A stretch of 64,000 nucleotides of DNA. Source: Gemmatimonadota bacterium. GTDB taxonomy: Bacteria > Gemmatimonadota > Gemmatimonadetes > Gemmatimonadales > Gemmatimonadaceae. The notes under the pieces were generated by a model. That model did no database searches and was not told the DNA's origin. It was given only the letters and a program-made list of their open reading frames with translations. The stretch covers positions 1-64,000 of the forward strand of contig JAQBPX010000014.1 of the NCBI GenBank assembly GCA_028287305.1, read 5' to 3'. The translations under genes and the position numbers were made by a program. This document shows positions 1 to 64,000 of this stretch, in pieces (position 1 is the stretch's first letter; each line of letters starts with the position of its first letter).

Positions 1-126
1 GCCGCCGCGACGCCGGTCGCCGCGGCGCTGGCCGGGCGCGCGCGCCACGGCCGCGTGGTGTGCGTGGTGTCGGGCGGGAACATCGACCTCGAGAAGCTGG
101 CGAAGATTTTCAGGCGGGAAATGTAG
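1..126 (+). CDS. Threonine/serine dehydratase-like PLP enzyme, C-terminal end (partial)
   Basis: Only the last 41 codons are inside the window; the reading frame is open from base 1 and ends at TAG 124-126. The tail reads GRVVCVVSGGNIDLEKLAKI, which closely resembles the C-terminus of the catalytic domain of biosynthetic or catabolic threonine ammonia-lyases (fold type II PLP enzymes that deaminate threonine or serine to 2-oxo acids in the cytoplasm). The CVVSGGN segment is the typical closing strand-turn of this fold. No regulatory ACT domain follows, so this would be the short catabolic-type form if the assignment is right. The call rests on a short segment; other family members such as serine racemase cannot be excluded. 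Confidence 0.6.
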   Translation, partial: AAATPVAAALAGRARHGRVVCVVSGGNIDLEKLAKIFRREM

Positions 127-158
127 AACGGCCCCGCGCGAAATCGCGCGGGGCCGTT
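127..158. terminator. Strong hairpin terminator after the dehydratase gene
   Basis: A perfect 14-bp inverted repeat (127-140 with 145-158, loop AAAT) begins directly after the stop codon. The stem is GC-rich, and because its ends are AA/TT it could work in both directions. It sits between the end of the plus-strand dehydratase gene and the end of the minus-strand DinB gene (stop at 177), which is what a shared terminator would be expected to do. Confidence 0.8.
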
Positions 159-176
159 CTCCCAGCGGTCGAGCTG

Positions 177-764
177 CTACGGGCGCGGTGGACGCGGCAG
201 CGCGGTGGGCGGGATCATGTTGTTCAGTCGCATGTAGTTCGCGATCTGGCTGTAGTGATCGGCCATGTCCTGCACGTGGCCCAGGACCATCGTGGCGCGA
301 GTGATCGTGCGCGGCGCCTGCCCGCCGAAGCTCATCGAGACCTGGTCGGCCAGGCGTGCGTCGTCGAGCTGGCCGAGGGCCGTCTCGCAGAAGGCGAAGG
401 ACGCCTTGAGCTTCGAGACGAGCGAGTCCTTGGGCCACTTCGCCTTCACCGAGTCGGCGGTCGTCGAGTCGATGGCCGGAATGGTCGCCTTCATGGTGCC
501 GAACGCGTTGCAGAAGAGGTAGTTGTCGCTCGCCAGGTGCTGGGCGACGTACCCGATCGTCAGCTGCTGTGGCGTCGGCCGGAAGCCGAACTTGTCGCCC
601 GGGATCGAGTCGAATGCCTGCGCGAGGTTGCGCTGGAGTCCGAGGGTCCGTCCGCGGAAGACGGTCGTGATGGGATTCACCGGGGGACCGGAGGGCGGCG
701 TTGCCTGGGCAGCGAGTGCCACGGGCGCAATTAGCGCCAGGAGCAGTGCGCGCGAGATCTTCAT
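177..764 (-). CDS. Secreted DinB-family protein
   Basis: Product of 195 aa. The ATG at 764 is preferred over an upstream in-frame start because it gives a classic signal peptide (MKISRALLLALIAPVALAAQ) and is preceded by GAGGAAC at suitable distance. After the signal sequence the protein looks like a DinB/DUF664-type four-helix bundle: it opens with a helix containing LQRNLAQAFDSIPGDKFGFRPTP, has TIGYVAQHLASDNYLF (first metal-ligand His region) and ends with HVQDMADHYSQIANYMRLN, whose His residues would complete the metal site. DinB relatives are often thiol or metal dependent, but the reaction of this member is unknown. It is transcribed alone toward the terminator at 127-158. Confidence 0.8.
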   Translation of the reverse strand: MKISRALLLALIAPVALAAQATPPSGPPVNPITTVFRGRTLGLQRNLAQAFDSIPGDKFGFRPTPQQLTIGYVAQHLASDNYLFCNAFGTMKATIPAIDSTTADSVKAKWPKDSLVSKLKASFAFCETALGQLDDARLADQVSMSFGGQAPRTITRATMVLGHVQDMADHYSQIANYMRLNNMIPPTALPRPPRP

Positions 765-892
765 GTGGGGGTTCCTCGAGGGTTGGTGGGACGGCTCGCT
801 GATCTTGGCCGCAAGCGCCCATTTGCGCAACATTGTAGACTGAACCCGCACATCTGGACGCCCGCGTAACGCTTCCCTCGCCCACTCATCCC

Positions 893-2473
893 ATGTCGCG
901 CTGGTCACTCGGAAGCCTGCTGCTCGTCGCCAGCGTCGCATTCTCCTCGAAGGCCCAGCCCACCGCGCGCACCGTGAACGGCGCCGTGCGCGGCGTGGCC
1001 CTTCCTACGGGGATCGCGCTCTTCAAGGGCATTCCCTTCGCTGCGCCGCCCACCGGTGACCGGCGATGGAAGCCGCCCGCTGCCGCCGCGAGCTGGAAGG
1101 GCATCCGCGATGCGACGCGCTTCGCGAGCCAGTGCATGCAGTGGCGCGTGTACTCCGACATGATGTTCCGCAACGAGGCGAACAGTGAGGACTGCCTCTA
1201 CCTCAACGTCTGGACGCCTGCTCCGTCAGCACGCAGGAAGATGCCGGTGCTCGTGTACATCTATGGCGGCGGCTTCACCGCCGGCGACGGATCCGAGTTC
1301 CGCTACGACGGTGAGAACATGGCGCGACGCGGCATCGTGGTCGTGACGATGAGCTATCGCCTCGGCATTTTCGGCTACTTCGCGCACCCCGCGCTCGCTG
1401 CCGAGTCTCCGCGGCACGCAAGCGGCAACTATGGCCTGATGGACCAGGTGGCCGCGCTGCGCTGGGTGAAGGCCAATGTCGCGCAGTTCGGCGGAGATCC
1501 CGCCCGCGTCACGATCGCGGGTGAATCGGCCGGTTCGATGTCGGTGTCGGCGCTCATGGTATCACCCATGGCGCGGGGGCTGTTCAGCGGCGCCATCGGC
1601 GAGAGTGGGGCCGTGCTCGGACCCGGCCTCAGTCCGGCAACGCAGGCCGTGGCCGAGCAGAATGGCGTGGCGTTCGCGACCGCGATCGCAACGCCGACGA
1701 TCGCGGGGCTGCGCGCCCTCTCGGCGTTCGAGCTGCTTACGCAGGCGAGCGTGGAGGGTCGTCCGCAATTCTTCCCGAGCGTGGACGGCGCGTTCCTGGT
1801 CGAGCCGCCCGCGGCGACGTACGCGCGCGGTGGGCAGGCGATGGTGCCCCTGCTCGCCGGATGGAATTCCGAGGAGCAGAGCGGGCTGCCGCAGCTTCCC
1901 AATCCCACCACGGAGAATTACGTCGCGCTCGTGAACAGGATCTTCGGTGCGCGCGCGACGGAAGCGCTCGCCGCGTATCCGGTGACCACGCCCGAAGAAG
2001 CCGCGCGCGCATCCACGGCGATCGCGAGCGACCGATTCATTGCCTACGGCACCTGGCAGTGGCTCGACGAGCATGCGCGCGCCGGCCAGCCCGTCTATCG
2101 CTACTACTACGCTCGCGCGCGCACGCCGGTGGCACCGCGACGCAGCCGTGGCGTGCCGCTCAACCTCTGGGATTCCCTGCCGCGCGGCGCATCGCACTCC
2201 GCCGAGATCGAGTACGCCATGGGCAACCTCGATCGCAATCCCGTGTGGCTCTGGACCGTCGACGACCGCAAGGTGTCGGCGACCCTTATGGGCTGGTTCG
2301 AGAACTTCGTGAAGACCGGCGACCCGAACGGCGCCGGCCTGCCGGCGTGGCCGATGGGCCGGGTCGACGCGAGCGGCAACGTGATGCGCATGCACATCGA
2401 CGTCGACAGCCACGCCGACCTCGAGCCGCGCGCGCGCTACCTGTTCCTCAAGAGCTTCTTCGCGGCGCCGTAG
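893..2473 (+). CDS. Type-B carboxylesterase / para-nitrobenzyl esterase family
   Basis: Product of 526 aa with an N-terminal signal sequence (to about residue 21) and so probably exported. It hydrolyses ester bonds of unknown natural substrates. Seen in the sequence: EDCLYLNVW signature near residue 99, oxyanion-hole loop YGGGF at 124-128, nucleophile elbow GESAGS with the catalytic serine at 212, and the SHSAEIEYAMGN region near 440 that carries the catalytic histidine. Length fits the family (about 500-550 aa). A lipoprotein gene follows after three bases, so the two are probably co-transcribed. Confidence 0.93.
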   Translation: MSRWSLGSLLLVASVAFSSKAQPTARTVNGAVRGVALPTGIALFKGIPFAAPPTGDRRWKPPAAAASWKGIRDATRFASQCMQWRVYSDMMFRNEANSEDCLYLNVWTPAPSARRKMPVLVYIYGGGFTAGDGSEFRYDGENMARRGIVVVTMSYRLGIFGYFAHPALAAESPRHASGNYGLMDQVAALRWVKANVAQFGGDPARVTIAGESAGSMSVSALMVSPMARGLFSGAIGESGAVLGPGLSPATQAVAEQNGVAFATAIATPTIAGLRALSAFELLTQASVEGRPQFFPSVDGAFLVEPPAATYARGGQAMVPLLAGWNSEEQSGLPQLPNPTTENYVALVNRIFGARATEALAAYPVTTPEEAARASTAIASDRFIAYGTWQWLDEHARAGQPVYRYYYARARTPVAPRRSRGVPLNLWDSLPRGASHSAEIEYAMGNLDRNPVWLWTVDDRKVSATLMGWFENFVKTGDPNGAGLPAWPMGRVDASGNVMRMHIDVDSHADLEPRARYLFLKSFFAAP

Positions 2474-2476
2474 CCG

Positions 2477-3388
2477 ATGCGCACTCGCGTCCTGCTACTC
2501 CTGATCCTCGGCGCGTGCGCACGCCCCGCGCCGTATGGGGAGCCCGTGCGGCTGGTATCGGGAGGCTCGGACACGCTCGTCGTCAACACGCGCGGACCCG
2601 CGCCGCTCAACGTTCGCGCGCTCGATGCATCGGGTCGCACGGTGAGAAATGCGCGCATCGAGTATGCGCTGACGGGCGGCGATTCCCTCCCACTGACTGC
2701 CGACGGAGTCCTGACGTGCGCGCAGCCCGCCGATCTTGCCGTGCGGGCAACGTTGGGATCGATCCGGAAGGGCATCGTCGTGCGCTGCCGTCCGGTCGAG
2801 TGGCTGCGCGTGCCGGGTCCGGTGCAATTCGTGCTCGGCGATTCCGCGCTCGGCGGGCCTCGCGCCTTCCCGGTCACGGCATACGGACCTGATGCCAAGC
2901 CTGTCTCACTGATAGCGGGCACGCTCTCGGTCAGGGATGCCGGGGTCGCCCGATTCGATGGACTCGCGCTCGCGCCGCTCACGGCCGGCGCGACCCTCGC
3001 GTCTGCATCGATCGGGGGCAGGTTCGCGTACATCGGCGTGCACGTCTATCGGCAGGTGGGCGAGCTCGGCGCACTGGATACGATCATGCGCATCCCCCCA
3101 GCGCACCGCCTCGTGGCCGTGCCACTGCACGTTGCGCCGGGAGAGATGCGCCGCCAGCGGCTCCCTCGCGGCGGCTGGTTGATCACGATGCTGCCCGAGA
3201 ATGGCGACAGCCTCGGTGGTCCGCAGCTGCGCGTGGAGCATGCAGAGTGTTCGCCGGTGTTCGGGCCCAGGCACTACGCCTGCACCGTCGGTCGCGACGC
3301 AGCAATTGTCGTCTACCGCTCCGTCGATCGGACCCACTCACGCGCTGCCGATGCGCAGTTGCTGGTACGATGGTTCGCTGGACAATGA
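2477..3388 (+). CDS. Putative lipoprotein with Ig-like region, unknown function
   Basis: Product of 303 aa. The N-terminus is a lipoprotein signal with a plausible lipobox LGAC (Cys14). Residues about 30-170 look like bacterial Ig-like beta-sandwich material (alternating hydrophobic strands such as NVRALDASGRTVRNARIEYAL, and a later strand pair SVRDAGVARFDGLALAPL), a pattern common in surface proteins that use Big_2-like domains. No catalytic motif is visible. Two Cys pairs in the C-terminal third could form disulfides. It starts three bases after the esterase gene, so it is likely translated from the same message. Confidence 0.7.
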   Translation: MRTRVLLLLILGACARPAPYGEPVRLVSGGSDTLVVNTRGPAPLNVRALDASGRTVRNARIEYALTGGDSLPLTADGVLTCAQPADLAVRATLGSIRKGIVVRCRPVEWLRVPGPVQFVLGDSALGGPRAFPVTAYGPDAKPVSLIAGTLSVRDAGVARFDGLALAPLTAGATLASASIGGRFAYIGVHVYRQVGELGALDTIMRIPPAHRLVAVPLHVAPGEMRRQRLPRGGWLITMLPENGDSLGGPQLRVEHAECSPVFGPRHYACTVGRDAAIVVYRSVDRTHSRAADAQLLVRWFAGQ

Positions 3389-3434
3389 GCGCGCGGCCAA
3401 TCTGCCTTGTCTCACCCTGACTGAACGACGCTGC

Positions 3435-3722
3435 ATGACCCACGCCGTAATCGCCGCCCTCGAGGCCGAACTTCGCGCGGCGCAACTCGCTGGTGACGTG
3501 CCCACACTCGACCGGCTGATCTCCGACGACCTGCAGTTCACCGGGCCCGATGGCGCCTTCGCCACCAAGGCCGGCGATCTTGCCGCCTATCGCGATGGTG
3601 TCATGCGCGTCACGGAACACCAGCCCGGGATCGCGCGCTACACGCGCGTCTGGGCGCGTGAGTCGGGCGAGTGGCGCATCGTGGCGGGCACGGTGAGCGT
3701 GACGAACTCCGACCACACGTAG
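3435..3722 (+). CDS. SnoaL/DUF4440-like NTF2-fold protein with an internal deletion
   Basis: Product of 95 aa from ATG 3435. It opens with the usual NTF2-like helix and strand (DRLISDDLQFTGPDGAFATKAGDLAAYRDG) and closes with RYTRVWARESGEWRIVAG, the two conserved ends of the nuclear-transport-factor-2-like family. Relatives are normally about 120-130 aa; here the central strands are absent and the first half joins the last half directly. That points to an in-frame deletion, so the protein may not fold as a normal cone. Its 3' end overlaps the convergent membrane gene by 85 bases. Function unknown even in full-length relatives. Confidence 0.6.
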   Translation: MTHAVIAALEAELRAAQLAGDVPTLDRLISDDLQFTGPDGAFATKAGDLAAYRDGVMRVTEHQPGIARYTRVWARESGEWRIVAGTVSVTNSDHT

Positions 3723-4078
3723 CGCCACGGGATCACCAGCGGCATCAGGATCACGCCCATCAGGCACGCCTTCATCGACTCGCGGGCGGCGTCATCCCAC
3801 TGCCCGCCCGAGCGAAGCGCGAGGCCGAAGGCCACCACCCAGAGCGTCTTCCACACGAGCTCGAACAGCAGCAGCGGCAGCATCTTCACGGGGTGGCGCA
3901 CGCCGATCAATGCCATGATGGTGATGCCGCCCAGGAGCGCGCGGATGGTGCCGCGCTGCAGGTCGAGGTTGGGCGGCGCGTTGATGATCCCCGGCCAGAT
4001 CGTGACGCCGAGCCCCACGGCAATCAGCAGGTAGGTGGCGCGCAGCACCCAGAGGCGGGCATTCGAGAGCTCGGTCAT
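3638..4078 (-). CDS. Small integral membrane protein of a DUF2975/Xre operon
   Basis: Product of 146 aa with four predicted hydrophobic segments (about residues 12-30, 44-60, 63-83 and 103-120). It is the third gene of a minus-strand operon: its ATG at 4078 overlaps the stop of the Xre-type regulator (ATGA). The last roughly 24 residues run into the end of the convergent SnoaL-like gene and look unlike membrane protein; the natural C-terminus is probably near WRYVW, so the reading frame may have been extended by the rearrangement that shortened the neighbour. Role unknown; position suggests it works with the DUF2975 protein. Confidence 0.7.
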   Translation of the reverse strand: MTELSNARLWVLRATYLLIAVGLGVTIWPGIINAPPNLDLQRGTIRALLGGITIMALIGVRHPVKMLPLLLFELVWKTLWVVAFGLALRSGGQWDDAARESMKACLMGVILMPLVIPWRYVWSEFVTLTVPATMRHSPDSRAQTRV

Positions 4079-4293
4079 TGTGTGTCTCCGTCAGGTTGGT
4101 GGGTAAGCAGGTCGCCGGGCTGGCAGGCGAGCGCCTGGCAGATGGCCTCGAGGGTGGAGAAGCGGATCGCGCGCGCCTTGCCGGTCTTGAGGATCGAGAG
4201 GTTCGCGAGGGTGATGTCCACGCGCTCGGACAGCTCGGTGAGGGTCATCCGTCGCGCGTGCAGCAGGTCGTCGAGCTTGACGATGATCGCCAT
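4075..4293 (-). CDS. Xre/YozG-type helix-turn-helix regulator
   Basis: Product of 72 aa, essentially one HTH_XRE DNA-binding domain. The pattern fits the YozG-like group: MAIIVKLDDLLHARRMTLTELSERVDITLANLSILKTGKARAIRFSTLEAICQALACQPGDLL, with the recognition helix around LANLSILKTGKA. The ATG at 4293 is chosen because it starts two bases after the DUF2975 gene and gives the exact domain length; a longer in-frame start would read back through the DUF2975 gene. It probably represses its own operon through the inverted repeat at 4862-4886. Confidence 0.9.
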   Translation of the reverse strand: MAIIVKLDDLLHARRMTLTELSERVDITLANLSILKTGKARAIRFSTLEAICQALACQPGDLLTHQPDGDTQ

Positions 4294-4295
4294 GG

Positions 4296-4820
4296 TCAGA
4301 TCGTCCCCTCGAGGTCGGCGCGCATGCGCGCGCCATGCTCGAACACCCGGGCCAGCACGAAGAGCAGCAGCACGGCGAGCCAGCGCGTGACGTCGAAGCT
4401 CCACTGGATGTCGATCGCATTGCGCGCCGAGGAGGCGTTCGTCGCGACCGCGGTGACCACGATGTTCAGCAGCGACAGCGCCAGCACCGCCCACGCGATC
4501 TTCTGCAGCCGCTCGGCGTTCTCGATCACGAAGGGATCGCCGGCGCGCACCGTGTCCACGATCGCGAGCAGGCGCGTGAGCACGAAGTGCGTGACGGGAA
4601 TCGCGCAGAGACCGAGCACCATGACGGCGCGCATGGCGAGCACGAACGACCAGTCATCGAGCGGATGCTTCACGCCGAGCGCGGTGAACACGGGCCCGGC
4701 GGCCACGGTGCTCGCGATCAGCAGCCCCAGGATGAACGTGCCCATCAACAGGTTGAGGGCGACCAGCAGGCGGAGGACTCGCCCGGTGAGGCCGAGCGCG
4801 GCCGGGTAGGACGTGGACAT
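4296..4820 (-). CDS. DUF2975-family four-helix membrane protein
   Basis: Product of 174 aa with four transmembrane helices (about residues 15-40, 60-85, 103-128 and 146-165) and the motif AGDPFVIENAERLQKIAW between helices 2 and 3, which is diagnostic for DUF2975 (YoaS-like) proteins. In Firmicutes and Bacteroidota this family is nearly always paired with a YozG-like Xre regulator, as here. It is the first gene of the operon and lies directly behind the promoter-operator at 4862-4893. Biological role not known; a link to membrane or phase-change signalling is only inferred from the pairing. Confidence 0.88.
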   Translation of the reverse strand: MSTSYPAALGLTGRVLRLLVALNLLMGTFILGLLIASTVAAGPVFTALGVKHPLDDWSFVLAMRAVMVLGLCAIPVTHFVLTRLLAIVDTVRAGDPFVIENAERLQKIAWAVLALSLLNIVVTAVATNASSARNAIDIQWSFDVTRWLAVLLLFVLARVFEHGARMRADLEGTI

Positions 4821-4861
4821 GGGAATCAGGGGCGACTGGGCAGGCAGGACATACTTCTCGA

Positions 4862-4893
4862 TTAACGATATGCTATTTATCGTTAAACGTCAA
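4862..4893 (-). promoter_or_regulatory. Promoter with embedded operator for the DUF2975/Xre operon
   Basis: On the minus strand there is TTGACG (4893-4888), a 17-base spacer, then TATCGT (4870-4865), a good sigma-70 type promoter. A perfect 9-bp inverted repeat TTAACGATA / TATCGTTAA (4862-4870 and 4878-4886, 7-base spacer) covers the -10 box and most of the spacer. A bound repressor would block polymerase, and the Xre-type protein encoded in the operon is the obvious candidate. Confidence 0.8.
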
Positions 4894-4983
4894 GCCCCGT
4901 GTTGCTATTCGATGTCTCGCGACCCTCACACGCCGGCGCGATCGCAGCTTTCGGCCGGCGCGTCCCCGACGCAGATTCACGCC

Positions 4984-5394
4984 ATGAAAATCTTCACCTA
5001 CCTGAACTACGGCGGGAACTGCCGCCAGGCGTTCGAGTTCTACGCCGAGCACCTGGGCGGCAAGATCACGATGATGCAGACGCACGGCGACGTGCCCGAC
5101 CCGAGCCAGGTGCCGGCCGGCTGGAAGGACGCGATCCTCCATGCGCGCATCGAGATCGGCGGCACGGTGATCTTCGGCGCCGACACGCCGCCCGAGCGCT
5201 TCCAGCCGATGCGGAGCGCATACCTCTCCCTCCTGCTCGACAGCAACGAGCAGGCGGAGCAGGTGTACGCGCTCCTCACCGACGGAGGCGAGATCTTCAT
5301 GAAGATGGAAGAGACCTTCTTCGCGCACCGGTTCGCCATGCTCCGCGACCGGTTCGGCACCTCATGGATGCTGCTCCACGAGCGACCGATGTGA
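4984..5394 (+). CDS. PhnB-like VOC-superfamily protein
   Basis: Product of 136 aa. It begins MKIFTYLNYGGNCRQAFEFYAEHLGG and ends DRFGTSWMLLHERP, the ordered hallmarks of PhnB/'3-demethylubiquinone methyltransferase-like' glyoxalase-fold proteins. Such proteins form paired beta-alpha-beta-beta-beta modules and bind a metal or small ligand, but most are uncharacterised. ATG 4984 was chosen because it matches the usual N-terminus; a longer in-frame start at 4813 would read through the operator region. Its stop overlaps the GTG of the next VOC gene by four bases, indicating translational coupling. Confidence 0.88.
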   Translation: MKIFTYLNYGGNCRQAFEFYAEHLGGKITMMQTHGDVPDPSQVPAGWKDAILHARIEIGGTVIFGADTPPERFQPMRSAYLSLLLDSNEQAEQVYALLTDGGEIFMKMEETFFAHRFAMLRDRFGTSWMLLHERPM

Positions 5395-5783
5395 GCGCCT
5401 CCAGCATCACTCACGTCAGCGCGATCAGCCTGTTCGTGGAAGACCTGGCGGCGTCGAAGGCGTTCTATGCGACCGTCCTCGACGCACCCGTCGCCTTCGA
5501 GGACGCGACCTCCGTCGCGCTGAAGCTCGACAACCTCATCGTGAACCTGTTGCAGGTGGACAGCGCGCACGAGCTGGTGGGTGAGGGCAACGTGGGCGGC
5601 CGCGATGCAGGCGCGCGATTCCAGTTGAGCATCTGGGTGCCGGACGTCGACGACGTGTGCGCGCGGCTCGCCACGCTCGGCGTGACCATGACCGGCCCGC
5701 ACGACAAGCCCTGGGGAATGCGCGCGGCCACCTTCGTGGATCCCGCCGGCAACAGCTGGGAGGTCGCGCAGCGGCTCGCGTGA
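5391..5783 (+). CDS. Glyoxalase/bleomycin-resistance-type VOC protein
   Basis: Product of 130 aa starting at GTG 5391 (GTGA overlap with the preceding stop). The pattern ISLFVEDLAASKAFYATVL, then IWVPDVDDVCARLATLGV and finally KPWGMRAATFVDPAGNSWEVAQ is that of a two-module VOC domain as in glyoxalase I and fosfomycin/bleomycin binding proteins. The final E of WEVAQ is the usual metal-ligand position. Ligand unknown. It lies between another VOC gene and a LuxR-type regulator with 4-base overlaps on both sides. Confidence 0.88.
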   Translation: MSASSITHVSAISLFVEDLAASKAFYATVLDAPVAFEDATSVALKLDNLIVNLLQVDSAHELVGEGNVGGRDAGARFQLSIWVPDVDDVCARLATLGVTMTGPHDKPWGMRAATFVDPAGNSWEVAQRLA

Positions 5784-6226
5784 GGAAGACCGTCCTCGTC
5801 TACGGCCTCCTCGGCGGAGTGCTGGTCGCGATCCTCAAGGCGACCGAGTATCGCTTCCTCGTCCTCGAGCACTCCCTCGAGATCTACGGCGGCATCGTCG
5901 CGCTGATCTTCTCCGGGCTGGGCCTGTGGCTGGGACTCAAGCGCACGCGGCCGAAGCACACGGTGGAGGTTCGCGAGGTCCTGGTGCCGGTTGGGGGCCC
6001 GTTCGAGCGCGACGTCGCCCGCGTCGAGCAGCTCGGGATCACGCCCCGGGAGCTGGAGATCCTGGAGGCGATGGCGGCCGGGCTCAGCAACCGCGAGATC
6101 GCCGGCCGGCTGTTCGTGAGCGAGAACACCGTGAAGACGCATGCGGGCAGGCTCTTCGACAAGCTCTCGGCGCGGCGGCGCACGCAGGCCGTGCAACTGG
6201 CGAAAGAAGCCCGGCTCATCCCCTGA
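5780..6226 (+). CDS. Membrane-anchored LuxR-type transcriptional regulator
   Basis: Product of 148 aa from GTG 5780, overlapping the previous stop (GTGA). Two hydrophobic segments at about 6-22 and 35-55 precede a LuxR/GerE HTH at about 85-145 (LGITPRELEILEAMAAGLSNREIAGRLFVSENTVKTHAGRLFDKLSARRRTQAVQLAKEA). There is no receiver domain, so this is a membrane-bound regulator of the short type often found next to DUF4199 genes. The repeated GGGTGA half-sites between it and the DUF4199 gene are probable binding sites. Confidence 0.88.
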   Translation: MRKTVLVYGLLGGVLVAILKATEYRFLVLEHSLEIYGGIVALIFSGLGLWLGLKRTRPKHTVEVREVLVPVGGPFERDVARVEQLGITPRELEILEAMAAGLSNREIAGRLFVSENTVKTHAGRLFDKLSARRRTQAVQLAKEARLIP

Positions 6227-6228
6227 AC

Positions 6229-6273
6229 GGGTGATTTTCGGGCACCGAAGGCGAAAATCACCCATTCGGGTGA
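6229..6273. promoter_or_regulatory. Array of GGGTGA half-sites, probable LuxR operator
   Basis: Three half-sites occur in 45 bases: GGGTGA at 6229-6234, its complement TCACCC at 6258-6263 and GGGTGA at 6268-6273. The outer pair is part of a perfect 12-bp inverted repeat (6229-6240 with 6252-6263, 11-base loop). The second pair forms TCACCC-ATTC-GGGTGA. This lies just after the LuxR gene and about 70 bases before the DUF4199 gene. The first repeat could also act as an attenuator or terminator, but there is no T-run. Confidence 0.6.
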
Positions 6274-6341
6274 CGCGCCATGGGGGTGGGAGAGTCAGGT
6301 TAGCGGCGTTCCCAGCCGGCCCCCTGCCTCGGAGACCCACC

Positions 6342-6899
6342 ATGAAGAACACCGTCCTCAAGTTCGGCGTCATCTCGGGCATCATCATGTCGTCGTTGAT
6401 GCTCGCCACCCTGCCCTTCCAGCATGCGCTCAGCTACGACTACGGCCTGCTGGTCGGCTACACGGGGATCGTGCTCGCCTTCATGCTGATCTTCTTCGGC
6501 ATTCGCTCGTATCGCGACGAGGTGGAGGGCGGCGGGGTGGGGTTCTGGCGCGCGCTCAAGGTCGGGTCGCTGATCGCGCTGATCTCGAGCTGCTTCTACG
6601 TGGCCACGTGGGAGGTGGTCTTCTTCGAGTTCCAGCCGGACTTCCTGGTGAAGATGCAGGCGGTCCAGCTGGAGAAGCTGCAGGCGAAGGGAGTGTCGGC
6701 CGACTCGCTGGCCAAGGTCAAGGCCGCCGACGCGAAGATGGCCGAGCAGTACAGCAAGCCCCTGGTCAACATCGCCTACACCTTCCTCGAGCCGCTGCCG
6801 GTCGGGCTCGTGATCGCCCTGGTCTCGGCGGGTGTGCTGAGCCGAAAGAAGAAGGAAGAGGACGCCGGGATGCTGGCCAGCGCAGCGCTCGCCCCGTAA
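6342..6899 (+). CDS. DUF4199-family membrane protein
   Basis: Product of 185 aa. Four transmembrane segments are visible (about 6-25, 35-53, 73-95 and 147-167). The IIFFGIRSYRDEVEGGGVGFWRALKVGSLIALISSCFYVATWEV stretch matches the DUF4199 consensus (loop with GIxxYR, then GFxxALxxG). A charged amphipathic region of about 45 residues separates helices 3 and 4. The gene follows a membrane LuxR-type regulator, a recurrent pairing. GGAGACC lies upstream of ATG 6342 as a ribosome-binding site. Role unknown. Confidence 0.83.
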   Translation: MKNTVLKFGVISGIIMSSLMLATLPFQHALSYDYGLLVGYTGIVLAFMLIFFGIRSYRDEVEGGGVGFWRALKVGSLIALISSCFYVATWEVVFFEFQPDFLVKMQAVQLEKLQAKGVSADSLAKVKAADAKMAEQYSKPLVNIAYTFLEPLPVGLVIALVSAGVLSRKKKEEDAGMLASAALAP

Positions 6900-6953
6900 C
6901 TTGGGGCGAGCCAGTTCCCATTCCGGCACGACCCTTCTCAGCACACGGGATCC

Positions 6954-7370
6954 ATGCGACACGCCCTGATGTACGTCGGCGGTTACGAGCGCAATTTCGC
7001 GAACCTCACCAACTCTTCCACCAGCTTCGAGGGGACCGACGGGCAGTCGCATCCCTACCGTGACTGGCCGACGCACGCCGATGGGTTGCGCGTGTACTAC
7101 ATGGAGAAGTCGGGCAAGAAGTTCATGGCCGTGCGCATCGCCGACAGCGACGGCGACGTGGTGCTCCAGAATCCGCTGGTGCTCGTGCCCGGCGAGCACT
7201 TCGGCTTCGGCACGCGGCTCAGCGGCGAGCCCACGTCGGTGGAGGATGACGTCGCCATCGGCAAGCTGCTCGAGGACAGCATCAAGAAGAACATGGCGCA
7301 GAGCGGCGAGCTGATGCCCATGCGCGAGCGCCTGATCGCGAAGAGCCACGGGAAGAAGCACCAGGATTGA
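6954..7370 (+). CDS. Conserved hypothetical protein
   Basis: Product of 138 aa with no signal peptide or membrane segment and no motif I recognise. The middle has beta-strand-like stretches (LRVYYMEKSGKKFMAVRIADSDGDVVLQ) followed by a helical, charged C-terminus ending in GKKHQD. Base composition is like the neighbours. A DUF1569 gene follows after 22 bases, so they may be co-transcribed. Reality of the gene is supported by its coding-like codon pattern and the tidy spacing, not by a recognised family. Confidence 0.6.
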   Translation: MRHALMYVGGYERNFANLTNSSTSFEGTDGQSHPYRDWPTHADGLRVYYMEKSGKKFMAVRIADSDGDVVLQNPLVLVPGEHFGFGTRLSGEPTSVEDDVAIGKLLEDSIKKNMAQSGELMPMRERLIAKSHGKKHQD

Positions 7371-7392
7371 TCAACGACCACACGACCAGCGA

Positions 7393-7845
7393 ATGAAGAA
7401 CCTGTTCGAGCCCGCCACGGTGGCCGAGGTGAAGGCGCGCCTCGACACCGTCACGCCGGGCAGCGTGCGGCAGTGGGGCAAGATGACGGCGCCGCAGGCG
7501 CTCGCGCACATGGCGCGCGGCATGGAGATGGCCACCGGCGAGCGCAGGAAGCCGCGCATGCTGATCGGCCGCGTGCTCGGGGGCATCATCAAGCCGCTGG
7601 CACTCGGCAACGACCAGCCGATGAAGCGCAACTCGCCCACCACGCCCGACCTCGTGGTCGCCGATGAGCACGACCTCGAGCAGGAGCGCGCGGGGTTGCA
7701 CCAGCTTATCGACCGGTTTGTTGCGGCGGGGCCAGCAGGCTGCTCGACGCACCCGCACCCGTTCTTCGGCACGATGACCCCGCAGCAGTGGTCAATCCTG
7801 ATGTACAAGCACCTGGACCATCACCTGCGGCAGTTCGGGGCGTAG
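7393..7845 (+). CDS. DUF1569 (DinB-like) protein
   Basis: Product of 150 aa. It has the DUF1569 layout: an N-terminal MKNLFEPATVAEVKARLDTV, the motif WGKMTAPQALAHMARGMEMATGE with the first metal-ligand His, and the C-terminal HPFFGTMTPQQWSILMYKHLDHHLRQFG with the remaining His ligands. Members are four-helix DinB-fold proteins of unknown reaction, probably cytoplasmic. Four bases separate its stop from the GTG of the following phosphotransferase gene. Confidence 0.87.
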   Translation: MKNLFEPATVAEVKARLDTVTPGSVRQWGKMTAPQALAHMARGMEMATGERRKPRMLIGRVLGGIIKPLALGNDQPMKRNSPTTPDLVVADEHDLEQERAGLHQLIDRFVAAGPAGCSTHPHPFFGTMTPQQWSILMYKHLDHHLRQFGA

Positions 7846-7849
7846 GCGA

Positions 7850-8779
7850 GTGACGTCGCTCGAGGAATGCCTACCCGCCGAGCTGCGCGGTGCCACGATC
7901 ACGAAGATCCAGGCGGGGCTCTCCGGCGCGGGCGTGTACAAGGTGGAGCACGACGGGCGCGCACTCGTGCTCAAGGTCGGCAGCGCCGAGTCGCCGCTCG
8001 GCGAGTGGAGGAGTCGCCTCGGCACCCAGCAGCTCGCGGCCGACGCGCGAATCGCGCCGCGCGTCGTGCACGTGGACGAGGCGCGGCGCGCCGTGGTGAG
8101 CGAGTTCGCGAGCACGCCCTTCCTCGCGCTGCTGGGTCGCCCCGACATGCGCGAGGGCATCATCGACGAGCTCGGCCGGCTGCTGCGCGGGGTGCATGCG
8201 CTGCCCCTTCCCGACGACGCGCGCACCGGCGACCCGCGCGACCACCTGCGCGCAGTGTCGCAGGGGGTGTCGGCCGACGACACGCTGCCCGCGTTCATGC
8301 GCGACGCGATCGCGCGCGAGCTGGCACTCACGATGCCGGCGAGCGGTCGCGCGCCCGTGATGAGCCACAACGACGTGAACCCGTCCAACCTCGCGCACGA
8401 TGGCGTGCGGCTGGTGCTGCTCGACTGGGACGTCACGGGACCGAACGACCCGTATTACGACCTCGCTACGCTCGCGGTGTTCATGCGACTGGACTCCGCT
8501 GCGAGCCTCCGGCTGCTCTCGGCTTACGAAGGCACCGAGGTAACGGAGCTGCCCTCGCGATTCACGGCCGAACGACGATTCCTCGGCGTGCTCGTGGGAT
8601 CGATGTTCTCGATGCTGGCGCTCAGGAGCGGCCATCCCGGTGATGCGAGCGCGACACTGGAGTCCACGGTCCCACTCGCTGACGTCACGCAGCGCATGCG
8701 CGCGGGGCAGCTCACCCTCGGCACCCCCGAGGGACAGTGGCTCTATGGCAACGGACACGTGAGGGAAGCGCTCCGGTGA
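7850..8779 (+). CDS. APH-family phosphotransferase
   Basis: Product of 309 aa starting at GTG 7850. It shows the aminoglycoside/choline-kinase-like fold: a nucleotide-loop region GLSGAGVYKVEHDGRALVLKVG with the ATP lysine, the catalytic loop SHNDVNPSNL near residue 172, and the metal-binding DWD motif with PYYDLATL just after. The substrate cannot be read from the sequence; the closest general pattern is choline/aminoglycoside kinase-like enzymes that phosphorylate a small hydroxyl compound. Length is normal. Context (DUF1569 upstream, small coiled protein downstream) gives no pathway. Confidence 0.87.
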   Translation: MTSLEECLPAELRGATITKIQAGLSGAGVYKVEHDGRALVLKVGSAESPLGEWRSRLGTQQLAADARIAPRVVHVDEARRAVVSEFASTPFLALLGRPDMREGIIDELGRLLRGVHALPLPDDARTGDPRDHLRAVSQGVSADDTLPAFMRDAIARELALTMPASGRAPVMSHNDVNPSNLAHDGVRLVLLDWDVTGPNDPYYDLATLAVFMRLDSAASLRLLSAYEGTEVTELPSRFTAERRFLGVLVGSMFSMLALRSGHPGDASATLESTVPLADVTQRMRAGQLTLGTPEGQWLYGNGHVREALR

Positions 8780-8905
8780 GCGTGCTGCGGCTGGCGGAAG
8801 GGGGCGATGGGACTGCGGGACAGCTGGAGGCGCGCCAAAACTCCGGCCGCGCGGAGCACGTAGGGAACGCGGCGGCCGCCTCGCGGCCCTTTCCCGGAGC
8901 TGACC

Positions 8906-9217
8906 ATGACTGACGATACCTTCAGGATCGCCATCTCGATCGTGGCGTCCACCTTCGCCTTCGTCTCGGTGCTGCGCGTGTTCCGCGGCGCGATCGAGGC
9001 GAAGTACTCGCGTCCGCAACCCGTGGCCGACCAGGCGCTGCTCGACCGCCTCGAACGAATCGAGATCGCCGTGGAATCCACGGCCGTCGAGGTCGAGCGA
9101 ATCTCGGAGTCGCACCGGTTCATGGCCAAGCTGCTCTCGGAACGCGCGGCGGCACCCATTTCGGTCCCGGCGGCGGCGGCCCCGGGCAACCAGGGGCGCG
9201 TGATCACCCCGCACTAG
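8906..9217 (+). CDS. Small protein with one N-terminal membrane helix and a helical domain
   Basis: Product of 103 aa preceded by GGAGCTGACC before ATG 8906. Residues about 6-25 form one hydrophobic helix (FRIAISIVASTFAFVSVLRVF). Residues 42-78 are amphipathic and probably coiled (LLDRLERIEIAVESTAVEVERISESHRFMAKLL), followed by an Ala/Pro-rich tail. Proteins of this shape are common next to Gemmatimonadota signalling genes, but no function is known. The 126 bases before it show nothing clear beyond the ribosome-binding site. Confidence 0.65.
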   Translation: MTDDTFRIAISIVASTFAFVSVLRVFRGAIEAKYSRPQPVADQALLDRLERIEIAVESTAVEVERISESHRFMAKLLSERAAAPISVPAAAAPGNQGRVITPH

Positions 9218-9248
9218 CAGCACGCGAGATCTTGCGGTCAGGAGCGAA

Positions 9249-9267
9249 ATGCCCACTCTTTGGGCAT
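9249..9267 (+). other. Small inverted repeat overlapping the start codon of the TPR gene
   Basis: ATGCCCA (9249-9255), a 5-base loop CTCTT and TGGGCAT (9261-9267) form a perfect 7-bp stem. The 3' arm contains the first two bases of the ATG at 9266. If it folds in the message it would hide the start codon, so it may modulate translation; it could also be a regulator half-site pair. Confidence 0.4.
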
Positions 9268-11278
9268 GACGCACACCCTGACTGCGCGACGCATCCTGCT
9301 CGTCGCGATTCCCGGCGCGCTCCTCGCGCGGCCCGCTCGCGCGCAGGAGCAGGAGCCCATGGCGCACGACCACGCGCACACCGCCATGGTCGGCAGCGTG
9401 AACTTCCACAACTCGGGCTCGCGCGCGGCACAGGCGCCCTTCCAGCAGGGCGTCGCGTGGCTGCACAACTTCAAGTACCAGGAGGCGATCGCGAGCTTCC
9501 AGCAGGCGGAACGCGCGGACAGCACCCTGGCGATCGCCTACTGGCTGGAGGCGCTCAGCTACAGCCACGTGATGTGGAATGTCGAGAACCTGCCCAAGTC
9601 ACGCATGACGCTCGCGCGACTCGGCGCCACGCCGGCCGACCGGCTCGCCAAGGCGAAGACCGAGCGTGAGCGCGCCTTCGGGGCAGCAGTCGAGGCGTTC
9701 TACGCAGATGCATCACTCGGCGTACGCGCGCGCGCGTACTCGGACTCCCTGCGGGCGTTGGCGGCACTGGACACCACCGATCTCGAGGCGTCTGCCTTCG
9801 CTGCACACGGCGCAATGATGGCGTGGTCGGCGGCCCCGGCGTCGGAACGTGCTGCGCTCGCTGCGGCGAGTCGCTCGCTCGCCCTGCGCGTGTTTCATTC
9901 AAACCCGCATCACCCCGGCGCCGCGCACTACCTGACGCACGTCGCCGACATGGACCCGGCTTCTGCGAAGGACATGCTCCCCTTCGCGCGCGCCTACGAC
10001 AAGATCGCGCCCGATGCGGATCATGCGCTGCACATGCCGTCGCACGTCTTCCTTCCGCTCGGCCTCTGGCACGAAGTGTCCCTGGCCAACGAGCGCGCAT
10101 GGCGTGCGAGTCGCGCGGAAGTGGCGCACGACAAGGCGACGGGAGCCGAGCTGTCGTACCACACCCTCGAGTGGCTGCAGTATGCGTACCTGCAGGAGGG
10201 ACGATGGAGTGCAGCGCGCGCCCTGGTGGACACCGCGCGGCGCGCGCTGGCAGGCGTCCCGATCGCTGACGGGAATGCCGATGCGCGCTTCGCGGCGAAC
10301 GTCCTCGCGTTCACGTACTCGATGGAGTCGGGCGACTGGTCGGAGTGGAAGGCGCAGGCGCCGGACATCGCGATGGCCTTCGCGCAGCCGACGCCCTCGC
10401 TCCGCGCGTGGAACATGACGATGACGAATGCGTACCAGCTCGCCGTCGCGGCATTGATGGCGAGGGCCGACACCGCCTCGGCGCGAGCCGTGGCGGCGCG
10501 CTTTCGGGGCATCGCCGACAGCCTGCCCGCCGATGCGCGTCGCGGCGCCGCATTGCGCTCCGCCGGCGAGCTCGAGGCGATGGTCGCGCGGGCCCAGGGC
10601 GACCTGCCGCGTGCGGTCGGGCTGCTTCGCGCAGCCAGCCAGACGGAGGCTGCGTCGTTTTCCACGCCTCCCACGCGCATCCCGGCGCACGAGCTGCTGG
10701 GCGAGTGGCTGCTGCAGTCGGGGAGCACCGCCGACGCAGTGAGGGAATATCAGGCCGCGCTCGCGGCGCGACCCAACCGGTCGCGGGCGGTGCTGGGGCT
10801 CGCGCACGCGATGAGGGCGGCAGGAGATACCGCGGGCGCCGCGACTGCGTTCGCGCAACTGGGGAAGAACTGGGTTCGGGCGGACATGAGGGTGCGGCGG
10901 AGCATTGGCGCCGATCGTCGCAACCAGGGTGCCGATAAAACCCTCAGGATCTCGTTCGAGGGCGACGCGCTGGCATCGCCTGCAGTCCGGAGCGAGCTCG
11001 GCTCGGCGCTCGGCCGCGGATTCACGAGCGCTGGGCTGCGAGTGCTTCCCCCGCTCGAGCGGGTGGTGCCGCTCGACGCCGAAGGCGCTCGCATGACCGC
11101 GGTCGCGCAGCTGTCGATTGGCACGGCTGCACGCACTCTGAAACTGCGAATGGTGAACGTGTCGACGGGCGAGGTCATTGCGCGCGATTCCATTCGACTG
11201 GGCGCGTCGGGCGACTCGGCGAGGGTGCTGGCGCAGAGGGTAGCTGCGTCAGCGCGCGCCGCAGGAGCGCGGCGGTGA
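9266..11278 (+). CDS. Secreted TPR protein with C-terminal TolB-like domain
   Basis: Product of 670 aa from ATG 9266 (a TTG six bases upstream is in frame but less likely). A signal peptide ends near ARPARAQ. The segment NFHNSGSRAAQAPFQQGVAWLHNFKYQEAIASFQQAERADSTLAIAYWLEAL is a TPR pair; further repeats run through residues about 60-520 (including EYQAALAARPNRSRAVLGLAHAM). The last 110 residues (TLRISFEGDALASPAVRSELGSAL ... VLAQRVAASARAAG) resemble TolB N-terminal/FlgO-like modules seen in kinases of this lineage. Probably a periplasmic scaffold or sensor; partner unknown. Confidence 0.78.
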   Translation: MTHTLTARRILLVAIPGALLARPARAQEQEPMAHDHAHTAMVGSVNFHNSGSRAAQAPFQQGVAWLHNFKYQEAIASFQQAERADSTLAIAYWLEALSYSHVMWNVENLPKSRMTLARLGATPADRLAKAKTERERAFGAAVEAFYADASLGVRARAYSDSLRALAALDTTDLEASAFAAHGAMMAWSAAPASERAALAAASRSLALRVFHSNPHHPGAAHYLTHVADMDPASAKDMLPFARAYDKIAPDADHALHMPSHVFLPLGLWHEVSLANERAWRASRAEVAHDKATGAELSYHTLEWLQYAYLQEGRWSAARALVDTARRALAGVPIADGNADARFAANVLAFTYSMESGDWSEWKAQAPDIAMAFAQPTPSLRAWNMTMTNAYQLAVAALMARADTASARAVAARFRGIADSLPADARRGAALRSAGELEAMVARAQGDLPRAVGLLRAASQTEAASFSTPPTRIPAHELLGEWLLQSGSTADAVREYQAALAARPNRSRAVLGLAHAMRAAGDTAGAATAFAQLGKNWVRADMRVRRSIGADRRNQGADKTLRISFEGDALASPAVRSELGSALGRGFTSAGLRVLPPLERVVPLDAEGARMTAVAQLSIGTAARTLKLRMVNVSTGEVIARDSIRLGASGDSARVLAQRVAASARAAGARR

Positions 11279-11317
11279 CGCCGAGGCTGAGGCCCTGGCT
11301 TTCGTTGTGGAAGGAAC

Positions 11318-11531
11318 GGGCGTGAGTAACAGCGAGGCGTGACGCTTGTGGCTGGGGCGTGCGAGCAATGGCCTGAGTAAATACGGCGCGTGGCCGAGGG
11401 CCTGAACTTCGAGGCTCGGGGCCTCATGCCCGGTTGTTCAAGCCCGCGGCCCCACGCCGCTCTTACCCACGCCCGACGACCCCCGCCCCAGCCACACGCC
11501 CCAGGCCTGCAGTTACCCAAGCCTCACGCCT
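11318..11531. repeat. Long-arm imperfect inverted repeat, family 1 copy A
   Basis: The roughly 308-base gap between the TPR gene and the PadR gene is mostly one giant imperfect palindrome. Left arm 11318-11407 and right arm 11436-11531 are reverse complements over about 90 bases with scattered mismatches and small indels; the longest exact stem is 13 bp (11347-11359 with 11484-11496, TGTGGCTGGGGCG). GTAA words recur at regular places in both arms. A 36-base stretch of the left arm (11326-11361) matches 48866-48901 at 32 positions, so copies A and C are one family. No open frame is convincing inside it. Confidence 0.85.
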
Positions 11532-11563
11532 ATTGCCTTCCCATCCAACATTCCCTATCGTCC

Positions 11564-11584
11564 TATAGGTTTCCCATAGGACAC
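11564..11584 (+). promoter_or_regulatory. Probable PadR operator in front of the PadR-ADOP operon
   Basis: The 21 bases starting TATAGGTTTCCCATAGG contain an imperfect dyad (CTATAGG / CCCATAG) and end two bases before the PadR ATG at 11587. An 18-of-21 match is found at 14654-14674 ahead of another gene. The position right at the start and the repetition argue for autoregulation by the PadR protein, with the message nearly leaderless. Confidence 0.65.
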
Positions 11585-11586
11585 GC

Positions 11587-11928
11587 ATGCCCGACAAGCA
11601 GGACGTAAAGCAGGGAACGCTCTCCCTGATGATCCTCACCACGCTCGAGGTCCTCGGAAGCCTTCACGGCTACGGCATCGCGCGGCGCATCGAGGAGACC
11701 AGCAAGAACCGCCTCGCCCTCAACTACGGCACCCTCTACCCCGCCCTGCTCAAGCTCGAGCAGGAAGGGTTCATCGCCGCCGAGTGGAAGCAGTCGGAGA
11801 ACAACCGCCGCGCCAAGTACTACGCGCTCACGCCCGCCGGCAGGAAGCAGCTCGCGCGCGAACGGCGCGAGTGGCACCAGACGGCCGACCTCATCGCCGC
11901 CTTCCTCGCGCCGAAGCGCGAAGCGTAG
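11587..11928 (+). CDS. PadR-family transcriptional regulator
   Basis: Product of 113 aa, a single winged-helix PadR domain: KQGTLSLMILTTLEVLGSLHGYGIARRIEETSKN, the wing region LNYGTLYPALLKLEQEGFIAAEWKQSENNRRAKYYALTPAGRKQL and a short C-terminal dimerisation helix. PadR proteins of this short (subfamily 2) type normally repress an adjacent transporter. Its TAG stop shares a base with the GTG start of the following permease (TAGTG), so the two are translationally coupled. Confidence 0.93.
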   Translation: MPDKQDVKQGTLSLMILTTLEVLGSLHGYGIARRIEETSKNRLALNYGTLYPALLKLEQEGFIAAEWKQSENNRRAKYYALTPAGRKQLARERREWHQTADLIAAFLAPKREA

Positions 11929-14615
11929 TGCGCCAGCTTCGTGAGGCCCTCGCGCGCCTTCGCGGCGCCTTCTCACGAACCGATCGCGACGCCGAGCTCC
12001 GCGAGGAGCTCGAGGCACACGTCGAGATGGAAATCGCGGAGTACATCCGCCGCGGCATGGACCCCCAGGAGGCACGACGACGCGCCCTTCTCGCCTCCGG
12101 CGGCCTGACCATCGCCACCGAAAGCGTGCGCGCGCAGCGCGGGCTCCCGTGGCTCGAGAGCATTGCCGCCGACACGCGCTACGCGGTCCGCGCGCTGCGC
12201 CGCGCTCCGGCCTTCACCGCGGTCGTGGTCCTCACCCTGGCCCTCGGCATCGGCGCGAACACCGCGATCTTCAGCGTGGTGCGCGGCGTGCTGCTCAAGC
12301 CACTCCCGCACCGCGACGGCGACCGCCTGCTCTACCTGCGGCACACCATCGAGCAGCCCGGCGGCCCGCGAAACGTCAGCTTCTCCGTTCCGGAGGTCAC
12401 CGACTTCCGCAACGGCGCGCCGTCGCTCGGCGGGATCGCCGAGTACTCTCCCTGGTTCGACATCCTCCAGGGAAGGGATGTCGCGACACGCCTGGACGTC
12501 GGCCTCGTCACCGGCAACTTCTTCGACGTGATGGGGCTCTCGCCGGTGCTCGGCCGCGTCACTCGCCCGAGTGACGACGGAGCCGGCGTGCCGCCCGTGA
12601 TGGTGCTGTCGCACGAGTTCTGGAAGTCGCACTACGGTGGCGATTCGGCCATCGTCGGCAGGCAGGTGACGGTGGACGGCCGCAGCGTGACGGTGATCGG
12701 CGTGCTGCAGCCAGCGCCCTTCTTCCCCGACCGCGCCGACGCCTTCCTCAACATGGTGACCAGCCCGCATCACCTCAGCGCGCTGATGGTCGCGAATCGC
12801 TCGCACCGCATGACGGAGATGATCGCGCGCCTCGCCCCGGGCGCCACGATCGAGCAGGCACGCACGGAAGTGGCAGCGGTGGAGGCTCGCATGCTGCGCG
12901 AGCATCCCGACGCCTACGACCCGGCCGCGCACGACCGCATCGCCGCCGTTCCGTTCAAGGAAGCGCTCGGCGAGCGCGCGAGGCTCACGCTCTGGCTGCT
13001 GATGGCCGCCGCCGCGTTCGTGATGATCATCTCCGTCGCGAATGTAGTGAACCTCACCCTGATGCGCGGCGTGCGTCGCGAGCACGAGCTGGTGGTGCGG
13101 AGCGCGCTGGGGGCGGGCGCAGGGCGGCTGCGTCGCCTGCTGCTGGTCGAGAACCTGCTCCTCACGCTCTTGGGTGCGGCACTGGGGGTGCTCATCGCGG
13201 CTGGCGGCGTGCGCCTGCTCACCGGCCTCGCGCAGCGCTACTCCCCGCGCGCGAGCGAGATCAGCCTCGACGGCACCGTGCTCGCGTTCACCGTTGCGCT
13301 GGCGGTCGTCGTCGCGCTGTTGCTCTCCTTCGTCGCATTCCTGCCGAGTGATGGCGCGTTCGCCGCGATGATCTCGTCGGGCCTTCACCGGATCGGCGGC
13401 GGCGTGCGACGCCAGCGCCTGCAGCGCGGGCTCGTGATCGCGCAGGTGGCGGTGTCGGTGATGTTGCTCGCCGGCGCCGGGCTGCTGACGCGCACCCTGC
13501 TTCGCCTCTCGCAAGTGGATACCGGGCTGCGGACCGAGGAGGTGCTCACGATCCCGGTGCCGATCCTCGATCCCGCGCGCGTGACTGCTGCCGCCGACGC
13601 GGCGAGCAAGCAGCAGTACGAGCGCATGCGTCGCGAGATTCGCGCGCTGCCGGGCGTACGGGCGGTGGGCCTCGGTTCCACCATGCCGCTGCGTGCCTCC
13701 CTCCTCGACTTCGACCTGAATGTCGAGGGCCGCGCGAACGAGGTGGGGCAGCCGGTACCACACGCGGACTTCCGGACGGCGAGCCCCGAGTACTTCCGCG
13801 CCGCGGGAATCCCGCTGGTGCAGGGACGCGAGTTCACCGACACCGACTGGAGCGGCTCGCAGCGCGTGGTGATCGTCAATCGCGCGCTGGCCGACCGATA
13901 CCTTCCCGGCGAGGACCCCATCGGCAAGCGCATCGCGTGGACGGGGCGCGTCCTCCGCTTCACGCCCGTGCGCAACGACTGGCGCACCATCGTGGGCATC
14001 GTGGGCAATACGCAGGACGGCGGACTCGATGCCCGGCGTCTCGCGGTGGTGTTCGCGCCCTTCACGCAGGAGATGGCGATGCTCGGCGGGATCGTGATTC
14101 GCGCCGACAGCAACGCGGCCGGACTGGCGGGCGCGGCGAGCAAGATCATCCGCCGGATCGCGCCCGGGGTGCCGGTCGAGAACGTGCTCACCGTGTCGCA
14201 GATCCGCGACCAGAGCGTCGCGCCGCGGCGGCTGAATGCGGTTCTTCTTTCGATGTTCGGGATCCTCGCGGTGCTGATCGCGGCGGTGGGAATCGCCGGG
14301 GTGCTGGCGTTCTCGGTGAGCGCGCGCACCACGGAGATCGGGATCCGCATGAGCCTGGGCGCCGACCGCGGGCAGGTGCAGCGCATGATCCTGCGGGAGG
14401 GCGGCGTGCTCCTCGCGGCGGGCCTCGTGACCGGCACGATCGGCGCGTTCTTCTCGGCGGGCCTGATGCGCGGGTTGCTCTTCGGCGTGGACCCGCACGA
14501 CGCGGCCACCCTCGTGGCGGTGGTGCTGGCGATGGGCGCCATCGGCGTGGGCGCGTGCTGGATCCCCGCCCGCAGGGCGAGTCGGATCGACCCCGCCATC
14601 ACCATTCGGCAGTAG
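11928..14615 (+). CDS. ADOP-type duplicated ABC transporter permease (MacB/FtsX)
   Basis: Product of 895 aa from GTG 11928. The N-terminal 80 residues are the helical prefix of acidobacterial duplicated orphan permeases (RDAELREELEAHVEMEIAEYIRRGMDPQEARRRAL). Then comes RYAVRALRRAPAFTAVVVLTLALGIGANTAIFSVV, first MacB periplasmic core and FtsX domain (membrane helices about 365-470), and a second copy beginning near RGLVIAQVAVSVMLLAGAGLLTRTLLRL and ending in FtsX helices near the C-terminus. No ATPase is encoded beside it, as usual for ADOPs. It probably acts with a distant MacB-type ATPase or in mechanotransmission; PadR above it controls expression. Confidence 0.93.
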   Translation: MRQLREALARLRGAFSRTDRDAELREELEAHVEMEIAEYIRRGMDPQEARRRALLASGGLTIATESVRAQRGLPWLESIAADTRYAVRALRRAPAFTAVVVLTLALGIGANTAIFSVVRGVLLKPLPHRDGDRLLYLRHTIEQPGGPRNVSFSVPEVTDFRNGAPSLGGIAEYSPWFDILQGRDVATRLDVGLVTGNFFDVMGLSPVLGRVTRPSDDGAGVPPVMVLSHEFWKSHYGGDSAIVGRQVTVDGRSVTVIGVLQPAPFFPDRADAFLNMVTSPHHLSALMVANRSHRMTEMIARLAPGATIEQARTEVAAVEARMLREHPDAYDPAAHDRIAAVPFKEALGERARLTLWLLMAAAAFVMIISVANVVNLTLMRGVRREHELVVRSALGAGAGRLRRLLLVENLLLTLLGAALGVLIAAGGVRLLTGLAQRYSPRASEISLDGTVLAFTVALAVVVALLLSFVAFLPSDGAFAAMISSGLHRIGGGVRRQRLQRGLVIAQVAVSVMLLAGAGLLTRTLLRLSQVDTGLRTEEVLTIPVPILDPARVTAAADAASKQQYERMRREIRALPGVRAVGLGSTMPLRASLLDFDLNVEGRANEVGQPVPHADFRTASPEYFRAAGIPLVQGREFTDTDWSGSQRVVIVNRALADRYLPGEDPIGKRIAWTGRVLRFTPVRNDWRTIVGIVGNTQDGGLDARRLAVVFAPFTQEMAMLGGIVIRADSNAAGLAGAASKIIRRIAPGVPVENVLTVSQIRDQSVAPRRLNAVLLSMFGILAVLIAAVGIAGVLAFSVSARTTEIGIRMSLGADRGQVQRMILREGGVLLAAGLVTGTIGAFFSAGLMRGLLFGVDPHDAATLVAVVLAMGAIGVGACWIPARRASRIDPAITIRQ

Positions 14616-14653
14616 GGGCATCCATGGCTGAAACCCCGGGATGGAGTGCTTCG

Positions 14654-14674
14654 TATGGGTATCCCATATGACAC
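14654..14674 (+). promoter_or_regulatory. Second copy of the PadR operator-like sequence
   Basis: TATGGGTATCCCATATGACAC matches the site at 11564-11584 at 18 of 21 positions and has a cleaner dyad (ATGGG-TAT-CCCAT). It lies 38 bases after the permease stop and just before the next membrane gene, so that gene is likely controlled by the same PadR protein. Confidence 0.6.
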
Positions 14675-14688
14675 ACTCATGGCTCGAG

Positions 14689-15390
14689 ATGCGAAGCGTG
14701 GTGGGCACCCCCCTCATCACCCACATCACCGCGGGCGCCCTGGGCATGATCACGGGCATGGTAGCCCTGTCGTCGTCCAAGGGCGCCCCGCTGCACCGCC
14801 GGGCGGGGATGGCGTTCGTCTACACCATGATGGTGATGGCGGTGCTCGGCGGCGGGCTCGCGGTGCTGCACCAGAAGTCGCCGAGGGTGAACCTCACCGC
14901 CGCGCTGACGACGATCTACTTCGTGGCCACCGCGCTCGTCACGGTGAAGCCGCCGAGGTCGAGCCTGCGATGGCTGGACGTCGCGCTCCCGGTGATGGTC
15001 TCGATCGTGGCGCTGTCGTCGCTGCGATTCGGCATCATGGCGGCGCAGGGGCCGAAGGGGAGGCTCGACGGCATACCCGCCTTTCCCTTCTTCCTGTTCG
15101 GCGTGGTGGGGCTGATCGGCGTGTTCGGTGACGTGCAGATGCTGCGCGCCGGTGGAGTGCTCGCACTCAAGGGCGCGCCCCGCATCGCGCGCCACCTCTG
15201 GCGCATGTGCTTCCCGCTGGCGCTCGCGTCGCTCTCGTTCTTCGCGCAGGTGCACGTGCTGCCGAAGGCAATCCGCATCCCGTCCCTGCTGATTCTCCCC
15301 GTGCCGATCACGCTGGTCGCGATGTTCTACTGGCTGTGGCGGGTGCGGTACCGGCGCGCCTGGAAGAACATGACGCTGGCGGAAGCGTGA
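14689..15390 (+). CDS. Multi-pass membrane protein (DUF2306-like), likely PadR-controlled
   Basis: Product of 233 aa if started at ATG 14689. An in-frame ATG at 14668 lies inside the operator-like box, so the later start is preferred but not certain. Six to seven hydrophobic segments alternate with short loops; THITAGALGMITGMVALSSSKGAPLHRRAGMAFVYTMMVMAVLGG is the conserved opening of DUF2306-like proteins (His in helix 1, LHRRxG loop). Function unknown. Its TGA overlaps the GTG of the next gene (GTGA), giving a two-gene operon. Confidence 0.75.
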   Translation: MRSVVGTPLITHITAGALGMITGMVALSSSKGAPLHRRAGMAFVYTMMVMAVLGGGLAVLHQKSPRVNLTAALTTIYFVATALVTVKPPRSSLRWLDVALPVMVSIVALSSLRFGIMAAQGPKGRLDGIPAFPFFLFGVVGLIGVFGDVQMLRAGGVLALKGAPRIARHLWRMCFPLALASLSFFAQVHVLPKAIRIPSLLILPVPITLVAMFYWLWRVRYRRAWKNMTLAEA

Positions 15391-16067
15391 CCCGCACGCA
15401 GAGTGCGAGACTGGCCGGGTTCGCGTACCTGTCCTACATCGCGGTGGCGTTTCCCGGCATGCTGCTGTTCGGCCGTGCGAGCGCCGGAGTTGGCGGGGCT
15501 GAGAGGCTCGCGAGCATTGCGACGCATGCGCCGGATGTGCGGCTCGCAGCGCTGCTGTCGCTGCTCGGCTGCTTCGCGGCTCTGATGGTCGCGGTCGGAT
15601 TGTATGGCGTGACGCGCGACGAGGACCACGAGCTCGCGACGCTCGCGATGGCGTGTCGCACAGGCGAGGGCATCATCGCGGGTGTGATGGTCGTTGCGAT
15701 GCTCGGCCTGCTGTGGCTGGCGACAGCGCGGGGGTCGACTGCACCCGATGCCGCGTCGGCGAATGTGCTGGCAATGCTGCTGATCAAGGTGCGCGGCTGG
15801 AGCGAGTCCACCAGCGCGACGTTCTTCGCCGTGGGCAGCACGATCTTCTGCTGGCTGCTGGTGCGCGGGCGGATGATTCCGGTTCCGCTGGCGTGGCTGG
15901 GATTGGTGTCGTCGGCGCTGTTGGCGGTGCTCATTCCGCTCGAGCTCGTCGGGATCACGAATGGCAATGTGATCGGGTGGATGTTCCTGCCGATGGGAGG
16001 GTTCGAGGTGGTGGCTGGAGTGTGGTTGCTGCTGAGGGGGGTGGCGCCGCTGGTGAAATCGCCTTAA
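15387..16067 (+). CDS. DUF4386-like integral membrane protein
   Basis: Product of 226 aa from GTG 15387, overlapping the previous stop. It begins RTQSARLAGFAYLSYIAVAFPGMLLFGR, typical of DUF4386 proteins (a helix opening RxARLAGxxYL), and has about six transmembrane helices with the last near GWMFLPMGGFEVVAGVWLLLRG. Nothing catalytic is seen. It is probably expressed with the preceding membrane gene, so both may belong to the PadR regulon. Confidence 0.75.
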   Translation: MTRTQSARLAGFAYLSYIAVAFPGMLLFGRASAGVGGAERLASIATHAPDVRLAALLSLLGCFAALMVAVGLYGVTRDEDHELATLAMACRTGEGIIAGVMVVAMLGLLWLATARGSTAPDAASANVLAMLLIKVRGWSESTSATFFAVGSTIFCWLLVRGRMIPVPLAWLGLVSSALLAVLIPLELVGITNGNVIGWMFLPMGGFEVVAGVWLLLRGVAPLVKSP

Positions 16068-16077
16068 GAAATGGACC

Positions 16078-17277
16078 ATGACCGGCCTCTCGAAGTCCCG
16101 CCTCGAGCGCCTGCATCACGTGCTCGCCGCCCACGTCGAACGGCGTGACCTGCCCGGCCTCGTGGCGCTCGTGAGCTGCCGCGACGACGTCCACGTCGAG
16201 ACGCTCGGCACCCTGGCGCTCGACAACCCGGCGCCCATGCAGCGCGACTCGATCTTCCGGATCGCGTCGCTCAGCAAGCCAATCACGGCCGTCGCGGCGA
16301 TGATGCTGATCGAGGACTGCCGCATCCGGCTCGACGACTCCATCGAGCGGTGGATCCCGGAGCTCGCGAACCGGCACGTCCTCCGCACGATGGCGTCCGA
16401 GCTCGACGACACGGTGCCCGCAAGGCGCGCCATTACCCTGCGCGACCTGCTCACCTTTCGCATGGGCTTCGGCAGCGTGATGGCGATGCCGGGCACGCAT
16501 CCGATGCAGGACGCCGTTCGGGAGCATCGCATCGGGGGCGACGGCCCTCCGCTCCCCGCCAGTGGTCCGACCACCGAACAGTGGATCGCATCGCTCGGCT
16601 CCCTTCCGCTCATGGCGCAGCCCGGCGATCGCTGGATGTACAACACCAGTGCCGACGTCCTCGGCGTCCTGGTCGCGCGCGTGTCGGGACAGGCCTTCGG
16701 CGAGTTCCTGCAGTCGCGGATCTTCGAGCCGCTCGGCATGACGGACACGTCGTTCCACGCGCCCGCCGGAAAGCTCGAGCGATTCAGCACGAGCTATCGC
16801 TTCGACCGCACCGCCGGCGCACTCGCCGTGTTCGACCGCGCGGCCGGCAGCTCGTGGGGCGCGCCACCGCCCTTCGAGTCGGGCGCCGGGGGCCTGGTGT
16901 CCACGCTCGACGACTACTTCGCGTTCAGCCGCACGATGCTGAACATGGGTCGCCATGGCAGCGAGCAGCTGCTGTCGCGCGCATCGGTCGAGCTGATGAC
17001 CACTGACCAGCTCACTCCCGGACAGCGGGAGGGTGCGGAGGCGTTCTTCGGCGATCACGCCACCTGGGGGCTCGGCCTGGCCGTCGACATCGCGCGCCGC
17101 GAGATCTATCACTCACCGGGCCGCTACGGCTGGACCGGCGGGCTCGGCACGACCGCGTACAACGATCCCGCCAATGGCCTGATCGGGATCCTGTTCACCC
17201 AGCGCATGATGGACTCGCCGGCGCCGCCGCAGGTGATGACGGATTTCTGGACGCTGGCGTACCAGGCCATGGAGTAG
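16078..17277 (+). CDS. Class C beta-lactamase-fold serine hydrolase
   Basis: Product of 399 aa, no signal peptide, so probably cytoplasmic. Catalytic SxxK motif SLSK at residues 64-67, the second motif YNT at 188-190 in MYNTSADVLGVLVARVSG, and a third-motif region HSPGRYGWTGGLGTTAYNDP near the C-terminus (GWTGG in place of KTG). This is the beta-lactamase/EstB-like penicillin-binding family, members of which act mostly as esterases or D-amino-acid peptidases. The substrate cannot be told. It begins ten bases after the DUF4386 gene but seems unrelated in function. Confidence 0.9.
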   Translation: MTGLSKSRLERLHHVLAAHVERRDLPGLVALVSCRDDVHVETLGTLALDNPAPMQRDSIFRIASLSKPITAVAAMMLIEDCRIRLDDSIERWIPELANRHVLRTMASELDDTVPARRAITLRDLLTFRMGFGSVMAMPGTHPMQDAVREHRIGGDGPPLPASGPTTEQWIASLGSLPLMAQPGDRWMYNTSADVLGVLVARVSGQAFGEFLQSRIFEPLGMTDTSFHAPAGKLERFSTSYRFDRTAGALAVFDRAAGSSWGAPPPFESGAGGLVSTLDDYFAFSRTMLNMGRHGSEQLLSRASVELMTTDQLTPGQREGAEAFFGDHATWGLGLAVDIARREIYHSPGRYGWTGGLGTTAYNDPANGLIGILFTQRMMDSPAPPQVMTDFWTLAYQAME

Positions 17278-17342
17278 CCCAGCAGGTCCTGCCTCACGCA
17301 GCGTCTCACGCCGCGCCTACCTATCGGCCCCAGCCGCAGCAC

Positions 17343-17350
17343 TATAGAAT
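17343..17350 (+). promoter_or_regulatory. Possible -10 element for a leaderless message
   Basis: TATAGAAT sits seven bases upstream of ATG 17358, a spacing that would place the transcription start at or next to the start codon. There is no ribosome-binding site in the seven bases. No convincing -35 is seen, so this is a weak call. Confidence 0.35.
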
Positions 17351-17357
17351 AGCGAGC

Positions 17358-18152
17358 ATGCGCCCCCGCCTCGCTCCGCTCCTCCTGCTTGCCGCTGTCG
17401 CCATCGCCACGCCTGCCCGCGCACAGCGCCCGCAGGGCAACGGCGGCATCACCGACGCGCAGGTGTTCTTCATCCTGCAGAACATGCCGCCGGAGTCGGC
17501 CAGGCCGCTCGGGTCGCTCATCAATGCGCTCCTCAGTGACACGCTCGGCCACATGAAGATGATGGAGCCGCGCATGGCGACAGCTGCGGATTCCGCGCGC
17601 GCTGCTCACGTGGTGGAGGCGATGCGTGCGTCGCTTTCCCAATACCGCGACGTAGCGGTGGCGGAGCGAGATGGCTACGCGCTGTTCCTGCCGTGGCTCG
17701 ACGAGCAGGTGATCTACCACTACAACAACATGCGGAACGCGGGGCTCGCGCGAACTGCCTTCGACGCGACGAAGCCGACGTCGCTCCTCTATCGCAAGGA
17801 TGCGAAGGGGAACAAGGAGCTGGTGGGCGCCATGTACACTGCGCCCGTGACCTCCACTCCCGAAGAGCTGGACGCGCGGCTCCCCCTCGGCATCGCCGGC
17901 TGGCACAGCCACGTGAACTTCTGCGCGATGCCGCCAGCGGTCGCGCAGAAGGGCGTGATGGAGAACGACAGCTCGACCTTCCTCAAGTGGATCGCAATCG
18001 ACACGCCCGACGCCTGCAAGGCCGCGGGCGGGCTGTTCGTGCCGCAGCTCTTCGGCTGGATGGCGCACGTGAACGCCTTCGTGGGCGACGCGCCCGGCGC
18101 CATCTGGGGCTCGGCGGGGCGTGACCACATGCACATGCATCACGAGCACTGA
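17358..18152 (+). CDS. Exported His-rich conserved hypothetical protein
   Basis: Product of 264 aa with a signal peptide (MRPRLAPLLLLAAVAIATPARAQ). Notable pieces: HMKMMEPR near residue 60, WHSHVNFC near 180, DTPDACKAAGG with a second Cys, and a terminal HMHMHHEH. The His/Met-rich segments and HxH-x3-C pattern suggest metal binding (copper or zinc), but no family is recognised. The kinase gene begins two bases after its stop, so they are co-transcribed and the protein may be a periplasmic input or target of that kinase (inference). Confidence 0.65.
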   Translation: MRPRLAPLLLLAAVAIATPARAQRPQGNGGITDAQVFFILQNMPPESARPLGSLINALLSDTLGHMKMMEPRMATAADSARAAHVVEAMRASLSQYRDVAVAERDGYALFLPWLDEQVIYHYNNMRNAGLARTAFDATKPTSLLYRKDAKGNKELVGAMYTAPVTSTPEELDARLPLGIAGWHSHVNFCAMPPAVAQKGVMENDSSTFLKWIAIDTPDACKAAGGLFVPQLFGWMAHVNAFVGDAPGAIWGSAGRDHMHMHHEH

Positions 18153-18153
18153 C

Positions 18154-20541
<2,388 letters not shown>

Positions 20542-20560
20542 CCAGCGCGAGGAGGGCGAC

Positions 20561-22174
20561 GTGAAGAAGCTGCGCGACGGACGAGTGCTGTTGTGCGTGA
20601 CACTGGCGTCGGCTGCCGTGTTGGCGTGTGACCGTGCGGCGACGGTCTCGAAGGCACCGGTGAATGTGGGCGCCGACTATTCACCGTACGTCGATCCGCC
20701 GGCGGTGCGGAGCTTTCCGGCCACCGCGGGCACCGTGAACGCGTGGGTGGCCAGTGCGGACACCGCGGCGGTGCGCGCGCATGGCTGGGACATGTGGGAG
20801 AGCATCACGACGTACCTGCCGGGCAGCAACAACGAGCCCGTGTGGGAGACCTGGTATTCAGGGCACGAGATCTTCGAGATGGACACGAGCGCTGCCGGCG
20901 TGGCGCTGGCCGCCGCGAAGGGAGACATGCGCCAGCTCGTGATCCCGCGCCGGAAGGTGCGCTTCCGCCCCGAGCTGCCACGGCAGTTCGCGCATGGCGG
21001 CGCCGGCTCCCACCAGTCCATTCCCGGCGATCCGGTGGGTGCCGTCTTCAGCTTCAATCGCTACACGCAGAGCACCGCGCGGCAGATCGTGGGCAAGCAG
21101 CTGTGGAACTGGAAGGTGCTCGCGGCCATCAACGACAGCTTCGATCGCGCCGGTACGCCGGTGGCGCTGCGCCAGGTGCTGGTGTCGAAGGACTCCACCG
21201 ACTCCCTGTCGATCGTCCTCAAGCCGGTCTTCCAGTTCATCGACGGAAAGGGGCCGAGCTGCATTCCCTACTGGGCAGGAGACACGCCGGCGGTGACGGA
21301 CAGCGCCGGGATGAACCCCATTCCGCGAGAGTGGAAGCAGTTCGTCGTGGTGGATCCCACCGACACGCTGAAGGTCGCCATGAGCCCGAAGGGCGTGAAG
21401 TTCGCCGGATGCCCCAACGCCGACGTCGCATATCCAGTGGTGCGGCTCGAGAAGTTCTACCATCGGACGCTGACGCAGGAGATGGTGGACTCGTTCTCGG
21501 TGTTCGCGGCGAATGGCGGTGACAACATCGGGAAGCTCGACAGCGCCACCGTGAGTGCCATCCTCGCGATGGTCAAGCCGGGCAACATCGGGCTGCTCGT
21601 CGCGATGCACGTGACCGGCAAGGAAATCGCGAACTGGACATGGCAGAGCTTCTGGTGGTCGCCCACGCCCACGGACTCGCTGGGCTTCGACCGCCCGAAC
21701 ACCATCCAGGCCCCGTGGAACAACTACGAGATGACCACTGCGTACTGGATGACGTCGCCGCCGAGTGCGGGGGCGCAGGGCACGCCGCGGATCGCGTACA
21801 ATCCCTACCTGGAGACGAGCCTCAACGGCACCGTGGATACCGTGGGCGGCTCGAACAAGGTGTGGTATGGCCCCACCACGAACTGCATGAGCTGTCACCG
21901 CATGGCCTCGTGGAAGGCAGTGGTGGACACGGCGGCGAACACCGCGTGCTTCACCGGCCCGCAGTTTCCCTACGTGCCGGCGAGCTACGTAGACGCAGGC
22001 AACGCGGCGCTGCTGTCGGGGCTCACGAAGACGGACTTCCTCTGGTCGGTGGCGATCAGGACCGCGGGGATCCAGCAGTGTGCCGCGCCGGTGGCGGCGA
22101 GGGCGAGGATAAGATCCAGCAGGGGAAAACCAATCAGCGCGGCCGTGAAGGCCCGCATGGGGGTGGGCAAGTGA
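20561..22174 (+). CDS. Putative lipoprotein with a single c-type heme motif
   Basis: Product of 537 aa from GTG 20561, preceded by GAGGAGGG. A lipoprotein-like signal ends near VLAC. One CxxCH heme-attachment motif (CMSCH) lies near residue 443, close to the C-terminus, with NWTWQSFWWSPTPTDSLG and ANTACFTGPQFPYVPASYV around it. The large N-terminal part has no family I recognise. A single heme in a 500-residue periplasmic protein suggests an electron-transfer or heme-peroxidase-like role, which is inference. The stop overlaps the GTG of the DUF1810 gene. Confidence 0.7.
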   Translation: MKKLRDGRVLLCVTLASAAVLACDRAATVSKAPVNVGADYSPYVDPPAVRSFPATAGTVNAWVASADTAAVRAHGWDMWESITTYLPGSNNEPVWETWYSGHEIFEMDTSAAGVALAAAKGDMRQLVIPRRKVRFRPELPRQFAHGGAGSHQSIPGDPVGAVFSFNRYTQSTARQIVGKQLWNWKVLAAINDSFDRAGTPVALRQVLVSKDSTDSLSIVLKPVFQFIDGKGPSCIPYWAGDTPAVTDSAGMNPIPREWKQFVVVDPTDTLKVAMSPKGVKFAGCPNADVAYPVVRLEKFYHRTLTQEMVDSFSVFAANGGDNIGKLDSATVSAILAMVKPGNIGLLVAMHVTGKEIANWTWQSFWWSPTPTDSLGFDRPNTIQAPWNNYEMTTAYWMTSPPSAGAQGTPRIAYNPYLETSLNGTVDTVGGSNKVWYGPTTNCMSCHRMASWKAVVDTAANTACFTGPQFPYVPASYVDAGNAALLSGLTKTDFLWSVAIRTAGIQQCAAPVAARARIRSSRGKPISAAVKARMGVGK

Positions 22175-22629
22175 AGGAAGGAGATCCGTTCAACCTGAAC
22201 CGGTTCGTGAAGGCCCAGCGCGAGGAGAAGTGCGTCCCCCTGGACGAAATCCGGCGCGGGAAGAAGACGTCGCACTGGATGTGGTGGGAGTTCCCTCAGG
22301 TGCTGCTGGGCAACTCGGAGCGGTCGAAGAAGTACGCCATCCATTCGCTGGACGAGGCGCGGGCCTACCTGGCGCATCCGGTGCTCGGCAAGCGACTGGG
22401 CCTGCTGGCGCAGGCCATGCTCGACCTGAATGGCCGGTCGGCGGAGGATATCCTGGACTCGACTGACGCGAGCAAGCTCAAGTCATCGGCGACGCTGTTC
22501 TCGCTGGTGTCACCGCCAGGGTCGGTGTTTCATGGGCTGCTGGCGAGGTTCTACCATGGCGAACTCGATGCGAGGACGATGGAGTTGATGCAGCCTGTCG
22601 ATTCGGGCCCCGCTCGTTCGACGTCGTAG
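22171..22629 (+). CDS. DUF1810-family protein
   Basis: Product of 152 aa from GTG 22171 (overlaps the previous TGA). It contains the family signature FNLNRFVKAQRE ... EIRRGKKTSHWMWWEFPQV ... SKKYAIHSLDEARAYLAHPVLGKRLGLLAQAMLDL. DUF1810 is a cytoplasmic all-alpha family related to NADAR (ADP-ribose-processing) proteins' relatives in name only; its reaction is not established. The operon with a heme lipoprotein is probably fortuitous. Confidence 0.9.
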   Translation: MKEGDPFNLNRFVKAQREEKCVPLDEIRRGKKTSHWMWWEFPQVLLGNSERSKKYAIHSLDEARAYLAHPVLGKRLGLLAQAMLDLNGRSAEDILDSTDASKLKSSATLFSLVSPPGSVFHGLLARFYHGELDARTMELMQPVDSGPARSTS

Positions 22630-22667
22630 TAGAGTCCAGCCAGCCACGCCTCAACGGAGATACGACC

Positions 22668-23030
22668 ATGCGGTACATGATGTTCATCAAGCATCCGGGT
22701 GACTACGACATCCGCGACGTCCCCCCGGCGCTGTTCCCTGCGATGGGGGAGTTCATCCAGGAGCAGATCGCGAGCGGGAAGTTCATCGACGGGGCGGGGC
22801 TGAAGCCCCTGTCCAAGGCTACGCGGGTCAAGCTGAAGGACGGCAAGCTCACGGTGTCGGATGGGCCATTCAGCGAGGCGAAGGAGGTCGTGGGCGGCTA
22901 TTCGCTCATCGAGGCCGCCTCCCATGCCGAGGCGGTGGCCATTGCGACGCAATTCATGGAGCTGCACCGCATTCACTGGCCGGGGTTCGAGGGAGAGTCG
23001 GAGGTGCGGCCGCTGGAGGACATGCAGTAG
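22668..23030 (+). CDS. YCII-related protein
   Basis: Product of 120 aa with GGAG upstream of ATG 22668. MRYMMFIKHPGDY opens the YciI/DGPF fold (ferredoxin-like dimer); VSDGPFSEAKEVVGGYSLIEAASHAEAVAIATQF is the DGPF motif region that gives the family its name, with the usual conserved Asp-Gly-Pro-Phe. Such proteins often sit next to ECF sigma factors in other genomes, but none is adjacent here. Function unknown, probably a small-molecule-binding or isomerase-like protein. Confidence 0.9.
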   Translation: MRYMMFIKHPGDYDIRDVPPALFPAMGEFIQEQIASGKFIDGAGLKPLSKATRVKLKDGKLTVSDGPFSEAKEVVGGYSLIEAASHAEAVAIATQFMELHRIHWPGFEGESEVRPLEDMQ

Positions 23031-23106
23031 CCTCCCGCATCGAAACGTTGTCGGGCGCCATGCGTACAGGTGGGAGAGTTCCACCCTTCGCCCCGACAAG
23101 GCCACG

Positions 23107-24906
23107 ATGCGCACTCCCCTGTTCCTCCTCTGCACGGCGCCCGCGCTGCTCCTCGCGCAGGCGCCCGTGCTGCTTCACGACGTTCGCGTCTTCGACGGGA
23201 ATCGAGTGGTCGCTCACCAGGACGTGCTCCTGCAGGGCGGTCGCATCGCGCGCGTCGCAGCGCACGTCACCGCGCCGGCCGATGCGCGAACGATCTCCGG
23301 CACCGGACGCACGCTGCTGCCCGGACTGATCGACTCTCACACGCACAGCTACGGTCCCGCGCTCGCCACCGCCCTCGCCTTCGGCGTGACGACCGAATTG
23401 GACATGTTCAGCGACGCCGGAGAGGCCCGGGCGCGGCGCGGCGAGCAGGCCGCCGGCAAGGCAACCGGTCGCGCGGACCTCTACTCGGCGGGGACACTGG
23501 TGACGGTGCCGAAGGGTCACGGCACCGAATATGGCCTCGCGATACCGACGATCTCCTCGCCCGACTCGGCGCAGGCGTTCGTGGACGCGCGCATCGCCGA
23601 GGGGTCGGACTACATCAAGATCGTGAATGACGACGGACACACCTACGGCATGACGCTGCCGCCCATGTCGCCGGCGCTGCAGCGCGCGCTCGTGCTGGCG
23701 GCGCACAAGCGACACAAGCTCGCCATCTTTCACATCGGCGACCTGGCCGGCGCGCGCCAGGCGATCGCCGCGGGCGCCGATGGGCTGGCGCACCTGTTCG
23801 TGGACGTCCCGCCGGATGCCGGGTTCGGTCGCTACCTGGCCGCACACAAGGCATTCGTGATCCCCACGCTCACCGTGCTGCAGAGTGTCACCGGTTTCGC
23901 GGGCGCCTCGGCGCTCACGAGCGACCAGCGCATGATGCCGTACCTCTCGACACCGGATATCACGTCGCTCAAGCAATCGTTCCCGAAGCGGGCGAGCCTG
24001 CCCTCCACGAACTATGGATTCGCCGAGATGGCCGTGCAGCAACTGCGGAAGGCGAAGGTCCCCATACTGGCGGGCACCGACGCCGGCAATCCCGGCACGG
24101 CGCATGGCTCTGCGCTGCATCGCGAGCTCGAGTTGCTGGTCGTTGCCGGCCTGACTCCCGTGGAAGCGCTGGCCTCGGCCACGAGCGTTCCCGCGAAGGC
24201 ATTTCACCTGGTGGATCGCGGCCGCGTCGCGGCCGGGTTGCGGGCAGACGTGCTGCTCGTGGAGGGCGACCCGACCGTCGACATCACGGCGACGCGAAGC
24301 ATCGTGGGCGTCTGGAAGGATGGCGTCGAGCTCGATCGCGCGGCGTTCTCCAAGGCGATCGCAGCGGAGAATGCGAAGCCAGCGGCGAAGCTTGCCGTGC
24401 TTGACGTGGGCTCGGGCGACATCAGCGACTTCGATGATGGCAAGCCGACTACGCGCTTCGGCAGCGGCTGGAGCGTGTCGACCGACGCGATCGCCGGTGG
24501 GAAGTCCACGGGCGCGTTCGCCGTGGTGGATGGCGGCGCGGAGGGCAGCGCGAAGTCGCTGGAGATCAGCGGAATGATCTCCGGTGCGTTCGCCCAGGCG
24601 TGGGCAGGTGCGATGTTCACCCCGGGCGCGCAGATGTTCCAGCCGGTGAACCTGTCGTCGAAGACGGAAGTGCGATTCTGGACGAAGGGTGATGGGAAGA
24701 CGTATCGCATCTTCATCTTCTCGCAGGGCAAGGGCTATGCGCCGCTCACGCTCCAGTTCGTGGCGGGGGCCGAGTGGAAGGAGTACGTCTTCCCCTTCTC
24801 GGATTTCAGGGGCATTGATGGGCATGATGTCATGGCGATCATCTTCGGCGGCGGGCCCGCCGCGGGACCGTTTGCGTTTCGGGTGGATGGGGTGCGGGTG
24901 CGGTAG
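23107..24906 (+). CDS. Exported amidohydrolase fused to a CIA30-like domain
   Basis: Product of 599 aa from ATG 23107, which begins a signal peptide (MRTPLFLLCTAPALLLAQA). Residues about 20-420 are an imidazolonepropionase-type metal-dependent amidohydrolase: metal ligands HTH at 78-80 (LIDSHTH), KIVNDDGHTYG, HIGD and later AGTDAGNPGTAHG. From about 430 to the end is a beta-sandwich of the CIA30/NADH-complex-assembly type (FDDGKPTTRFGSGWSVSTDAIAGGKSTGAFAV ... AAGPFAFRVDGVRV). The fusion suggests a secreted peptidase/hydrolase with a ligand-binding tail. Substrate unknown. Confidence 0.87.
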   Translation: MRTPLFLLCTAPALLLAQAPVLLHDVRVFDGNRVVAHQDVLLQGGRIARVAAHVTAPADARTISGTGRTLLPGLIDSHTHSYGPALATALAFGVTTELDMFSDAGEARARRGEQAAGKATGRADLYSAGTLVTVPKGHGTEYGLAIPTISSPDSAQAFVDARIAEGSDYIKIVNDDGHTYGMTLPPMSPALQRALVLAAHKRHKLAIFHIGDLAGARQAIAAGADGLAHLFVDVPPDAGFGRYLAAHKAFVIPTLTVLQSVTGFAGASALTSDQRMMPYLSTPDITSLKQSFPKRASLPSTNYGFAEMAVQQLRKAKVPILAGTDAGNPGTAHGSALHRELELLVVAGLTPVEALASATSVPAKAFHLVDRGRVAAGLRADVLLVEGDPTVDITATRSIVGVWKDGVELDRAAFSKAIAAENAKPAAKLAVLDVGSGDISDFDDGKPTTRFGSGWSVSTDAIAGGKSTGAFAVVDGGAEGSAKSLEISGMISGAFAQAWAGAMFTPGAQMFQPVNLSSKTEVRFWTKGDGKTYRIFIFSQGKGYAPLTLQFVAGAEWKEYVFPFSDFRGIDGHDVMAIIFGGGPAAGPFAFRVDGVRVR

Positions 24907-24920
24907 GATGGATTGAGGCC

Positions 24921-25661
24921 ATGCCCCTCCCCTTTTTGACGGCTGAATGGCGCAACCTGCTCATGCTCAACTACCTGGTCGAGCCTGGGCTGCTGGAGCC
25001 GTTCGTCCCGATGGGTACCGAGCTGGATGCGTGGCGCGGCCGAACCTACGTGAGCCTCGTGGGATTCCTGTTCGCCGACACGCGCGTGCTGGGCGTGCCG
25101 ATCCCCGGACATCGCACGTTCGAGGAGGTCAATCTCCGCTTCTATGTTCGGCGCGAGGCGGCTGGGGAACTGCGACGAGGCGTCACGTTCATCAGGGAGC
25201 TGGTGCCGCGAGCCGCCATCGCAGCGGTCGCGCGGGCCGCGTATAACGAACCCTACCTTTCACTTCCAATGCGACACTCGACAGGCGAGCCGGGCGTGAG
25301 TGGCGCGCCAGGCTCCGTGCACTATGAGTGGAAGCTCGCATCGGGGTGGTCGGGCATGCGCGGCACTCCGGGTGGAGCGGGAGTCGTTCCGCCGACGGGC
25401 TCCGAGGAGTCGTTCATCACGGAGCATTACTGGGGCTACACTCGCCAGCGCGATGGGGGCACCGTGGAGTATCGGGTGGATCACCCCCGATGGACCACCT
25501 GGCAGCTGGACGCATCGGAGGTGACCGGAAACGCCGCGACGCTCTATGGAGCGGCGTTCGCCGACGTCATCGCGCGCGGTCCGACTTCGGCATTCCTGGC
25601 ACGTGGGTCGCGGGTCACGGTATTCGCTCCGGCCCGGGTCGAGGGCCGCATCCAGCGCTAG
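24921..25661 (+). CDS. DUF2071 (YqjF-like) protein
   Basis: Product of 246 aa with GAGG before ATG 24921. It opens FLTAEWRNLLMLNYLVEPGLLEPFVPMGTELDAWRGRTYVSLVGFLF and continues with HRTFEEVNLRFYVRR, both hallmarks of DUF2071/YqjF. These are cytoplasmic lipocalin-like folds, and the B. subtilis member is linked to nitro-compound responses; the role here is unknown. The HExxH gene follows after 8 bases. Confidence 0.87.
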   Translation: MPLPFLTAEWRNLLMLNYLVEPGLLEPFVPMGTELDAWRGRTYVSLVGFLFADTRVLGVPIPGHRTFEEVNLRFYVRREAAGELRRGVTFIRELVPRAAIAAVARAAYNEPYLSLPMRHSTGEPGVSGAPGSVHYEWKLASGWSGMRGTPGGAGVVPPTGSEESFITEHYWGYTRQRDGGTVEYRVDHPRWTTWQLDASEVTGNAATLYGAAFADVIARGPTSAFLARGSRVTVFAPARVEGRIQR

Positions 25662-25669
25662 GTTGAGGA

Positions 25670-26266
25670 ATGTTCTCGCTCGTCACGACTCTCCGTACCA
25701 GGATCGGCAGATGGCTCGCGCAGGGTTCCTGCGACGTGCACGAGGTGCGCGGCTTCCGGGTGGTGGTGGAGAACTCGCGACCCGACATCGAGACGAGCGC
25801 GGTTTTGGCCCGCCTTGATGAGGCGCTGGCGCTGCTGGAGGAGTTGGAGCCGAGGAGGATGCGGCACCTGCGGCGGGACCTGCTGCAGTTCTGGATCGTG
25901 CGCTACCCGTGCCGGGGGGCGTACTTCCCGGACACGCGTAGCTGCCTGACCGAGCTCACCTTCCTGGCCAGGCGTGACATCTCCGCTGCCGTGGTCGCAT
26001 CCTCGATACTGCATGAGGGAGTGCACGCACGGGTCGCTGGATTTCGCGCGCGCGTAGGCGGGAGCAGCAGCGAGGAGAATCGGGCGCGGGAGGAACGGCT
26101 GTGCCGCCGTGCAGAGCTCGCGTTCGGGCGTGCGCTGCCAAGTGAGCTTGGCGGGCCGGTAATCGAGCGTGCGGAGGCGAGCCTGGCGATGGACGACACG
26201 AGCGTGGCGCCAAACATCGACTGGAACCTGGCGAAGGCCAGGATCGAGCAGGCGGACCGCGGCTGA
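25670..26266 (+). CDS. Uncharacterised protein with a HExxH motif
   Basis: Product of 198 aa. HEGVH at residues 115-119 (SSILHEGVHARVAG) is a perfect zincin HExxH core in a predicted helix, followed by an acidic stretch (EENRAREERLCRRAELAFG, 135-153) where a third ligand Glu could lie. No signal peptide is clear although residues 5-18 are mildly hydrophobic. It resembles no family I know; a small metalloprotease or a metal-bound structural protein are both possible. Spacing of eight bases puts it in the same unit as the DUF2071 gene. Confidence 0.6.
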   Translation: MFSLVTTLRTRIGRWLAQGSCDVHEVRGFRVVVENSRPDIETSAVLARLDEALALLEELEPRRMRHLRRDLLQFWIVRYPCRGAYFPDTRSCLTELTFLARRDISAAVVASSILHEGVHARVAGFRARVGGSSSEENRAREERLCRRAELAFGRALPSELGGPVIERAEASLAMDDTSVAPNIDWNLAKARIEQADRG

Positions 26267-26272
26267 CCCTGA

Positions 26273-26428
26273 AACTGCCTCAACAGCAACTGACTTGAGC
26301 CACGGGTTTCACGGGCGCCTGCTGCGCAAGCGCAACACTGCGAATAGTGGCCAGTGTCAGCCGCGCAGCGGCTCAGTGCAACCCGTGGCTCAAGGCCGTT
26401 GCAGTTTGGTTGTTTCAGTGACAGCCGA
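26273..26428. repeat. Long-arm imperfect inverted repeat (copy B) between convergent genes
   Basis: The gap between two converging genes is filled by an imperfect palindrome with arms of roughly 70 bases (about 26273-26345 and 26350-26428). The longest exact stem is 15 bp: CTTGAGCCACGGGTT at 26294-26308 with its complement at 26380-26394; outside it ACTGAAAC-like ends also pair. Its sequence is not the same as copies A and C. It could act as a bidirectional terminator, though there is no T-run at either edge. Confidence 0.8.
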
Positions 26429-26434
26429 CCGAAA

Positions 26435-29400
26435 TCAGGGCAACCGCACCTCCCCGATCCCCGCTCGCTCCACTCGCAACACCTGGCGGTACACCTTGTC
26501 CCCAACCGTGAGCGTCACCAGGTAATCCCCCGGCGTCGCCTCGAAGTTGTTGTTCGTCGATCGCGAGAACCCGATGCTGGAGACGCACGAGCCCGGCGTG
26601 ATGCTCGCCTGCGGGTTGATCACTCGCTGCAGCTCCATCCACTTGTCGCAATCGAGCGTGCTGCCGCCCACGTCGATCGTGCAGCTGTTCCCCGAGCGCA
26701 CCAGGCCGCCCTCGGCCGGGCGCGAGGGCTTCGCGTCCGGGCTGGCGACCACCTGTCCGCCACAGTTGATGTTGACGTTCACGAGGATCGGGCTGATGAG
26801 CATCTCGCGCGACTTCCGCACGAAGGTCGTGTCCCACCCTGCCTTGGCCACCGAGTCGAGCGCGCGCGCAGTGAGCGTGTAGTACTGGACGCTGTCGCGG
26901 AACTCACTCGGCGTCAGTGGCGGCAGGTCACGACGCGGCTTGGTGGCTCGGAAGGGCCAGATGACTCGCTGGATGCCCGTGCTGATCCCGCCGCTGATCG
27001 TCGCGAGCGTGTCGCCGAACGCGTCGAAGACGCGAAGCTTCACGTCCTTGGTCGGCGTGCCTGGCGGCAGGTAGTAGTAGAGCTCCGCGCCGTACGGCGC
27101 GCCCGGCGCGGTGTACGACTGCTGCCCTGAGCCGTTCGCCGAAATCCCGAGCGTGGGCGCCTCGCCAAAGGTGTACGCCTTGGTCGGCGCGAAGAGCGTG
27201 GGGCCAGCGAGCGTCTTGCCCGCGAAGTTCTCGAGCGCCGCCACGTTCACGATGAAGAAGTTGCGGCCGTGCGTGGCCGCGATCAGGTCGTGGTCGCGCG
27301 GGTGAACCTTGAGGTCGAACACCGGTACAGTGGGCATGCCCGTCATGAACTTCTGCCAGTGCCTGCCGCGATCGAGCGACGCATACACGCCGACCGAGGT
27401 GCCCGCGAAGAGCAGGTCGCGGTTGAACGGGTCTTCGCGAATCACGCGCACGAAATCCGGCCCGCCAGTGGGCAGCGTGGCCGCGATCGAGTTGAAGGTG
27501 CGGCCGCCGTCCGTGGTGGCGTACACGTACGGCGTGAAGTCGTTGTTGCGATGGTTGTCGAACGACACGTACCAGGTGAGCGTGTCGAAGTGCGAGGGCT
27601 CGACCCGGCTCACGTAGACCTCGTTCGGCAGCCCGCCGAACTTCGACTGCGCCACCTGCATCCACTGCGCGCCGTCGTTCATCGTGTACCAGACATTCCC
27701 GTCGTCGGTGCCAGCGTAGAGGATCCCCGGCTTCACGTACGACTCCGCCAGCGCCACCACCGTGCCGTACGTCTCGGCGCCCGTCGCGTCGAGCGTGATG
27801 CCGCCCGTGGTCTTGGTGCTGATGTCGATCTTGGTCGCGTTCTGCCTCGAGAGGTCGGGCGAGATCGGATAGAGGTCGTCGCCGCGCTTCGTGCTCTTGA
27901 GCACGCGATTGCCCGCGGCGTAGAACACCGAGCTGTTGTGCGGCGAGAGGAAGTAGGGCGTCTCCCAGTTGAAGCGGAGCGAGAACGAGAGAGAGTCAGC
28001 CTTCTGCCTGCCGCGGAGGTCGGCCAGTCGCGCCTTGAGCTCCTTGGTTTGCGCGGTGGTGGTGTCGCCGCGCGCGACCACGATCGAGTCCTCCCACTGC
28101 CGGTAGCGCTGGCGATACCCGGGCGTCTGCAGGAACTGGATGTCGCCCGTGCCGATGTTCCAGCGGCTCATGAAGCCACCCTGCGACTCGCCGTAGATCA
28201 CCTTGGGATCCATCGGGTCCTGCGCCGTCCAGAAGCCGTCGCCGCCCGAGTAGGTGAACCAGTACGAATTCGGCACGCCGCCATTCTTGCGTCGGCTCGG
28301 CCCGCACCAGGTGCCGTTGTCCTGCGCGCCGCCGCAGATGTTGTACGGCACCGCGTAGTCGAAGCTCACCGCATAGAACTGGCCGATGGGCAGCGTGTTG
28401 AGGAACTGATAGTTGCCGCCGCGGTCCCACGACTGCGAGACGCCGCCGTCGTCGCCCACGATGATGTGCTCCGCGTCGTTCGGGTCGATCCACATCGCGT
28501 GATGGTCCACGTGGATGCCCTGCGTCGCGGTGCGGGCGGTCTTGCCGCCATCGTCGGAGAAGAGGACCGGCGTGGAGGACCAGTAGACGCGGTCGGCGTT
28601 CTTCGGGTCGACGCGCACCTGCGAGTAGTAGAAGGGGCGCGTGTCCTGGTCGTTCATGAACTTCCAGCTCTTGCCCGCGTCGTCGGACCGATAGAGGCCG
28701 CTCTTCGTGGCCTGCGCCTTCACGCCCTTCACGGGCTTCGCATTCGCGAGCGTGTCCGCCTCGACCAGCGCATACACGATGTTCGGGTTCGAGCGCGCGA
28801 TCGCGAGCCCGATGCGTCCCTTCATCGTTTCCGGGAATCCGCCGCCGGTGACCTGCGCCCATGTGGTGCCGCCGTCCGTCGTCTTCCAGAGTCCCGAGCC
28901 CTTGCCGCCGGACTTGAGGAAGTACGGGCCGCGCAGCCGCTGGTACGCCGAGGCGTAGAGCACTTCGGGATTCGACGGATCCATCGCGACATCCACGAAG
29001 CCCGTGGAGTCGTCGATGAACTTCGAGAGCTTCCAGGTGGCGCCGCCGTCGGTGGTCTTGTAGAGGCCGCGCTCCGGGTTCGCCTTCCAGGCGGCGCCGA
29101 GCGCCGCGACGTAGACGATGTTGGGGTTGGTGGGGTGCACCACGATGCGCCCGATGTGTTGCGACTTCTCGAGGCCCATCAGCTTCCACGAGGTGCCGCC
29201 GTCGCTGCTCTTGTAGATCCCGTTGCCCGGCTCGATCGTGTTGCGCGAATTGGGCTCGCCGGTGCCGGCCCACACCTGCTGCGTATCCGAGGGTGCGATG
29301 GCAAGCATGCCCATGGCGACCACGCGCTGGTTGTCGAAGATCGGCCGGAAGCTCGTGCCGGCGTTCGTCGTCTTCCAGATGCCCCCCGCGGCGCTCGCAA

Positions 29401-29671
29401 CGTAGAACGTCTTCGAGGGGCTCGGGATGCCGACCACGTCGGAGACGCGACCGCCGAAGTTGGCGGGTCCGATGTTGCGCCAGCGCATGGCGGCGACGGC
29501 CGCCGAGTCGGCGTTGATCGGGGCAGCGGGCGTCGCGGGAGCGGGCGTCACGGGCGCTGGCGCGGGCGCGGAGGTCGCGGGCGTCGGCACCTGCGCGCCG
29601 GCGATGGCCGGCAGCGAGAGACAGGCGGCCGCCAGCGCGGCGAGGCGAGGAAAGCGGAGGGTTGGGATCAT
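26435..29671 (-). CDS. Exported Asp-box (VPS10/sortilin-like) beta-propeller protein
   Basis: Product of 1078 aa from ATG 29671, the start of a signal peptide (MIPTLRFPRLAALAAACLSLPAIAGAQ), followed by a Pro/Ala-rich linker. Repeated Asp-box motifs mark a sortilin/VPS10-type propeller: GGIWKTTNAGTSF, GIYKSSDGGTSW, GLYKTTDGGATW, GLWKTTDGGTTW, GLYRSDDAGKSW and others up to about residue 800. The last 250 residues form beta domains (VKLRVFDAFGDTLATISGG ... VYRQVLRVERAG) typical of these proteins. They are often annotated as glycosyl hydrolases, but no sialidase active site is evident, so that label is doubtful. Transcribed divergently from the PadR gene. Confidence 0.9.
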   Translation of the reverse strand: MIPTLRFPRLAALAAACLSLPAIAGAQVPTPATSAPAPAPVTPAPATPAAPINADSAAVAAMRWRNIGPANFGGRVSDVVGIPSPSKTFYVASAAGGIWKTTNAGTSFRPIFDNQRVVAMGMLAIAPSDTQQVWAGTGEPNSRNTIEPGNGIYKSSDGGTSWKLMGLEKSQHIGRIVVHPTNPNIVYVAALGAAWKANPERGLYKTTDGGATWKLSKFIDDSTGFVDVAMDPSNPEVLYASAYQRLRGPYFLKSGGKGSGLWKTTDGGTTWAQVTGGGFPETMKGRIGLAIARSNPNIVYALVEADTLANAKPVKGVKAQATKSGLYRSDDAGKSWKFMNDQDTRPFYYSQVRVDPKNADRVYWSSTPVLFSDDGGKTARTATQGIHVDHHAMWIDPNDAEHIIVGDDGGVSQSWDRGGNYQFLNTLPIGQFYAVSFDYAVPYNICGGAQDNGTWCGPSRRKNGGVPNSYWFTYSGGDGFWTAQDPMDPKVIYGESQGGFMSRWNIGTGDIQFLQTPGYRQRYRQWEDSIVVARGDTTTAQTKELKARLADLRGRQKADSLSFSLRFNWETPYFLSPHNSSVFYAAGNRVLKSTKRGDDLYPISPDLSRQNATKIDISTKTTGGITLDATGAETYGTVVALAESYVKPGILYAGTDDGNVWYTMNDGAQWMQVAQSKFGGLPNEVYVSRVEPSHFDTLTWYVSFDNHRNNDFTPYVYATTDGGRTFNSIAATLPTGGPDFVRVIREDPFNRDLLFAGTSVGVYASLDRGRHWQKFMTGMPTVPVFDLKVHPRDHDLIAATHGRNFFIVNVAALENFAGKTLAGPTLFAPTKAYTFGEAPTLGISANGSGQQSYTAPGAPYGAELYYYLPPGTPTKDVKLRVFDAFGDTLATISGGISTGIQRVIWPFRATKPRRDLPPLTPSEFRDSVQYYTLTARALDSVAKAGWDTTFVRKSREMLISPILVNVNINCGGQVVASPDAKPSRPAEGGLVRSGNSCTIDVGGSTLDCDKWMELQRVINPQASITPGSCVSSIGFSRSTNNNFEATPGDYLVTLTVGDKVYRQVLRVERAGIGEVRLP

Positions 29672-29780
29672 CCTGCCAGAATACGGCTCAGCCCTCGCGC
29701 GCAACAGGACTGGCGCCGAAGCCGGCCGGGAATCGTACAGTTCCCTTTCAATGGAGCGCGCCGCCCCGCCGTAACCCTTG

Positions 29781-29842
29781 TACTATATCAGCAGCCGATA
29801 TATTATATCCGCAGCCGATATATTATATCCGCAGCCGATATA
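29781..29842. repeat. Three tandem 20-bp operator-like repeats upstream of padR-type gene
   Basis: Three head-to-tail copies of a 20-bp unit occupy 29781-29800, 29801-29820 and 29821-29840; copies two and three are identical (TATTATATCCGCAGCCGATA) and copy one differs at two bases. Each junction with the next bases forms the dyad TATATC-CGCAGCC-GATATA (in copy one CAGCAGCC-like centre). The AT-rich arms stand out in this GC-rich genome. The unit equals two helical turns, so bound dimers would line up on one face. Ends 13 bases before the PadR ATG. Confidence 0.85.
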
Positions 29843-29855
29843 CCGGGGGCTCCAC

Positions 29856-30221
29856 ATGGTCAAGCCGCTGCGCGACGCAGGCGAACAGCTTCCACTCACG
29901 CCGGCCACCTTCCAGGTGCTCATGGCGCTCGTGGACGGTGAGCGACATGGATACGCAATCATGCGAGACGTCGCCGAGCACGGCGACGGCACGGTGAAGC
30001 TCGGGCCCGGCACGCTCTACGGCACCCTCAAGCGCCTGCTCGACGCCGGACTGGTCGACGAAGGCATGGAACGTCCCGATCCCGAGCTTGGGGACGAGCG
30101 CCGGCGCTACTACCGCCTCACGAAGTTCGGCCTCACGGTCGTGCGCGCCGAGGCCCGGCGCCTCGAGACGCTCGTGCGCTCGGCGCGCCGCAGGAAGCTC
30201 ATCGGCCTGGAGCCCGCATGA
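29856..30221 (+). CDS. PadR-family transcriptional regulator (second copy)
   Basis: Product of 121 aa from ATG 29856; an in-frame upstream ATG at 29778 would read through the operator repeats and is rejected. Winged-helix PadR pattern: LPLTPATFQVLMALVDGERHGYAIMRDVAEHGDGTVKLGPGTLYGTLKRLLDAGLVDEG, then RRRYYRLTKFGLTVVRAEARRLETLV. Overlaps the next gene by four bases (ATGA). The triple operator in front implies autorepression; the divergently transcribed Asp-box gene begins 185 bases away and may share control. Confidence 0.93.
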   Translation: MVKPLRDAGEQLPLTPATFQVLMALVDGERHGYAIMRDVAEHGDGTVKLGPGTLYGTLKRLLDAGLVDEGMERPDPELGDERRRYYRLTKFGLTVVRAEARRLETLVRSARRRKLIGLEPA

Positions 30222-30811
30222 GTGGCGCAGAGCGGGCCTATCGGTTGATGCTGCGCGCCTACCCGCCGGATTTTCGCGCGCGGTACGGGCGCGAGATGGC
30301 GCTGCTCTTCCTGGACCTCCACCGCGAGTCGCGCGTGCGGGGGGTGCGCTTCTGGGCCGGCCAGCTGCGCGACGTCGCACGCAGCGCGCCCGCGTTGCAG
30401 CTCGAGGCATTCGTGCGAGGGAGAAGGACTCACGCTCACCTGGGGAACGGCACCATGATGACCATGGCAATCCTTGCGATCATGATCGGCGCGATTGAAG
30501 CGGTGAATGCCTCGCAGGAAGTGTATTTCGGGTCGGTGAACCACGATGGATACGCATTGATGGGCGGCACCATGGGCGTCGTCGCGGGACTGCTGCTCTT
30601 CTCGGCGGGCGTGGCCGTGCTCCGGCGCTCCGAGCGTGCGGCGAGCTTTCTCCGTGCGTCGGCGATCACCTGCCTTGCGGTGTTCGCGTTCATGACGGTG
30701 GCGATGCCCCTGATGTCCGGGGCCTCGACGCTGCTCGGGATCGGCTTCCCGATCGTGGTGCTCGCGTACATGTGGCGGAATCGGGCGCGCGGAGAGAGTG
30801 CCGTGGCCTGA
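30218..30811 (+). CDS. Membrane protein with ADOP-like N-terminal prefix but no permease core
   Basis: Product of 197 aa. The first 65 residues (AYRLMLRAYPPDFRARYGREMALLFLDLHRESRVRGVRFWAGQLRDVARSAPALQLE) are the alternative helical prefix found on PadR-linked ADOP permeases (YPxxFRxRYGxEM). Instead of MacB and FtsX domains there are four hydrophobic helices (about 78-98, 111-130, 142-162 and 165-183). It overlaps the PadR stop by ATGA, so it is the direct target of that regulator. Either a shortened permease descendant or a partner of one encoded elsewhere. Confidence 0.75.
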   Translation: MSGAERAYRLMLRAYPPDFRARYGREMALLFLDLHRESRVRGVRFWAGQLRDVARSAPALQLEAFVRGRRTHAHLGNGTMMTMAILAIMIGAIEAVNASQEVYFGSVNHDGYALMGGTMGVVAGLLLFSAGVAVLRRSERAASFLRASAITCLAVFAFMTVAMPLMSGASTLLGIGFPIVVLAYMWRNRARGESAVA

Positions 30812-30812
30812 G

Positions 30813-31361
30813 ATGGCTTCCGCCTTCGCGCACGCTGCCATGGGCGCGGCGTTGTGGCCATGGTTCCAGGTCGAGAACGCGCCGAAGCGTGCCTGGCTCA
30901 TTGGCGCGGCCGTCGCCGTCATCCCTGATCTCGACGTCATCGGCTTCCGGTTTGGCATCGCGTATGGCGACCTTCTCGGCCATCGCGGACTGACGCATTC
31001 CCTGCTCGTCGCGGTTGCTGCTGGCGCGGTGGTCGCATTCGCCTGCCGCGGTCGGATGCCCGACGCCAGCCAGCGCATCGCCTTCGCGGCCTACCTCGCG
31101 CTGGCCATGGCGTCGCACGGCCTGCTCGACACGATGACGTCTGGTGGGCTTGGTGTCGCCCTGCTCGCCCCGTTCGACAACGCCCGCTACTTCGGGCCCT
31201 GGCGGCCGATCGAGGTCTCGCCGATCGGCATTCGCCCATTCTTCACCGCGCGAGGACTGTCGGTCCTGGCGAACGAGGCAGGATGGGTTGGGCTGCCCGC
31301 GTTGCTGATCGCCCTCGCGGGAGTGTTCGCCCGCCGGTCGCGACACCTTACGTCGCGGTAG
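30813..31361 (+). CDS. YdjM-like membrane-bound metal-dependent hydrolase (DUF457)
   Basis: Product of 182 aa from ATG 30813, one base after the previous stop (a GTG at 30798 is possible but overlaps). The family pattern is clear: SAFAHAAMGAALWPW with an early His, AVAVIPDLDVIGF (IPDLD), HRGLTHSLLVA (HRGxTHS) and ASHGLLDTMTSGGLGVALLAPF (SHxxLDxxT). These metal-binding His/Asp residues line up with LexA-regulated YdjM-type integral membrane hydrolases. Substrate unknown. Third gene of the PadR unit, so it may be in the same regulon. Confidence 0.9.
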   Translation: MASAFAHAAMGAALWPWFQVENAPKRAWLIGAAVAVIPDLDVIGFRFGIAYGDLLGHRGLTHSLLVAVAAGAVVAFACRGRMPDASQRIAFAAYLALAMASHGLLDTMTSGGLGVALLAPFDNARYFGPWRPIEVSPIGIRPFFTARGLSVLANEAGWVGLPALLIALAGVFARRSRHLTSR

Positions 31362-31386
31362 CTGCGGCGATTCGCCAGATTGCAGC

Positions 31387-32352
31387 ATGGCGAACACGGA
31401 ATGGTGGCAGCGTGGGCCGGTGGAGGGCGTCCCGGCCCTGCTCCAGCCGGTGGCGCACATCCTCCTGCAGGTGGGCGAGTCGGTTGCCGAGCTGACCGAG
31501 TCGCTCACCGACGATCAGTGGAACGCGCGTCCGGCGGGCATCGCCTCGGCGGCCTTTCACGTGCGGCACATGACCGGCGTGATCGACCGGCTGTTCACCT
31601 ATGCGCGTGGTGAGTCGCTGAACGAGGCGCAGTTCGCGTCGCTGCGCGCCGAGGGACAGCTGCTTTCCATTGGGGGCGCAACGGAAATTCTCGACGCATT
31701 GCAGGCTCGCGTGCGCGACGCCGTGGAGGAGCTGCGATCCATCGACGTCGCAACCTTGGGCGACTTTCGCGGCGTGGGCCGCGCGCAGCTGCCCTCGACG
31801 GTGATTGGCTGCCTGGTGCATGGCGCCGAGCACGCCATGCGTCACGTGGGACAGCTCTCTGTGACCATTCGCGTCGGGGGCCTCGCCGCGCGCGCTTCGT
31901 CCGGCGAATGGACGTTCGAGCGCGCCACCGAGGCGATCCTCCACGGCGATTGCACCGCGCTCACTCCCCTGTTCCAGGAGCGCAACGGGTCACGCAGCCA
32001 GGTGCTGGCATGGCTGGAAGAAGGACGCTTCGACGGCAGGCGAGAGTTGCTCGCCGAGACACTCACGACCGCGGCGTGGCTCGGCAGCCTGCCCGTGATG
32101 CAGGCGCTCCTCGATCGCGGTGTGCCACCCAACGGCGGTTCGGCAACCGGGATGGATGCGCTGCACTGGGCCGCCAACCGGGGTGAGCTCGAGTCGGTCA
32201 GGCTCCTGCTCGCGCGCGGTGCGCGCACGGACACGGTGAACATGCATGGGGGCAACGTGCTCGACTGTGCGCAGTGGTCGCAGCTCAACGAGCCGCATCC
32301 GGCGCATCCGGCCATCCTCCAGGCCCTGCGCGACTCTGGCGGGAAGCGCTGA
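31387..32352 (+). CDS. DinB-type domain fused to ankyrin repeats
   Basis: Product of 321 aa. Residues 15-165 are a DinB four-helix bundle (QPVAHILLQVGESVAELTESLTDDQWNARPAGIASAAFHVRHMTGVIDRLFTYARG ... HGAEHAMRHVGQLSVTIR) with the expected His residues. Residues 175-310 hold ankyrin-like repeats (SLPVMQALLDRGVPPNGGSATGMDALHWAANRGELESVRLLLARGARTDTVNMHGGNVLDCAQ). There is a clear break at residue 170, so this is a two-domain fusion in one frame. No RBS is obvious; it is probably a cytoplasmic protein using the ankyrin part for binding. Confidence 0.82.
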   Translation: MANTEWWQRGPVEGVPALLQPVAHILLQVGESVAELTESLTDDQWNARPAGIASAAFHVRHMTGVIDRLFTYARGESLNEAQFASLRAEGQLLSIGGATEILDALQARVRDAVEELRSIDVATLGDFRGVGRAQLPSTVIGCLVHGAEHAMRHVGQLSVTIRVGGLAARASSGEWTFERATEAILHGDCTALTPLFQERNGSRSQVLAWLEEGRFDGRRELLAETLTTAAWLGSLPVMQALLDRGVPPNGGSATGMDALHWAANRGELESVRLLLARGARTDTVNMHGGNVLDCAQWSQLNEPHPAHPAILQALRDSGGKR

Positions 32353-32395
32353 AATGTGGGATGGTTCAGGCCAACCACTTTTCCAGAGTGACGTC

Positions 32396-32668
32396 ATGCC
32401 TCAGTACCTGATCGAGCGCAACATCCCCGGCGCGGGCAACCTCTCGCCCGCCGACCTGAAGGCGATCTCGCAGAAGTCGTGCGGCGTGCTGAACTCGATG
32501 GGCCCGCAGATCCAGTGGGTGCAGAGTTACGTGACCGGCGACCAGATCCACTGCATCTACCGCGCGCCGAACGAGGAGATGGTGCGCGAGCATGCGCGGC
32601 AGGGCGGGTTTCCGGCGGACAGGGTCTCCGAGATCAAGACCGTGATCGACCCGACTACGGCGGAGTGA
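32396..32668 (+). CDS. DUF4242 (nickel-responsive-like) small protein
   Basis: Product of 90 aa: MPQYLIERNIPGAGNLSPADLKAISQKSCGVLNSMGPQIQWVQSYVTGDQIHCIYRAPNEEMVREHARQGGFPADRVSEIKTVIDP is a textbook DUF4242 (SCO4226-like) domain, a ferredoxin-like fold that binds nickel in one Streptomyces member. Conserved Cys and His (IHCIYRAP, REHARQGGFP) are present. Its last 14 bases overlap the end of the convergent TPR gene. Confidence 0.88.
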   Translation: MPQYLIERNIPGAGNLSPADLKAISQKSCGVLNSMGPQIQWVQSYVTGDQIHCIYRAPNEEMVREHARQGGFPADRVSEIKTVIDPTTAE

Positions 32669-34973
32669 GCGCGGCCAGGGCCGCCCGAATCCTCGCGACC
32701 GTCGGCTGGAACTCAGGGTCGGCGGTCGCCCACAGGTCGAGCACGCGCGCGTACCATGTGCGCGCCTCGTCGCGATAGCCCAGCGCCAACGCGAGGTCCG
32801 CCCGCAGCAGCTGCATGCGCGGAATGAGCAGGAAACTCCACTCGTCGTCCAGTGTGGTGCTCATCCGGGTGAGCGACGGGAGCAGCCAGTCGACGAAAAT
32901 GCGGGTGTCCCGGAGCGCGGCCGCGCTATCGCGCATGGCCAGGTCGGCCTCCACCACCTGTACGCGCATCCCCTGGTCGTCGAGGTCCGACGCGAGCTTC
33001 GCCGTGCTCACCGAGTCCAGCATCCGCCGGGTAGCGTGCAGCAACGATGTGTCCGCCACCAGCTCCCACGCGACGAAGAAGCGAAATCCGGATGCCTTCA
33101 CGGTGCCGGGCGGCCACCAGGCCCGAGGGGCGCGTGCTGCGTACGCCAGTGATGGCCAGAGCTGCGTGGCGCGGCAGCGTGGGCGACCCGCCGGACAGGC
33201 AGTGTCGCCAGCCACCACTGCCCAGTACGCGCGCTCCTTGCGCGACAGTGAATCCACCGCCCTGCCGAGCATGAAGCGCGGTGCATCGAGCCAGTACTGC
33301 AGCTTCTCCGGCGCCCACCCCTCGTCAACGGCGCGCCTCCGCAGCGATGCCTCGATGGGCTTCAGCTGTCCGAGCGTCGCGTAATACTGGCCAAGCGTGC
33401 GCTCCCTGGCCATCGAGGCACCCATCAGCCGCCAGAGCGTATCGAGCGCGGCGCGTGCCTGCCCTGCACGGCCGAGGAGGATGGTGGCCTCGACGCGGCG
33501 CCGTAACGAGGACTGTCGAGAGTAGCGGTCAGCCGTCGCGCCGATCGCCAGCAGTTCGTGGTACGCCGATTCCACCTCGCCAAGCAGCATTTGCACGATG
33601 GCAAGATTGAGGTGCGCGCGCGCCTCCGTGGGCGCCGCCTCGCTCCACTCCTGTGCGATCCGGCGCGCGACCTCGAGATTGCGACGGCCTGAGCGCGTGG
33701 CGATCTGTCGCTCACGCCAGACATCCTTCACGGCGACGGTGCCGCGTACCGGTACGACCACGAGGGAATCTGCCTCGCGAATGACCCACGCGCTGAACAC
33801 AGTGGGATCGTTCCCGCATCCCGTCGGTGCCGGGGGCGGGCACATCGTGATGACCTGGCTGCCGAGCATGTCGAGAACATGCTCGAAGGCGGGGTGATAC
33901 GACGGATCGAGTTGCAGCACGCGCCGGAAGGCGGCGATGGCAAGGTTCCAGTTGCCGCGCATCCGCCCGCGAATGGCGTCGATGGCCTCGGGAACCAGGA
34001 ACGCCGCGTGGTACTCGCACTCCCCCACCCCATAGGTGGCCTCGACATCGGACGAATCGCGCTCGACGAGCGAGCGCAGCGTGGCGCAGGCTCGCTCGTA
34101 GTCCCCGGTGGCGCTCGCCACGCGGGCGCGAATCAGCGCGCGCTCGCGGGGAGGCAGGGTGCCTCCCAGCCTCGCCGCTGCAAGAGCGTGGACCCGTTCG
34201 GTGGTGTCGGCGGAGTCGACGTCCCAGTGAATGGCGACGGAGAGCTTGTAGTGCGCGAGGGCGAATGTGGAGTCGAGCTTCAGGGCGTTCCGGAAGTGTG
34301 CCTTGGCGCCCCCCAGCTCGAACTGGTTGAACGCCGTCACCCCCTGCAGGTACTCCTGGTACGCATCCACGCTCGTGGTGCCGATCGCCCCCACGCTTGC
34401 ATCGCCAGGTGGCGGGACCGCGAGCACGCCGCGCGCGAGCGGGCCGAACGCGGCGAGTAGCGAGTCCGCATCGAGCGCCTGCTGCGTGATCGAGCGAAGG
34501 CGCGCACCGCTCCGGACGTTGAACACGTTGGCCACGAGCCGGGCGCCCTTCCCCACCTTGAAGAAGTCGCCCATCACGAGCATCCCCGCGCCGGCGCGGC
34601 GCGCGAGCGCCAGCCCATCCTCCAGCGAGAGCGACTGCGCGGCCCGCGCTGTCGGCAGTGTGCGCACCAGGTCGGTGACGCGCTTGTCGTCCACCACCGA
34701 GATATCCGTCCAGCGGCTGAGGTCCAGCGAGAGCAGGTTGACGCTCGCATCACGCAGCCACTCGAGGTCGGTCGCGCGCATCGCGTTGCCGAAGGGCACC
34801 ACGATCCAGGCGCGCTCGTTCAGCGGCGGATTCGCGCGGTGCTCGGCAGCGGGCCGGTTGATCGCGCCCTTGCATGGCGGCGGGGAGCCGTCGGGGCACT
34901 GTGCCCCGATCGACCGCGCCAGCAGCGCAAGGCACGCGGGAAGGGCCAGCCGGCACGCTAGCCCGTAACGCAT
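32655..34973 (-). CDS. Secreted TPR protein, paralogue 2 of the kinase-FGE operon
   Basis: Product of 772 aa from ATG 34973; a longer in-frame start would read back through the kinase gene. A signal peptide ends near SIGAQC and is followed by the motif CPDGSPPPC. Then a TolB-like module (WIVVPFGNAMRATDLEWLRDASVNLLSLDLSRWTDISVVDDKRVTDLV ... GAGMLVMGDFFKVGKGARLVANVF) and TPR repeats to the end (EARTWYARVLDLWATADPEFQPTVARIRAALAAL). It is about as long as, and similar throughout to, the protein encoded at 36634-38952, so it arose by duplication. The first 16 bases overlap the end of the kinase gene. Likely periplasmic partner of that kinase. Confidence 0.85.
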   Translation of the reverse strand: MRYGLACRLALPACLALLARSIGAQCPDGSPPPCKGAINRPAAEHRANPPLNERAWIVVPFGNAMRATDLEWLRDASVNLLSLDLSRWTDISVVDDKRVTDLVRTLPTARAAQSLSLEDGLALARRAGAGMLVMGDFFKVGKGARLVANVFNVRSGARLRSITQQALDADSLLAAFGPLARGVLAVPPPGDASVGAIGTTSVDAYQEYLQGVTAFNQFELGGAKAHFRNALKLDSTFALAHYKLSVAIHWDVDSADTTERVHALAAARLGGTLPPRERALIRARVASATGDYERACATLRSLVERDSSDVEATYGVGECEYHAAFLVPEAIDAIRGRMRGNWNLAIAAFRRVLQLDPSYHPAFEHVLDMLGSQVITMCPPPAPTGCGNDPTVFSAWVIREADSLVVVPVRGTVAVKDVWRERQIATRSGRRNLEVARRIAQEWSEAAPTEARAHLNLAIVQMLLGEVESAYHELLAIGATADRYSRQSSLRRRVEATILLGRAGQARAALDTLWRLMGASMARERTLGQYYATLGQLKPIEASLRRRAVDEGWAPEKLQYWLDAPRFMLGRAVDSLSRKERAYWAVVAGDTACPAGRPRCRATQLWPSLAYAARAPRAWWPPGTVKASGFRFFVAWELVADTSLLHATRRMLDSVSTAKLASDLDDQGMRVQVVEADLAMRDSAAALRDTRIFVDWLLPSLTRMSTTLDDEWSFLLIPRMQLLRADLALALGYRDEARTWYARVLDLWATADPEFQPTVARIRAALAALTPP

Positions 34974-36637
34974 CGAAACCCCGTGTTCGGCAAGTCGGCG
35001 GGGCGCGCGGACTTGCTGAGGTACCCGCGCATCCAGGTCGTTGCCAGTGAGTCGCTCGTGTCGAAGGCGCCACCGCGAATCACGCGATAGCGCGAAAGCG
35101 AATCGGCAAGCGGTGGCGCGCCGGGGTAGGCGTGCATGGGCGTGCTGGTCCACTCCCACACGTTGCCGCTCATGTCCTCGAGTCCCTCGGGCGTGTCACC
35201 GCGACGGAAGCTGCCGACGGGCGCGGGCGCTGAACGACGCGCCGACGCCGTGTTCGTCCTCGAGTCGTCGAGCTCACTTCCGTACGGGTAGTCACGCGCC
35301 TCGGCGCCCCGCGCCGCGGCTTCCCATTCCTCCTCGGTGGGGAGTCGTCCCCCCCGCGGGTATTTCCATCCGCAGTATCGATCCGCCTCGGCCCACGTCA
35401 CGCGCGTAACCGGAAGCCTTGAGTCCGGCGCGGTTCCCTCCCAGGGCGCTGGCACCCGCCTGTCGGCGACGTATGCCGCATACGCCCCCACCGTCACCTC
35501 GGTGCGCTCGATCTGGAACGGCTTCACCATCACGACGTGCTGCGGCTTCGCGATCGCCGGCCCACGATTGCTGCCCATCACGTACGATCCCCCGCCAATC
35601 GCAATGAAGGGTGCGACGATCGCGGCGGCGCTCCCGGCCTGCTCCACTGCTCCCTTCTTCGGCGCGCGCTCCACTGCGTAAAACGCTGCGCCGAGTGCGA
35701 GCACCACGACTGCCGCCAGGCCGATGAGCATCGCAACCCGACGCTCCGGTCGCCGCGCGACCGGCGCACTCATCGTGGACCGCGTGCCGGTGGTCACCGC
35801 TTCCCCGCCGAGCGCGCGAATCACGTCGTTCGCCGACTGGAACCGCTCAGCGGGATCCGCCGCGAGGCAGCGCGCGATCACCGCGTCGAGCTGCGCGGGC
35901 ACGTCCGCGCGAATGGTCGCCAGCGGCTCCGGCGGACCAGCAAGCCGCTTCATCATCGCCGCCATCGGCGTCGCGCCGTCGAACGGGACGCGACCCGCCA
36001 GCAGCTCGTACGCCATCACGCCGAGCGCGAAGATGTCCACCCGATGGTCGGCCTGCTCACCCGTCACCTGCTCCGGCGACAGGTACGCGGGGGTGCCGAG
36101 CATCATGCCCGTCGCCGTGAGCTGCGCCGCCGCTTCCACGCGCGCGATGCCGAAGTCCGTCACCAGGCAACGCCCGCTCTCGGCGTCCACGAGCACGTTC
36201 GCAGGCTTGATGTCGCGGTGGATCACCCCACGCTTGTGCGCATGCGCGAGCGCAGCAGCCACCTCGGAGATCACGCGGGTGACGTCCTGCACCGGCAGCT
36301 GGCCCTCGGCCTTCGCGCGATCGCCGATCGAGCCGCCATCCACGCACTGCATCGCCAGGTAGAGCAGGTCGCCCTGCTGCCCGATGAAGTGGAGCGGCAC
36401 GATGTTCGGGTGCGACAGCTGCGCCACGGTCTCGGCCTCGCGACGGAAGCGCTCGAGCACCGACCTCGAGCTGATCATGTCCGGCGAGAGCACCTTCACG
36501 GCCAGGTCGCGCTTGAGGCTCAGGTCCCGCACGAGGAACACGACCGCGAACCCACCCTCGCCCAGCGCGCGCTGCACTTCGTAGCCGTCCCCGAGCGCCG
36601 CGCCGAGTTGCGCGGCGAGTTCGGTGGTGTCGCTCAC
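34958..36637 (-). CDS. Ser/Thr kinase fused to a formylglycine-generating-enzyme-like domain
   Basis: Product of 559 aa from GTG 36637 (GTGA overlap with the upstream stop). Kinase residues 18-278: GEGGFAVV loop (26-33), Lys48 in LAVK, HRDIKPAN with Asp142, DFG at 161-163, SPEQ. Transmembrane helix about 301-322. Outside it (about 343-557) is an FGE-sulfatase/SUMF1-type domain: GGGSYVMGSNRG, RTEVTVGAYAAYV, PVTRVTWAEADRYCGW, GGRLPTEEEWEAAARG, SGNVWEWT, RVIRGGAF and GFRCV. The paired active-site cysteines of true FGE (RGGSW...CRxA region) are absent; TTWMRGYLSKSA takes that place, so it is probably a binding/sensor domain, as in PvdO-like proteins. Confidence 0.92.
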   Translation of the reverse strand: MSDTTELAAQLGAALGDGYEVQRALGEGGFAVVFLVRDLSLKRDLAVKVLSPDMISSRSVLERFRREAETVAQLSHPNIVPLHFIGQQGDLLYLAMQCVDGGSIGDRAKAEGQLPVQDVTRVISEVAAALAHAHKRGVIHRDIKPANVLVDAESGRCLVTDFGIARVEAAAQLTATGMMLGTPAYLSPEQVTGEQADHRVDIFALGVMAYELLAGRVPFDGATPMAAMMKRLAGPPEPLATIRADVPAQLDAVIARCLAADPAERFQSANDVIRALGGEAVTTGTRSTMSAPVARRPERRVAMLIGLAAVVVLALGAAFYAVERAPKKGAVEQAGSAAAIVAPFIAIGGGSYVMGSNRGPAIAKPQHVVMVKPFQIERTEVTVGAYAAYVADRRVPAPWEGTAPDSRLPVTRVTWAEADRYCGWKYPRGGRLPTEEEWEAAARGAEARDYPYGSELDDSRTNTASARRSAPAPVGSFRRGDTPEGLEDMSGNVWEWTSTPMHAYPGAPPLADSLSRYRVIRGGAFDTSDSLATTWMRGYLSKSARPADLPNTGFRCVTG

Positions 36638-38952
36638 TGCGCGGGCAGTGCGGCGAGGGCGGTTCGCACGCGCGCGAGCGTGGGCTGGAGTTCAGGATCG
36701 GCGTCGGCCCAGAGGTCGAGGACGCGCGCGTACCAGGTGCGCGCCTCGGCGGGATAGCCCATGGCCGACGCGAGGTCGGCGCGCAGGAGCATCGCGCGCG
36801 GCCAGGTGACGCTGCCGGCCATGGTGATGACGAGCTTCGGCTCGGCGATGCTGACGTTGGAGTTGACCGGCGACATGGCCGGGATGCCGGAGTCCACGAA
36901 GAACCGAATGGCACGCAGCGCCGCCACGGAGTCGCGGAGCGAGAGGTAGCCCTCGGCCACCGTGAACGAATAGCCATTCTCCGTGGTGCCGAGCTGCAGC
37001 AGGCGATGTGCGCGCGTCTCGACCGTCGCAACTGCCGTGCGCGCACCCGCCGTGTCACCGCGCGCCAGGGCACGCGCGAGGGCGTACCGCGCGTCGGGCA
37101 TGGCGCCATCGGGGAACGCAGGCCACGCGCTGCGAGGCGTGCGCAGCCCGTAGTACCAGCTCGGCGCGAAGCGAAGCAGCCGGCAGTTGTCGCTGCACGC
37201 GCTGTCCGATGTCGCAGCGAACGCCAGCTCGGCGACCGGGAATGCCGGCCGTGGAATGCCCATCATCATGCGGGGCACTTCGCTGTAGTACGCCAGCGCC
37301 TGTGGGCTCTTCGCACCGGCGGAGACCGCGATCCCCCGTTCGACGCGCCCGAGGCGGCCGAAGATCATGTCGAAGCTGCCACGGAACGTCAGGATCGAGG
37401 GCGCATCCGGCACGGCCTTCACGAGTGAGTCGAAGAGGGCGCGGGCCTCTGCGCCCTTCCCGAGCTTGATCGCGAGATCAATGCGCGTCCGCAGCAGGTC
37501 GGCATTTTCCGGAACGGCCGTGGGAGCCACGCGCATCAGTTGCGTGCGCGCCCCTTCCAGGTTTCCGACAAGTCGCAGCGCGCGCGCGAGGGCGAGGTGC
37601 GCCAGCGTGGAGCTCGTGTCGGCGGCAAGCCAGTTCGAGGCGATGCGCGTCGCCTGCGCATAGTTGACCAGGAAGGGCTTGACGATGGCGGCGCTGTCCT
37701 GCTGTCGCAGGTATTCCGGGCTGCGGAACAAGGTGGGCGTCGTCACGATGCTGTCGCCCGCCCGCATCAGGACTCCTGGCCAGGAGTCGCAGACCGATGC
37801 GGGAGTCACCTTCATGCAGCCTTGCCTGGTGGGGGCGCTGAGGACGTCGAAGATGTGCTCGAATCCCACGTAATAGCTGGGATCGAGCTCGAGCACGCGC
37901 GTCAGCAGCCGAAGCACCGAGTTCCAGCTGGTGGTGAAGTGCACGCCGCTCGCGTCGCGCACCACGCTCTTGTCGTGGTAGGAGCACTCGGAGGCGCCGA
38001 GCAGCGCGGAGATGTCGTTGGAGTCGGCGCGCACCAGCGGCAGGTAGGCCGCGCAGGCACGCGGGTAGTCGGCCTGCGCCATCCCGAGCTCGCCCTCGAT
38101 CAGCGCTCGCTCGCGCGGGGGCAGGTGCGCTCCGAGCCGGGACGCCGCCAGTGCATGCGCCAGCGACGCCGAGCCGGTGATGTCCGCCTCTCCCCACCCG
38201 AGCACGTTCGCCATCGCCATGTGCGCGAGCGCGAAGGTGGAGTCGAGTGCCAGCGCGTGCTGCAACTCGGCGCGGGCCACGGGAATGTTCACGCGCTGCA
38301 GCGCCTTCACGCCGCGCAGGTACGCCTGGTAGGCGTCGAGGTTCGAAGTGCCGAGGTCGCCGATGCGTGCGTCAGCGGGGGGCGGCACGGCAAGCACGCC
38401 GCGCGCGAGCGGAGTGAACGCGGTGAGCAGTGAATCCTGCTCGGTGGCCTGCTGCACCACGGAGCGCAACTTGTTGCCGGTCTTCACGTCGAAGACGTTC
38501 GCGACGAGGCGCGCGCCCTTGCCGATGCGGAAGAAGTCGCCCATCACCAGCATGCCGGCGCCGGCGCGCTTCGCGATCGCGAGTCCGTCGCTCAGTGTGA
38601 GCGCAACGGCGGAGCGTGACGCGGGCAGCTCGCGCACGAGGTCGCCCACCCGCTTGTCTGGCACCACGTGCACGTCTGTCCAGCGGCCGATGTCGAGGGA
38701 GAGCAGGTTGACGGATGCGTCGCGCAGCCACTCGAGTTCCGGCGCGCGCATGGCGTTGCCGAAGGGGACCACGATCCACTCACGCGGGTTGAGCGCGGGG
38801 TTGATCTGCCTCGCGGCGGCGGTGATGGGCCGAGCGGATCGGCACGGTGGGGGCGAGCCGTCGGGGCACTGCGCGCCGGCGGTGGCGGCGCCAAGGCTAA
38901 TGAAGCAGGCGAGCGCTAGCGAGCGCTGGATGAATTGACGCCGAGCGGGCAC
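36634..38952 (-). CDS. Secreted TPR protein, paralogue 1 of the kinase-FGE operon
   Basis: Product of 772 aa from GTG 38952. Signal peptide MPARRQFIQRSLALACFISLGAATAGAQ, then CPDGSPPPC, a TolB-like module (WIVVPFGNAMRAPELEWLRDASVNLLSLDIGRWTDVHVVPDKRVGDLV ... GAGMLVMGDFFRIGKGARLVANVF) and many TPRs, ending EARTWYARVLDLWADADPELQPTLARVRTALAAL. First gene of the operon; it shares almost the same N- and C-terminal segments with the paralogue at 32655-34973, while the central TPRs have diverged. It probably acts in the periplasm with the kinase-FGE protein. Confidence 0.85.
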   Translation of the reverse strand: MPARRQFIQRSLALACFISLGAATAGAQCPDGSPPPCRSARPITAAARQINPALNPREWIVVPFGNAMRAPELEWLRDASVNLLSLDIGRWTDVHVVPDKRVGDLVRELPASRSAVALTLSDGLAIAKRAGAGMLVMGDFFRIGKGARLVANVFDVKTGNKLRSVVQQATEQDSLLTAFTPLARGVLAVPPPADARIGDLGTSNLDAYQAYLRGVKALQRVNIPVARAELQHALALDSTFALAHMAMANVLGWGEADITGSASLAHALAASRLGAHLPPRERALIEGELGMAQADYPRACAAYLPLVRADSNDISALLGASECSYHDKSVVRDASGVHFTTSWNSVLRLLTRVLELDPSYYVGFEHIFDVLSAPTRQGCMKVTPASVCDSWPGVLMRAGDSIVTTPTLFRSPEYLRQQDSAAIVKPFLVNYAQATRIASNWLAADTSSTLAHLALARALRLVGNLEGARTQLMRVAPTAVPENADLLRTRIDLAIKLGKGAEARALFDSLVKAVPDAPSILTFRGSFDMIFGRLGRVERGIAVSAGAKSPQALAYYSEVPRMMMGIPRPAFPVAELAFAATSDSACSDNCRLLRFAPSWYYGLRTPRSAWPAFPDGAMPDARYALARALARGDTAGARTAVATVETRAHRLLQLGTTENGYSFTVAEGYLSLRDSVAALRAIRFFVDSGIPAMSPVNSNVSIAEPKLVITMAGSVTWPRAMLLRADLASAMGYPAEARTWYARVLDLWADADPELQPTLARVRTALAALPAQ

Positions 38953-39118
38953 GCGAAGAGGCCTGGGGGAGGTTCGGAAGTTGTTAGCACAGGGAGGGTT
39001 GAGGCGAAATTAGGACTGCTGTGTTTGCTGTCAACAAACATTTGTTCAGCGTTCGTGGCCCCGTGCGCGACTTCGTGCTCGCAGCGTGACGCACCCGCGC
39101 GTGCCGGCGTCACCCACG

Positions 39119-41014
39119 GTGGACTTCCGTCGACGTTCGAGCATGTCAATTCCCTCCCTCCTCGTGCTGTGCCTCGCCGGCACAGCCCACGCCCAGCAGC
39201 CCGCCGACTCGTCGGCGGCCGCGATGGTGGCCCGTGCCGACTCGCTGCAGGCCTCGCATGCAGCCGACGCGCTCGCGCTCGTGCAGCGCGCCCTCCCCGC
39301 CCTCGGCGATCGCGCCCTCCAGGCCACGCGCATGAAGGCGCTCGAGATCCGCTGCTGGACGTCGCTGGAGGTGCGCCCCGAATCGCTCGCGTCGTATGCC
39401 GCGCAGGGCGTGGCCGACGCCGAGCGTGCCGGCGACGCAGCCGGCGTCGCGCGGTTGCGGGTCTGTCGTGGGTACTCGCGCGAACAGGCCGGGGACCAGC
39501 TCGGCGCGCTCGACGACTACGAGTGGGGAGTGACGGAGGCCCGGCGACTCAAGCTCCGCGACCTGCTGCCCGACGCCCTGGTGCTGCGCGGCGAGATCAG
39601 CAATGAGCGCGGCGACTTTCATCGGTCGGTGGAGGACCTCGGGGAGTCGTACAAGCTGTACCAGTCGCTGGGCAAGCCGGAGAAGGTGCGCTACGCGCTG
39701 AACGCCATGGCGAACCTCTATGCCGACCCTCGCATGGCGCAGTACGACCTCGCCCTCGAGTACTATCGCCAGCTGCTCGCCTCCAATGAGGCAGCGGGCA
39801 AGGTGCGCGAGCAGGCGACGGGACACTTCAACATCGGCGCCACGCTGGAGCGCATGCATCGCCTGGACGACGCACTCGTCGAGTATCGCCGGGGGCTGGC
39901 GCTCGACGTGCGACGGGGGGACGCGGGCGAAGTGGCCACCGACCGCCGTGCGGTGGGCATCGTCCTCTACAAGCTCGGGCGCCCCGCCGACGCCCTGCGC
40001 GAGCTCGATGAGGTGCTCGCCATCCAGCAGCGCCTGCGCGACACGAGTGGCGTCGCGAGCGCGCGGCTGTCACGCGGCGTGGCGTTGCGGATGCTGAAGC
40101 GCACGCCCGAGGCGATCGCGGAGCTCGAGCTGGCGCTCGCGTACTACACGAAGGCGGGCAACCGTCGATTCCTGGAGAAGGTGCACGAGGAGCGCGCGCT
40201 GGCCTACGCCGACGCCGGCAGGTGGCGCGATGCCTACGTCGCCGGAGAGGAGCAGCGCACGCTGCAGTCGGCGCTCGAGACGGAGGCGCGCGAGGAGCAG
40301 TCGGCGCGGCTGCGGATGGAGTTCCAGTCGCAGAAGAAGGACGCGGAGAATCGCGCGCTCGTGCGGGAGGGTGCGCTTCGCCAGCGCGCGCTCGACGGCG
40401 TGGCGCGCGTGCGGCGGCTGCAGCTGGCGGTGATCGCGCTCGCCGGGATCATCATTGCGGCGCTCGGCGTGTTCATGTTTCGCCAGGTGGTGGCCGCGCG
40501 GCGGCTGCGCACGCTCGCGATGGTGGACGAGCTCACCCAGGTGCCGAACCGCCGGGCGATCCTGCAGCTCGCGACCGACGAATGGCGCACCGCCAACGCG
40601 AGGGGAACTCCGTTCGCGCTGCTCGCGATCGACATCGATCACTTCAAGCAGGTGAACGACACGCTCGGTCACGAGGCGGGTGACGTCGTGCTGCGACGCG
40701 TGGCGGAGGTGTGCCGAGTGGCGCTGCGCCCCGGCGATCACGTGGGGCGCGTGGGCGGCGAGGAATTCACCGTGGTCCTCCCGGGCGCGAGTGCGCAGGC
40801 GGCCACGGAGGTGGCCGAACGGCTGCGGAGCGCGGTGGCGGCGGCGGACTTCTCCGACGTGAGTGCGACGCTCGCGGTGACCGTGAGCATCGGCGCGGCC
40901 GAGTGGCTGGTGTCCGACCGCTCGCTGGCGGACATCCAGCGCCGCGCGGACGAGGCGCTGTACGAGGTCAAGCGGGCGGGGCGGAACCAGGTGATGGTGG
41001 GGGCTGCGGGGTAG
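39119..41014 (+). CDS. TPR-containing diguanylate cyclase (GGDEF)
   Basis: Product of 631 aa from GTG 39119, which gives an n-region with RRR before the signal sequence (SIPSLLVLCLAGTAHAQ); ATG 39143 is the alternative and GTG 39086 also possible. TPR repeats fill about 60-390 outside the membrane, a charged helix follows (about 395-430), then a transmembrane helix (about 434-455) and a cytoplasmic GGDEF domain (about 465-625). The active loop is GGEEF near 546, with RxxD (RPGD) five residues before it, an intact product-inhibition site. It should make c-di-GMP. It is divergent from the TPR-kinase operon, with 166 bases between them. Confidence 0.92.
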   Translation: MDFRRRSSMSIPSLLVLCLAGTAHAQQPADSSAAAMVARADSLQASHAADALALVQRALPALGDRALQATRMKALEIRCWTSLEVRPESLASYAAQGVADAERAGDAAGVARLRVCRGYSREQAGDQLGALDDYEWGVTEARRLKLRDLLPDALVLRGEISNERGDFHRSVEDLGESYKLYQSLGKPEKVRYALNAMANLYADPRMAQYDLALEYYRQLLASNEAAGKVREQATGHFNIGATLERMHRLDDALVEYRRGLALDVRRGDAGEVATDRRAVGIVLYKLGRPADALRELDEVLAIQQRLRDTSGVASARLSRGVALRMLKRTPEAIAELELALAYYTKAGNRRFLEKVHEERALAYADAGRWRDAYVAGEEQRTLQSALETEAREEQSARLRMEFQSQKKDAENRALVREGALRQRALDGVARVRRLQLAVIALAGIIIAALGVFMFRQVVAARRLRTLAMVDELTQVPNRRAILQLATDEWRTANARGTPFALLAIDIDHFKQVNDTLGHEAGDVVLRRVAEVCRVALRPGDHVGRVGGEEFTVVLPGASAQAATEVAERLRSAVAAADFSDVSATLAVTVSIGAAEWLVSDRSLADIQRRADEALYEVKRAGRNQVMVGAAG

Positions 41015-41068
41015 GTCCTCTTTGCGCCGTTCCGCCGGCGGATGCATGTTGAAGCGGAGGGTTCGAAC

Positions 41069-42340
41069 ATGCTGCCATCGCGCAATCGCACGAGTGCGTT
41101 CCGGGGGATCACGCGTGGCGCGATCGTCCTCGCGCTCAGCATGGCCTGCGGCGGTGCAGCTGAAGTCGCGGCGCCGGTGGTCGAAGAGCGTGGGCGTGTC
41201 TCAATCGATTCCGTCGTGGCGCCGCTTACCATCGGGCGGCCGGCGCAGTTCAGGGCCTCCGTGATCAGCGCCGCGGGAACCCCGCTCACCGCGCCGCTGG
41301 CGTGGTCGTCCACCGATTCGAGTGTCGCGCGCGTCTCGAGCACCGGCCTGGTCACTCCGCTGCGAGAGGGCGGAGTTCACATCCTGGCTCGAAGCGGGGC
41401 GATGGAGGCGAGCACCGCGACCATCGTGGTGCAACTCCCGGCGCTGAATGTGGCGACTTCGGACGCGCGCACCTTTCGTCAACTTGCGTATGGTGACAGC
41501 GTCCAGCTCCAGGTCACCGCGCTGGACGCGCAGGGCGCGCCGATGCCGGTCGATGGCAGCGTGACCTGGGAGAGTTCAGACCCGACCATTGCGTCGATCT
41601 CCCCGCAGGGCGTGGTGCGAATTTCCAGGTCAGCGGCGGAGAAGGAACTGAGCGTCTTCTTCACCGCGCATGCTCTCGGCACCAGGGCAGGAATCGGCTT
41701 TTCGATTGCCCCCGTGCAGTCTGGATTGCCGGCCACCGTCCGATACGTGAACGTGAACAGCCAGGGGCCAGTGACCTTCGTGACGCCCGACGGAGCGACC
41801 CTGTCCCTGTCGCAGGGAGAGTCTCGCGTGGTGAGTGCGAGATCTGGAGTGCTCGACGTCAGGGGGGCGAACCTCGCACCTGGGGTCTACCCGACCCTTC
41901 AATCCATCGCCACGGTCGTGCAGCCAGGCGGGCACGTCACGGTGTACGCGATGGGCGACGCAAGCCAGGGTTTCATGATGGCCGTGGACGATGGCCATCC
42001 CCCGATTCCGCCGGGCACCGCGCTCGTGCGGATCGTGGCCGCCAACTACTACTCGCCCACCTACACCGACAACGTGCACCTGGTGCCCGCAGGCGCGCCG
42101 ATCAGCGGCATCCCCGACCTCTGCTATTTCGACATGCCGTCGGTGTCAGCCTATGTCGCGCGTGCAGCATCGCCCTTCGACGTGGTGCTCGCCAACCAGT
42201 TCGCCGTCTCAGGCACGCCCGGCCCCACCGACGAGTGGATGCGCTTTCATGCGACGCCCGAATCAGGCAAGGCGTACACCTACGTGATCCTGGGGGCGAG
42301 CATCACGGGCATGTCCCTGATGCGGATCGACGAGCCTTGA
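41069..42340 (+). CDS. Ig-like (Big_2) and DUF4397 surface lipoprotein
   Basis: Product of 423 aa. ATG 41069 is preferred over ATG 41042 because GGAGG lies ten bases upstream. A lipobox-like end (LSMACGG) suggests a lipoprotein. Two Big_2-type Ig domains occupy about 40-130 and 130-220 (SSTDSSVARVSSTGLVTPLREG; WESSDPTIASISPQGVVRISR). From about 230, LPATVRYVNVNSQGPVTFVTPDG ... LVRIVAANYYSPTYTDNVHL is DUF4397-like. Its stop overlaps the TTG of the di-heme peroxidase gene, so the two are coupled. Probably an adhesion/scaffold protein on the outer membrane. Confidence 0.8.
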   Translation: MLPSRNRTSAFRGITRGAIVLALSMACGGAAEVAAPVVEERGRVSIDSVVAPLTIGRPAQFRASVISAAGTPLTAPLAWSSTDSSVARVSSTGLVTPLREGGVHILARSGAMEASTATIVVQLPALNVATSDARTFRQLAYGDSVQLQVTALDAQGAPMPVDGSVTWESSDPTIASISPQGVVRISRSAAEKELSVFFTAHALGTRAGIGFSIAPVQSGLPATVRYVNVNSQGPVTFVTPDGATLSLSQGESRVVSARSGVLDVRGANLAPGVYPTLQSIATVVQPGGHVTVYAMGDASQGFMMAVDDGHPPIPPGTALVRIVAANYYSPTYTDNVHLVPAGAPISGIPDLCYFDMPSVSAYVARAASPFDVVLANQFAVSGTPGPTDEWMRFHATPESGKAYTYVILGASITGMSLMRIDEP

Positions 42341-43464
42341 GATTCCCCATTCGGTCGCTCGCCACCCTGATCGTGCTTGCGGCGGCGTGTGGCGGCGGCG
42401 TGGATGGCGTACGCACAGCCGATCCGCCTGTGGTCGAGCTGCCCTTGCCACAACTGCCGGCGACGCTTGCGGGGTACTCGGATGCCCGCGTCCCGCTGCC
42501 GCAGCATTTCCTCATCTCCACCGCCGGCACGGTGGTCGGCATCGACAACACCCCTGCGTCGAACCCCGTGACCGACGCTGGCGCCACGCTCGGCCGCGTC
42601 CTCTTCTACGACGTGCGCCTCTCGGCCAACAACACGGTCTCGTGCGCAAGCTGCCACCAGCAGCGCTTCGGGTTCAGCGACACGGCGCGCGTCAGCCGCG
42701 GCTTCCAGGGCGGCCACACGGCGCGACATGCAATGGGACTCGCGAACGCGCGCTTCTACCAGGGTGGGCGCTTCTTCTGGGACGAGCGCGCCGCGTCGCT
42801 CGAGGCGCAGGTACTGGCGCCGATCCAGGATCGCACCGAAATGGGAATGGAGCTCGGGGCGCTCGGCGCGAAGTTGCAGGCGACGTCGTACTATCCCGCG
42901 CTGTTCCAGGCGGCGTTCGGCACGCCGGAGGTGACCAGTGACCGCACGGCGCGCGCGCTCGCGCAATTCGTGCGCAGCATGGTGTCCAGCGACTCTCGAT
43001 TCGACTCGGCGTTCGCGGGAGGAACCACCCTCGTGCCGAGCCGGCTGTCGGCGGCGGAGCAGCAGGGACTGCAGCTCTTCAGCGCCGCCGGATGCGTGCG
43101 CTGCCATCGCACGAACGCCGTGATCACCGACCGCACGAGGAATAACGGGCTGGACGCCGTGCTCACCGACACGGGCGCGGGCAATGGGCTGTTCAAGGCG
43201 CCTTCGCTTCGCAATGTGGCCGTGCGCGCGCCGTACATGCACGACGGGCGATTCAGGACTCTCGACGAGGTCGTTGAGTTCTACGACTCAGGCGTGAGGT
43301 ACAACCCATCGCTCGACTTGCGGCTGCAGGCGGGGCCAGGCGCGGCCGCGCGACTGGGATTGTCGGCGGCTGAGCGCGGCGCGATCGTCGCCTACCTGCG
43401 CTCGCTCACCGACAGCGCGTTCCTCACGGCGCCACGGTTCGCGGACCCATTCGTCCACCGCTGA
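42337..43464 (+). CDS. Di-heme cytochrome c peroxidase / MauG family lipoprotein
   Basis: Product of 375 aa from TTG 42337 (TTGA overlap). Lipobox LAAAC with Cys18. Two heme-attachment motifs, CASCH at 103-107 and CVRCH at 253-257, with the family sequence ASNPVTDAGATLGRVLFYDVRLSANNTVSCASCH and FKAPSLRNVAVRAPYMHDGRFRTLDEVVEFYD. The first heme is the high-spin peroxidatic one, the second the electron-transferring one, as in bacterial cytochrome c peroxidases and MauG. It likely reduces peroxide or oxidises a substrate in the periplasm. Its last 41 bases overlap the convergent radical SAM gene. Confidence 0.92.
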   Translation: MRFPIRSLATLIVLAAACGGGVDGVRTADPPVVELPLPQLPATLAGYSDARVPLPQHFLISTAGTVVGIDNTPASNPVTDAGATLGRVLFYDVRLSANNTVSCASCHQQRFGFSDTARVSRGFQGGHTARHAMGLANARFYQGGRFFWDERAASLEAQVLAPIQDRTEMGMELGALGAKLQATSYYPALFQAAFGTPEVTSDRTARALAQFVRSMVSSDSRFDSAFAGGTTLVPSRLSAAEQQGLQLFSAAGCVRCHRTNAVITDRTRNNGLDAVLTDTGAGNGLFKAPSLRNVAVRAPYMHDGRFRTLDEVVEFYDSGVRYNPSLDLRLQAGPGAAARLGLSAAERGAIVAYLRSLTDSAFLTAPRFADPFVHR

Positions 43465-44476
43465 CGCCCAGCAGCGTGCGGCCGAGCGTGCGGCCGAGCG
43501 TGCGCATCGCGAGCCGCGCGCGCTTGCGGAAGGACGTGGCGGGGCGCTCGACCCAATCGCTGGACTCGGCGCGCGCGTGGTAGATCTCGCAGCTGGAGCA
43601 CGGGATGTCGTCGCGCGCCGGCGCCTTGCCCACGAGCATGCGGCGGGCGTGCCGCATCTTCTCGGAGTTCGCTGCCGCGGCCACGCCGACGTCGAATGCG
43701 TTCGCGCCGAAGTCGCCCCAGAAATTCCGGCAGCAGCCGAGCATGCGCCCGTCCCAGTTGACCTGTGGCGAGTCCCAGAGCTGGTGGCAGATCTTCGACA
43801 TGTACGTGGTGCCCTTGGCGTCGCGGAACTCCTCGCGCGTGGCGGCCCCCAGCTCTGCGGTCACGCGCGCGCGGTCACGCACGGGGGAAAAGCTCGAGTC
43901 CCACGACAGCTTGGGATGGAACGTCATCCCGAGCTCGGCCGCGCGTGCACGCGCGGCGCCCAGCTCGTGCTCGTTGTGGCCGAACACCACGAACTGCCAG
44001 AGGAGCACGGGATACGGCGACGCGTGCAACGCCTTGAGGGCGTTGATCCGCTTCACGTTGGCGATGACGCGATCGAAGGAGCCGCGCACGCGATAGGTCG
44101 CGTACGTCTCCGGAGACGCGCCATCGATGGAGCAGGTCATGCTGCGCAATCCAAAGCGGACGATCGCCTCGAGCGCCGCTTCGGGGGCGCTGTTGAGGTT
44201 CACGCCATTGTCCGCGCGCACGATCACGCCGCGGCGGTGCGCGATTTCGAGGATGGCGGACAGCTCGGGATTGAGGAGGATCTCGCCGTAGTTCGAGAGC
44301 TCCACTTCGCGCAGCTGCGGATTGTGCGTGAGGAGGTGCTCGAAGTTGCGCGCGGTGAGGAAGCCGCGGCCGATGGCGGCGTCGATCGCGCCCGTCGCCG
44401 TGGGGCACGAGGGGCATCGCAGCTGGCAGTGCGAGCTGGATTCGAGCAGGATGCGGGTGGGAGAGACGGGAGGCAT
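43424..44476 (-). CDS. Radical SAM protein with SPASM-like C-terminal cysteines
   Basis: Product of 350 aa. The 4Fe-4S/SAM motif CX3CX2C is at Cys17, Cys21 and Cys24 (CQLRCPSC). Next come VELSNYGEILLNP (GxE-like), RADNGVNLNS, TCSIDGASPETYATYRVRGSFDRVIANVKRIN, all standard for the SPASM/twitch group. Near the C-terminus GRMLGCCRNFWGDFG and IPCSSCEIYHA supply extra cluster ligands. No peptide precursor is visible next to it, so its substrate is unknown. The last 30 residues are basic (RKRARLAMRTLGRTLGRTLLG). Confidence 0.88.
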   Translation of the reverse strand: MPPVSPTRILLESSSHCQLRCPSCPTATGAIDAAIGRGFLTARNFEHLLTHNPQLREVELSNYGEILLNPELSAILEIAHRRGVIVRADNGVNLNSAPEAALEAIVRFGLRSMTCSIDGASPETYATYRVRGSFDRVIANVKRINALKALHASPYPVLLWQFVVFGHNEHELGAARARAAELGMTFHPKLSWDSSFSPVRDRARVTAELGAATREEFRDAKGTTYMSKICHQLWDSPQVNWDGRMLGCCRNFWGDFGANAFDVGVAAAANSEKMRHARRMLVGKAPARDDIPCSSCEIYHARAESSDWVERPATSFRKRARLAMRTLGRTLGRTLLGVSGGRMGPRTVAP

Positions 44477-44530
44477 GGGCGCGTGAAGGTTACGCCCATG
44501 CCTCCGGAAAGTCGAATTGCGGCGTGATGA

Positions 44531-45331
44531 TTACTGCCAGTTCACCGTGAAGGTGTAGTGGCCGTACCCGCCCTGCGGGTCGCTGACGCGAATGGCGGTG
44601 GTGTAGCCGTTGCGTGCCGACGGCTGCTGCGTGACCGTGACGCTGCCACGCCCATCGTTCACCGTGAGGGTGACGTTCGTGGCGCCTTGCGGAATCGCTG
44701 TCCCGGAGGGCTGGACGTTCTGCGGCGCGCCGCCGGAGAGGGCGCGATAGTTGATGCCGTTGGGGCGGAAGCGGATCAGCAGGTCGCCGTCGACATCGCC
44801 GCTCCACTGCATGGACTGCTGGTTCTGGCGACGACGACCGTAGGCGCGGCCGTTGCCGTTGTTGCCATTGCCGTTGTTGCCGTTACCGTTGCCGACGCCA
44901 TTGCCGTTGTTTCCGTTCCCTCGGCCGCGGCCGTATCCGTTCCCTGAATTGCCCAGCGACTGCCAGGTGCCGTCGAGGCGATAGACGGCCGAGCCGGACT
45001 GGGGATCGCGGATCCGCACGATGGCGGTGTAGCCGTTGTTCGCGGACGGCTGCTGGATGACGTCGACGTTCCCGCGTCCCTCGACCGTCTGGATCGAGAC
45101 CTGGCCGTCCTCGCGGGGCAGCGCCGAGCGCACGGTGGCCGTGCGGGCGCGTGACTCATTGCGGCCGATGTTCGAGGTGGTGACGTTGTTCCCGCTGATG
45201 GTCAGCTGGACTTCGGTGTCCACCCGGCCGGCCCAGGAGAAGACGGACTGCTGGGCGCGCGCAACCGGCGCGATAGCGAGCAGGACCGCGGCGGAGAGGC
45301 CGAGCGTGGTGGCGATATTCGTGCGTCCCAT
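44531..45331 (-). CDS. Exported protein with two repeated beta domains and a Gly/Asn linker
   Basis: Product of 266 aa with a signal peptide (to about residue 26, VARAQ). The first domain (about 28-125) and the last (about 170-266) are clearly related: FSWAGRVDTEVQLTISGN ... VSIQTVEGRGNVDVIQQPSANNGYTAIVRIRDPQSGSAVYRLDGTW and MQWSGDVDGDLLIRFRPN ... VTLTVNDGRGSVTVTQQPSARNGYTTAIRVSDPQGGYGHYTFTVNW. Between them is a linker of about 35 residues of repeated NGNGNN. No catalytic residues are apparent; it may bind a ligand with two similar modules. Not a family I can name. Confidence 0.75.
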   Translation of the reverse strand: MGRTNIATTLGLSAAVLLAIAPVARAQQSVFSWAGRVDTEVQLTISGNNVTTSNIGRNESRARTATVRSALPREDGQVSIQTVEGRGNVDVIQQPSANNGYTAIVRIRDPQSGSAVYRLDGTWQSLGNSGNGYGRGRGNGNNGNGVGNGNGNNGNGNNGNGRAYGRRRQNQQSMQWSGDVDGDLLIRFRPNGINYRALSGGAPQNVQPSGTAIPQGATNVTLTVNDGRGSVTVTQQPSARNGYTTAIRVSDPQGGYGHYTFTVNWQ

Positions 45332-45394
45332 GGAGCACCTGTTGTTAGGGTGTTGGGAGGATGAACTCGCCAGAATCGGGCCGGGCCGTCCGGC

Positions 45395-45835
45395 TCAGGA
45401 TGAAGACACGGTCCACCGATAGCCATTCTCCGGGTCCACGATCCCGAACACTCGCGCCCCCCAGGGCATGTCCGCCGGCTCCGACTGCAACGCGCCACCG
45501 GCCGCCTTCACGCGCGAAGCCACCTCGTCCACCGACTGCGTGGTGGTGATCATCATCGAGAAGCCCACTCCGAACTGGCGTTCGCCCTTCTTGCCATCGT
45601 CCTGGTTGAGCAGGATGCGGACGTCGCCGGCCTTGAGCGAGGCGCCGACGACCTTGCCCTCGTGCTCGTACTTGTTGTCGAGGGTGAACCCCAGGACCCT
45701 GGTGTACCAGTCGAGGCTCTTGCCCACGTCACGCACGGTGAGCGACGCCATCAGCGCGCGCCCGCGCAGCGATTCCGGCTCGGCGCGCTCCGTCTTTCGG
45801 TCGCCATTTCCTGCGGTGTTCGAATCAGCGGTCAT
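45395..45835 (-). CDS. Glyoxalase/bleomycin-resistance-type VOC protein
   Basis: Product of 146 aa from ATG 45835, preceded by GGAGA at normal distance; an ATG at 45847 is an alternative. After a polar N-terminal stretch, ALMASLTVRDVGKSLDWYTRVLGFTLDNKYEHEGKVVGASLKAGDVRILLNQDD and SVDEVASRVKAAGGALQSEPADMPWGARVFGIVDPENGYRWTVS define one VOC domain pair. Typical of small cytoplasmic detoxification or binding proteins; ligand unknown. Upstream lies a palindrome-rich 243-base gap. Confidence 0.87.
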   Translation of the reverse strand: MTADSNTAGNGDRKTERAEPESLRGRALMASLTVRDVGKSLDWYTRVLGFTLDNKYEHEGKVVGASLKAGDVRILLNQDDGKKGERQFGVGFSMMITTTQSVDEVASRVKAAGGALQSEPADMPWGARVFGIVDPENGYRWTVSSS

Positions 45836-46078
45836 GTAACTCTCCATGAGGTGTCGGTCGATCGCCCAAGTATCGCTGTGCGGCTGCCGGGGGCAAGTGC
45901 GAAGCCTGGGGAATGAAGTCCCGCGCACCGACATGCGCTGGTGGCGACGTCGCAGCTCGCGCTACCCAGGTCGGCATGCGACGCGGGGTACGCGACCATG
46001 GTCGCGGTGAGCGGGGCTTGAGCCTGCGCGGGTGAGGGGGCATGATTGGGGCGCCGCACTTCCCTCACCCGCCCGCAC
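45836..46078. other. Palindrome-rich divergent intergenic region
   Basis: This 243-base gap between two divergent VOC genes has no open frame I trust. It contains a perfect 16-bp palindrome CGCGACCATGGTCGCG (45991-46006) and, further right, a 9-bp inverted repeat GGGTGAGGG (46030-46038) / CCCTCACCC (46062-46070) that ends eight bases before ATG 46079. The rest shows short hairpins such as GGG-AATGAAGT-CCC and may be a degraded REP-like sequence; that is uncertain. Confidence 0.5.
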
Positions 46079-46582
46079 ATGTCCAGCGTCTCGCGCATCG
46101 GTCCCGGCCTCTGGTTCGACAGCAACGCCGAGGAGGCGGCGCAGTTCTACACGGGGATCTTCCCGAACTCGCGCATCACCACCACCACGCGCTATCCCGC
46201 CGAGGGCTTCGAGCAGCACCACCGGCCAGCGGGATCGGTGATGGTGGTCGCGTTCGAGCTCGATGGCGTGGCGTTCACCGCGCTGAACGGCGGTCCGGTC
46301 TTCAAGTTCTCCGAGGCGATCTCGATGCAGGTCTACTGCGCCTCGCAGGAAGAGATCGATCGCTACTGGAACGCGCTCGGCGCCGGCGGCGACCCCAGGG
46401 CGCAACAGTGCGGATGGCTGAAGGACAAGTTCGGGCTGTCGTGGCAGGTAGTGCCCAACAACATGGACGAGCTCTTCTCCGATCCGTCGAATCCGGGCAC
46501 CGGTCGCGCCATGAAGGCGATGCTCCAGATGAAGAAGATCGACATGGACGCGCTGGGCCGCGCGTTCGCGGGAGCGGAATGA
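46079..46582 (+). CDS. PhnB-like VOC protein (3-demethylubiquinone methyltransferase-like)
   Basis: Product of 167 aa from ATG 46079. SRIGPGLWFDSNAEEAAQFYTGIFPNSRITTTTRYP, then AFELDGVAFTALNGGPVFKFSEAISMQVYCASQEEIDRYWNALGAGGDPRAQQCGWLKDKFGLSWQVVP is the complete pattern of the PhnB-like '3-demethylubiquinone-9 3-methyltransferase' family, which has the glyoxalase fold and is not a proven methyltransferase. Followed by a C-terminal helix (TGRAMKAMLQMKKIDMDALGRAF). The stop overlaps the next ATG (ATGA). Confidence 0.9.
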   Translation: MSSVSRIGPGLWFDSNAEEAAQFYTGIFPNSRITTTTRYPAEGFEQHHRPAGSVMVVAFELDGVAFTALNGGPVFKFSEAISMQVYCASQEEIDRYWNALGAGGDPRAQQCGWLKDKFGLSWQVVPNNMDELFSDPSNPGTGRAMKAMLQMKKIDMDALGRAFAGAE

Positions 46583-47349
46583 CGCGTCGCGCATACTGGG
46601 CCTTCACGGCAATGCTGCTGCTCGCGACGCACGCGACGGCGACGCGCGCGCAGAAGCCCGAGGACACCGAGGTGTGGACCCCCGTTCCCCGGATCGTCAC
46701 GCCCGGTGCCACGAACGCGGCGCCACCCAGCGACGCCATCGTGCTCTTCGACGGGCGCAACGCGGCGGAGTGGGTGTCGGCACGCGACAGTTCGCCGGCG
46801 CGGTGGACCGTGACGAATGGCACCCTGGTGGTGAACAAGCCCGCCGGCGACATCATGACGAAGCGCAGCTTCACCGACTTCCAGCTGCACCTCGAGTGGC
46901 AGGTGCCCGCCAACATCACGGGCTCGGGACAGTATCGCGGCAACAGCGGCGTCTTCCTGGCGTTCGCGCCGCCGAACGGGTTCTACGAGCTGCAGGTCGT
47001 GGATTCCTACGAGAACACGACGTTCGCGAACGGGCAGGCGGGGAGCGTCTACAAGCAGTACGCGCCGCTGGTGAACGCGATGCGGAAGCCGGGCGAGTGG
47101 CAGCTGTTCGACGTGGTGTGGACCGCGCCGCGATTCAACGCCGATGGATCGCTCGCGAGTCCCGCGTACGTGACCGTCTTCCACAACGGCGTGCTCGTGC
47201 AGGACCACGTGGCACTCAAGGGCGTGACGAAGAACACCGGCCTGCCCGAGTACAAGGCGCATGGCGCCGCGCCGATCATGCTGCAGGCGCACGGGGACCC
47301 GAGCCCCCCGCTCGCCTTCCGGAATATCTGGTTGCGGGAGATTCCGTAG
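46579..47349 (+). CDS. Exported DUF1080 (3-keto-disaccharide hydrolase-like) protein
   Basis: Product of 256 aa with a signal peptide (to about residue 24, TATRAQ). AIVLFDGRNAAEWVSARDSSPARWTVTNGTLVVNKPAGDIMTKRSFTDFQLHLEWQVP and GNSGVFLAFAPPNGFYELQVVDSYENTTFANGQAGSVYKQYAPLVNAMRKPGEWQLFDVVWTAPRF are canonical DUF1080 sequence, a concanavalin-like beta-jelly-roll acting on keto-sugars or glycosides. Translation is coupled to the preceding VOC gene. Periplasmic role in carbohydrate turnover is inferred from the family. Confidence 0.9.
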   Translation: MTRRAYWAFTAMLLLATHATATRAQKPEDTEVWTPVPRIVTPGATNAAPPSDAIVLFDGRNAAEWVSARDSSPARWTVTNGTLVVNKPAGDIMTKRSFTDFQLHLEWQVPANITGSGQYRGNSGVFLAFAPPNGFYELQVVDSYENTTFANGQAGSVYKQYAPLVNAMRKPGEWQLFDVVWTAPRFNADGSLASPAYVTVFHNGVLVQDHVALKGVTKNTGLPEYKAHGAAPIMLQAHGDPSPPLAFRNIWLREIP

Positions 47350-47398
47350 GCCGTGATTGACTGAGGGGCGAGCCCAAATCTTGCGATCTCATCCATAC

Positions 47399-48844
47399 AT
47401 GAGACCGAAGATCCTCGCCCTGCTCATCGCCTGCGCCGGCGTCGCCGGGGCCCAGAATCCGGCGCCGCCCGAGCCCACGCCCAACCCGGCGCTCAAGGCG
47501 GACACCACCGCCCACCGGAGCAACCTGCTCCCCGTGGTCGAGACGACGGCCTTCCTCACGCTGCTCAGCGCGTACGACCGGGTGGCCTACCGCAACCAGT
47601 ACCAGGACGGCAAGCGGGTCTACAGCTCCACCTTCCAGTCCACCTGGGAGCACCTGCGAAGCCAGACGTGGGTCCACGACCAGGATCCCTTCAACGTCAA
47701 CCAGTTCGCGCATCCGTACCAGGGCGCCACGATGTACGCGCTGTCGCGCACCAGCGGCCACCGCTTCTGGACGTCGCTCATCCACGCCAACGTGGGCAGC
47801 TTCATCTGGAAGATGGCCGGCGAGACGGACCCGCCCTCGATCAACGACATGATCACCACCGGGCAGGCCGGCGCGCTGCTCGGCGAGGCACTGTACCGCA
47901 TGTCGGACCTGGTGCTGCGCGACGCGCAGGGCGCCGGCCGCCATCGCGCGCTGCACGTGCTCGCCGCGTTCATCTCGCCCCCCGCGGCGGTCAACCGCCA
48001 GGTGTTCGGGAGCAAGTTCCCGCGGCAGCTCTCGGACACGTCCCCCGTGACGAGCTGGCAGCTCCGCATCGGCGCCAGCGCGAACGCCCTCTCGCACAAC
48101 TACGCCGCGCCGGTCAACCTGCTCCGCCAGGATGCGACCGCCGAGCTGTGGATGTCGTATGGGCTGCCCGGAATGCCGGGGTACGATTACGCGCGCCCGA
48201 TGGACTACTTCGACTTCCAGATGTCGTTCCTGTCGCGCGCCAGCAACCCGATCGAGAACGTCATGCTGCGCGGCTTGCTCATCGGCAGCAAGACGAAGGA
48301 CGGCGCCAGCACGCGCGGCATCTGGGGGCTCTACGGAAGCTACGACTACATCTCGCCGTACCTGTTTCGCGTGTCGAACACGGCGCTCTCGCTCGGCACC
48401 ACGCGACAGTACTGGCTCACGAACAGCGTCGCGCTGCAGGGCACGGGGACGGCCGGCGTCGGGTATGGCGCGGCGGGCTCGGTGGGCGTGGTCGCCAACA
48501 CGCTCAATGAGCAGATTCGCGACTATCACTTCGGCGTCGCGCCGCAGGCGCTGCTCACGATGCGCCTGATCACCGGCGACCGCGCGATGGTGGATGCCGG
48601 CGTGCGCGAGTACTACGTGACCGGGCTCGGCTCCGACGACACGCAGGGACGCGAGCTGATCTCGCGCGCGAACCTCGGCCTCAACATCCGGGTGGTGGGC
48701 AATCATGCGCTCGGCATGCGCATCGTGTCGTCCACGCGAGACGCGCGCTACAGCAACCAGCCGAACCGCAGGTTCTCCGAGGCCACGGTGACGTTCGCGT
48801 ACACGTTCCTGGGGCGAAACCGGTTCGGCGCGGTGAAGTGGTAG
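47399..48844 (+). CDS. DUF3943 outer-membrane-type protein
   Basis: Product of 481 aa from ATG 47399, starting a signal peptide (MRPKILALLIACAGVAGAQ). The diagnostic DUF3943 region is VNQFAHPYQGATMYALSRTSGHRFWTSLIHANVGSFIWKMAGETDPPSINDMITTGQAGALLGEALYRMSD, followed by alternating amphipathic strands to the end (LNIRVVGNHALGMRIVSSTRDARYSN ... VTFAYTFLG), consistent with a beta barrel. Function unknown. Its stop is directly followed by inverted repeat C. Confidence 0.85.
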   Translation: MRPKILALLIACAGVAGAQNPAPPEPTPNPALKADTTAHRSNLLPVVETTAFLTLLSAYDRVAYRNQYQDGKRVYSSTFQSTWEHLRSQTWVHDQDPFNVNQFAHPYQGATMYALSRTSGHRFWTSLIHANVGSFIWKMAGETDPPSINDMITTGQAGALLGEALYRMSDLVLRDAQGAGRHRALHVLAAFISPPAAVNRQVFGSKFPRQLSDTSPVTSWQLRIGASANALSHNYAAPVNLLRQDATAELWMSYGLPGMPGYDYARPMDYFDFQMSFLSRASNPIENVMLRGLLIGSKTKDGASTRGIWGLYGSYDYISPYLFRVSNTALSLGTTRQYWLTNSVALQGTGTAGVGYGAAGSVGVVANTLNEQIRDYHFGVAPQALLTMRLITGDRAMVDAGVREYYVTGLGSDDTQGRELISRANLGLNIRVVGNHALGMRIVSSTRDARYSNQPNRRFSEATVTFAYTFLGRNRFGAVKW

Positions 48845-48856
48845 GGGCGCTGCAGC

Positions 48857-49070
48857 GGGGCTTGGGTAACAGCGTGGCTTGACGCCTGAGGCTGGGGCGT
48901 GGGTCGTCTGGCGTGAGTAACGACGGCATGTGGCTGCGGGCCTGCACTGCATGGCGTGAGGCAACCTTCCGGCCCAGTCGTTCACGCCACTCCCCTCACG
49001 CCGTTCCTACCCAAGCCCGAGGACACACGCCCCAGCCCCACGCCACACGCCAGCGGTTACTCAGGCCCCA
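48857..49070. repeat. Long-arm imperfect inverted repeat, family 1 copy C
   Basis: Fills the gap between converging genes. Left arm about 48857-48955 pairs with right arm about 48971-49070 (revcomp) with mismatches and small gaps; longest exact stem 12 bp (GGCTGGGGCGTG, 48890-48901 with 49026-49037). Left-arm bases 48866-48901 match copy A (11326-11361) at 32 of 36. The right arm overlaps the last codons of the minus-strand hydrolase gene (stop at 49061), so the element also encodes part of that C-terminus. Confidence 0.85.
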
Positions 49071-50161
49071 GGCTTGCGCGCCGCGAGCGTCTTCTCGAAG
49101 AACGCCCACGTCAGCTTCCACGAGTCCACCTGCTCCGGCGAGTCGTTCCGCAGCAGCGTGACCTTGTCCACGCGCCGCGAGAACGAATGCCCCGCCCCAT
49201 CGTCGCCCGGCGGCGGGTTCGTGTACACCTTCACCTCCGCGAGCTTCGGCTTCCGCGCGCGCAGGGCATCCACCAGCTGCTGCGCCTCCTCCCAGTTCAC
49301 GTTCGAGTCGTTCGTGGCGAAGTGCACCATCAGCGGCACCTGCAGACGGTCCACCTGGTAGAGCGGCGAGCGCGCCACGTACTCCGCGTGCTTCTCGAAG
49401 GGCAGCCCGCCGATCGTCGGCTCCGCCGCGAAGTCCTGCGCGTACACGGGGCCCTTCCATGAGAGCCGGAACACCAGGTTCGTGACCGGCACCACCGTCG
49501 CGGCCGAGCGGAATGGATGCTGCTCGCGCATCACGGCGAGCGCGGCGATGTACGCGCCGTGGCTCCATCCCATGATGCCCACGCGTCCCGTGTCCACCTG
49601 GGGCAGCGTCTTGAGGTAGGCCGCGCTGGCGATCACGTCGTCGACTTCACGCCCGCCGTAATCGATCGCATTGTAGAACTCCTTCCCGTAGCCGGCACTC
49701 CCGCGATAGTCCGGCGTGATCACTACGTAGCCGCGCTTCACCGCCTCGATCACGAAGGGCAGCATGGTCTCGTTCCAGTCCCCGTGCACCCCACCGTGCA
49801 CCCACACCAGGGCCGCGTGCTTCGTCACCTTCGCGCCCGGGAGCGGCTGGAACAGGTAGGCGGGAATCTCGAGCGCGTCGCTGCTCCGGTACGTCACATG
49901 GCGGTAGTCCACGATCCCGGCGAGACGCGCCCGCTGGATGCTGTCCGTCACGACCTTCGCGCGGGCCAGAGCCTCGAAGTCCCCCTGCGGCAGCTCCTCC
50001 TTGCGCACGCCCACGTAGAGCAAGCGCGCTCGTGCCGTGTCGATCGGAATCGTGCTGTCTCGCGCCGAGCGGGACAGGCGCGCGGGCCGCAGCTGCGCAT
50101 TCCCCACGGCGGGAGCGAGCGCGAGCACCAGGAGGCAGGGGATCAGGCGACGAAGCGACAT
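49061..50161 (-). CDS. Exported S9-like alpha/beta hydrolase
   Basis: Product of 366 aa from ATG 50161, which opens a signal peptide (MSLRRLIPCLLVLALAPAVGNAQ). Alpha/beta-hydrolase of the prolyl-oligopeptidase/DLH type: oxyanion region ALVWVHGGVHGDW, YVVITPDYRGSAGYGKEFYNAIDYGGREVDDVIASAAYL, nucleophile GWSHGAY, acid FATNDSNV and histidine GAGHSFS. There is no N-terminal propeller, so it resembles a dipeptidyl aminopeptidase catalytic half. The last codons come from inverted repeat C. Transcribed divergently from the symporter gene. Confidence 0.9.
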   Translation of the reverse strand: MSLRRLIPCLLVLALAPAVGNAQLRPARLSRSARDSTIPIDTARARLLYVGVRKEELPQGDFEALARAKVVTDSIQRARLAGIVDYRHVTYRSSDALEIPAYLFQPLPGAKVTKHAALVWVHGGVHGDWNETMLPFVIEAVKRGYVVITPDYRGSAGYGKEFYNAIDYGGREVDDVIASAAYLKTLPQVDTGRVGIMGWSHGAYIAALAVMREQHPFRSAATVVPVTNLVFRLSWKGPVYAQDFAAEPTIGGLPFEKHAEYVARSPLYQVDRLQVPLMVHFATNDSNVNWEEAQQLVDALRARKPKLAEVKVYTNPPPGDDGAGHSFSRRVDKVTLLRNDSPEQVDSWKLTWAFFEKTLAARKPGA

Positions 50162-50249
50162 GGACGTCCGGGCACGGGGTTCGACCCTCCGGGGAACGAA
50201 TGTGCCCCTCCCTGTAAGGGACCCCGGGCGGGCCGACACCCCTACTATC

Positions 50250-51512
50250 GTGCGCCGCCTCCATCAGAACCTCACCGTGCAGGTGCTCGTCGCGATCGCC
50301 CTCGGCGTATTGCTCGGCACCTTGTCGCCCGCCACCGCGCGCGCCATGAAGCCGGTGGGCGACACGTTCGTGAACATGGTGAAGATGGTGATCACCCCGG
50401 TCATCTTCCTCACGATCGTCCTCGGGATCGCCAACATGAGCGACCTGAAGAAGGTCGGGCGCGTGGGCGGCATGGCCCTGCTCTACTTCGAGATCGTCAC
50501 CACCCTGGCCCTCGCGATTGGCCTGCTGGTCGTGAACATCACCCGCCCCGGCGAGGGGCTCGACGTGAGCGCCCTCGCGAAGGGCGACGTCACGAAGTTC
50601 GCCGAAGCCGGCAAGGCGATGACGTTCGTGGACTTCGTCACGCACATCGTGCCCTCGAGCGTGGTCGGCGCCTTCGCCAGTGGCGACGTGATCCAGGTGG
50701 TGTTCTTCGCCGTGCTGTTCGGCGTGGCGCTCTCCCTCAGCGGCGAAGCGGGGGCGCCGATCACAAACCTGCTCGAACGCCTCTCGAAGGTCTTCTTCCG
50801 CATCGTCGCCATCGTCATGATGGTCGCCCCCATCGGCGCCTTCGGCGCGATGGCCTTCACGATCGGCACCTTCGGCCTGAAGAGCCTGCTCCCCCTCGGC
50901 CGCCTGATGCTCGACGTCTACCTCACGATGGCAATCTTCATCTTCGTCGTGCTGAACCTGATCCTCCGCGCACACGGCTTCTCGCTCTGGACTTACCTCA
51001 AGTTCATTCGCGAGGAGGTCCTGATCGTGCTCGGCACCTCGAGCAGCGAGGCGGCGCTGCCGAGCATGATCGACAAGATGGAGCAGTACGGCTGCGCCCG
51101 CTCGGTGGTGGGGCTCGTGATTCCCGCGGGCTACTCGTTCAACCTCGACGGGACCTCCATCTACCTCTCGATGGCCGCGATCTTCATCGCGCAGGCCTTC
51201 CACGTCCACCTGTCACTCGCCCAGCAGCTGAGCGTGCTCGGCGTATTGATGCTCACGTCGAAGGGCGCCGCGGGAGTCACGGGCTCCGGCTTCATCGTGC
51301 TCGCCAGCACCCTGGCCGCGCTGCGCGTAGTCCCCGTGGAAGGAGTAGCCATCCTGCTGGGCGTGGACCGATTCATGAGTGAAGCGCGGGCGATCACGAA
51401 CCTGATCGGCAATGGGGTCGCGACGCTCGTCATCGCGCGCCACGAGCGCGCCTTCGACCAGATGGCGCACGAGCGCGGCATCCTCGCGCTGGCCGAGGCG
51501 CGTCGCGCGTGA
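50250..51512 (+). CDS. Dicarboxylate/amino acid:cation symporter (DAACS family)
   Basis: Product of 420 aa from GTG 50250. Inner membrane Na+- or H+-coupled uptake of dicarboxylates or acidic amino acids is known for this family. Seen: VTPVIFLTIVLGIANM in helix 3, serine-rich GTSSSEAALPSMIDKMEQYG (re-entrant loop), GLVIPAGYSFNLDGTSIYLSMAAIFIAQ (NxDGT cation motif), TSKGAAGVTGSGFIVLASTL and VDRFMSEARAITNLIGN (DR...N substrate motif). Full length. Its stop overlaps the GTG of the sigma factor gene (GTGA), so it heads the sigma/FecR/SusCD unit. Confidence 0.93.
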   Translation: MRRLHQNLTVQVLVAIALGVLLGTLSPATARAMKPVGDTFVNMVKMVITPVIFLTIVLGIANMSDLKKVGRVGGMALLYFEIVTTLALAIGLLVVNITRPGEGLDVSALAKGDVTKFAEAGKAMTFVDFVTHIVPSSVVGAFASGDVIQVVFFAVLFGVALSLSGEAGAPITNLLERLSKVFFRIVAIVMMVAPIGAFGAMAFTIGTFGLKSLLPLGRLMLDVYLTMAIFIFVVLNLILRAHGFSLWTYLKFIREEVLIVLGTSSSEAALPSMIDKMEQYGCARSVVGLVIPAGYSFNLDGTSIYLSMAAIFIAQAFHVHLSLAQQLSVLGVLMLTSKGAAGVTGSGFIVLASTLAALRVVPVEGVAILLGVDRFMSEARAITNLIGNGVATLVIARHERAFDQMAHERGILALAEARRA

Positions 51513-52093
51513 GGTCGTTGCCGGAGCCCGGCGAGTCGCAGGAACGCGACGACGAATCCGACGTCGCGCTCTGCGCAGCCATTCGCGGCGGCAGCAGCAC
51601 GGCATTCGAGCGGCTGTTCCGCGCGCATCATCCGGGAATGGTGGCGTTCGCGACGCGAATGATGGGGCGCGGCGAGGTGGCCGAGGACCTGGTGCAGGAG
51701 GTCTTCCTCTATGTGTGGCGCAATCGTGAGACGTGGCAGGTGCGCACGGGAGTGCGGCAGTACCTCTACTCGGCGCTGAGGCACGGCGCGCTGCGCTACA
51801 TCCGCCACGAGCGCGTGGTGCGGCATCACGCGCCCGAGGCCATTGCGCTGTTCGATCGCGCGCCGCGCATGGCCGACGCAGACCTCACCGCGCGCGAGAC
51901 GGTGCTGCTGGTGCGCGAGGCCATCGCGCGGCTGCCGGAGCGCTGCCGCCTGGTGTACACGCTCCATCGCGAGCAGGGGCTGACGTATGGGGAGGTGGCC
52001 GCGGTGATGGGCATCTCCGCCAAGACGGTGGACGTCCAGATGGGACGCGCCCTCAAGTCGCTCCGGCGGTCACTGATGCCGCACAGGGACTGA
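51509..52093 (+). CDS. ECF-type RNA polymerase sigma factor (FecI-like)
   Basis: Product of 194 aa from GTG 51509. Region 2: FERLFRAHHPGMVAFATRMMGRGEVAEDLVQEVFLYVWRNRETW; region 4: LPERCRLVYTLHREQGLTYGEVAAVMGISAKTVDVQMGRALKSLRRSL. It is the type that pairs with FecR antisigma factors and drives a TonB-dependent receptor operon. The FecR gene follows after 312 bases that contain an inverted repeat. Control by cell-surface signalling is inferred from family and layout. Confidence 0.93.
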   Translation: MRSLPEPGESQERDDESDVALCAAIRGGSSTAFERLFRAHHPGMVAFATRMMGRGEVAEDLVQEVFLYVWRNRETWQVRTGVRQYLYSALRHGALRYIRHERVVRHHAPEAIALFDRAPRMADADLTARETVLLVREAIARLPERCRLVYTLHREQGLTYGEVAAVMGISAKTVDVQMGRALKSLRRSLMPHRD

Positions 52094-52159
52094 GCGCGGC
52101 TCAAGGCACTCCGGGAGCGGCTCGCGCCGTGGTTGCCGGACGCCTCGGGCTACGGTGAC

Positions 52160-52328
52160 TGCGTGGCGTCTGGCTTCTGGCGGGGGCTTCAGTCATCGGG
52201 CTTCGATAACGCCGGCTACGGGCTTCGGAAACTGCTTTGGATGCTCCTTTCCGCGTGGCAGTTCCCCGAAGCCGTAGCTACCGAGGCCCGAGGACCGTAG
52301 CCTGCGCCAGAAGCCAGAAGCCACGCCG
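52160..52328. repeat. Long-arm imperfect inverted repeat D between sigma and fecR genes
   Basis: Arms about 52160-52235 and 52257-52328 pair with several exact blocks: TCTGGCTTCTGGCG (52169-52182) with CGCCAGAAGCCAGA (52305-52318), and GGCTACGGGCTTCGG (52213-52228 region) with CCGAAGCCGTAGC (52266-52278). Internally the word GGCTTC recurs. The sequence is unlike copies A and C. The remaining part of the 312-base gap holds a G-rich stretch and no clear promoter. Confidence 0.8.
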
Positions 52329-52405
52329 TTCCTGAAGCCAAGGTCTTCGCGGGCGGCAGTCACTGGCCGTGTAAGGGTATCGGCGCCGCCGGGACCCATT
52401 TGGGT

Positions 52406-53473
52406 ATGGACGACCGACACTTCCGCCGCCTGGCGCGCTACTTCGCCGGCGAATGCCCGGCAGAGGAGGCGCTCGAGACGCAGCGCTGGCTGGCCGCTGA
52501 CCCGGCCCGGCAGCTCGAGGCCGACCGGCTGCACGACCTCTGGCGAGCCAGCGCCGAATCGGAGCGCGTCGCGAACAGCGATGACGCGTGGGAGCGCCTC
52601 GCCGCGCGCATGCAGGTCACGGAGGGCGTGCCGCAGGTCACGCTCTTCCAGACGGGCGAGACCTCGGTGCATCGCAAGCGCTTCCGCTGGCAGCGCGACG
52701 AATCCTCCCGCTCGCGCATCGCAGTGGTCGCCGCGGCAGCAGCCGTGCTCGTGGCGAGCGCGACGCTCTACGCGCGCCATGAAGGGCTGATCGGCTCCGG
52801 GGGCGACCGCGTGACCACCATCGCCGGCGCGCAGCCGCGCGTGTTCCGCACCGCGCGCGGCCAGCGCGCCGTCATCATGCTCGGCGACGGCACCCGGGTG
52901 GAGCTGGGCGCCGAGAGCGTGCTGCGCGTCAAGCCGTTCGGCGCGGGGGCGCGCGAGCTCACGCTCGATGGCCAGGCGGTGTTCGACGTGGCGCACGACA
53001 CGCTGCACCCATTCCTCGTTCGCTCGGGCAACGCCATCACCGAGGACCTGGGCACGCGCTTCACGGTGCGCGCCTATCACGGCGACTCGCAGGTGGAGGT
53101 GCTGGTGTCGAGCGGACAGGTGGCGCTGCGCGCGGTTGGCGCTCCAGCGAGCTCCGGCACGCTGCTCGGCCCCGCCGACCTGGGGATCCTCGACTCGATC
53201 GGGCGCACCACCGTGCGCAATGGCGCGGACTCCACCCGCTACCTGGCGTGGACCCGGGACCGGCTCGTGTTCGAGAACGCACCGCTGGGCGAAGTGGTCC
53301 GCGAAGTCTCGCGATGGTTCGACGTGAGCATCGACGTGGACGACCGCGTGAGCCTCTCGCGACGCGTGACGCTCAACGTGCCCGCACGCGCACTACCCGA
53401 GGTGCTCGGCGCGATCACCGTGCCGCTGCGCCTCCATTTCTCGATGCGCGGCCGCGACGTCTCCATTCACTGA
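52406..53473 (+). CDS. FecR-like antisigma factor
   Basis: Product of 355 aa from ATG 52406 (a TTG six bases upstream is in frame). The cytoplasmic N-terminus has the DUF4880-type start (FRRLARYFAGECPAEEALETQRWLAADPARQLEADRLHDLWRA), one transmembrane helix lies at about 104-122, and the periplasmic FecR domain follows: TARGQRAVIMLGDGTRVELGAESVLRVKPFGAGARELTLDGQAVFDVAHD ... PFLVRSGNAITEDLGTRFTVRAYHGD. The final part (FENAPLGEVVREVSRWFDVSIDVDD) is the C-terminal STN-like/DUF4974 domain that meets the receptor. Sits between the sigma and SusC genes, as expected. Confidence 0.92.
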   Translation: MDDRHFRRLARYFAGECPAEEALETQRWLAADPARQLEADRLHDLWRASAESERVANSDDAWERLAARMQVTEGVPQVTLFQTGETSVHRKRFRWQRDESSRSRIAVVAAAAAVLVASATLYARHEGLIGSGGDRVTTIAGAQPRVFRTARGQRAVIMLGDGTRVELGAESVLRVKPFGAGARELTLDGQAVFDVAHDTLHPFLVRSGNAITEDLGTRFTVRAYHGDSQVEVLVSSGQVALRAVGAPASSGTLLGPADLGILDSIGRTTVRNGADSTRYLAWTRDRLVFENAPLGEVVREVSRWFDVSIDVDDRVSLSRRVTLNVPARALPEVLGAITVPLRLHFSMRGRDVSIH

Positions 53474-53550
53474 TTCGCCCGTTGAACGCACGAATGCAAC
53501 CAGGAACTTTCGCACCGCCCATTCACCCGGCCCTGTCCCGGAGCAACACC

Positions 53551-56500
53551 ATGGACCACCGCAGACGCACCGGCACCGCTCGCCTCGCGCGATCGCTTTC
53601 CCTGCTGGCCCTCGCCGCCATCGCATGGCCGGCCCTCGGCGCGCAGGACACGTCCCCGCGCCCCGCGTTCAACGGCGCGCGCGCCCCGCAGTACCTGCCG
53701 CTCGAGAGCGTGCGATCCGGTCGCGTGCGGATGCCCGAGGCGCTCAAGCGCCGCGTGAGCGTCACGCTCGAGCGCGTGCCGCTGCAGCGCGTGCTGATGG
53801 AGATCGCCACGCAGGCCGGACTCGGCCTGTCGTACGGCGAGGACCTGGTGCGCGCGGCGCCGACCGTGTCCGTTGACATCACCGGCCTCAGCGCCGCCGA
53901 CGCGCTGGCACGAGCCGTGGACGGCACGCGCTGGACCGTGCTGGTGACGGCCAGCGGACAGGTGACGGTAAGCTCAGCGAGCGTGATGATGGTGGGCACC
54001 GTGAGCGGCCGCGTCACGGATCGCGGCAGCAACCAGCCGGTGGAGGCCGCGCAGGTGACGATCGAGGGCACGACCCTCGGCCGCACCACCACCGCTGACG
54101 GGCGCTTCAGCATCACCGGCGTTCCCGCCGGCGCGCAGCACCTGAACGTGCGACGCATCGGATACGACGCCCAGTCCGTTCCCGTGATCGTCGCCGACGG
54201 TCAGTCGGCAACGGTCGACATCGCGCTGCGCCACAGCGCCGTCTCGCTCTCCGACGTGGTGGTCACGGCGACGGGCACAGAGCGAACGCGCGAGGTCGGC
54301 AACAGCGTCTCGATCGTGGACCTGAGCAACGAGCGCGCGCCGGTCACCAACACGCAGCAGCTTCTGAGCGGCCGGGTGCCGGGCGTCACGGTGCTCTCGA
54401 ACTCCGGCCAGGCGGGCCAGGGCGGCTCGATCCGTCTCCGCGGCGTGAACAGCATCAGTCAGGGCAACTCACCGATCATCTACGTGGATGGCGTGCGCAT
54501 CTCGAATGCGCGCACGCCGACCAGCGTCGGCGGCCACGGTGACATCCTGCCGCTGAACGACATCGACATGACGGACGTGGAGCGCATCGAGGTGGTGAAG
54601 GGACCCGCCGCCACCACGCTCTACGGCACCGAGGCGAGCGGCGGCGTGATCCAGATCTTCACGAAGCGCGGCCACACTGGTGGAATCCAGACCAACCTCG
54701 ACGCGACCACCGGATTCAACAACATGGGCCATGTGGGCTCGAAGTCCGATCCCACCGGCATGTTCGTGAACAAGTGCTCGGGCGTGCAGGTGATCGGCGA
54801 CGGCACGAAGTTCGAGGATCCCACCTGTCCGTCCAGCGGCTCCTGGCTGAGCAACGGGCCGATCCGCCGCGTGTCGCTCGGCCTGCGCGGCTCCACGACG
54901 TCCAACGAGTACTTCCTCAGCGGCAACTTCGACGACGAGCACTCGGTGCTCGAAGTGGGCAACAACAAGTCCGGCGGCGTGCGCGGTAACATGACCGTGC
55001 ATGCGTCGCCCAAGCTCACGCTCGCGCTCAACAGCTCGTTCGTGAAGCGCGACGTGCGCTGGTATCCCGACGGCCTGAGCAGCAACGCCTTCCTGCTGAA
55101 CGTGTCGCGCGGATCGGGCACCTTCTTCAAGGGACCGGGCTGCACCGACGCCACCGCCGTCTGCCTGGCGAACGACAGCATCTTCACGGTCGTGAACACC
55201 ACCGCCACCAACCACTTCATCACCGGCGGCACGGCGACCTTCACGCCCATCACGCCGCTCTCGGTGCGACTGGCCGCGGGCTACGACTACAACACCGCTG
55301 ACGTCACCGACATCACGCCCTTTGGGCACCTGCGCGTGCCGCTCGGCTCCCTGGCCGAGACGCAGTGGGACCGCGCGCTGATCACGGTGGACCTTGCGGG
55401 CACCCTCACGCACCCGATCGGCAGCTCGTTCGCGACCACCACGAGTGTGGGCGGTCAGGCGTTCGACAGCCGCCTCCACTCCACCGACCTCGCGAGCAGC
55501 AACTTTGCGGCGCCGGGCACGCCGGTGCTCACGTCAGGCTCGCTGCGCAACATCAGCGGCGTGAACGAGCAGCGCGTGATCAACGCCGGCTTCTTCGGCC
55601 AGGAGATGCTCGCCTGGCGCGACCGGTTGTTCGTGACCGGCGGCGTGCGCGTCGATGGCAACAGCGCCTTCGGCACGGGGTTTGGACTCCAGACGTATCC
55701 CAAGCTCGCGATCGCCTACGCGATCTCCGACGAGCCCTTCTGGTCGAAGCGCTTCATCGAGACGCTCAAGCTGCGCGCCGCGCTCGGTGAGTCCGGCAAG
55801 GCTCCCGGTGCGTTCGACGCCGTGCGCACATGGGATCCTGTCGCCGCGGAGAACGGCCAGTCGGCGTTCGAGCCGAGCCAGGTGGGCAACCCCGACCTGG
55901 GCCCGGAGCGCACGCGCGAGACGGAAGCGGGCTTCGACGCGAGCCTCCTGAATGGCCGCTTCACCGTGTCGTACTCGTTCTACAACTCGCGCACCAACGG
56001 TGCCCTGGTGCCGGTGGTGAACCCGCCCTCCATGGGGTTCTCCACCCGGCAGCTCGAGAACATCGGCGTGCTGAAGAACCACGGCAGCGAAATCTCGCTC
56101 AATGCGCAGCTGCTCTCGCGCAGCAACGTGGACTTCAACGCCGGCCTGCAGTTCACCGCCACGAAGAGCGAGGCGGGCGACCTGGGTGGCCAGACGATCA
56201 CGGTGGACGCCAACTCCCTCTCCTTCGTGCAGCAGGGATTGCCAGCGCCGAGCTACATCGGCAGCCGCATCACCAACCCCGACGCGATCGCCGATCCCAT
56301 CGTGGAGAAGAACGTCTTCCTCGGCGGCACCTTCCCCACCGCGATCATCAACCCGCGCGCCACGCTGCGACTCTGGAACCGCGTGACGCTCGATGCCATC
56401 GGTGAATTCCAGCGCGGCGGTCACCTGCTCAACTCGATCGGCTTCGCGAACGAGGGGCTGTTCACCTGGCAGCCCTGCTACGCCACGCAGGCCAAGCTGC

Positions 56501-56847
56501 GTGCCTTCGCCGGCGGCGATGCCACGGCGCTCAACGACGTCACCGCCCGCGAGCGCGGCCGCTGCGCGATTGCCTCGAGCGTGCGTGACGCCGGCTTCTG
56601 GGTGGAGAAGAACGACTTCTTCAAGCTGCGCAGCGCGTCGCTCAGCTTCGACATCCCGAATCGGTTCCTGTACACCACGAAGGCGACGTCCATCACCTTC
56701 ACGGGGCAGAACCTGTTCAAGAGCACGAAGTACACGGGCACCGATCCGGAATCCGCTGACCAGGGAGTGAACAGCTTCTCGCGTCGCGACTACTACATCT
56801 TCCCGTCCCCGCGCACCTTCCTCGTCACTCTTCATACGAGCTTCTGA
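53551..56847 (+). CDS. SusC/RagA-type TonB-dependent outer membrane receptor
   Basis: Product of 1098 aa; ATG 53551 has GGAG nine bases upstream and starts a signal peptide (to about 33, ALGAQ). Order: STN secretin/TonB N-terminal domain (VSVTLERVPLQRVLMEIATQAGLGLSYGEDLVR, about 65-130), carboxypeptidase-regulatory-like beta domain (TVSGRVTDRGSNQPVEAAQVTIEG), plug with SusC-type sequence (QQLLSGRVPGVTVLSNSGQAGQGGSIRLRGVNS), and a beta barrel ending in ...VTLHTSF with the terminal aromatic required for insertion. The STN domain fits regulation by the FecR/sigma pair. Ligand unknown; glycans, peptides and siderophores are all possible. Confidence 0.95.
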   Translation: MDHRRRTGTARLARSLSLLALAAIAWPALGAQDTSPRPAFNGARAPQYLPLESVRSGRVRMPEALKRRVSVTLERVPLQRVLMEIATQAGLGLSYGEDLVRAAPTVSVDITGLSAADALARAVDGTRWTVLVTASGQVTVSSASVMMVGTVSGRVTDRGSNQPVEAAQVTIEGTTLGRTTTADGRFSITGVPAGAQHLNVRRIGYDAQSVPVIVADGQSATVDIALRHSAVSLSDVVVTATGTERTREVGNSVSIVDLSNERAPVTNTQQLLSGRVPGVTVLSNSGQAGQGGSIRLRGVNSISQGNSPIIYVDGVRISNARTPTSVGGHGDILPLNDIDMTDVERIEVVKGPAATTLYGTEASGGVIQIFTKRGHTGGIQTNLDATTGFNNMGHVGSKSDPTGMFVNKCSGVQVIGDGTKFEDPTCPSSGSWLSNGPIRRVSLGLRGSTTSNEYFLSGNFDDEHSVLEVGNNKSGGVRGNMTVHASPKLTLALNSSFVKRDVRWYPDGLSSNAFLLNVSRGSGTFFKGPGCTDATAVCLANDSIFTVVNTTATNHFITGGTATFTPITPLSVRLAAGYDYNTADVTDITPFGHLRVPLGSLAETQWDRALITVDLAGTLTHPIGSSFATTTSVGGQAFDSRLHSTDLASSNFAAPGTPVLTSGSLRNISGVNEQRVINAGFFGQEMLAWRDRLFVTGGVRVDGNSAFGTGFGLQTYPKLAIAYAISDEPFWSKRFIETLKLRAALGESGKAPGAFDAVRTWDPVAAENGQSAFEPSQVGNPDLGPERTRETEAGFDASLLNGRFTVSYSFYNSRTNGALVPVVNPPSMGFSTRQLENIGVLKNHGSEISLNAQLLSRSNVDFNAGLQFTATKSEAGDLGGQTITVDANSLSFVQQGLPAPSYIGSRITNPDAIADPIVEKNVFLGGTFPTAIINPRATLRLWNRVTLDAIGEFQRGGHLLNSIGFANEGLFTWQPCYATQAKLRAFAGGDATALNDVTARERGRCAIASSVRDAGFWVEKNDFFKLRSASLSFDIPNRFLYTTKATSITFTGQNLFKSTKYTGTDPESADQGVNSFSRRDYYIFPSPRTFLVTLHTSF

Positions 56848-56849
56848 TC

Positions 56850-58073
56850 ATGACGACCAACCATCGAGGACTGTCCTCCGGCGCGCGGGCCGCGGTCGCA
56901 TTCGCGGCATGCGCGATCGTGCTGGCCGGCTGCGACCTGAAGGTCACCAACCCGGGCCCCATCGCCGACGCCGCACTGAGCAACGCGACGGCCATCCCCG
57001 CGATCGTGAACGGGATGGGCGGCGACCTCTCTTTCGCGCTCGGACGCTACATCGATCGCGGCGCGCTCGCGAGTGGTGAGCTGAGCGAGGCCGGCCTGTT
57101 CATTCCGGAGACGCACTACTTCCAGGGCTCCTTCCTGCCGCAGGACGTGAACACCGACTGGAGCAACATGCAGACGGCGCGCTGGACCGCCGAGTCGGGG
57201 CTGGCGCGCATGAAGTCGGTGCTCGGCGCCGCGTTCGAGACGAACGTGAACACGCCGCGCGCCTATCTGTACGCCGGCTTTGCCAACCGCCTGCTCGGCG
57301 AGAACACCTGCGTCGCCGTGATCGACGGCGGGCCGGCGCAGAGCGACAGCGTGTACTTCCAGCGCGCCGAGAGCCTGTTCACGCGGGCGAACCAGCTCGC
57401 GACGGCACTCAACAACACCGCCGTCGCCACGGCGGCGCTCGGTGGTCGCGCGACGGTGCGCGCGTGGCAGGGGAACTGGACCGGCGCTGCTGCGGATGCG
57501 TCGCTCGTGCCCACCGCGTTCGTGTTCAACGCGATCTACTCGACGAACACCACGCGCGAGAACCTCGACATCGCCACGCAGACCATCACTCGCAGCGAGA
57601 GCACAGTGTTCGGTACCGCGTTCGCCGTGACGAACAAGGACCCTCGCGCCACGTGGGACACGGTGAAGACCGGAACCGCGGTGGCGAAGGGCGCGAATGG
57701 GACGCCGGTGTTCCGGCAGACCAAGTACAAGACTCTCGCGGCGCCGGTGGCGCTCACCAAGGGAACGGAGATGCTGCTGCTGCGCGCCGAGGCGGCGCTG
57801 CGGAATGGCGACGTGGTGAACGCGATGCTCTTGATCAACCAGGAGCGCGCGACGTTCAGCCTGGCGCCGCTCGCAGCGACCACGGTGGCGCAGGCGACCA
57901 CGATCCTGCAGTCGGAGCGCGGCTACGTGCTGTGGCTGGAAGGGCGCCGCCTCTGGGACCTGCGCCGCTGGCTGGTGGAGGGGACGAACAGCTTCCTGGC
58001 TACGCGCGACAAGTGCATCCCGCCGAGCGCCGATGAGCAGGCGTCGAATCCCAACCTGCGCGCCGGGGGATAG
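56850..58073 (+). CDS. RagB/SusD-type lipoprotein
   Basis: Product of 407 aa, 2 bases after the SusC gene. Lipobox LAGC (Cys29), then DLKVTNPGPIADAAL, the usual DUF-like N-terminus for shorter SusD relatives, and helices of TPR type (AESLFTRANQLATALNNTAVATAALGGRATVRAWQGNWTGAAADASL). The C-terminal ILQSERGYVLWLEGRRLWDLRRWL is the RagB/SusD ExxxELxxEGxRxxDLxRW signature. Partner that lids the SusC pore and binds the nutrient on the cell surface. Confidence 0.92.
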   Translation: MTTNHRGLSSGARAAVAFAACAIVLAGCDLKVTNPGPIADAALSNATAIPAIVNGMGGDLSFALGRYIDRGALASGELSEAGLFIPETHYFQGSFLPQDVNTDWSNMQTARWTAESGLARMKSVLGAAFETNVNTPRAYLYAGFANRLLGENTCVAVIDGGPAQSDSVYFQRAESLFTRANQLATALNNTAVATAALGGRATVRAWQGNWTGAAADASLVPTAFVFNAIYSTNTTRENLDIATQTITRSESTVFGTAFAVTNKDPRATWDTVKTGTAVAKGANGTPVFRQTKYKTLAAPVALTKGTEMLLLRAEAALRNGDVVNAMLLINQERATFSLAPLAATTVAQATTILQSERGYVLWLEGRRLWDLRRWLVEGTNSFLATRDKCIPPSADEQASNPNLRAGG

Positions 58074-58108
58074 TCGCGGGGCCGGTGGTGGAACGCGTTA
58101 TGCCCCCT

Positions 58109-58125
58109 GGGTGAGGGTCACCCTC
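58109..58125 (+). promoter_or_regulatory. Short inverted repeat upstream of the small basic protein gene
   Basis: GGGTGA-GGG-TCACCC (58109-58123), nested with GAGGGT-C-ACCCTC (58113-58125), lies 15 bases before ATG 58140. The half-site GGGTGA is the same as at 6229-6273. Could be an operator or a hairpin controlling translation. Confidence 0.4.
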
Positions 58126-58139
58126 ATCGAGGATACAGC

Positions 58140-58361
58140 ATGCGCGAGAACGACAAGTCGTCAGGGAACAACCGCCTGGGCAAGGTGAAGAAGGGCTCGC
58201 CAGGCGGATCGGGTGGCAAGGGCCAGCACGGCACCGACAGCGGCAAGACGGACAGCTCGAAGAAGGAGCGTCACGGCTACGGCTCGACCGGTGCGAAGGG
58301 CTCGGGCGGCACCGGTTCGTCGGGTGGCGGTGGCGGCGGCAGCGGCGGCGTACACGGCTGA
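58140..58361 (+). CDS. Small Gly/Ser/Lys-rich protein
   Basis: Product of 73 aa, low in complexity: a basic N-terminal half (NRLGKVKKGSPGGSGGKG, SGKTDSSKKERHGYG) and a tail of Gly/Ser repeats ending SGGVHG. No fold is expected. ATG 58140 is preceded by AGG at short range. Coding composition and clean boundaries favour a real gene of a disordered, perhaps nucleic-acid- or surface-binding peptide, but there is no family evidence. Confidence 0.5.
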   Translation: MRENDKSSGNNRLGKVKKGSPGGSGGKGQHGTDSGKTDSSKKERHGYGSTGAKGSGGTGSSGGGGGGSGGVHG

Positions 58362-58402
58362 GGGCAACAGCTAACAGCAACAGCCAAGAGCAACAGCCTT
58401 GG

Positions 58403-58507
58403 CCGCGGACGAGCGCGGACGAGCGAGGAAACAGCAGAAAAAAAACAGCAAGAATGTTCTGGTAGTTCTTCCTGCTGTTCTCCTCGCTCGTCCGCGCTCG
58501 TCCGCGG
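58403..58507. repeat. Long perfect-stem inverted repeat E between convergent genes
   Basis: A perfect 27-bp stem (58403-58429 with 58481-58507) surrounds a 51-base loop; pairing continues imperfectly into AACAGCAG-type sequence on both sides. Each arm consists of tandem GCGGACGAGC words, and upstream (58366-58400) ACAGC is repeated. It contains an A-run of eight at 58438-58445. Stop codons of the converging genes lie 42 bases left and 20 bases right, so it could terminate both. Confidence 0.85.
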
Positions 58508-58526
58508 CTAAAGCAGTTCCCCTGCC

Positions 58527-58799
58527 CTACCCCAAAAACCGCCTCGCCAGCTGCTCCAGGCGGTCATCGTCAGCCACGAGCGCCTCCTGCCTTATGGCCT
58601 CCACGTGCTCGCGCAGCTTCGGCTCTCCCCAGTAGTAGCCCGTGGCGCGCTCGGCCAGCTGCGTCTCGTTCACGCGGGCCGCCTCCAGGAGGGCCAGCGC
58701 GGCCGCGCGGTCATACGCTGGATCATCGCGCTCGGGAAGCGCATAATTGCGGCGGGGCATCTCCCCTTCCGCGTCGTCCCGCAGGAATGCTCGTGACAT
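58527..58799 (-). CDS. Conserved small protein of unknown function
   Basis: Product of 90 aa from ATG 58799. MSRAFLRDDAEGEMPRRNYALPERDDPAYDRAAALALLEAARVNETQLAERATGYYWGEPKLREHVEAIRQEALVADDDRLEQLARRFLG. The opening MSRAF-x-x-D-D/E resembles the N-terminus of GreB-associated proteins, and ATGYYWGEPKLREHVE looks conserved, but no domain is known to me. Acidic and helical throughout. Single gene, divergent from the next VOC gene with 30 bases between. Confidence 0.7.
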   Translation of the reverse strand: MSRAFLRDDAEGEMPRRNYALPERDDPAYDRAAALALLEAARVNETQLAERATGYYWGEPKLREHVEAIRQEALVADDDRLEQLARRFLG

Positions 58800-58829
58800 G
58801 GTTCCTTCAACATAGCAACCGCCATTCCG

Positions 58830-59234
58830 GTGATCGAGAACCGCTCCATGCCCCCGGGAGACGTCATCCCGGTGCTCGCCTACCCCGACCCCCTTGCGGC
58901 GGCCCAGTGGCTCTGCGCCGCATTCGGCTTCCGGGAGCACCTGCGGATCGGCGACCACCGAGTCCAGCTCCTGGTCGGCCGGGGCAGCCTGGTTGTGACG
59001 GGGGGCGGCGCTGGCGGGGTTGAAAATGGTTGGGTCATGGTGCGCGTGGCAGACGTCGATTCGCACGCAGCTGCGGCGATGGCGTCCGGCGCTCGCATCC
59101 TGCAGCCGCCCACCGACCACCCGTACGGCGAGCGGCAGTACAGCGCGGAAGACCCGCACGGGCATCGGTGGACGTTCTCGCAGAGCATCGCCGATTCCAA
59201 CCCGGCCGACTGGGGCGGCACTCTCGTCGGCTAG
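58830..59234 (+). CDS. VOC-superfamily protein
   Basis: Product of 134 aa from GTG 58830, chosen because MIENRSMPPGDVIPVLAYPDPLAAAQWLCAAFGFREHLRIGDHRVQLLVGRGSLVVTGG is the full conserved N-terminus; ATG 58848 is the alternative. The second half, VMVRVADVDSHAAAAMASGARILQPPTDHPYGERQYSAEDPHGHRWTFSQ, completes the glyoxalase/BRP-like domain. Ligand unknown. Confidence 0.87.
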   Translation: MIENRSMPPGDVIPVLAYPDPLAAAQWLCAAFGFREHLRIGDHRVQLLVGRGSLVVTGGGAGGVENGWVMVRVADVDSHAAAAMASGARILQPPTDHPYGERQYSAEDPHGHRWTFSQSIADSNPADWGGTLVG

Positions 59235-59286
59235 CGCCACCCCGATTGCTCGTTGCAGCGGTCGGGCCCAACACGCATCGTACCTC

Positions 59287-60525
59287 ATGGCCCAGCTCGC
59301 GCCCCTGGCGCCCGCACGCAGCAGCTACGACCTGACCGCCGCGCGCCCCGCGCCCCCGGCCAGGCGCGCTGCTTCCCCGTTGCTGCCGGCCCTCACCACC
59401 ACGCGCTTCTTCGCGGCGCTCATGGTGGTGGTCTTCCACACCTCCGCCGACACGCCCTTCCTGGCGCAGGCCCCGCGCTCGGTGCGGGCCGTGATCACCG
59501 CGGGATACGTCTGGGTGGGATACTTCTTCATCCTCTCCGGCTTCATCCTCACGTACCAGTACCTCGAGCGCGAGCGCAGCGGTGACTTCGACACCCCTGC
59601 CTTCTGGCGTGCCCGCATCGCGAGGATCTATCCGGGGCACGTGCTCGGATTCCTGCTGGTGCTCCTGGTGGGCGTGCTACCCGTGCACTTCGCCGCACCG
59701 GTGGAGGCCATTCCCCCCGCGCAGGCCGCGCTCGACATCGGCCTCACCGCGCTCCTCTCCCACGCATGGGTGCCGCAGTTCGCGCTCACCTTCAACTTCC
59801 CGTCGTGGTCCCTGGCGGTGGAGTGGACCTTCTACCTGGCCTTCCCCGCACTGCTCGCCTTCAACGCGCGCGGCTCGCTGCGACGCATGGTGCTCTTCGC
59901 GGCCATCGCGCTCGCCCTCGAGACGGCAGTGACGCTCGCCTACTGCGCGAGCGCGCCGCAGGGATGGGACGGCAACACCACGCTCGTGAAGACCACCGCG
60001 AGCCTCTTCATCAAGTTCTCGCCCGTGATGCGCCTCGGCGAGTTCGTCACCGGCATCGCGCTCGCGCGCATCTACTCCGAGCGCGCTCGGCTTGGCCTCA
60101 CCGCCCGACATGGCGCGCTGATGATCGCGCTCTCCGCCGCCATCATCGTCGCCGGCCTCCTCGAGAGCTACTCGATTCCCTTCGCACTGATGCACGACGT
60201 CGCGCTCTCGCTGCCCTTTGCAGCCATGATCCTCGGCATCGCGCTCGCACCGGCGGGCGTCGTGGGGCGGACGCTCTCGCGCCCCTGGCTGGTGCAGCTC
60301 GGCGACGCGAGCTACTCGCTCTACATCCTCCACGGGTCGCTGATCCTGCTCGCCACCTACACCGGCTTCTCCGCGCACTCGGTCGGATGGAACGGCCTCG
60401 TCGGCCGAGTGCTGCTGGTCGCGTCGGCGATCGCGCTGGCGCTCGTTTCCAACCGGTACATCGAAGCCCCCGCCCGCGCCTGGATACTACAGCGCGGCAG
60501 CGCCCCGAATCGCGTCACGGCGTGA
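59287..60525 (+). CDS. Acyltransferase family 3 membrane protein (OafA-like)
   Basis: Product of 412 aa from ATG 59287. After a Pro/Ala-rich N-terminus, RFFAALMVVVFHTSADTPFL carries the catalytic His in helix 1; GYVWVGYFFILSGFILTYQYLERER is the RxxR-like/FFxLSGF motif, FWRARIARIYPGHV follows, and NFPSWSLAVEWTFYLAFPAL and LGDASYSLYILHGSLILL complete the ten-helix acyltransferase-3 pattern. The enzyme O-acylates a sugar or lipid at the inner membrane; acceptor unknown. Stop overlaps the next GTG (GTGA). Confidence 0.92.
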   Translation: MAQLAPLAPARSSYDLTAARPAPPARRAASPLLPALTTTRFFAALMVVVFHTSADTPFLAQAPRSVRAVITAGYVWVGYFFILSGFILTYQYLERERSGDFDTPAFWRARIARIYPGHVLGFLLVLLVGVLPVHFAAPVEAIPPAQAALDIGLTALLSHAWVPQFALTFNFPSWSLAVEWTFYLAFPALLAFNARGSLRRMVLFAAIALALETAVTLAYCASAPQGWDGNTTLVKTTASLFIKFSPVMRLGEFVTGIALARIYSERARLGLTARHGALMIALSAAIIVAGLLESYSIPFALMHDVALSLPFAAMILGIALAPAGVVGRTLSRPWLVQLGDASYSLYILHGSLILLATYTGFSAHSVGWNGLVGRVLLVASAIALALVSNRYIEAPARAWILQRGSAPNRVTA

Positions 60526-60932
60526 TCGTCCACAGGCTCGTCCCGATCCTCAACGTCACGAGCTTCGCCGAGAGCGTGGCGTGGTTCGAGGCGCTCGGCT
60601 TCACGAAGCTGTGGGAGTGGGGCGACCCGCCCGGCTTCGGCGGCGTGGGAAACGGCGCGGTGGAGGTCTTCCTCTGCCAGGACGGCCAGGGAGGCCGCGG
60701 CAGGGGCGACAACGCGATGACGTTCGGCCCCACGGGTGACGAGGGTGGTGACAAGGGCGTGTGGATGTCACTCTTCGTGGAGAACGTGGACGACGTCCAT
60801 CGCCACTGTGTCGCGGCGGCGCTCGACGTGACGTGGCCGCCCACGGACATGCCGTGGGGACTGCGCGAGATGCACGTGCGTCATCCCGACGGACACGTGC
60901 TGCGCATCGGCACTGGCCTCGAGGAGGAGTGA
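60522..60932 (+). CDS. VOC-superfamily (glyoxalase-like) protein
   Basis: Product of 136 aa from GTG 60522. VHRLVPILNVTSFAESVAWFEALGFTKLWEWG followed by VEVFLCQDGQGGRG and VWMSLFVENVDDVHRHCVAAALDVTWPPTDMPWGLREMHVRHPDGHVLRIGTG matches bleomycin-resistance-like VOC proteins. HPDGHVLRIG with the final residues provides the metal-ligand region. Co-transcribed with the acyltransferase and the NmrA-like gene. Confidence 0.88.
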   Translation: MIVHRLVPILNVTSFAESVAWFEALGFTKLWEWGDPPGFGGVGNGAVEVFLCQDGQGGRGRGDNAMTFGPTGDEGGDKGVWMSLFVENVDDVHRHCVAAALDVTWPPTDMPWGLREMHVRHPDGHVLRIGTGLEEE

Positions 60933-60933
60933 C

Positions 60934-61821
60934 GTGATCCTCGTGGTAGGCGCGACCGGCGTGCTCGGCTCCGAAGTGTGCCGGCGACTGCGCGCCCGCG
61001 GGCTGCCGGTGCGCGCGCTGGTGCGCGCGGGATCCACCGGGGAAGCCGCACTGCGCGCGATCGGGGTGGAGGTCGCGCAGGGCGACCTGCGTGAACCTGA
61101 GACGCTGCGCGCCGCCTGCCAGGGAATCGCGTCGGTGATCTCGACAGCCACGGCCATGGGATCGAAGGACAAGTCGCTCACCCTGCGCGCGATCGACCAC
61201 GATGGCCAGCTGCAGCTCGTGCAGGCGACCGCCAACGCCGGCGTGGAGCGCTTCGTGTACCTGTCGGTGTCGCCGGCGCTCATGCCTCCCGCACCGCTCG
61301 TGCGCTACAAGCGGGAAGTCGAGCGCGCAGTGCGCGCGAGCGGCATGACGTACACGATCCTGCAGCCGAGCGTGTTCATGGAGATCTGGCTCGGGGCGCC
61401 GCTCGGCTGGGACGTGGCCGCCGGACGCGCCACCGTGTTCGGCGCGGGTACCGCGCCCATGCGCTGGATCTCCGTGGGCGACGTGGCGGAGCACGCGGTG
61501 CGTGCCCTCGACGACCCGCGGCTCGCGAACCGTGAGCTTCCGCTGGGCGGGCCTGAAGGGATCGCCCCGAATGAGGTCGTGCGGATGTTCGAACGCCGCT
61601 TGGCGCGCCGCTTCAAGGTCACGCGCCTGCCGCGACCGTTGCTGCGGCTGATGGCGCCTGTGGCTTCGATGCTCGACGAGCAGGTCGGCTCGGGAATCGG
61701 AATGGGCGCGCAGTCGGCGCTCGGCGACAGCTTCGAGACCGCGCTTCAGGCGGAGCTCGCGCTGCCCTTGCTCACGATGAGCGAGTACGTGGAGCGCGCG
61801 CTCACTTCACCAGCGCCCTGA
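60934..61821 (+). CDS. NmrA-like atypical SDR (NAD(P)-binding)
   Basis: Product of 295 aa from GTG 60934 with GAGGAGGAG upstream inside the previous gene. Rossmann motif VIGATGVLGSEVCRRLRARG-type (ILVVGATGVLGSEVCRRL), GDLREPETLRAACQGIASVISTA, FVYLSVSPALMPPAPLVRYKREVERAVRASGMTYTILQPSVFMEIWLG, all standard for NmrA/YwnB-like NAD(P)H-binding proteins. The YxxxK catalytic pair is degenerate (VRYKREVE), so it may be a redox sensor or a reductase of quinone type. Overlaps the convergent AlkD-like gene by 20 bases. Confidence 0.9.
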   Translation: MILVVGATGVLGSEVCRRLRARGLPVRALVRAGSTGEAALRAIGVEVAQGDLREPETLRAACQGIASVISTATAMGSKDKSLTLRAIDHDGQLQLVQATANAGVERFVYLSVSPALMPPAPLVRYKREVERAVRASGMTYTILQPSVFMEIWLGAPLGWDVAAGRATVFGAGTAPMRWISVGDVAEHAVRALDDPRLANRELPLGGPEGIAPNEVVRMFERRLARRFKVTRLPRPLLRLMAPVASMLDEQVGSGIGMGAQSALGDSFETALQAELALPLLTMSEYVERALTSPAP

Positions 61822-62491
61822 GCGCGTCCTTCCCGATCCAGCGCGCCGTTCGGTCGTCCGAGTCGGCCAGCGTTCGGGAAAGCACGACCGACGCAGCCTT
61901 CAGCGTGGCATTCCGCTTTCCGATGCCGCGCAGCGCCCAGTTGACCGCCTTCTTCACGAAGTTGCGCTCGTCGCACGACTCACGCTCGATCAGGTCGAGC
62001 GCGCCGAGGAAGCGGGCGTCGCCTTCCTTCTTGTCGTGCAGCGCGACACTCGCCAGCAGCGCGAACGCCGCGCGCTTCTCGAACTCCGCCTTGCGCGAGG
62101 ACCACTTCGCGATGCGTCCCCAGGCGTGCGGCGTCTTGTCGAAGAGGTGAAAGCAGGGCGTGTCGCAGATGGCCCAGTTGTCGAAGTCGCGGCACCAGTC
62201 ATCCATCTGTCGCACGGTCACCTGCCCGGGGTCGTCCACGAAGCTGGCCATCATCCGCGCCTCGTAGCGGCCGGACTCCCAGAGCGCGAGGGCCACGTCG
62301 TGATTGCGTCCCACCTTCTTCGCATGCGCGCGAATGTCCGCCACGCTCACGCCAAAGGCGCTGTCGGTGGTGATCGCGTAGCGCGCGAGGCCGTCCCGGT
62401 TCTTCTTCGTGCCTGTGCGCTCCAGCCAGGCCAGCGCCTCCTTCACGATGACCGCTGTCGTGGCCTTCGGGGACCTGGGTTCGGGTGGCAT
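61802..62491 (-). CDS. AlkD-like DNA alkylation repair protein
   Basis: Product of 229 aa from ATG 62491 (a TTG at 62512 is possible). Armadillo/HEAT-like helices with the family signature: YGIST-type start (RYAITTDSAFGVSVADIRAHAKKVGRNHDVALALWESGRYEARMMASFV) and WCRDFDNWAICDTPC, then AFALLASVALHD and ERNFVKKAVNWALRGIGKRN, in which Trp and Asp residues place alkylated bases. Typical AlkD glycosylases excise bulky or cationic N3/N7-alkylpurines. Length is normal. Confidence 0.92.
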   Translation of the reverse strand: MPPEPRSPKATTAVIVKEALAWLERTGTKKNRDGLARYAITTDSAFGVSVADIRAHAKKVGRNHDVALALWESGRYEARMMASFVDDPGQVTVRQMDDWCRDFDNWAICDTPCFHLFDKTPHAWGRIAKWSSRKAEFEKRAAFALLASVALHDKKEGDARFLGALDLIERESCDERNFVKKAVNWALRGIGKRNATLKAASVVLSRTLADSDDRTARWIGKDALRALVK

Positions 62492-62559
62492 GCGGCAATC
62501 GTCGCGCCCCAACCGCCCTCGGTCAAGCGGGATTGCCCGAGGCGCTGCATATTCTCGCG

Positions 62560-63144
62560 ATGAGCCGCTTCTCCATACCAGGGCCCTGGCGACGCGTGGG
62601 CCTCGCGCTCGGCGGGCTGCTGTTCCTCGACCTCGGCACCCGCGTGGCCATGCCTCGCATCGATGGTCGCGTGCTCGCCGAGTGGTTCAACGGCGGCCAC
62701 GGAGGATGGCTTCTCGGCCTCTACGATCGGTTGACCGCCGGCGGATTGTCGCACGGCGGATGGCTGGCGCTGGGGATCATGCCGTACGTGTCGGCGCGCA
62801 TCTTGATGCGACTCGCGGGACTGCAGCATCGCATCCGCGCCACGCGCGTGCTGACGCTGGTGCTTGCAGCCACGCAGTCCTATGGATTCGCGCGCTGGGC
62901 GGAGCACGTCCCAGGCGCAGTCGCAACTCCGGGCGACGCGTTCGTGCGCGCCACCGTGGTGACGCTCACCGCCGGCACGCTGGTGCTGATGTGGATGCAC
63001 GAGAAGCTCACGGGGCGCGGCACTGCATCCCCCGATGCGCGCGGAGCTTCACCGCAGTTGAATGAGGGCCTTCCCCAGGCGCAGCCGATCGCGCGGCCGG
63101 AGAACGTCTCCCAGCCGCACCGACCAGTCCCCACCCCAGTCTGA
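62560..63144 (+). CDS. Stand-alone N-terminal half of a SecY-like protein
   Basis: Product of 194 aa from ATG 62560. The sequence aligns by eye with the first four helices of SecY: LFLDLGTRVAMPRIDGRVLAEWF (SecY: [21 protein letters not shown]), LYDRLTAGGLSHGGWLALGIMPYVSARILMRL (SecY: [32 protein letters not shown]), LTLVLAATQSYGFARW, and ATVVTLTAGTLVLMWMHEKLTGRG (SecY: [24 protein letters not shown]). After GRG, where SecY goes on to its C-terminal half, a Pro-rich tail of about 35 residues ends the protein. The usual cytosolic loop between helices 2 and 3 is shortened. Full SecY is about 430 aa. Function unknown. Confidence 0.8.
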   Translation: MSRFSIPGPWRRVGLALGGLLFLDLGTRVAMPRIDGRVLAEWFNGGHGGWLLGLYDRLTAGGLSHGGWLALGIMPYVSARILMRLAGLQHRIRATRVLTLVLAATQSYGFARWAEHVPGAVATPGDAFVRATVVTLTAGTLVLMWMHEKLTGRGTASPDARGASPQLNEGLPQAQPIARPENVSQPHRPVPTPV

Positions 63145-63152
63145 TCTTCCTC

Positions 63153-64000
63153 ATGCTCAAGCTCGTTCGTCCCGCCCTCGCACTCCTCCTGCTCGGCGCC
63201 TCGGCTCACGCCCAGCAATACGACCAGCTCAAGTACCGCTACATCGGGCCGGAGGGAAACCGCGTGACCTCGGTGGCGGGCGTGGGCGGCGACGTCATGA
63301 CGTATTACGCCGGCGCGGCGTCGGGCGGACTCTGGAAGACCACCGACGGCGGCGTGCACTGGGCCCCGATGTTCGACAAGGAGGTCGTGTCGTCCATCGG
63401 CTCAGTGACGGTCGCACCGAGCGACCCGAACGTCGTGTGGGTGGGCACGGGCGAGCCGTTCATCCGCTCGCACGTCTCGATCGGCTGGGGGATGTACAAG
63501 TCCACCGACGCCGGCCGCAGCTGGACGCGCTCGGGACTCGACAACACGGGCCGCATCTCGCGCATCGTGGTGCACCCCACGAATCCCGACATCGTCTACG
63601 TCGCCGCGCTCGGCACCGCCTACGGTCCGCAGCCGGACCGCGGGATCTTTCGCACGACGGACGGTGGCAAGTCGTGGGAGAAGGTGCTCTTCGTCAACGA
63701 CTCGACGGGCGCCGCGGACATCATCATGGATCCCAACAACCCGCGCATCCTCTACGCGGGGATGTGGCAGGTGGAAGTGCACACCTGGGGTCGCACCTCC
63801 GGTGGCGCCGGCAGCGGCATCTGGAAGTCGCTCGACGGTGGCACCACCTGGAAGCGCCTCACCGCGCACGGCCTGCCCGAGAAGCCGATCGGCAAGATCG
63901 GGCTCGGCATGAGCAGGGCGAACTCCGACCGCATCTACGCGCTCATCGAGACCGGCGACGGCATTCCGTCGGTGGTGTCGCCGGATCCTGCCACGGGGCG
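63153..64000 (+). CDS. Exported Asp-box (VPS10/sortilin-like) propeller protein, 5' part
   Basis: Starts at ATG 63153, nine bases after the SecY-like stop, and stays open to the window end (at least 282 codons). Signal peptide MLKLVRPALALLLLGASAHAQ. Asp-box repeats are plain: GLWKTTDGGVHW, GMYKSTDAGRSW, GIFRTTDGGKSW and GIWKSLDGGTTW, spaced by about 55-70 residues. It is a relative of the protein at 26435-29671, but with a shorter N-terminus (no Pro/Ala linker). Annotation as glycosyl hydrolase would not be supported by any visible active site. Confidence 0.9.
   Translation, partial: MLKLVRPALALLLLGASAHAQQYDQLKYRYIGPEGNRVTSVAGVGGDVMTYYAGAASGGLWKTTDGGVHWAPMFDKEVVSSIGSVTVAPSDPNVVWVGTGEPFIRSHVSIGWGMYKSTDAGRSWTRSGLDNTGRISRIVVHPTNPDIVYVAALGTAYGPQPDRGIFRTTDGGKSWEKVLFVNDSTGAADIIMDPNNPRILYAGMWQVEVHTWGRTSGGAGSGIWKSLDGGTTWKRLTAHGLPEKPIGKIGLGMSRANSDRIYALIETGDGIPSVVSPDPATG

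Follow-up and report, generated by a model that had tools for sequence, protein, structure and literature searches.

The question raised by this locus is what kind of element occupies the gap between a TPR protein gene and a PadR-like regulator gene in a 64,000-nucleotide stretch of DNA (the window) from a Gemmatimonadota bacterium of the family Gemmatimonadaceae. An earlier note had described a large palindrome there and left its nature between an RNA structure element, a mobile MITE-like sequence and a chromosome-organising site. We found the palindrome to be real, with two arms of about 95 nt enclosing a loop of about 19 nt (Table 1). The segment 11318-11523 folds at −129 kcal/mol, compared with −105 ± 5 for its dinucleotide shuffles (z −4.7; 0/200). 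The arms are less alike than had been described, however. Instead of differing by only scattered changes, they share just 62% identity when aligned and are 71% complementary over the best 73 nt. Read from the outside inwards, the left arm is the G-rich strand, GGGCGTGAGTAACAGC... The element lies outside the predicted genes. A coding origin through an in-frame glycine-rich reading of the arms was rejected because the 7-nt steps shift the frame and stops occur. Rfam covariance models gave no match in the window at the gathering score, indicating no known RNA family. A viral origin of the arm sequence was rejected as well, its exact pattern being absent from viral contigs.

Table 1. Copies of the hairpin element in the window and the genes beside the first copy.
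Feature	Position	Strand	Remarks
TPR protein gene, upstream neighbour	9266..11278	+	stop codon 39 nt before the element
First copy, left arm	11318..11411	-	C-type subfamily; profile match 69 bits
First copy, loop (19 nt)	11412..11430	.	between the arm matches; IVP-less copy
First copy, right arm	11431..11523	+	profile match 72 bits; TTAC boxes and GCC triplets, the latter mostly at 7-nt steps
PadR-like regulator gene, downstream neighbour	11587..11928	+	start 63 nt past the right arm; annotated by eye
Second copy, left arm	48858..48953	-	between convergent genes, 13 nt past the stop codon of a DUF3943 gene
Second copy, right arm	48974..49068	+	contains the end of a minus-strand peptidase-like gene, 49061-50161
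Third copy, left arm	52147..52229	-	G-type subfamily; 65 bits
Third copy, right arm	52255..52339	+	62 bits

The window holds three full copies of this element (11318-11523, 48858-49068 and 52147-52339). A 36-base part of the first left arm had been noticed to recur at 48866-48901. The match of 32 of 36 positions was confirmed, but it is not an isolated one, because it belongs to the full second palindrome (fold z −4.0). As the peptidase-like gene ends inside the right arm of this second copy, the element provides its stop codon (the TGA of CTGAGTAAC on that strand). The third copy, overlooked earlier, folds with z −9.7 and has an ECF sigma factor gene on one side (51518-52093) and a FecR gene on the other (52406-53473).

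A genome-wide DNA search turned up many relatives of the palindrome, and a profile built from 38 arms was run against the genome. The profile search returned 55 arms, each scoring at least 49 bits, and the next match scored 20 bits, indicating that the arm family is sharply bounded. Absence of copies elsewhere in the genome, which had been named as a ground for doubting the element, is thus contradicted by their abundance. The arms make up 23 two-arm hairpins plus single arms. All copies are intergenic or barely touch a gene end; most start 0-20 nt past a stop codon, and several neighbouring genes take their stop codon from the element. No target-site duplications were evident in the copy flanks when these were inspected by eye. 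A second dispersed repeat (about GTCATCCTGAGCNNNGCGAAGGATCTGCCGTT) was often observed between stop codon and hairpin arm in constant orientation (L024, L026, L021, L022, L061, L062).

Twenty-two of the 23 hairpins have loops of 15-70 nt, and the remaining one carries a gene. In this copy, at C4:614497-615103, arms of the same family (58 and 63 bits) surround a 444-nt loop, the protein of which matches PF05635 (E 5.6e-15) and TIGR02436 'four helix bundle protein' (77 bits). It is a four-helix-bundle 23S-rRNA-intervening-sequence protein (IVP); the profile of such proteins matches the solved structure of Xanthomonas XCC0516 (2GSC; E 2.5e-36). No nuclease or transposase signature was found in IVP. 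Based on these arms and this gene, the palindrome at 11318-11523 is probably a non-autonomous, IVP-less, MITE-like derivative of a dispersed intergenic IVP hairpin element, akin to the intervening sequences (IVSs) of 23S rRNA. The genome has eight IVP genes. Inverted-repeat flanks exceed the 95% control level (score 30) in seven of them and the 99% level (score 39) in six, and most of these flanks consist of short repeats, for example GGCCGGTA and GTCTGTG. Since the other IVP genes have other arms, any action in trans on the family of 11318-11523 would rest on the one IVP copy. A separate locus (L021, C4:525685-526690) has near-identical inverted arms around a 217-aa gene (525795-526448) with no Pfam match; the gene may be cargo between the arms, or the arrangement may reflect an inversion.

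A comparable arrangement was found in a second genome of the same family but another genus (G004). There, the arm of one IVP element (L138) is present 54 times. These arms make up 23 hairpins, of which 22 have short loops (48-62 nt); the loop of the remaining one measures 452 nt and holds IVP. These hairpins also lie near gene ends. In sequence, their arms are unrelated to those at 11318-11523, yet one complete copy again stands against 22 short ones. In contrast, the arm of an IVP element in another genome (G018, L129) matched only the element itself, indicating that amplification is not universal. The arm sequence of the 11318-11523 family was absent from every other genome searched, including related genera.

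Next, we consider what is conserved in the arms. In the aligned arms, GGC/GCC triplets are invariant and mostly recur at 7-nt spacing; variable 4-nt spacers separate them, and TTAC boxes are also present. The triplet spacing is broken by the TTAC boxes and by 6- and 15-nt steps, giving a mixed pattern with no clean heptamer array. Two arm subfamilies can be distinguished, and the arms within a copy are always alike (among the 23 two-arm copies, 12 are G-type (GG), 11 are C-type (CC) and none is mixed), indicating that copies spread as two-arm units. The earlier note had taken the arms to be co-evolving, with base pairing rather than sequence being kept. A permutation test speaks against both ideas. 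When each subfamily is taken by itself, the match rate at variable positions is 0.316 for the two arms of one copy, below the 0.383 for arms of different copies (z −2.5; 22 of 3000 permutations gave so low a value). This result indicates that the arms share a sequence constraint, namely the pattern of triplets and TTAC boxes, and are not kept complementary by compensating changes. Perfect arm pairing may even be slightly avoided, given the instability of long perfect palindromes, but the 23 copies are related and make this suggestive only.

The position of the copies raises the alternative that they are host 3'-end elements, either bidirectional terminators or mRNA-stabilising 3' hairpins that benefit the neighbouring genes, with mobility being ancient or incidental. 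Nearly all copies abut stop codons, and the genes on either side are convergent at 13 sites, tandem at 14 and divergent at 3 (convergent versus divergent, binomial p 0.011); the folds are also very stable on both strands. However, a TTTT run occurs within 25 nt in just 5 of 46 flanks, indicating that the palindromes do not qualify as intrinsic terminators of the classical kind. In addition, some copies are single arms unable to fold by themselves, the arms are not kept complementary, and the arm families are species-specific. We therefore regard a host 3'-end function as unlikely to be the primary explanation, and a bidirectional-terminator role as a possible side effect of the hairpins.

The reading of 11318-11523 as an IVP-less derivative of a hairpin element was then placed against IVP loci at large. 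IVP genes occur in 64 of 121 genomes of the phylum, with up to 14 per genome, and nearly all of those listed lack internal stops. The scan of the collection was queried with nine closer IVP sequences, the widest IVP alignment being too divergent. For flanking inverted repeats, 24 of 38 loci from this genome and the phylum lay above the 99% control; at some loci, a clean inverted heptamer array stands right after a stop codon, for instance (CAGGTAT)n in L126, and a clear flanking repeat was missing at others (L111, L116, L130, L140). An additional 80 named loci, the best 80 of at least 588 matches, were fetched by their protein alone and come from cyanobacteria, proteobacteria, Firmicutes, planctomycetes, acidobacteria, Bacteroidota, an archaeon and others. 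Among these best 80 of at least 588, inverted flanks exceeded the 95% level of two controls at 69 of the 76 testable loci and the stricter 99% level at 37. Tandem repeats lie beside 67 of the same 80 loci; their 98 periodic flanks have period 7 in 80 cases and period 8 in 16. Left arms in this best-80 set are G-rich when read outside-inwards in 61 of 64 cases. Genes pointing at the element have their stop codon a median of 4 nt away. All of these figures count loci and not independent events.

Several further observations were made. A GACTTT-like motif recurs at the arm-loop junction of otherwise unrelated elements (L107, L108 and the hairpins of G004, L227-L252). In one genome (G005, L063-L068), (GGCATCA)n heptamer arrays stand directly past stop codons, and at L068 they form a hairpin with gene ends on both sides. 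Many genomes of the phylum have their own multi-copy 7-nt or 8-nt tandem arrays, such as GGCTATT in G006 and GGCTGCGT in G015. The idea that the heptad pattern is limited to the phylum or to period 7 was rejected in its simple form, 8-nt arrays being equally common in the phylum. On a Pseudanabaena plasmid (NZ_CP112875.1, L256), cas6 and cas4 flank an IVP gene. The 23S rRNA IVP is also among the associations listed by a CRISPR survey (PMC10910872), and arrays of repeats near IVP genes may play a part.

Arrays of this kind could also arise as simple heptamer repeats by replication slippage followed by drift, in which case the association with IVP would be indirect. In agreement with such an origin, 7- and 8-nt tandem arrays without IVP occur in other genomes of the phylum, and heptamer repeats are reported from Xanthomonas and Nostoc (PMC4692102). 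However, slippage does not produce 23 dispersed two-arm copies fitting a single profile of 96 positions, or the combination of 22 short hairpins with one bearing IVP in a second genome. In addition, IVP flanks are inverted and periodic far above same-locus controls. Cumulatively, these points make slippage an improbable source of the family.

It is more improbable still that the copies are sites bound by a chromosome-organising or segregation protein. They are dispersed and intergenic, with an inverted motif conserved at triplets, as such sites might be. By contrast, they are partly clustered (five within one 15-kb stretch of contig C10) and absent from related genera, and one loop holds an IVP gene. 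The several arms on that stretch also led us to consider integron attC arrays, which were rejected because pairing of the arms gives symmetric hairpins beside ordinary gene ends. An identity as REP/BIME sequences moved by a RAYT transposase can be virtually dismissed. Such sequences are likewise palindromes found between genes and close to their ends, but REPs are far shorter than the present arms of about 95 nt, and a search for PF01797 that was positive in controls such as E. coli found no such gene in the genome. A resident RAYT is thereby ruled out, as far as the assembly reaches.

The statement that the palindrome has no transposase holds for the copies looked at and extends to RAYT-type genes (PF01797) and reverse transcriptases (PF00078) in the genome. 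The companion statement that it has no known REP or CRISPR features needs a slight correction, as the complete family copy has a PF05635/TIGR02436 gene. As PF00078 matched nothing in the genome, we also rejected a diversity-generating retroelement and the idea that a resident enzyme reverse-transcribes the element in trans. Avd, a component of such retroelements, and IVP are related four-helix-bundle ring proteins (PMC10053308); in contrast to an Avd system, this genome lacks a reverse transcriptase, and only one of four IVPs tested matched the Avd model, weakly and far below the cut-off.

We now return to the derivative of an IVP hairpin element as the preferred reading, and ask how far it resembles known mobile sequences. 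MITEs, ERIC and YPAL sequences are short, dispersed, palindromic and intergenic, and have a coding relative with common ends. The 11318-11523 family shares these properties. It has terminal inverted repeats and multiple dispersed copies (23 with two arms), and its ends are common to a larger coding element in the same genome (C4:614497-615103); the hairpins of G004, with their own arms, show a like arrangement. The coding relative differs, however, in carrying IVP and not a transposase. The suggestion of a mobile MITE-like sequence thus finds partial support in the dispersed intergenic two-arm copies, the gene in one loop and the similar second genome; what was seen is dispersal, and transposition is presumed.

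On this basis, a mechanism can be proposed. The complete form consists of an inverted arm (repeat-rich, and G-rich outside-inwards), the IVP gene (PF05635/TIGR02436) and a second inverted arm; the short form retains the arms, with a 15-70-nt loop in place of the gene. The dispersal suggests that the element moves or has moved. IVP may bind the repeat arms as DNA or RNA, may help the element persist or spread, and could serve IVP-less copies in trans. Insertions would survive mainly at gene 3' ends, where they are presumably harmless and even supply stop codons. Going by the known pentameric structure (PMC4990558) and the spacing only, the ring of IVP subunits might read 7-nt units.

The closest known counterparts are 23S rRNA IVSs such as that of Coxiella burnetii, a hairpin whose loop holds the S23p/IVP gene, with three heptameric repeats ahead of the start of S23p (PMC4990558); solved IVP relatives are rings of five subunits (PMC4990558). 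The likeness extends to the inverted terminal repeats and to a loop of about 430-440 nt (PMC4990558). The hairpin with IVP inside is found here at C4:614497-615103, whereas 11318-11523 itself lacks the gene. Unlike the IVS, the present elements lie between protein genes and not in rRNA (no rRNA match was found in 20 IVP loci, including all eight of this genome, or in the window), their arms are longer and repeat-rich, and many copies are IVP-less. A second counterpart is the heptameric intergenic repeats, GGGAATC in Xanthomonas and GGGGATT/GGGGACT in Nostoc, which Rehm et al. 2015 (PMC4692102) describe as 7-nt G-rich units on the sense strand and within 50 bp of stop codons; in Xanthomonas, they often form inverted pairs. 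The arms of the 11318-11523 family differ from these in being complex and not a pure heptamer array. No mention of IVP genes was found in that paper, and the term 'four helix' is absent. TAACTGA repeats are known from Beggiatoaceae (PMC4679880). A search of open-access papers, with subscription papers and most preprints outside its range, found none linking IVP genes to heptamer repeats.

These comparisons lead to a wider proposal, which we hold tentatively, as having somewhat less than an even chance: 1) IVP genes, taken together with heptamer arrays that are inverted and G-rich outward, make up a single domain-wide class of mobile intergenic hairpins, of which the 23S rRNA IVSs are the rRNA-inserted branch; 2) the heptanucleotide repeats of bacteria, long without explanation, have a main source in this class and its IVP-less derivatives; and 3) each subunit of the five-fold IVP ring may read one repeat, in a manner comparable to TRAP and its triplet repeats. 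The proposal links two old puzzles, the function of the 23S rRNA intervening sequence protein and the heptanucleotide repeats near stop codons. Heptamer arrays also run the risk of being mistaken for CRISPR-like repeats. If the proposal is true, thousands of 'four helix bundle protein' or 'S23 ribosomal protein' genes, together with many 'simple repeats', would be one selfish hairpin class, and IVP would be a candidate repeat-binding protein.

Follow-up and report, generated by a model that had tools for sequence, protein, structure and literature searches.

SecY and described SecY-like systems

SecY is regarded as a single channel of ten helices. The portion of Lewis and Hegde (2021; PMC8675477) drawn on here describes a SecY half as a five-helix unit and places the dimer interface of an inferred proto-SecY on the distal face of the fifth helix, H5. 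Accessory Sec systems possess SecY2, whose SecY-type gene exists in addition to the housekeeping secY. In Escherichia coli, SecY is the inner-membrane receptor of CDI toxins, as stated in the consulted parts of Jones et al. 2021 (PMC7858069) and of PMC11630599. Among the best matches in the open-access literature on SecY fragments and paralogues, subscription papers being outside this scope, no stand-alone SecY N-terminal protein is reported.

The gene examined here lies near the end of a 64,000-nucleotide stretch of a Gemmatimonadaceae genome, referred to as the window, and encodes a rare free-standing SecY N-terminal module that is probably under selection and has two relatives of the same design. 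Its product shares with SecY (PF00344; TIGR00967) TM1, the plug TM2a, TM2b, TM3, TM4 and a G-x-x-P-Y stretch, as judged from sequence and model. It differs from SecY in lacking TM5–TM10, and hence the later cytosolic loops, and in having a short TM2b–TM3 loop, Arg in TM2b, a polar tail and an accessory genomic place. Like the proto-SecY half and the Oxa1/YidC fold, as treated in the portion of PMC8675477 used here, it is a SecY part encoded alone, but it corresponds to H1–H4 without H5. It resembles SecY2 as a further SecY-type gene in addition to secY; in contrast, the SecY2 models are full-length and the fragment attains 22.6 of 353 and 19.3 of 249.6 bits against their equivalog cut-offs, a weaker match than that to SecY. 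A free piece of SecY, maintained by selection with the plug and a single lateral-gate wall, would offer a natural means of asking what the N-terminal part can bind by itself.

A gene for the N-terminal part of SecY

The fragment, its segments and its two neighbours are arranged as follows.

62560–63144, plus strand: open reading frame of the SecY N-terminal fragment, 194 amino acids, stop included (open reading frame list and profile matches)
62584–62649, plus strand: TM1, residues 9–30 (AF2 helix; segment identity)
62707–62733, plus strand: plug helix TM2a, residues 50–58 (AF2 helix; segment identity)
62758–62817, plus strand: TM2b, lateral-gate helix, residues 67–86, LALGIMPYVSAR (AF2 helix, alignment, segment identity)
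62833–62907, plus strand: TM3, residues 92–116 (AF2 helix, alignment, segment identity)
62935–63012, plus strand: TM4, residues 126–151, TLTAGTLVLMW (AF2 helix, alignment)
63013–63141, plus strand: polar tail rich in Pro, standing where SecY has TM5 and its C-terminal half (AF2 model free of helix here; hydropathy)
61802–62512, minus strand: neighbour, not part of the feature; divergent DNA alkylation repair gene (PF08713) (open reading frame, Pfam)
63153–64000, plus strand: neighbour, not part of the feature; start of a gene for a 1064-residue secreted VPS10/sortilin-type propeller that extends beyond the window end (Pfam)

The frame starts with an ATG at 62560, stops at 63142–63144 and is open upstream as far as a GTG at 62485; no clear Shine–Dalgarno sequence can be read ahead of 62560. 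Codon usage in the SecY part is gene-like, with GC contents of 0.70, 0.54 and 0.84 at positions 1, 2 and 3, the last value being lower than the 0.88–0.93 of the neighbouring called genes. The original prediction had recognized the first four SecY helices and the plug in this protein and had named a Pfam search as the check. That search returns a significant match to PF00344 (48.2 bits against a cut-off of 32.2, E 1.3e-12, profile positions 3–95 of 306), all 16 distinct PDB sequences found by phmmer up to E 0.1 are SecY (best E 6.6e-19), and the helices of a structural model agree. The NCBIfam profile TIGR00967 is matched over positions 6–160 of 414 with 62.2 bits (E 4.1e-17), far below the 253.6 bits that mark the equivalog, full-length protein. 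The similarity spans the region from the start of SecY to the end of TM4.

An AF2 model was built from 27 rows, namely three fragments (this one and the two relatives described below) and the N-terminal parts of 24 SecY proteins. It contains helices at residues 9–30, 36–44, 50–58, 67–86, 92–116 and 126–151 (mean pLDDT 72.5, pTM 0.64), which may be read from the model as TM1, a cap helix, the plug, TM2b, TM3 and TM4. When compared with the PDB by Foldseek, the model, whose likeness to SecY is partly inherited from the 24 SecY rows of its alignment, retrieves bacterial SecY chains at ranks 1–7, rank 1 at E 5.5e-5 being the only one at or below 0.001 and ranks 2–7 all lying above that value. The distribution of charges seen in the sequence agrees with the orientation of SecY: the N-terminus, loop 2/3 and the start of the tail are basic.

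The segments have diverged to different extents. Identity to the SecY consensus amounts to 0.65 in TM3, 0.59 in the plug segment (residues 50–66) and 0.55 in TM2b, and TM1 is the least SecY-like helix, with 0.18 over residues 13–29. TM2b carries R80 and R84, in a segment that is free of charge in each of the 24 compared SecY rows, and the loop that follows it, cytosolic in SecY, is shorter than its SecY counterpart. The hydropathy of TM2b is 1.27 versus at least 1.46 across the 24 SecY rows, and that of TM3 is 0.81 versus 1.01–1.75.

Beyond residue 151 the AF2 model has no helix, and the most hydrophobic 19-residue stretch of the tail scores −0.48, so that nothing TM-like follows TM4. The fragment therefore consists of four TM helices and the plug, and not of ten TM helices arranged in two halves with both gate walls. 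The earlier description of an isolated N-terminal half encoded as its own gene stands as far as a stand-alone N-terminal SecY part is concerned; since TM5 is absent, the piece is less than a half and that word is too strong. The same absence bears on the suggestion that such a half might pair with itself. An ancestral-type half channel, forming an antiparallel homodimer like the inferred proto-SecY, finds some footing in the homology of the fragment to part of a SecY half and in the inference of such an ancestor in the consulted portion of Lewis and Hegde (2021; PMC8675477). It is nevertheless very unlikely, as the distal face of H5, which that portion identifies as the proto-SecY dimer interface, is missing along with TM5 in all three known members, and self-pairing is weakened accordingly. 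A half channel would comprise H1–H5 with the H5 dimer face, and after TM4 the fragment has no TM-like stretch that could supply it.

Full-length secY in the same genome

The window genome (4.37 Mb in 39 contigs) is rated 100% complete and 3% contaminated. An intact secY is present on the same contig as the fragment (G000:C12:411013–412017, minus strand; E 1.1e-101, 340.6 bits), adjoining the gene for ribosomal protein L15 (Pfam), with adk and map also nearby by reading. Such a full-length gene had been among the checks proposed for the original prediction, and its presence makes the fragment an extra truncated gene rather than a broken housekeeping secY.

A frameshift with the missing half directly downstream would have spoken against the prediction; a six-frame search of the 17 kb surrounding the fragment shows no second SecY part scoring better than E 4. 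Another reading is a split SecY, in which a separate C-part gene, now unrecognizable or lost in an assembly gap, would complete a second translocon. Naturally split membrane proteins do occur in bacteria, according to the consulted part of PMC3464245, but the full secY and the fragment are the only two matches to PF00344 in the genome at E≤10, and no second gene for the missing part is among them. A split SecY is thus extremely improbable.

Relatives and distribution

When the single protein was searched against 59 relatives, one additional gene outside the secY operon was identified, in genome G028. A second match in G027 (E 5e-4) proved to be a frame devoid of SecY signal in a profile check (E 0.45) and was taken as chance. 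When 395 genomes of the phylum were searched with a profile of the window and G028 proteins (13 of them rechecked; up to 9 candidates scored per genome), a third member emerged in G338 (E 3.4e-16). Across 179 genomes of the family the three-member profile recovered the same three members (3/179; up to 19 candidates scored per genome). In 25 of these 179 genomes no match of any kind was found, full secY included, and 17 of the 20 listed among them are less than 90% complete.

The three carriers belong to three different genera. The fragment is found in none of the other listed members of the genera g29 (4) and g22 (29), the stretch in G287 described below apart, some of these genomes being without a full-secY match. 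Pairwise identity by alignment ranges from 0.28 to 0.37 (window–G028 0.34–0.37, window–G338 0.30–0.35). All three copies stop after TM4 and continue into a tail without a TM-like stretch, the highest 19-residue hydropathy in the tails of the other two members being 0.59 and −0.02. Recognition by general profiles is weaker in these two: PF00344 misses the G028 copy, which TIGR00967 detects at E 1.1e-4, and the G338 copy is matched at 0.018 and 2.2e-8, respectively. An HMM of the family's SecY recognizes them at 3e-21 (G028) and 2.4e-15 (G338). The plug leads all segments in identity to the SecY consensus in both G028 (0.59) and G338 (0.41), and each has one Arg in TM2b versus two in the window copy.

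At least two matches were obtained in eight genomes of the 395-genome run (G000, which is the window genome, G028, G338, G348, G106, G314, G046 and G347) and in nine of the 179-genome run, three of which are the carriers. The second match in G348 reflects two full-length frames, not a fragment; in G106 and G314 one secY is truncated by contig ends; the extra matches in G046 and G347 represent a frameshifted or contig-cut secY; and the weak second matches in G365 and G135 (0.003 and 0.006), both from the 179-genome run, were taken as chance. The two full-length secY frames of G348 (L065, L069) reside in one bin and are either a true duplicate or the product of mixed strains. The ninth genome of the 179-genome run is G287, where contig 107 breaks off within a stretch resembling the plug and TM2b of SecY (L073, 1249–1617). 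This stretch is fused to an odd frame upstream and may represent either a chimera or another gene of the fragment type.

Beyond these genomes, the window protein gave 58 pattern matches in genome contigs and 24 in viral contigs, and the three-member profile 32 in viral contigs; none was confirmed as a close relative. The G338 protein found in genome contigs its own record alone, the metagenome-assembled genome 'Gemmatimonadetes bacterium isolate GEMMA1'. Among plasmids 28 records matched, several of them chromosome-sized; in the best 20 of the 28 the annotated matches are secY and the rest are unannotated. Of six matching phage records, four carry a SecY annotation and two are short and unannotated. 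None of the genome, viral, plasmid and phage searches yielded a close pair suited to dN/dS. The three members have no match at E≤1 in PADLOC, a defence collection, and the phage collection PHROGs gave two weak matches to the G338 copy only (best E 0.13), so that the fragment does not coincide with a known defence or phage protein.

Selection or neutral drift

The original prediction had offered a decayed duplicate as one explanation. A truncated secY copy drifting without function would fit the small number of carrier genomes, the lack of a clear ribosome-binding site, the slightly low GC at third codon positions and the reduced hydrophobicity of TM2b and TM3 compared with SecY. This scenario was confronted with a neutral model in which the 5' part of each strain's own secY, standing in for the true ancestor, drifted free of selection until it reached the identity observed for that copy. 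For each copy, 300 runs were carried out at each of three GC equilibria (0.685, the GC of the genome, 0.60 and 0.75), frameshifting indels not being counted.

The nonpolar share of the TM segments is 0.87, 0.90 and 0.92 (window copy first) versus neutral means of 0.68–0.74. For each copy the observed value was reached in 0/300 runs at GC 0.685 and 0.60; at 0.75 it was reached in 2/300 for the window copy and in 0/300 for each of the other two. Jointly, the three copies keep 13 of 89 SecY-conserved residues against a neutral mean of about 3.4, a number attained in none of the 300 runs at any GC setting. Eight of the 13 fall in the cap, plug and TM2b: P32, G49, D56, G61, G72, P75, Y76 and A79. 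The frame is intact in all three members, and neutral runs at GC 0.685 remained free of stops in only 18, 13 and 14 of 300 (window first), frameshifting indels again being left aside. The genes differ from a secY pseudogene in their intact frames and, by helix composition and joint conservation, in their departure from neutral drift.

Not every measure separates the copies from drift. Taken copy by copy, the margin by which conserved columns exceed variable ones lies within the neutral range (38, 113 and 103 of 300). The helix charge of the window copy, 0.091 compared with 0.052 in its own SecY, is also reached in 63/300 runs, which fits decay for that copy; the helix charges of the G028 and G338 copies are each reached in 1/300. 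Taken together, the drift model fails, mainly by membrane composition and joint conservation and not by every measure. With two further members, and with 0/300 neutral runs at GC 0.685 on both of these counts, the decayed duplicate has lost most of its appeal and is now improbable, and the fragment is very probably a selected, functional protein.

One origin or several

In a tree of 40 rows, from which L014 was excluded because no long frame passed the motif filter, the three fragments sit on very long branches, with 8–10 changes per column. An AU test does not reject a grouping of the three fragments (p 0.70), nor does it reject the placement of each fragment with the SecY of its own genome (0.075 for the window, 0.53 for G028 and 0.15 for G338). 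Branches of this length are compatible with single and with separate origins, and the tree decides for neither. By letter shuffle, 27 non-SecY residues are common to the fragments versus 9.6 expected. In the neutral-simulation control, restricted to columns filled in the three, 23 shared novel residues compare with a mean of 17.6, a count reached in 25/300 runs, and in 10/300 and 71/300 at the other two GC settings. In view of this control, a common origin is not claimed despite the shuffle result.

The G028 and G338 loci

The fragment occupies an accessory genomic place in both relatives. In G028 it stands at the end of an inserted segment of about 5.8 kb, as its final gene, and the empty site is preserved in three sister genomes, where the flanks are separated by about 100 (G426), 120 (G173) and 360 bases (G113) and no SecY fragment is found in the flank stretches. 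The insertion encodes a Mutator-family transposase (PF00872, 90.8 bits) and, about 1.2 kb upstream of the fragment, a six-bladed propeller protein (DUF5128, E 1.3e-4, just below the cut-off) of a different kind from the VPS10-type protein of the window. It also encodes a small protein that opens with a lipobox-like sequence and contains the motif CMSC, matched by no Pfam or NCBIfam model and readable from its sequence as a putative thioredoxin-like lipoprotein, and two Cys-rich peptides that by reading have signal-peptide-like starts and end in CxPGC...CC. The same-strand order, with labels by reading, is CMSC lipoprotein, the two secreted Cys-rich peptides and then the SecY fragment. The cassette has the following position in G028.

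L033 4819–8138, equal to 7564–10883 of reverse-complemented L058, minus strand: propeller, CMSC lipoprotein and two CxPGC/terminal-CC peptides

A search of 179 genomes with the CMSC lipoprotein gave matches at E≤0.01 in ten, G028 among them, the next best being G356 (E 4e-7) and the remaining eight weak. There, a run at L130 171–1998 comprises a propeller with DUF5128 above the cut-off, a CLSC protein and a different Cys-rich peptide, and the 3.2 kb examined, 1.2 kb of which lie past the peptide, contain no SecY fragment. The two cassettes suggest that these bacteria have a family of peptide systems rich in disulfides.

The G338 fragment lies in a stretch that finds no match at the corresponding position of G021 and G093. 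It adjoins a metallophosphatase gene that is conserved in these two genomes, and two transposase genes are found about 2.3 and 7.9 kb from it. No gene was seen to be common to the neighbourhoods of the window, G028 and G338 copies, and context consequently names no role.

A possible role at the translocon

The proposed course of events begins with a secY copy that would have been cut after TM4, would have diverged strongly and would have been retained as a four-helix membrane protein, with plug and TM2b as its apparently best-preserved region. A SecY piece without TM5, TM7 and TM10 should close no pore by itself. Lacking these helices, the fragment has neither a closed pore ring nor a second gate wall, and by itself it would presumably not conduct proteins. 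It could instead act as a partial SecY mimic at the translocon, binding what the N-terminal half of SecY usually contacts, be it the SecY C-half, SecE, a signal sequence or a small gate peptide; such binding might tune or shield export. If the fragment is indeed a selected, functional protein, the chances are slightly in favour of an action on Sec-route traffic, for which a modulator, a peptide-export helper and a decoy are candidate roles. The fuller proposal, in which an accessory membrane protein derived from SecY has retained the plug/gate hairpin and acts at the Sec translocon as a modulator or mimic, is put forward at roughly even odds.

A functional protein now unrelated to protein export, in which SecY helices are reused as a generic small membrane scaffold, would account for the very long branches (8–10 changes per column), for a TM1 that is 18% identical to the SecY consensus in each member, for the new charges in TM2b and for the lack of a common neighbour gene. 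Against it stand the plug segment and TM2b, which across the three members are 0.41–0.59 and 0.30–0.55 identical to the SecY consensus, and the 13 SecY-conserved residues kept in all three. Such a scaffold is a realistic, if unlikely, reading; even then the locus would exemplify how a new gene is born when an essential channel is truncated.

For a role of the fragment at the translocon, the G028 cassette, with secreted Cys-rich peptides that travel with the fragment, provides the only hint from context, and it suggests a testable link between the translocon and peptide competition or signalling in a little-studied phylum. In a more speculative and doubtful extension, the fragments would be a family of SecY decoys: mobile plug/lateral-gate modules that accompany, or are directed against, secreted Cys-rich peptides or further translocon-engaging agents, and that might spare the cell's own SecY (target-mimic immunity) or hand a chosen peptide to the channel. 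Given that CDI toxins use SecY as a receptor, the decoy is not far-fetched. As far as the consulted parts of PMC7858069 and PMC11630599 go, the two cases are alike in that bacteria meet SecY-engaging toxins, which a SecY mimic could intercept; they differ in that CDI concerns E. coli, full-length SecY and a resistance mutation in TM7, a helix missing from the fragment, whereas a toxin is hypothetical here.

The window neighbourhood

In the window the fragment is followed after eight bases by the VPS10-type propeller gene, and from this spacing the original prediction had drawn a plausible link to export. The eight-base gap is real; the link to the downstream secreted protein is not supported. 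The nearest propeller relatives in other genera, in G024 (79% identical) and G145 (75%), are preceded by other sequence. No SecY piece is detected by unfiltered HMM upstream of any of 29 VPS10-type loci (L077–L105), these two included and some of the loci being partly covered with less upstream sequence, and the downstream gene thus seemingly needs no fragment. The direct neighbours of the G028 and G338 fragments likewise differ from the VPS10-type gene.

The propeller itself (window 63153–64000; L036 8154–11348) has ten matches at E≤1e-150 in the window genome, where VPS10-type propellers form a large paralogous family. Further upstream, at 51509–58073 of the window, genes for an ECF-type sigma factor, a FecR-type regulator, a TonB-dependent receptor and a SusD-family lipoprotein (Pfam) lie in a row.
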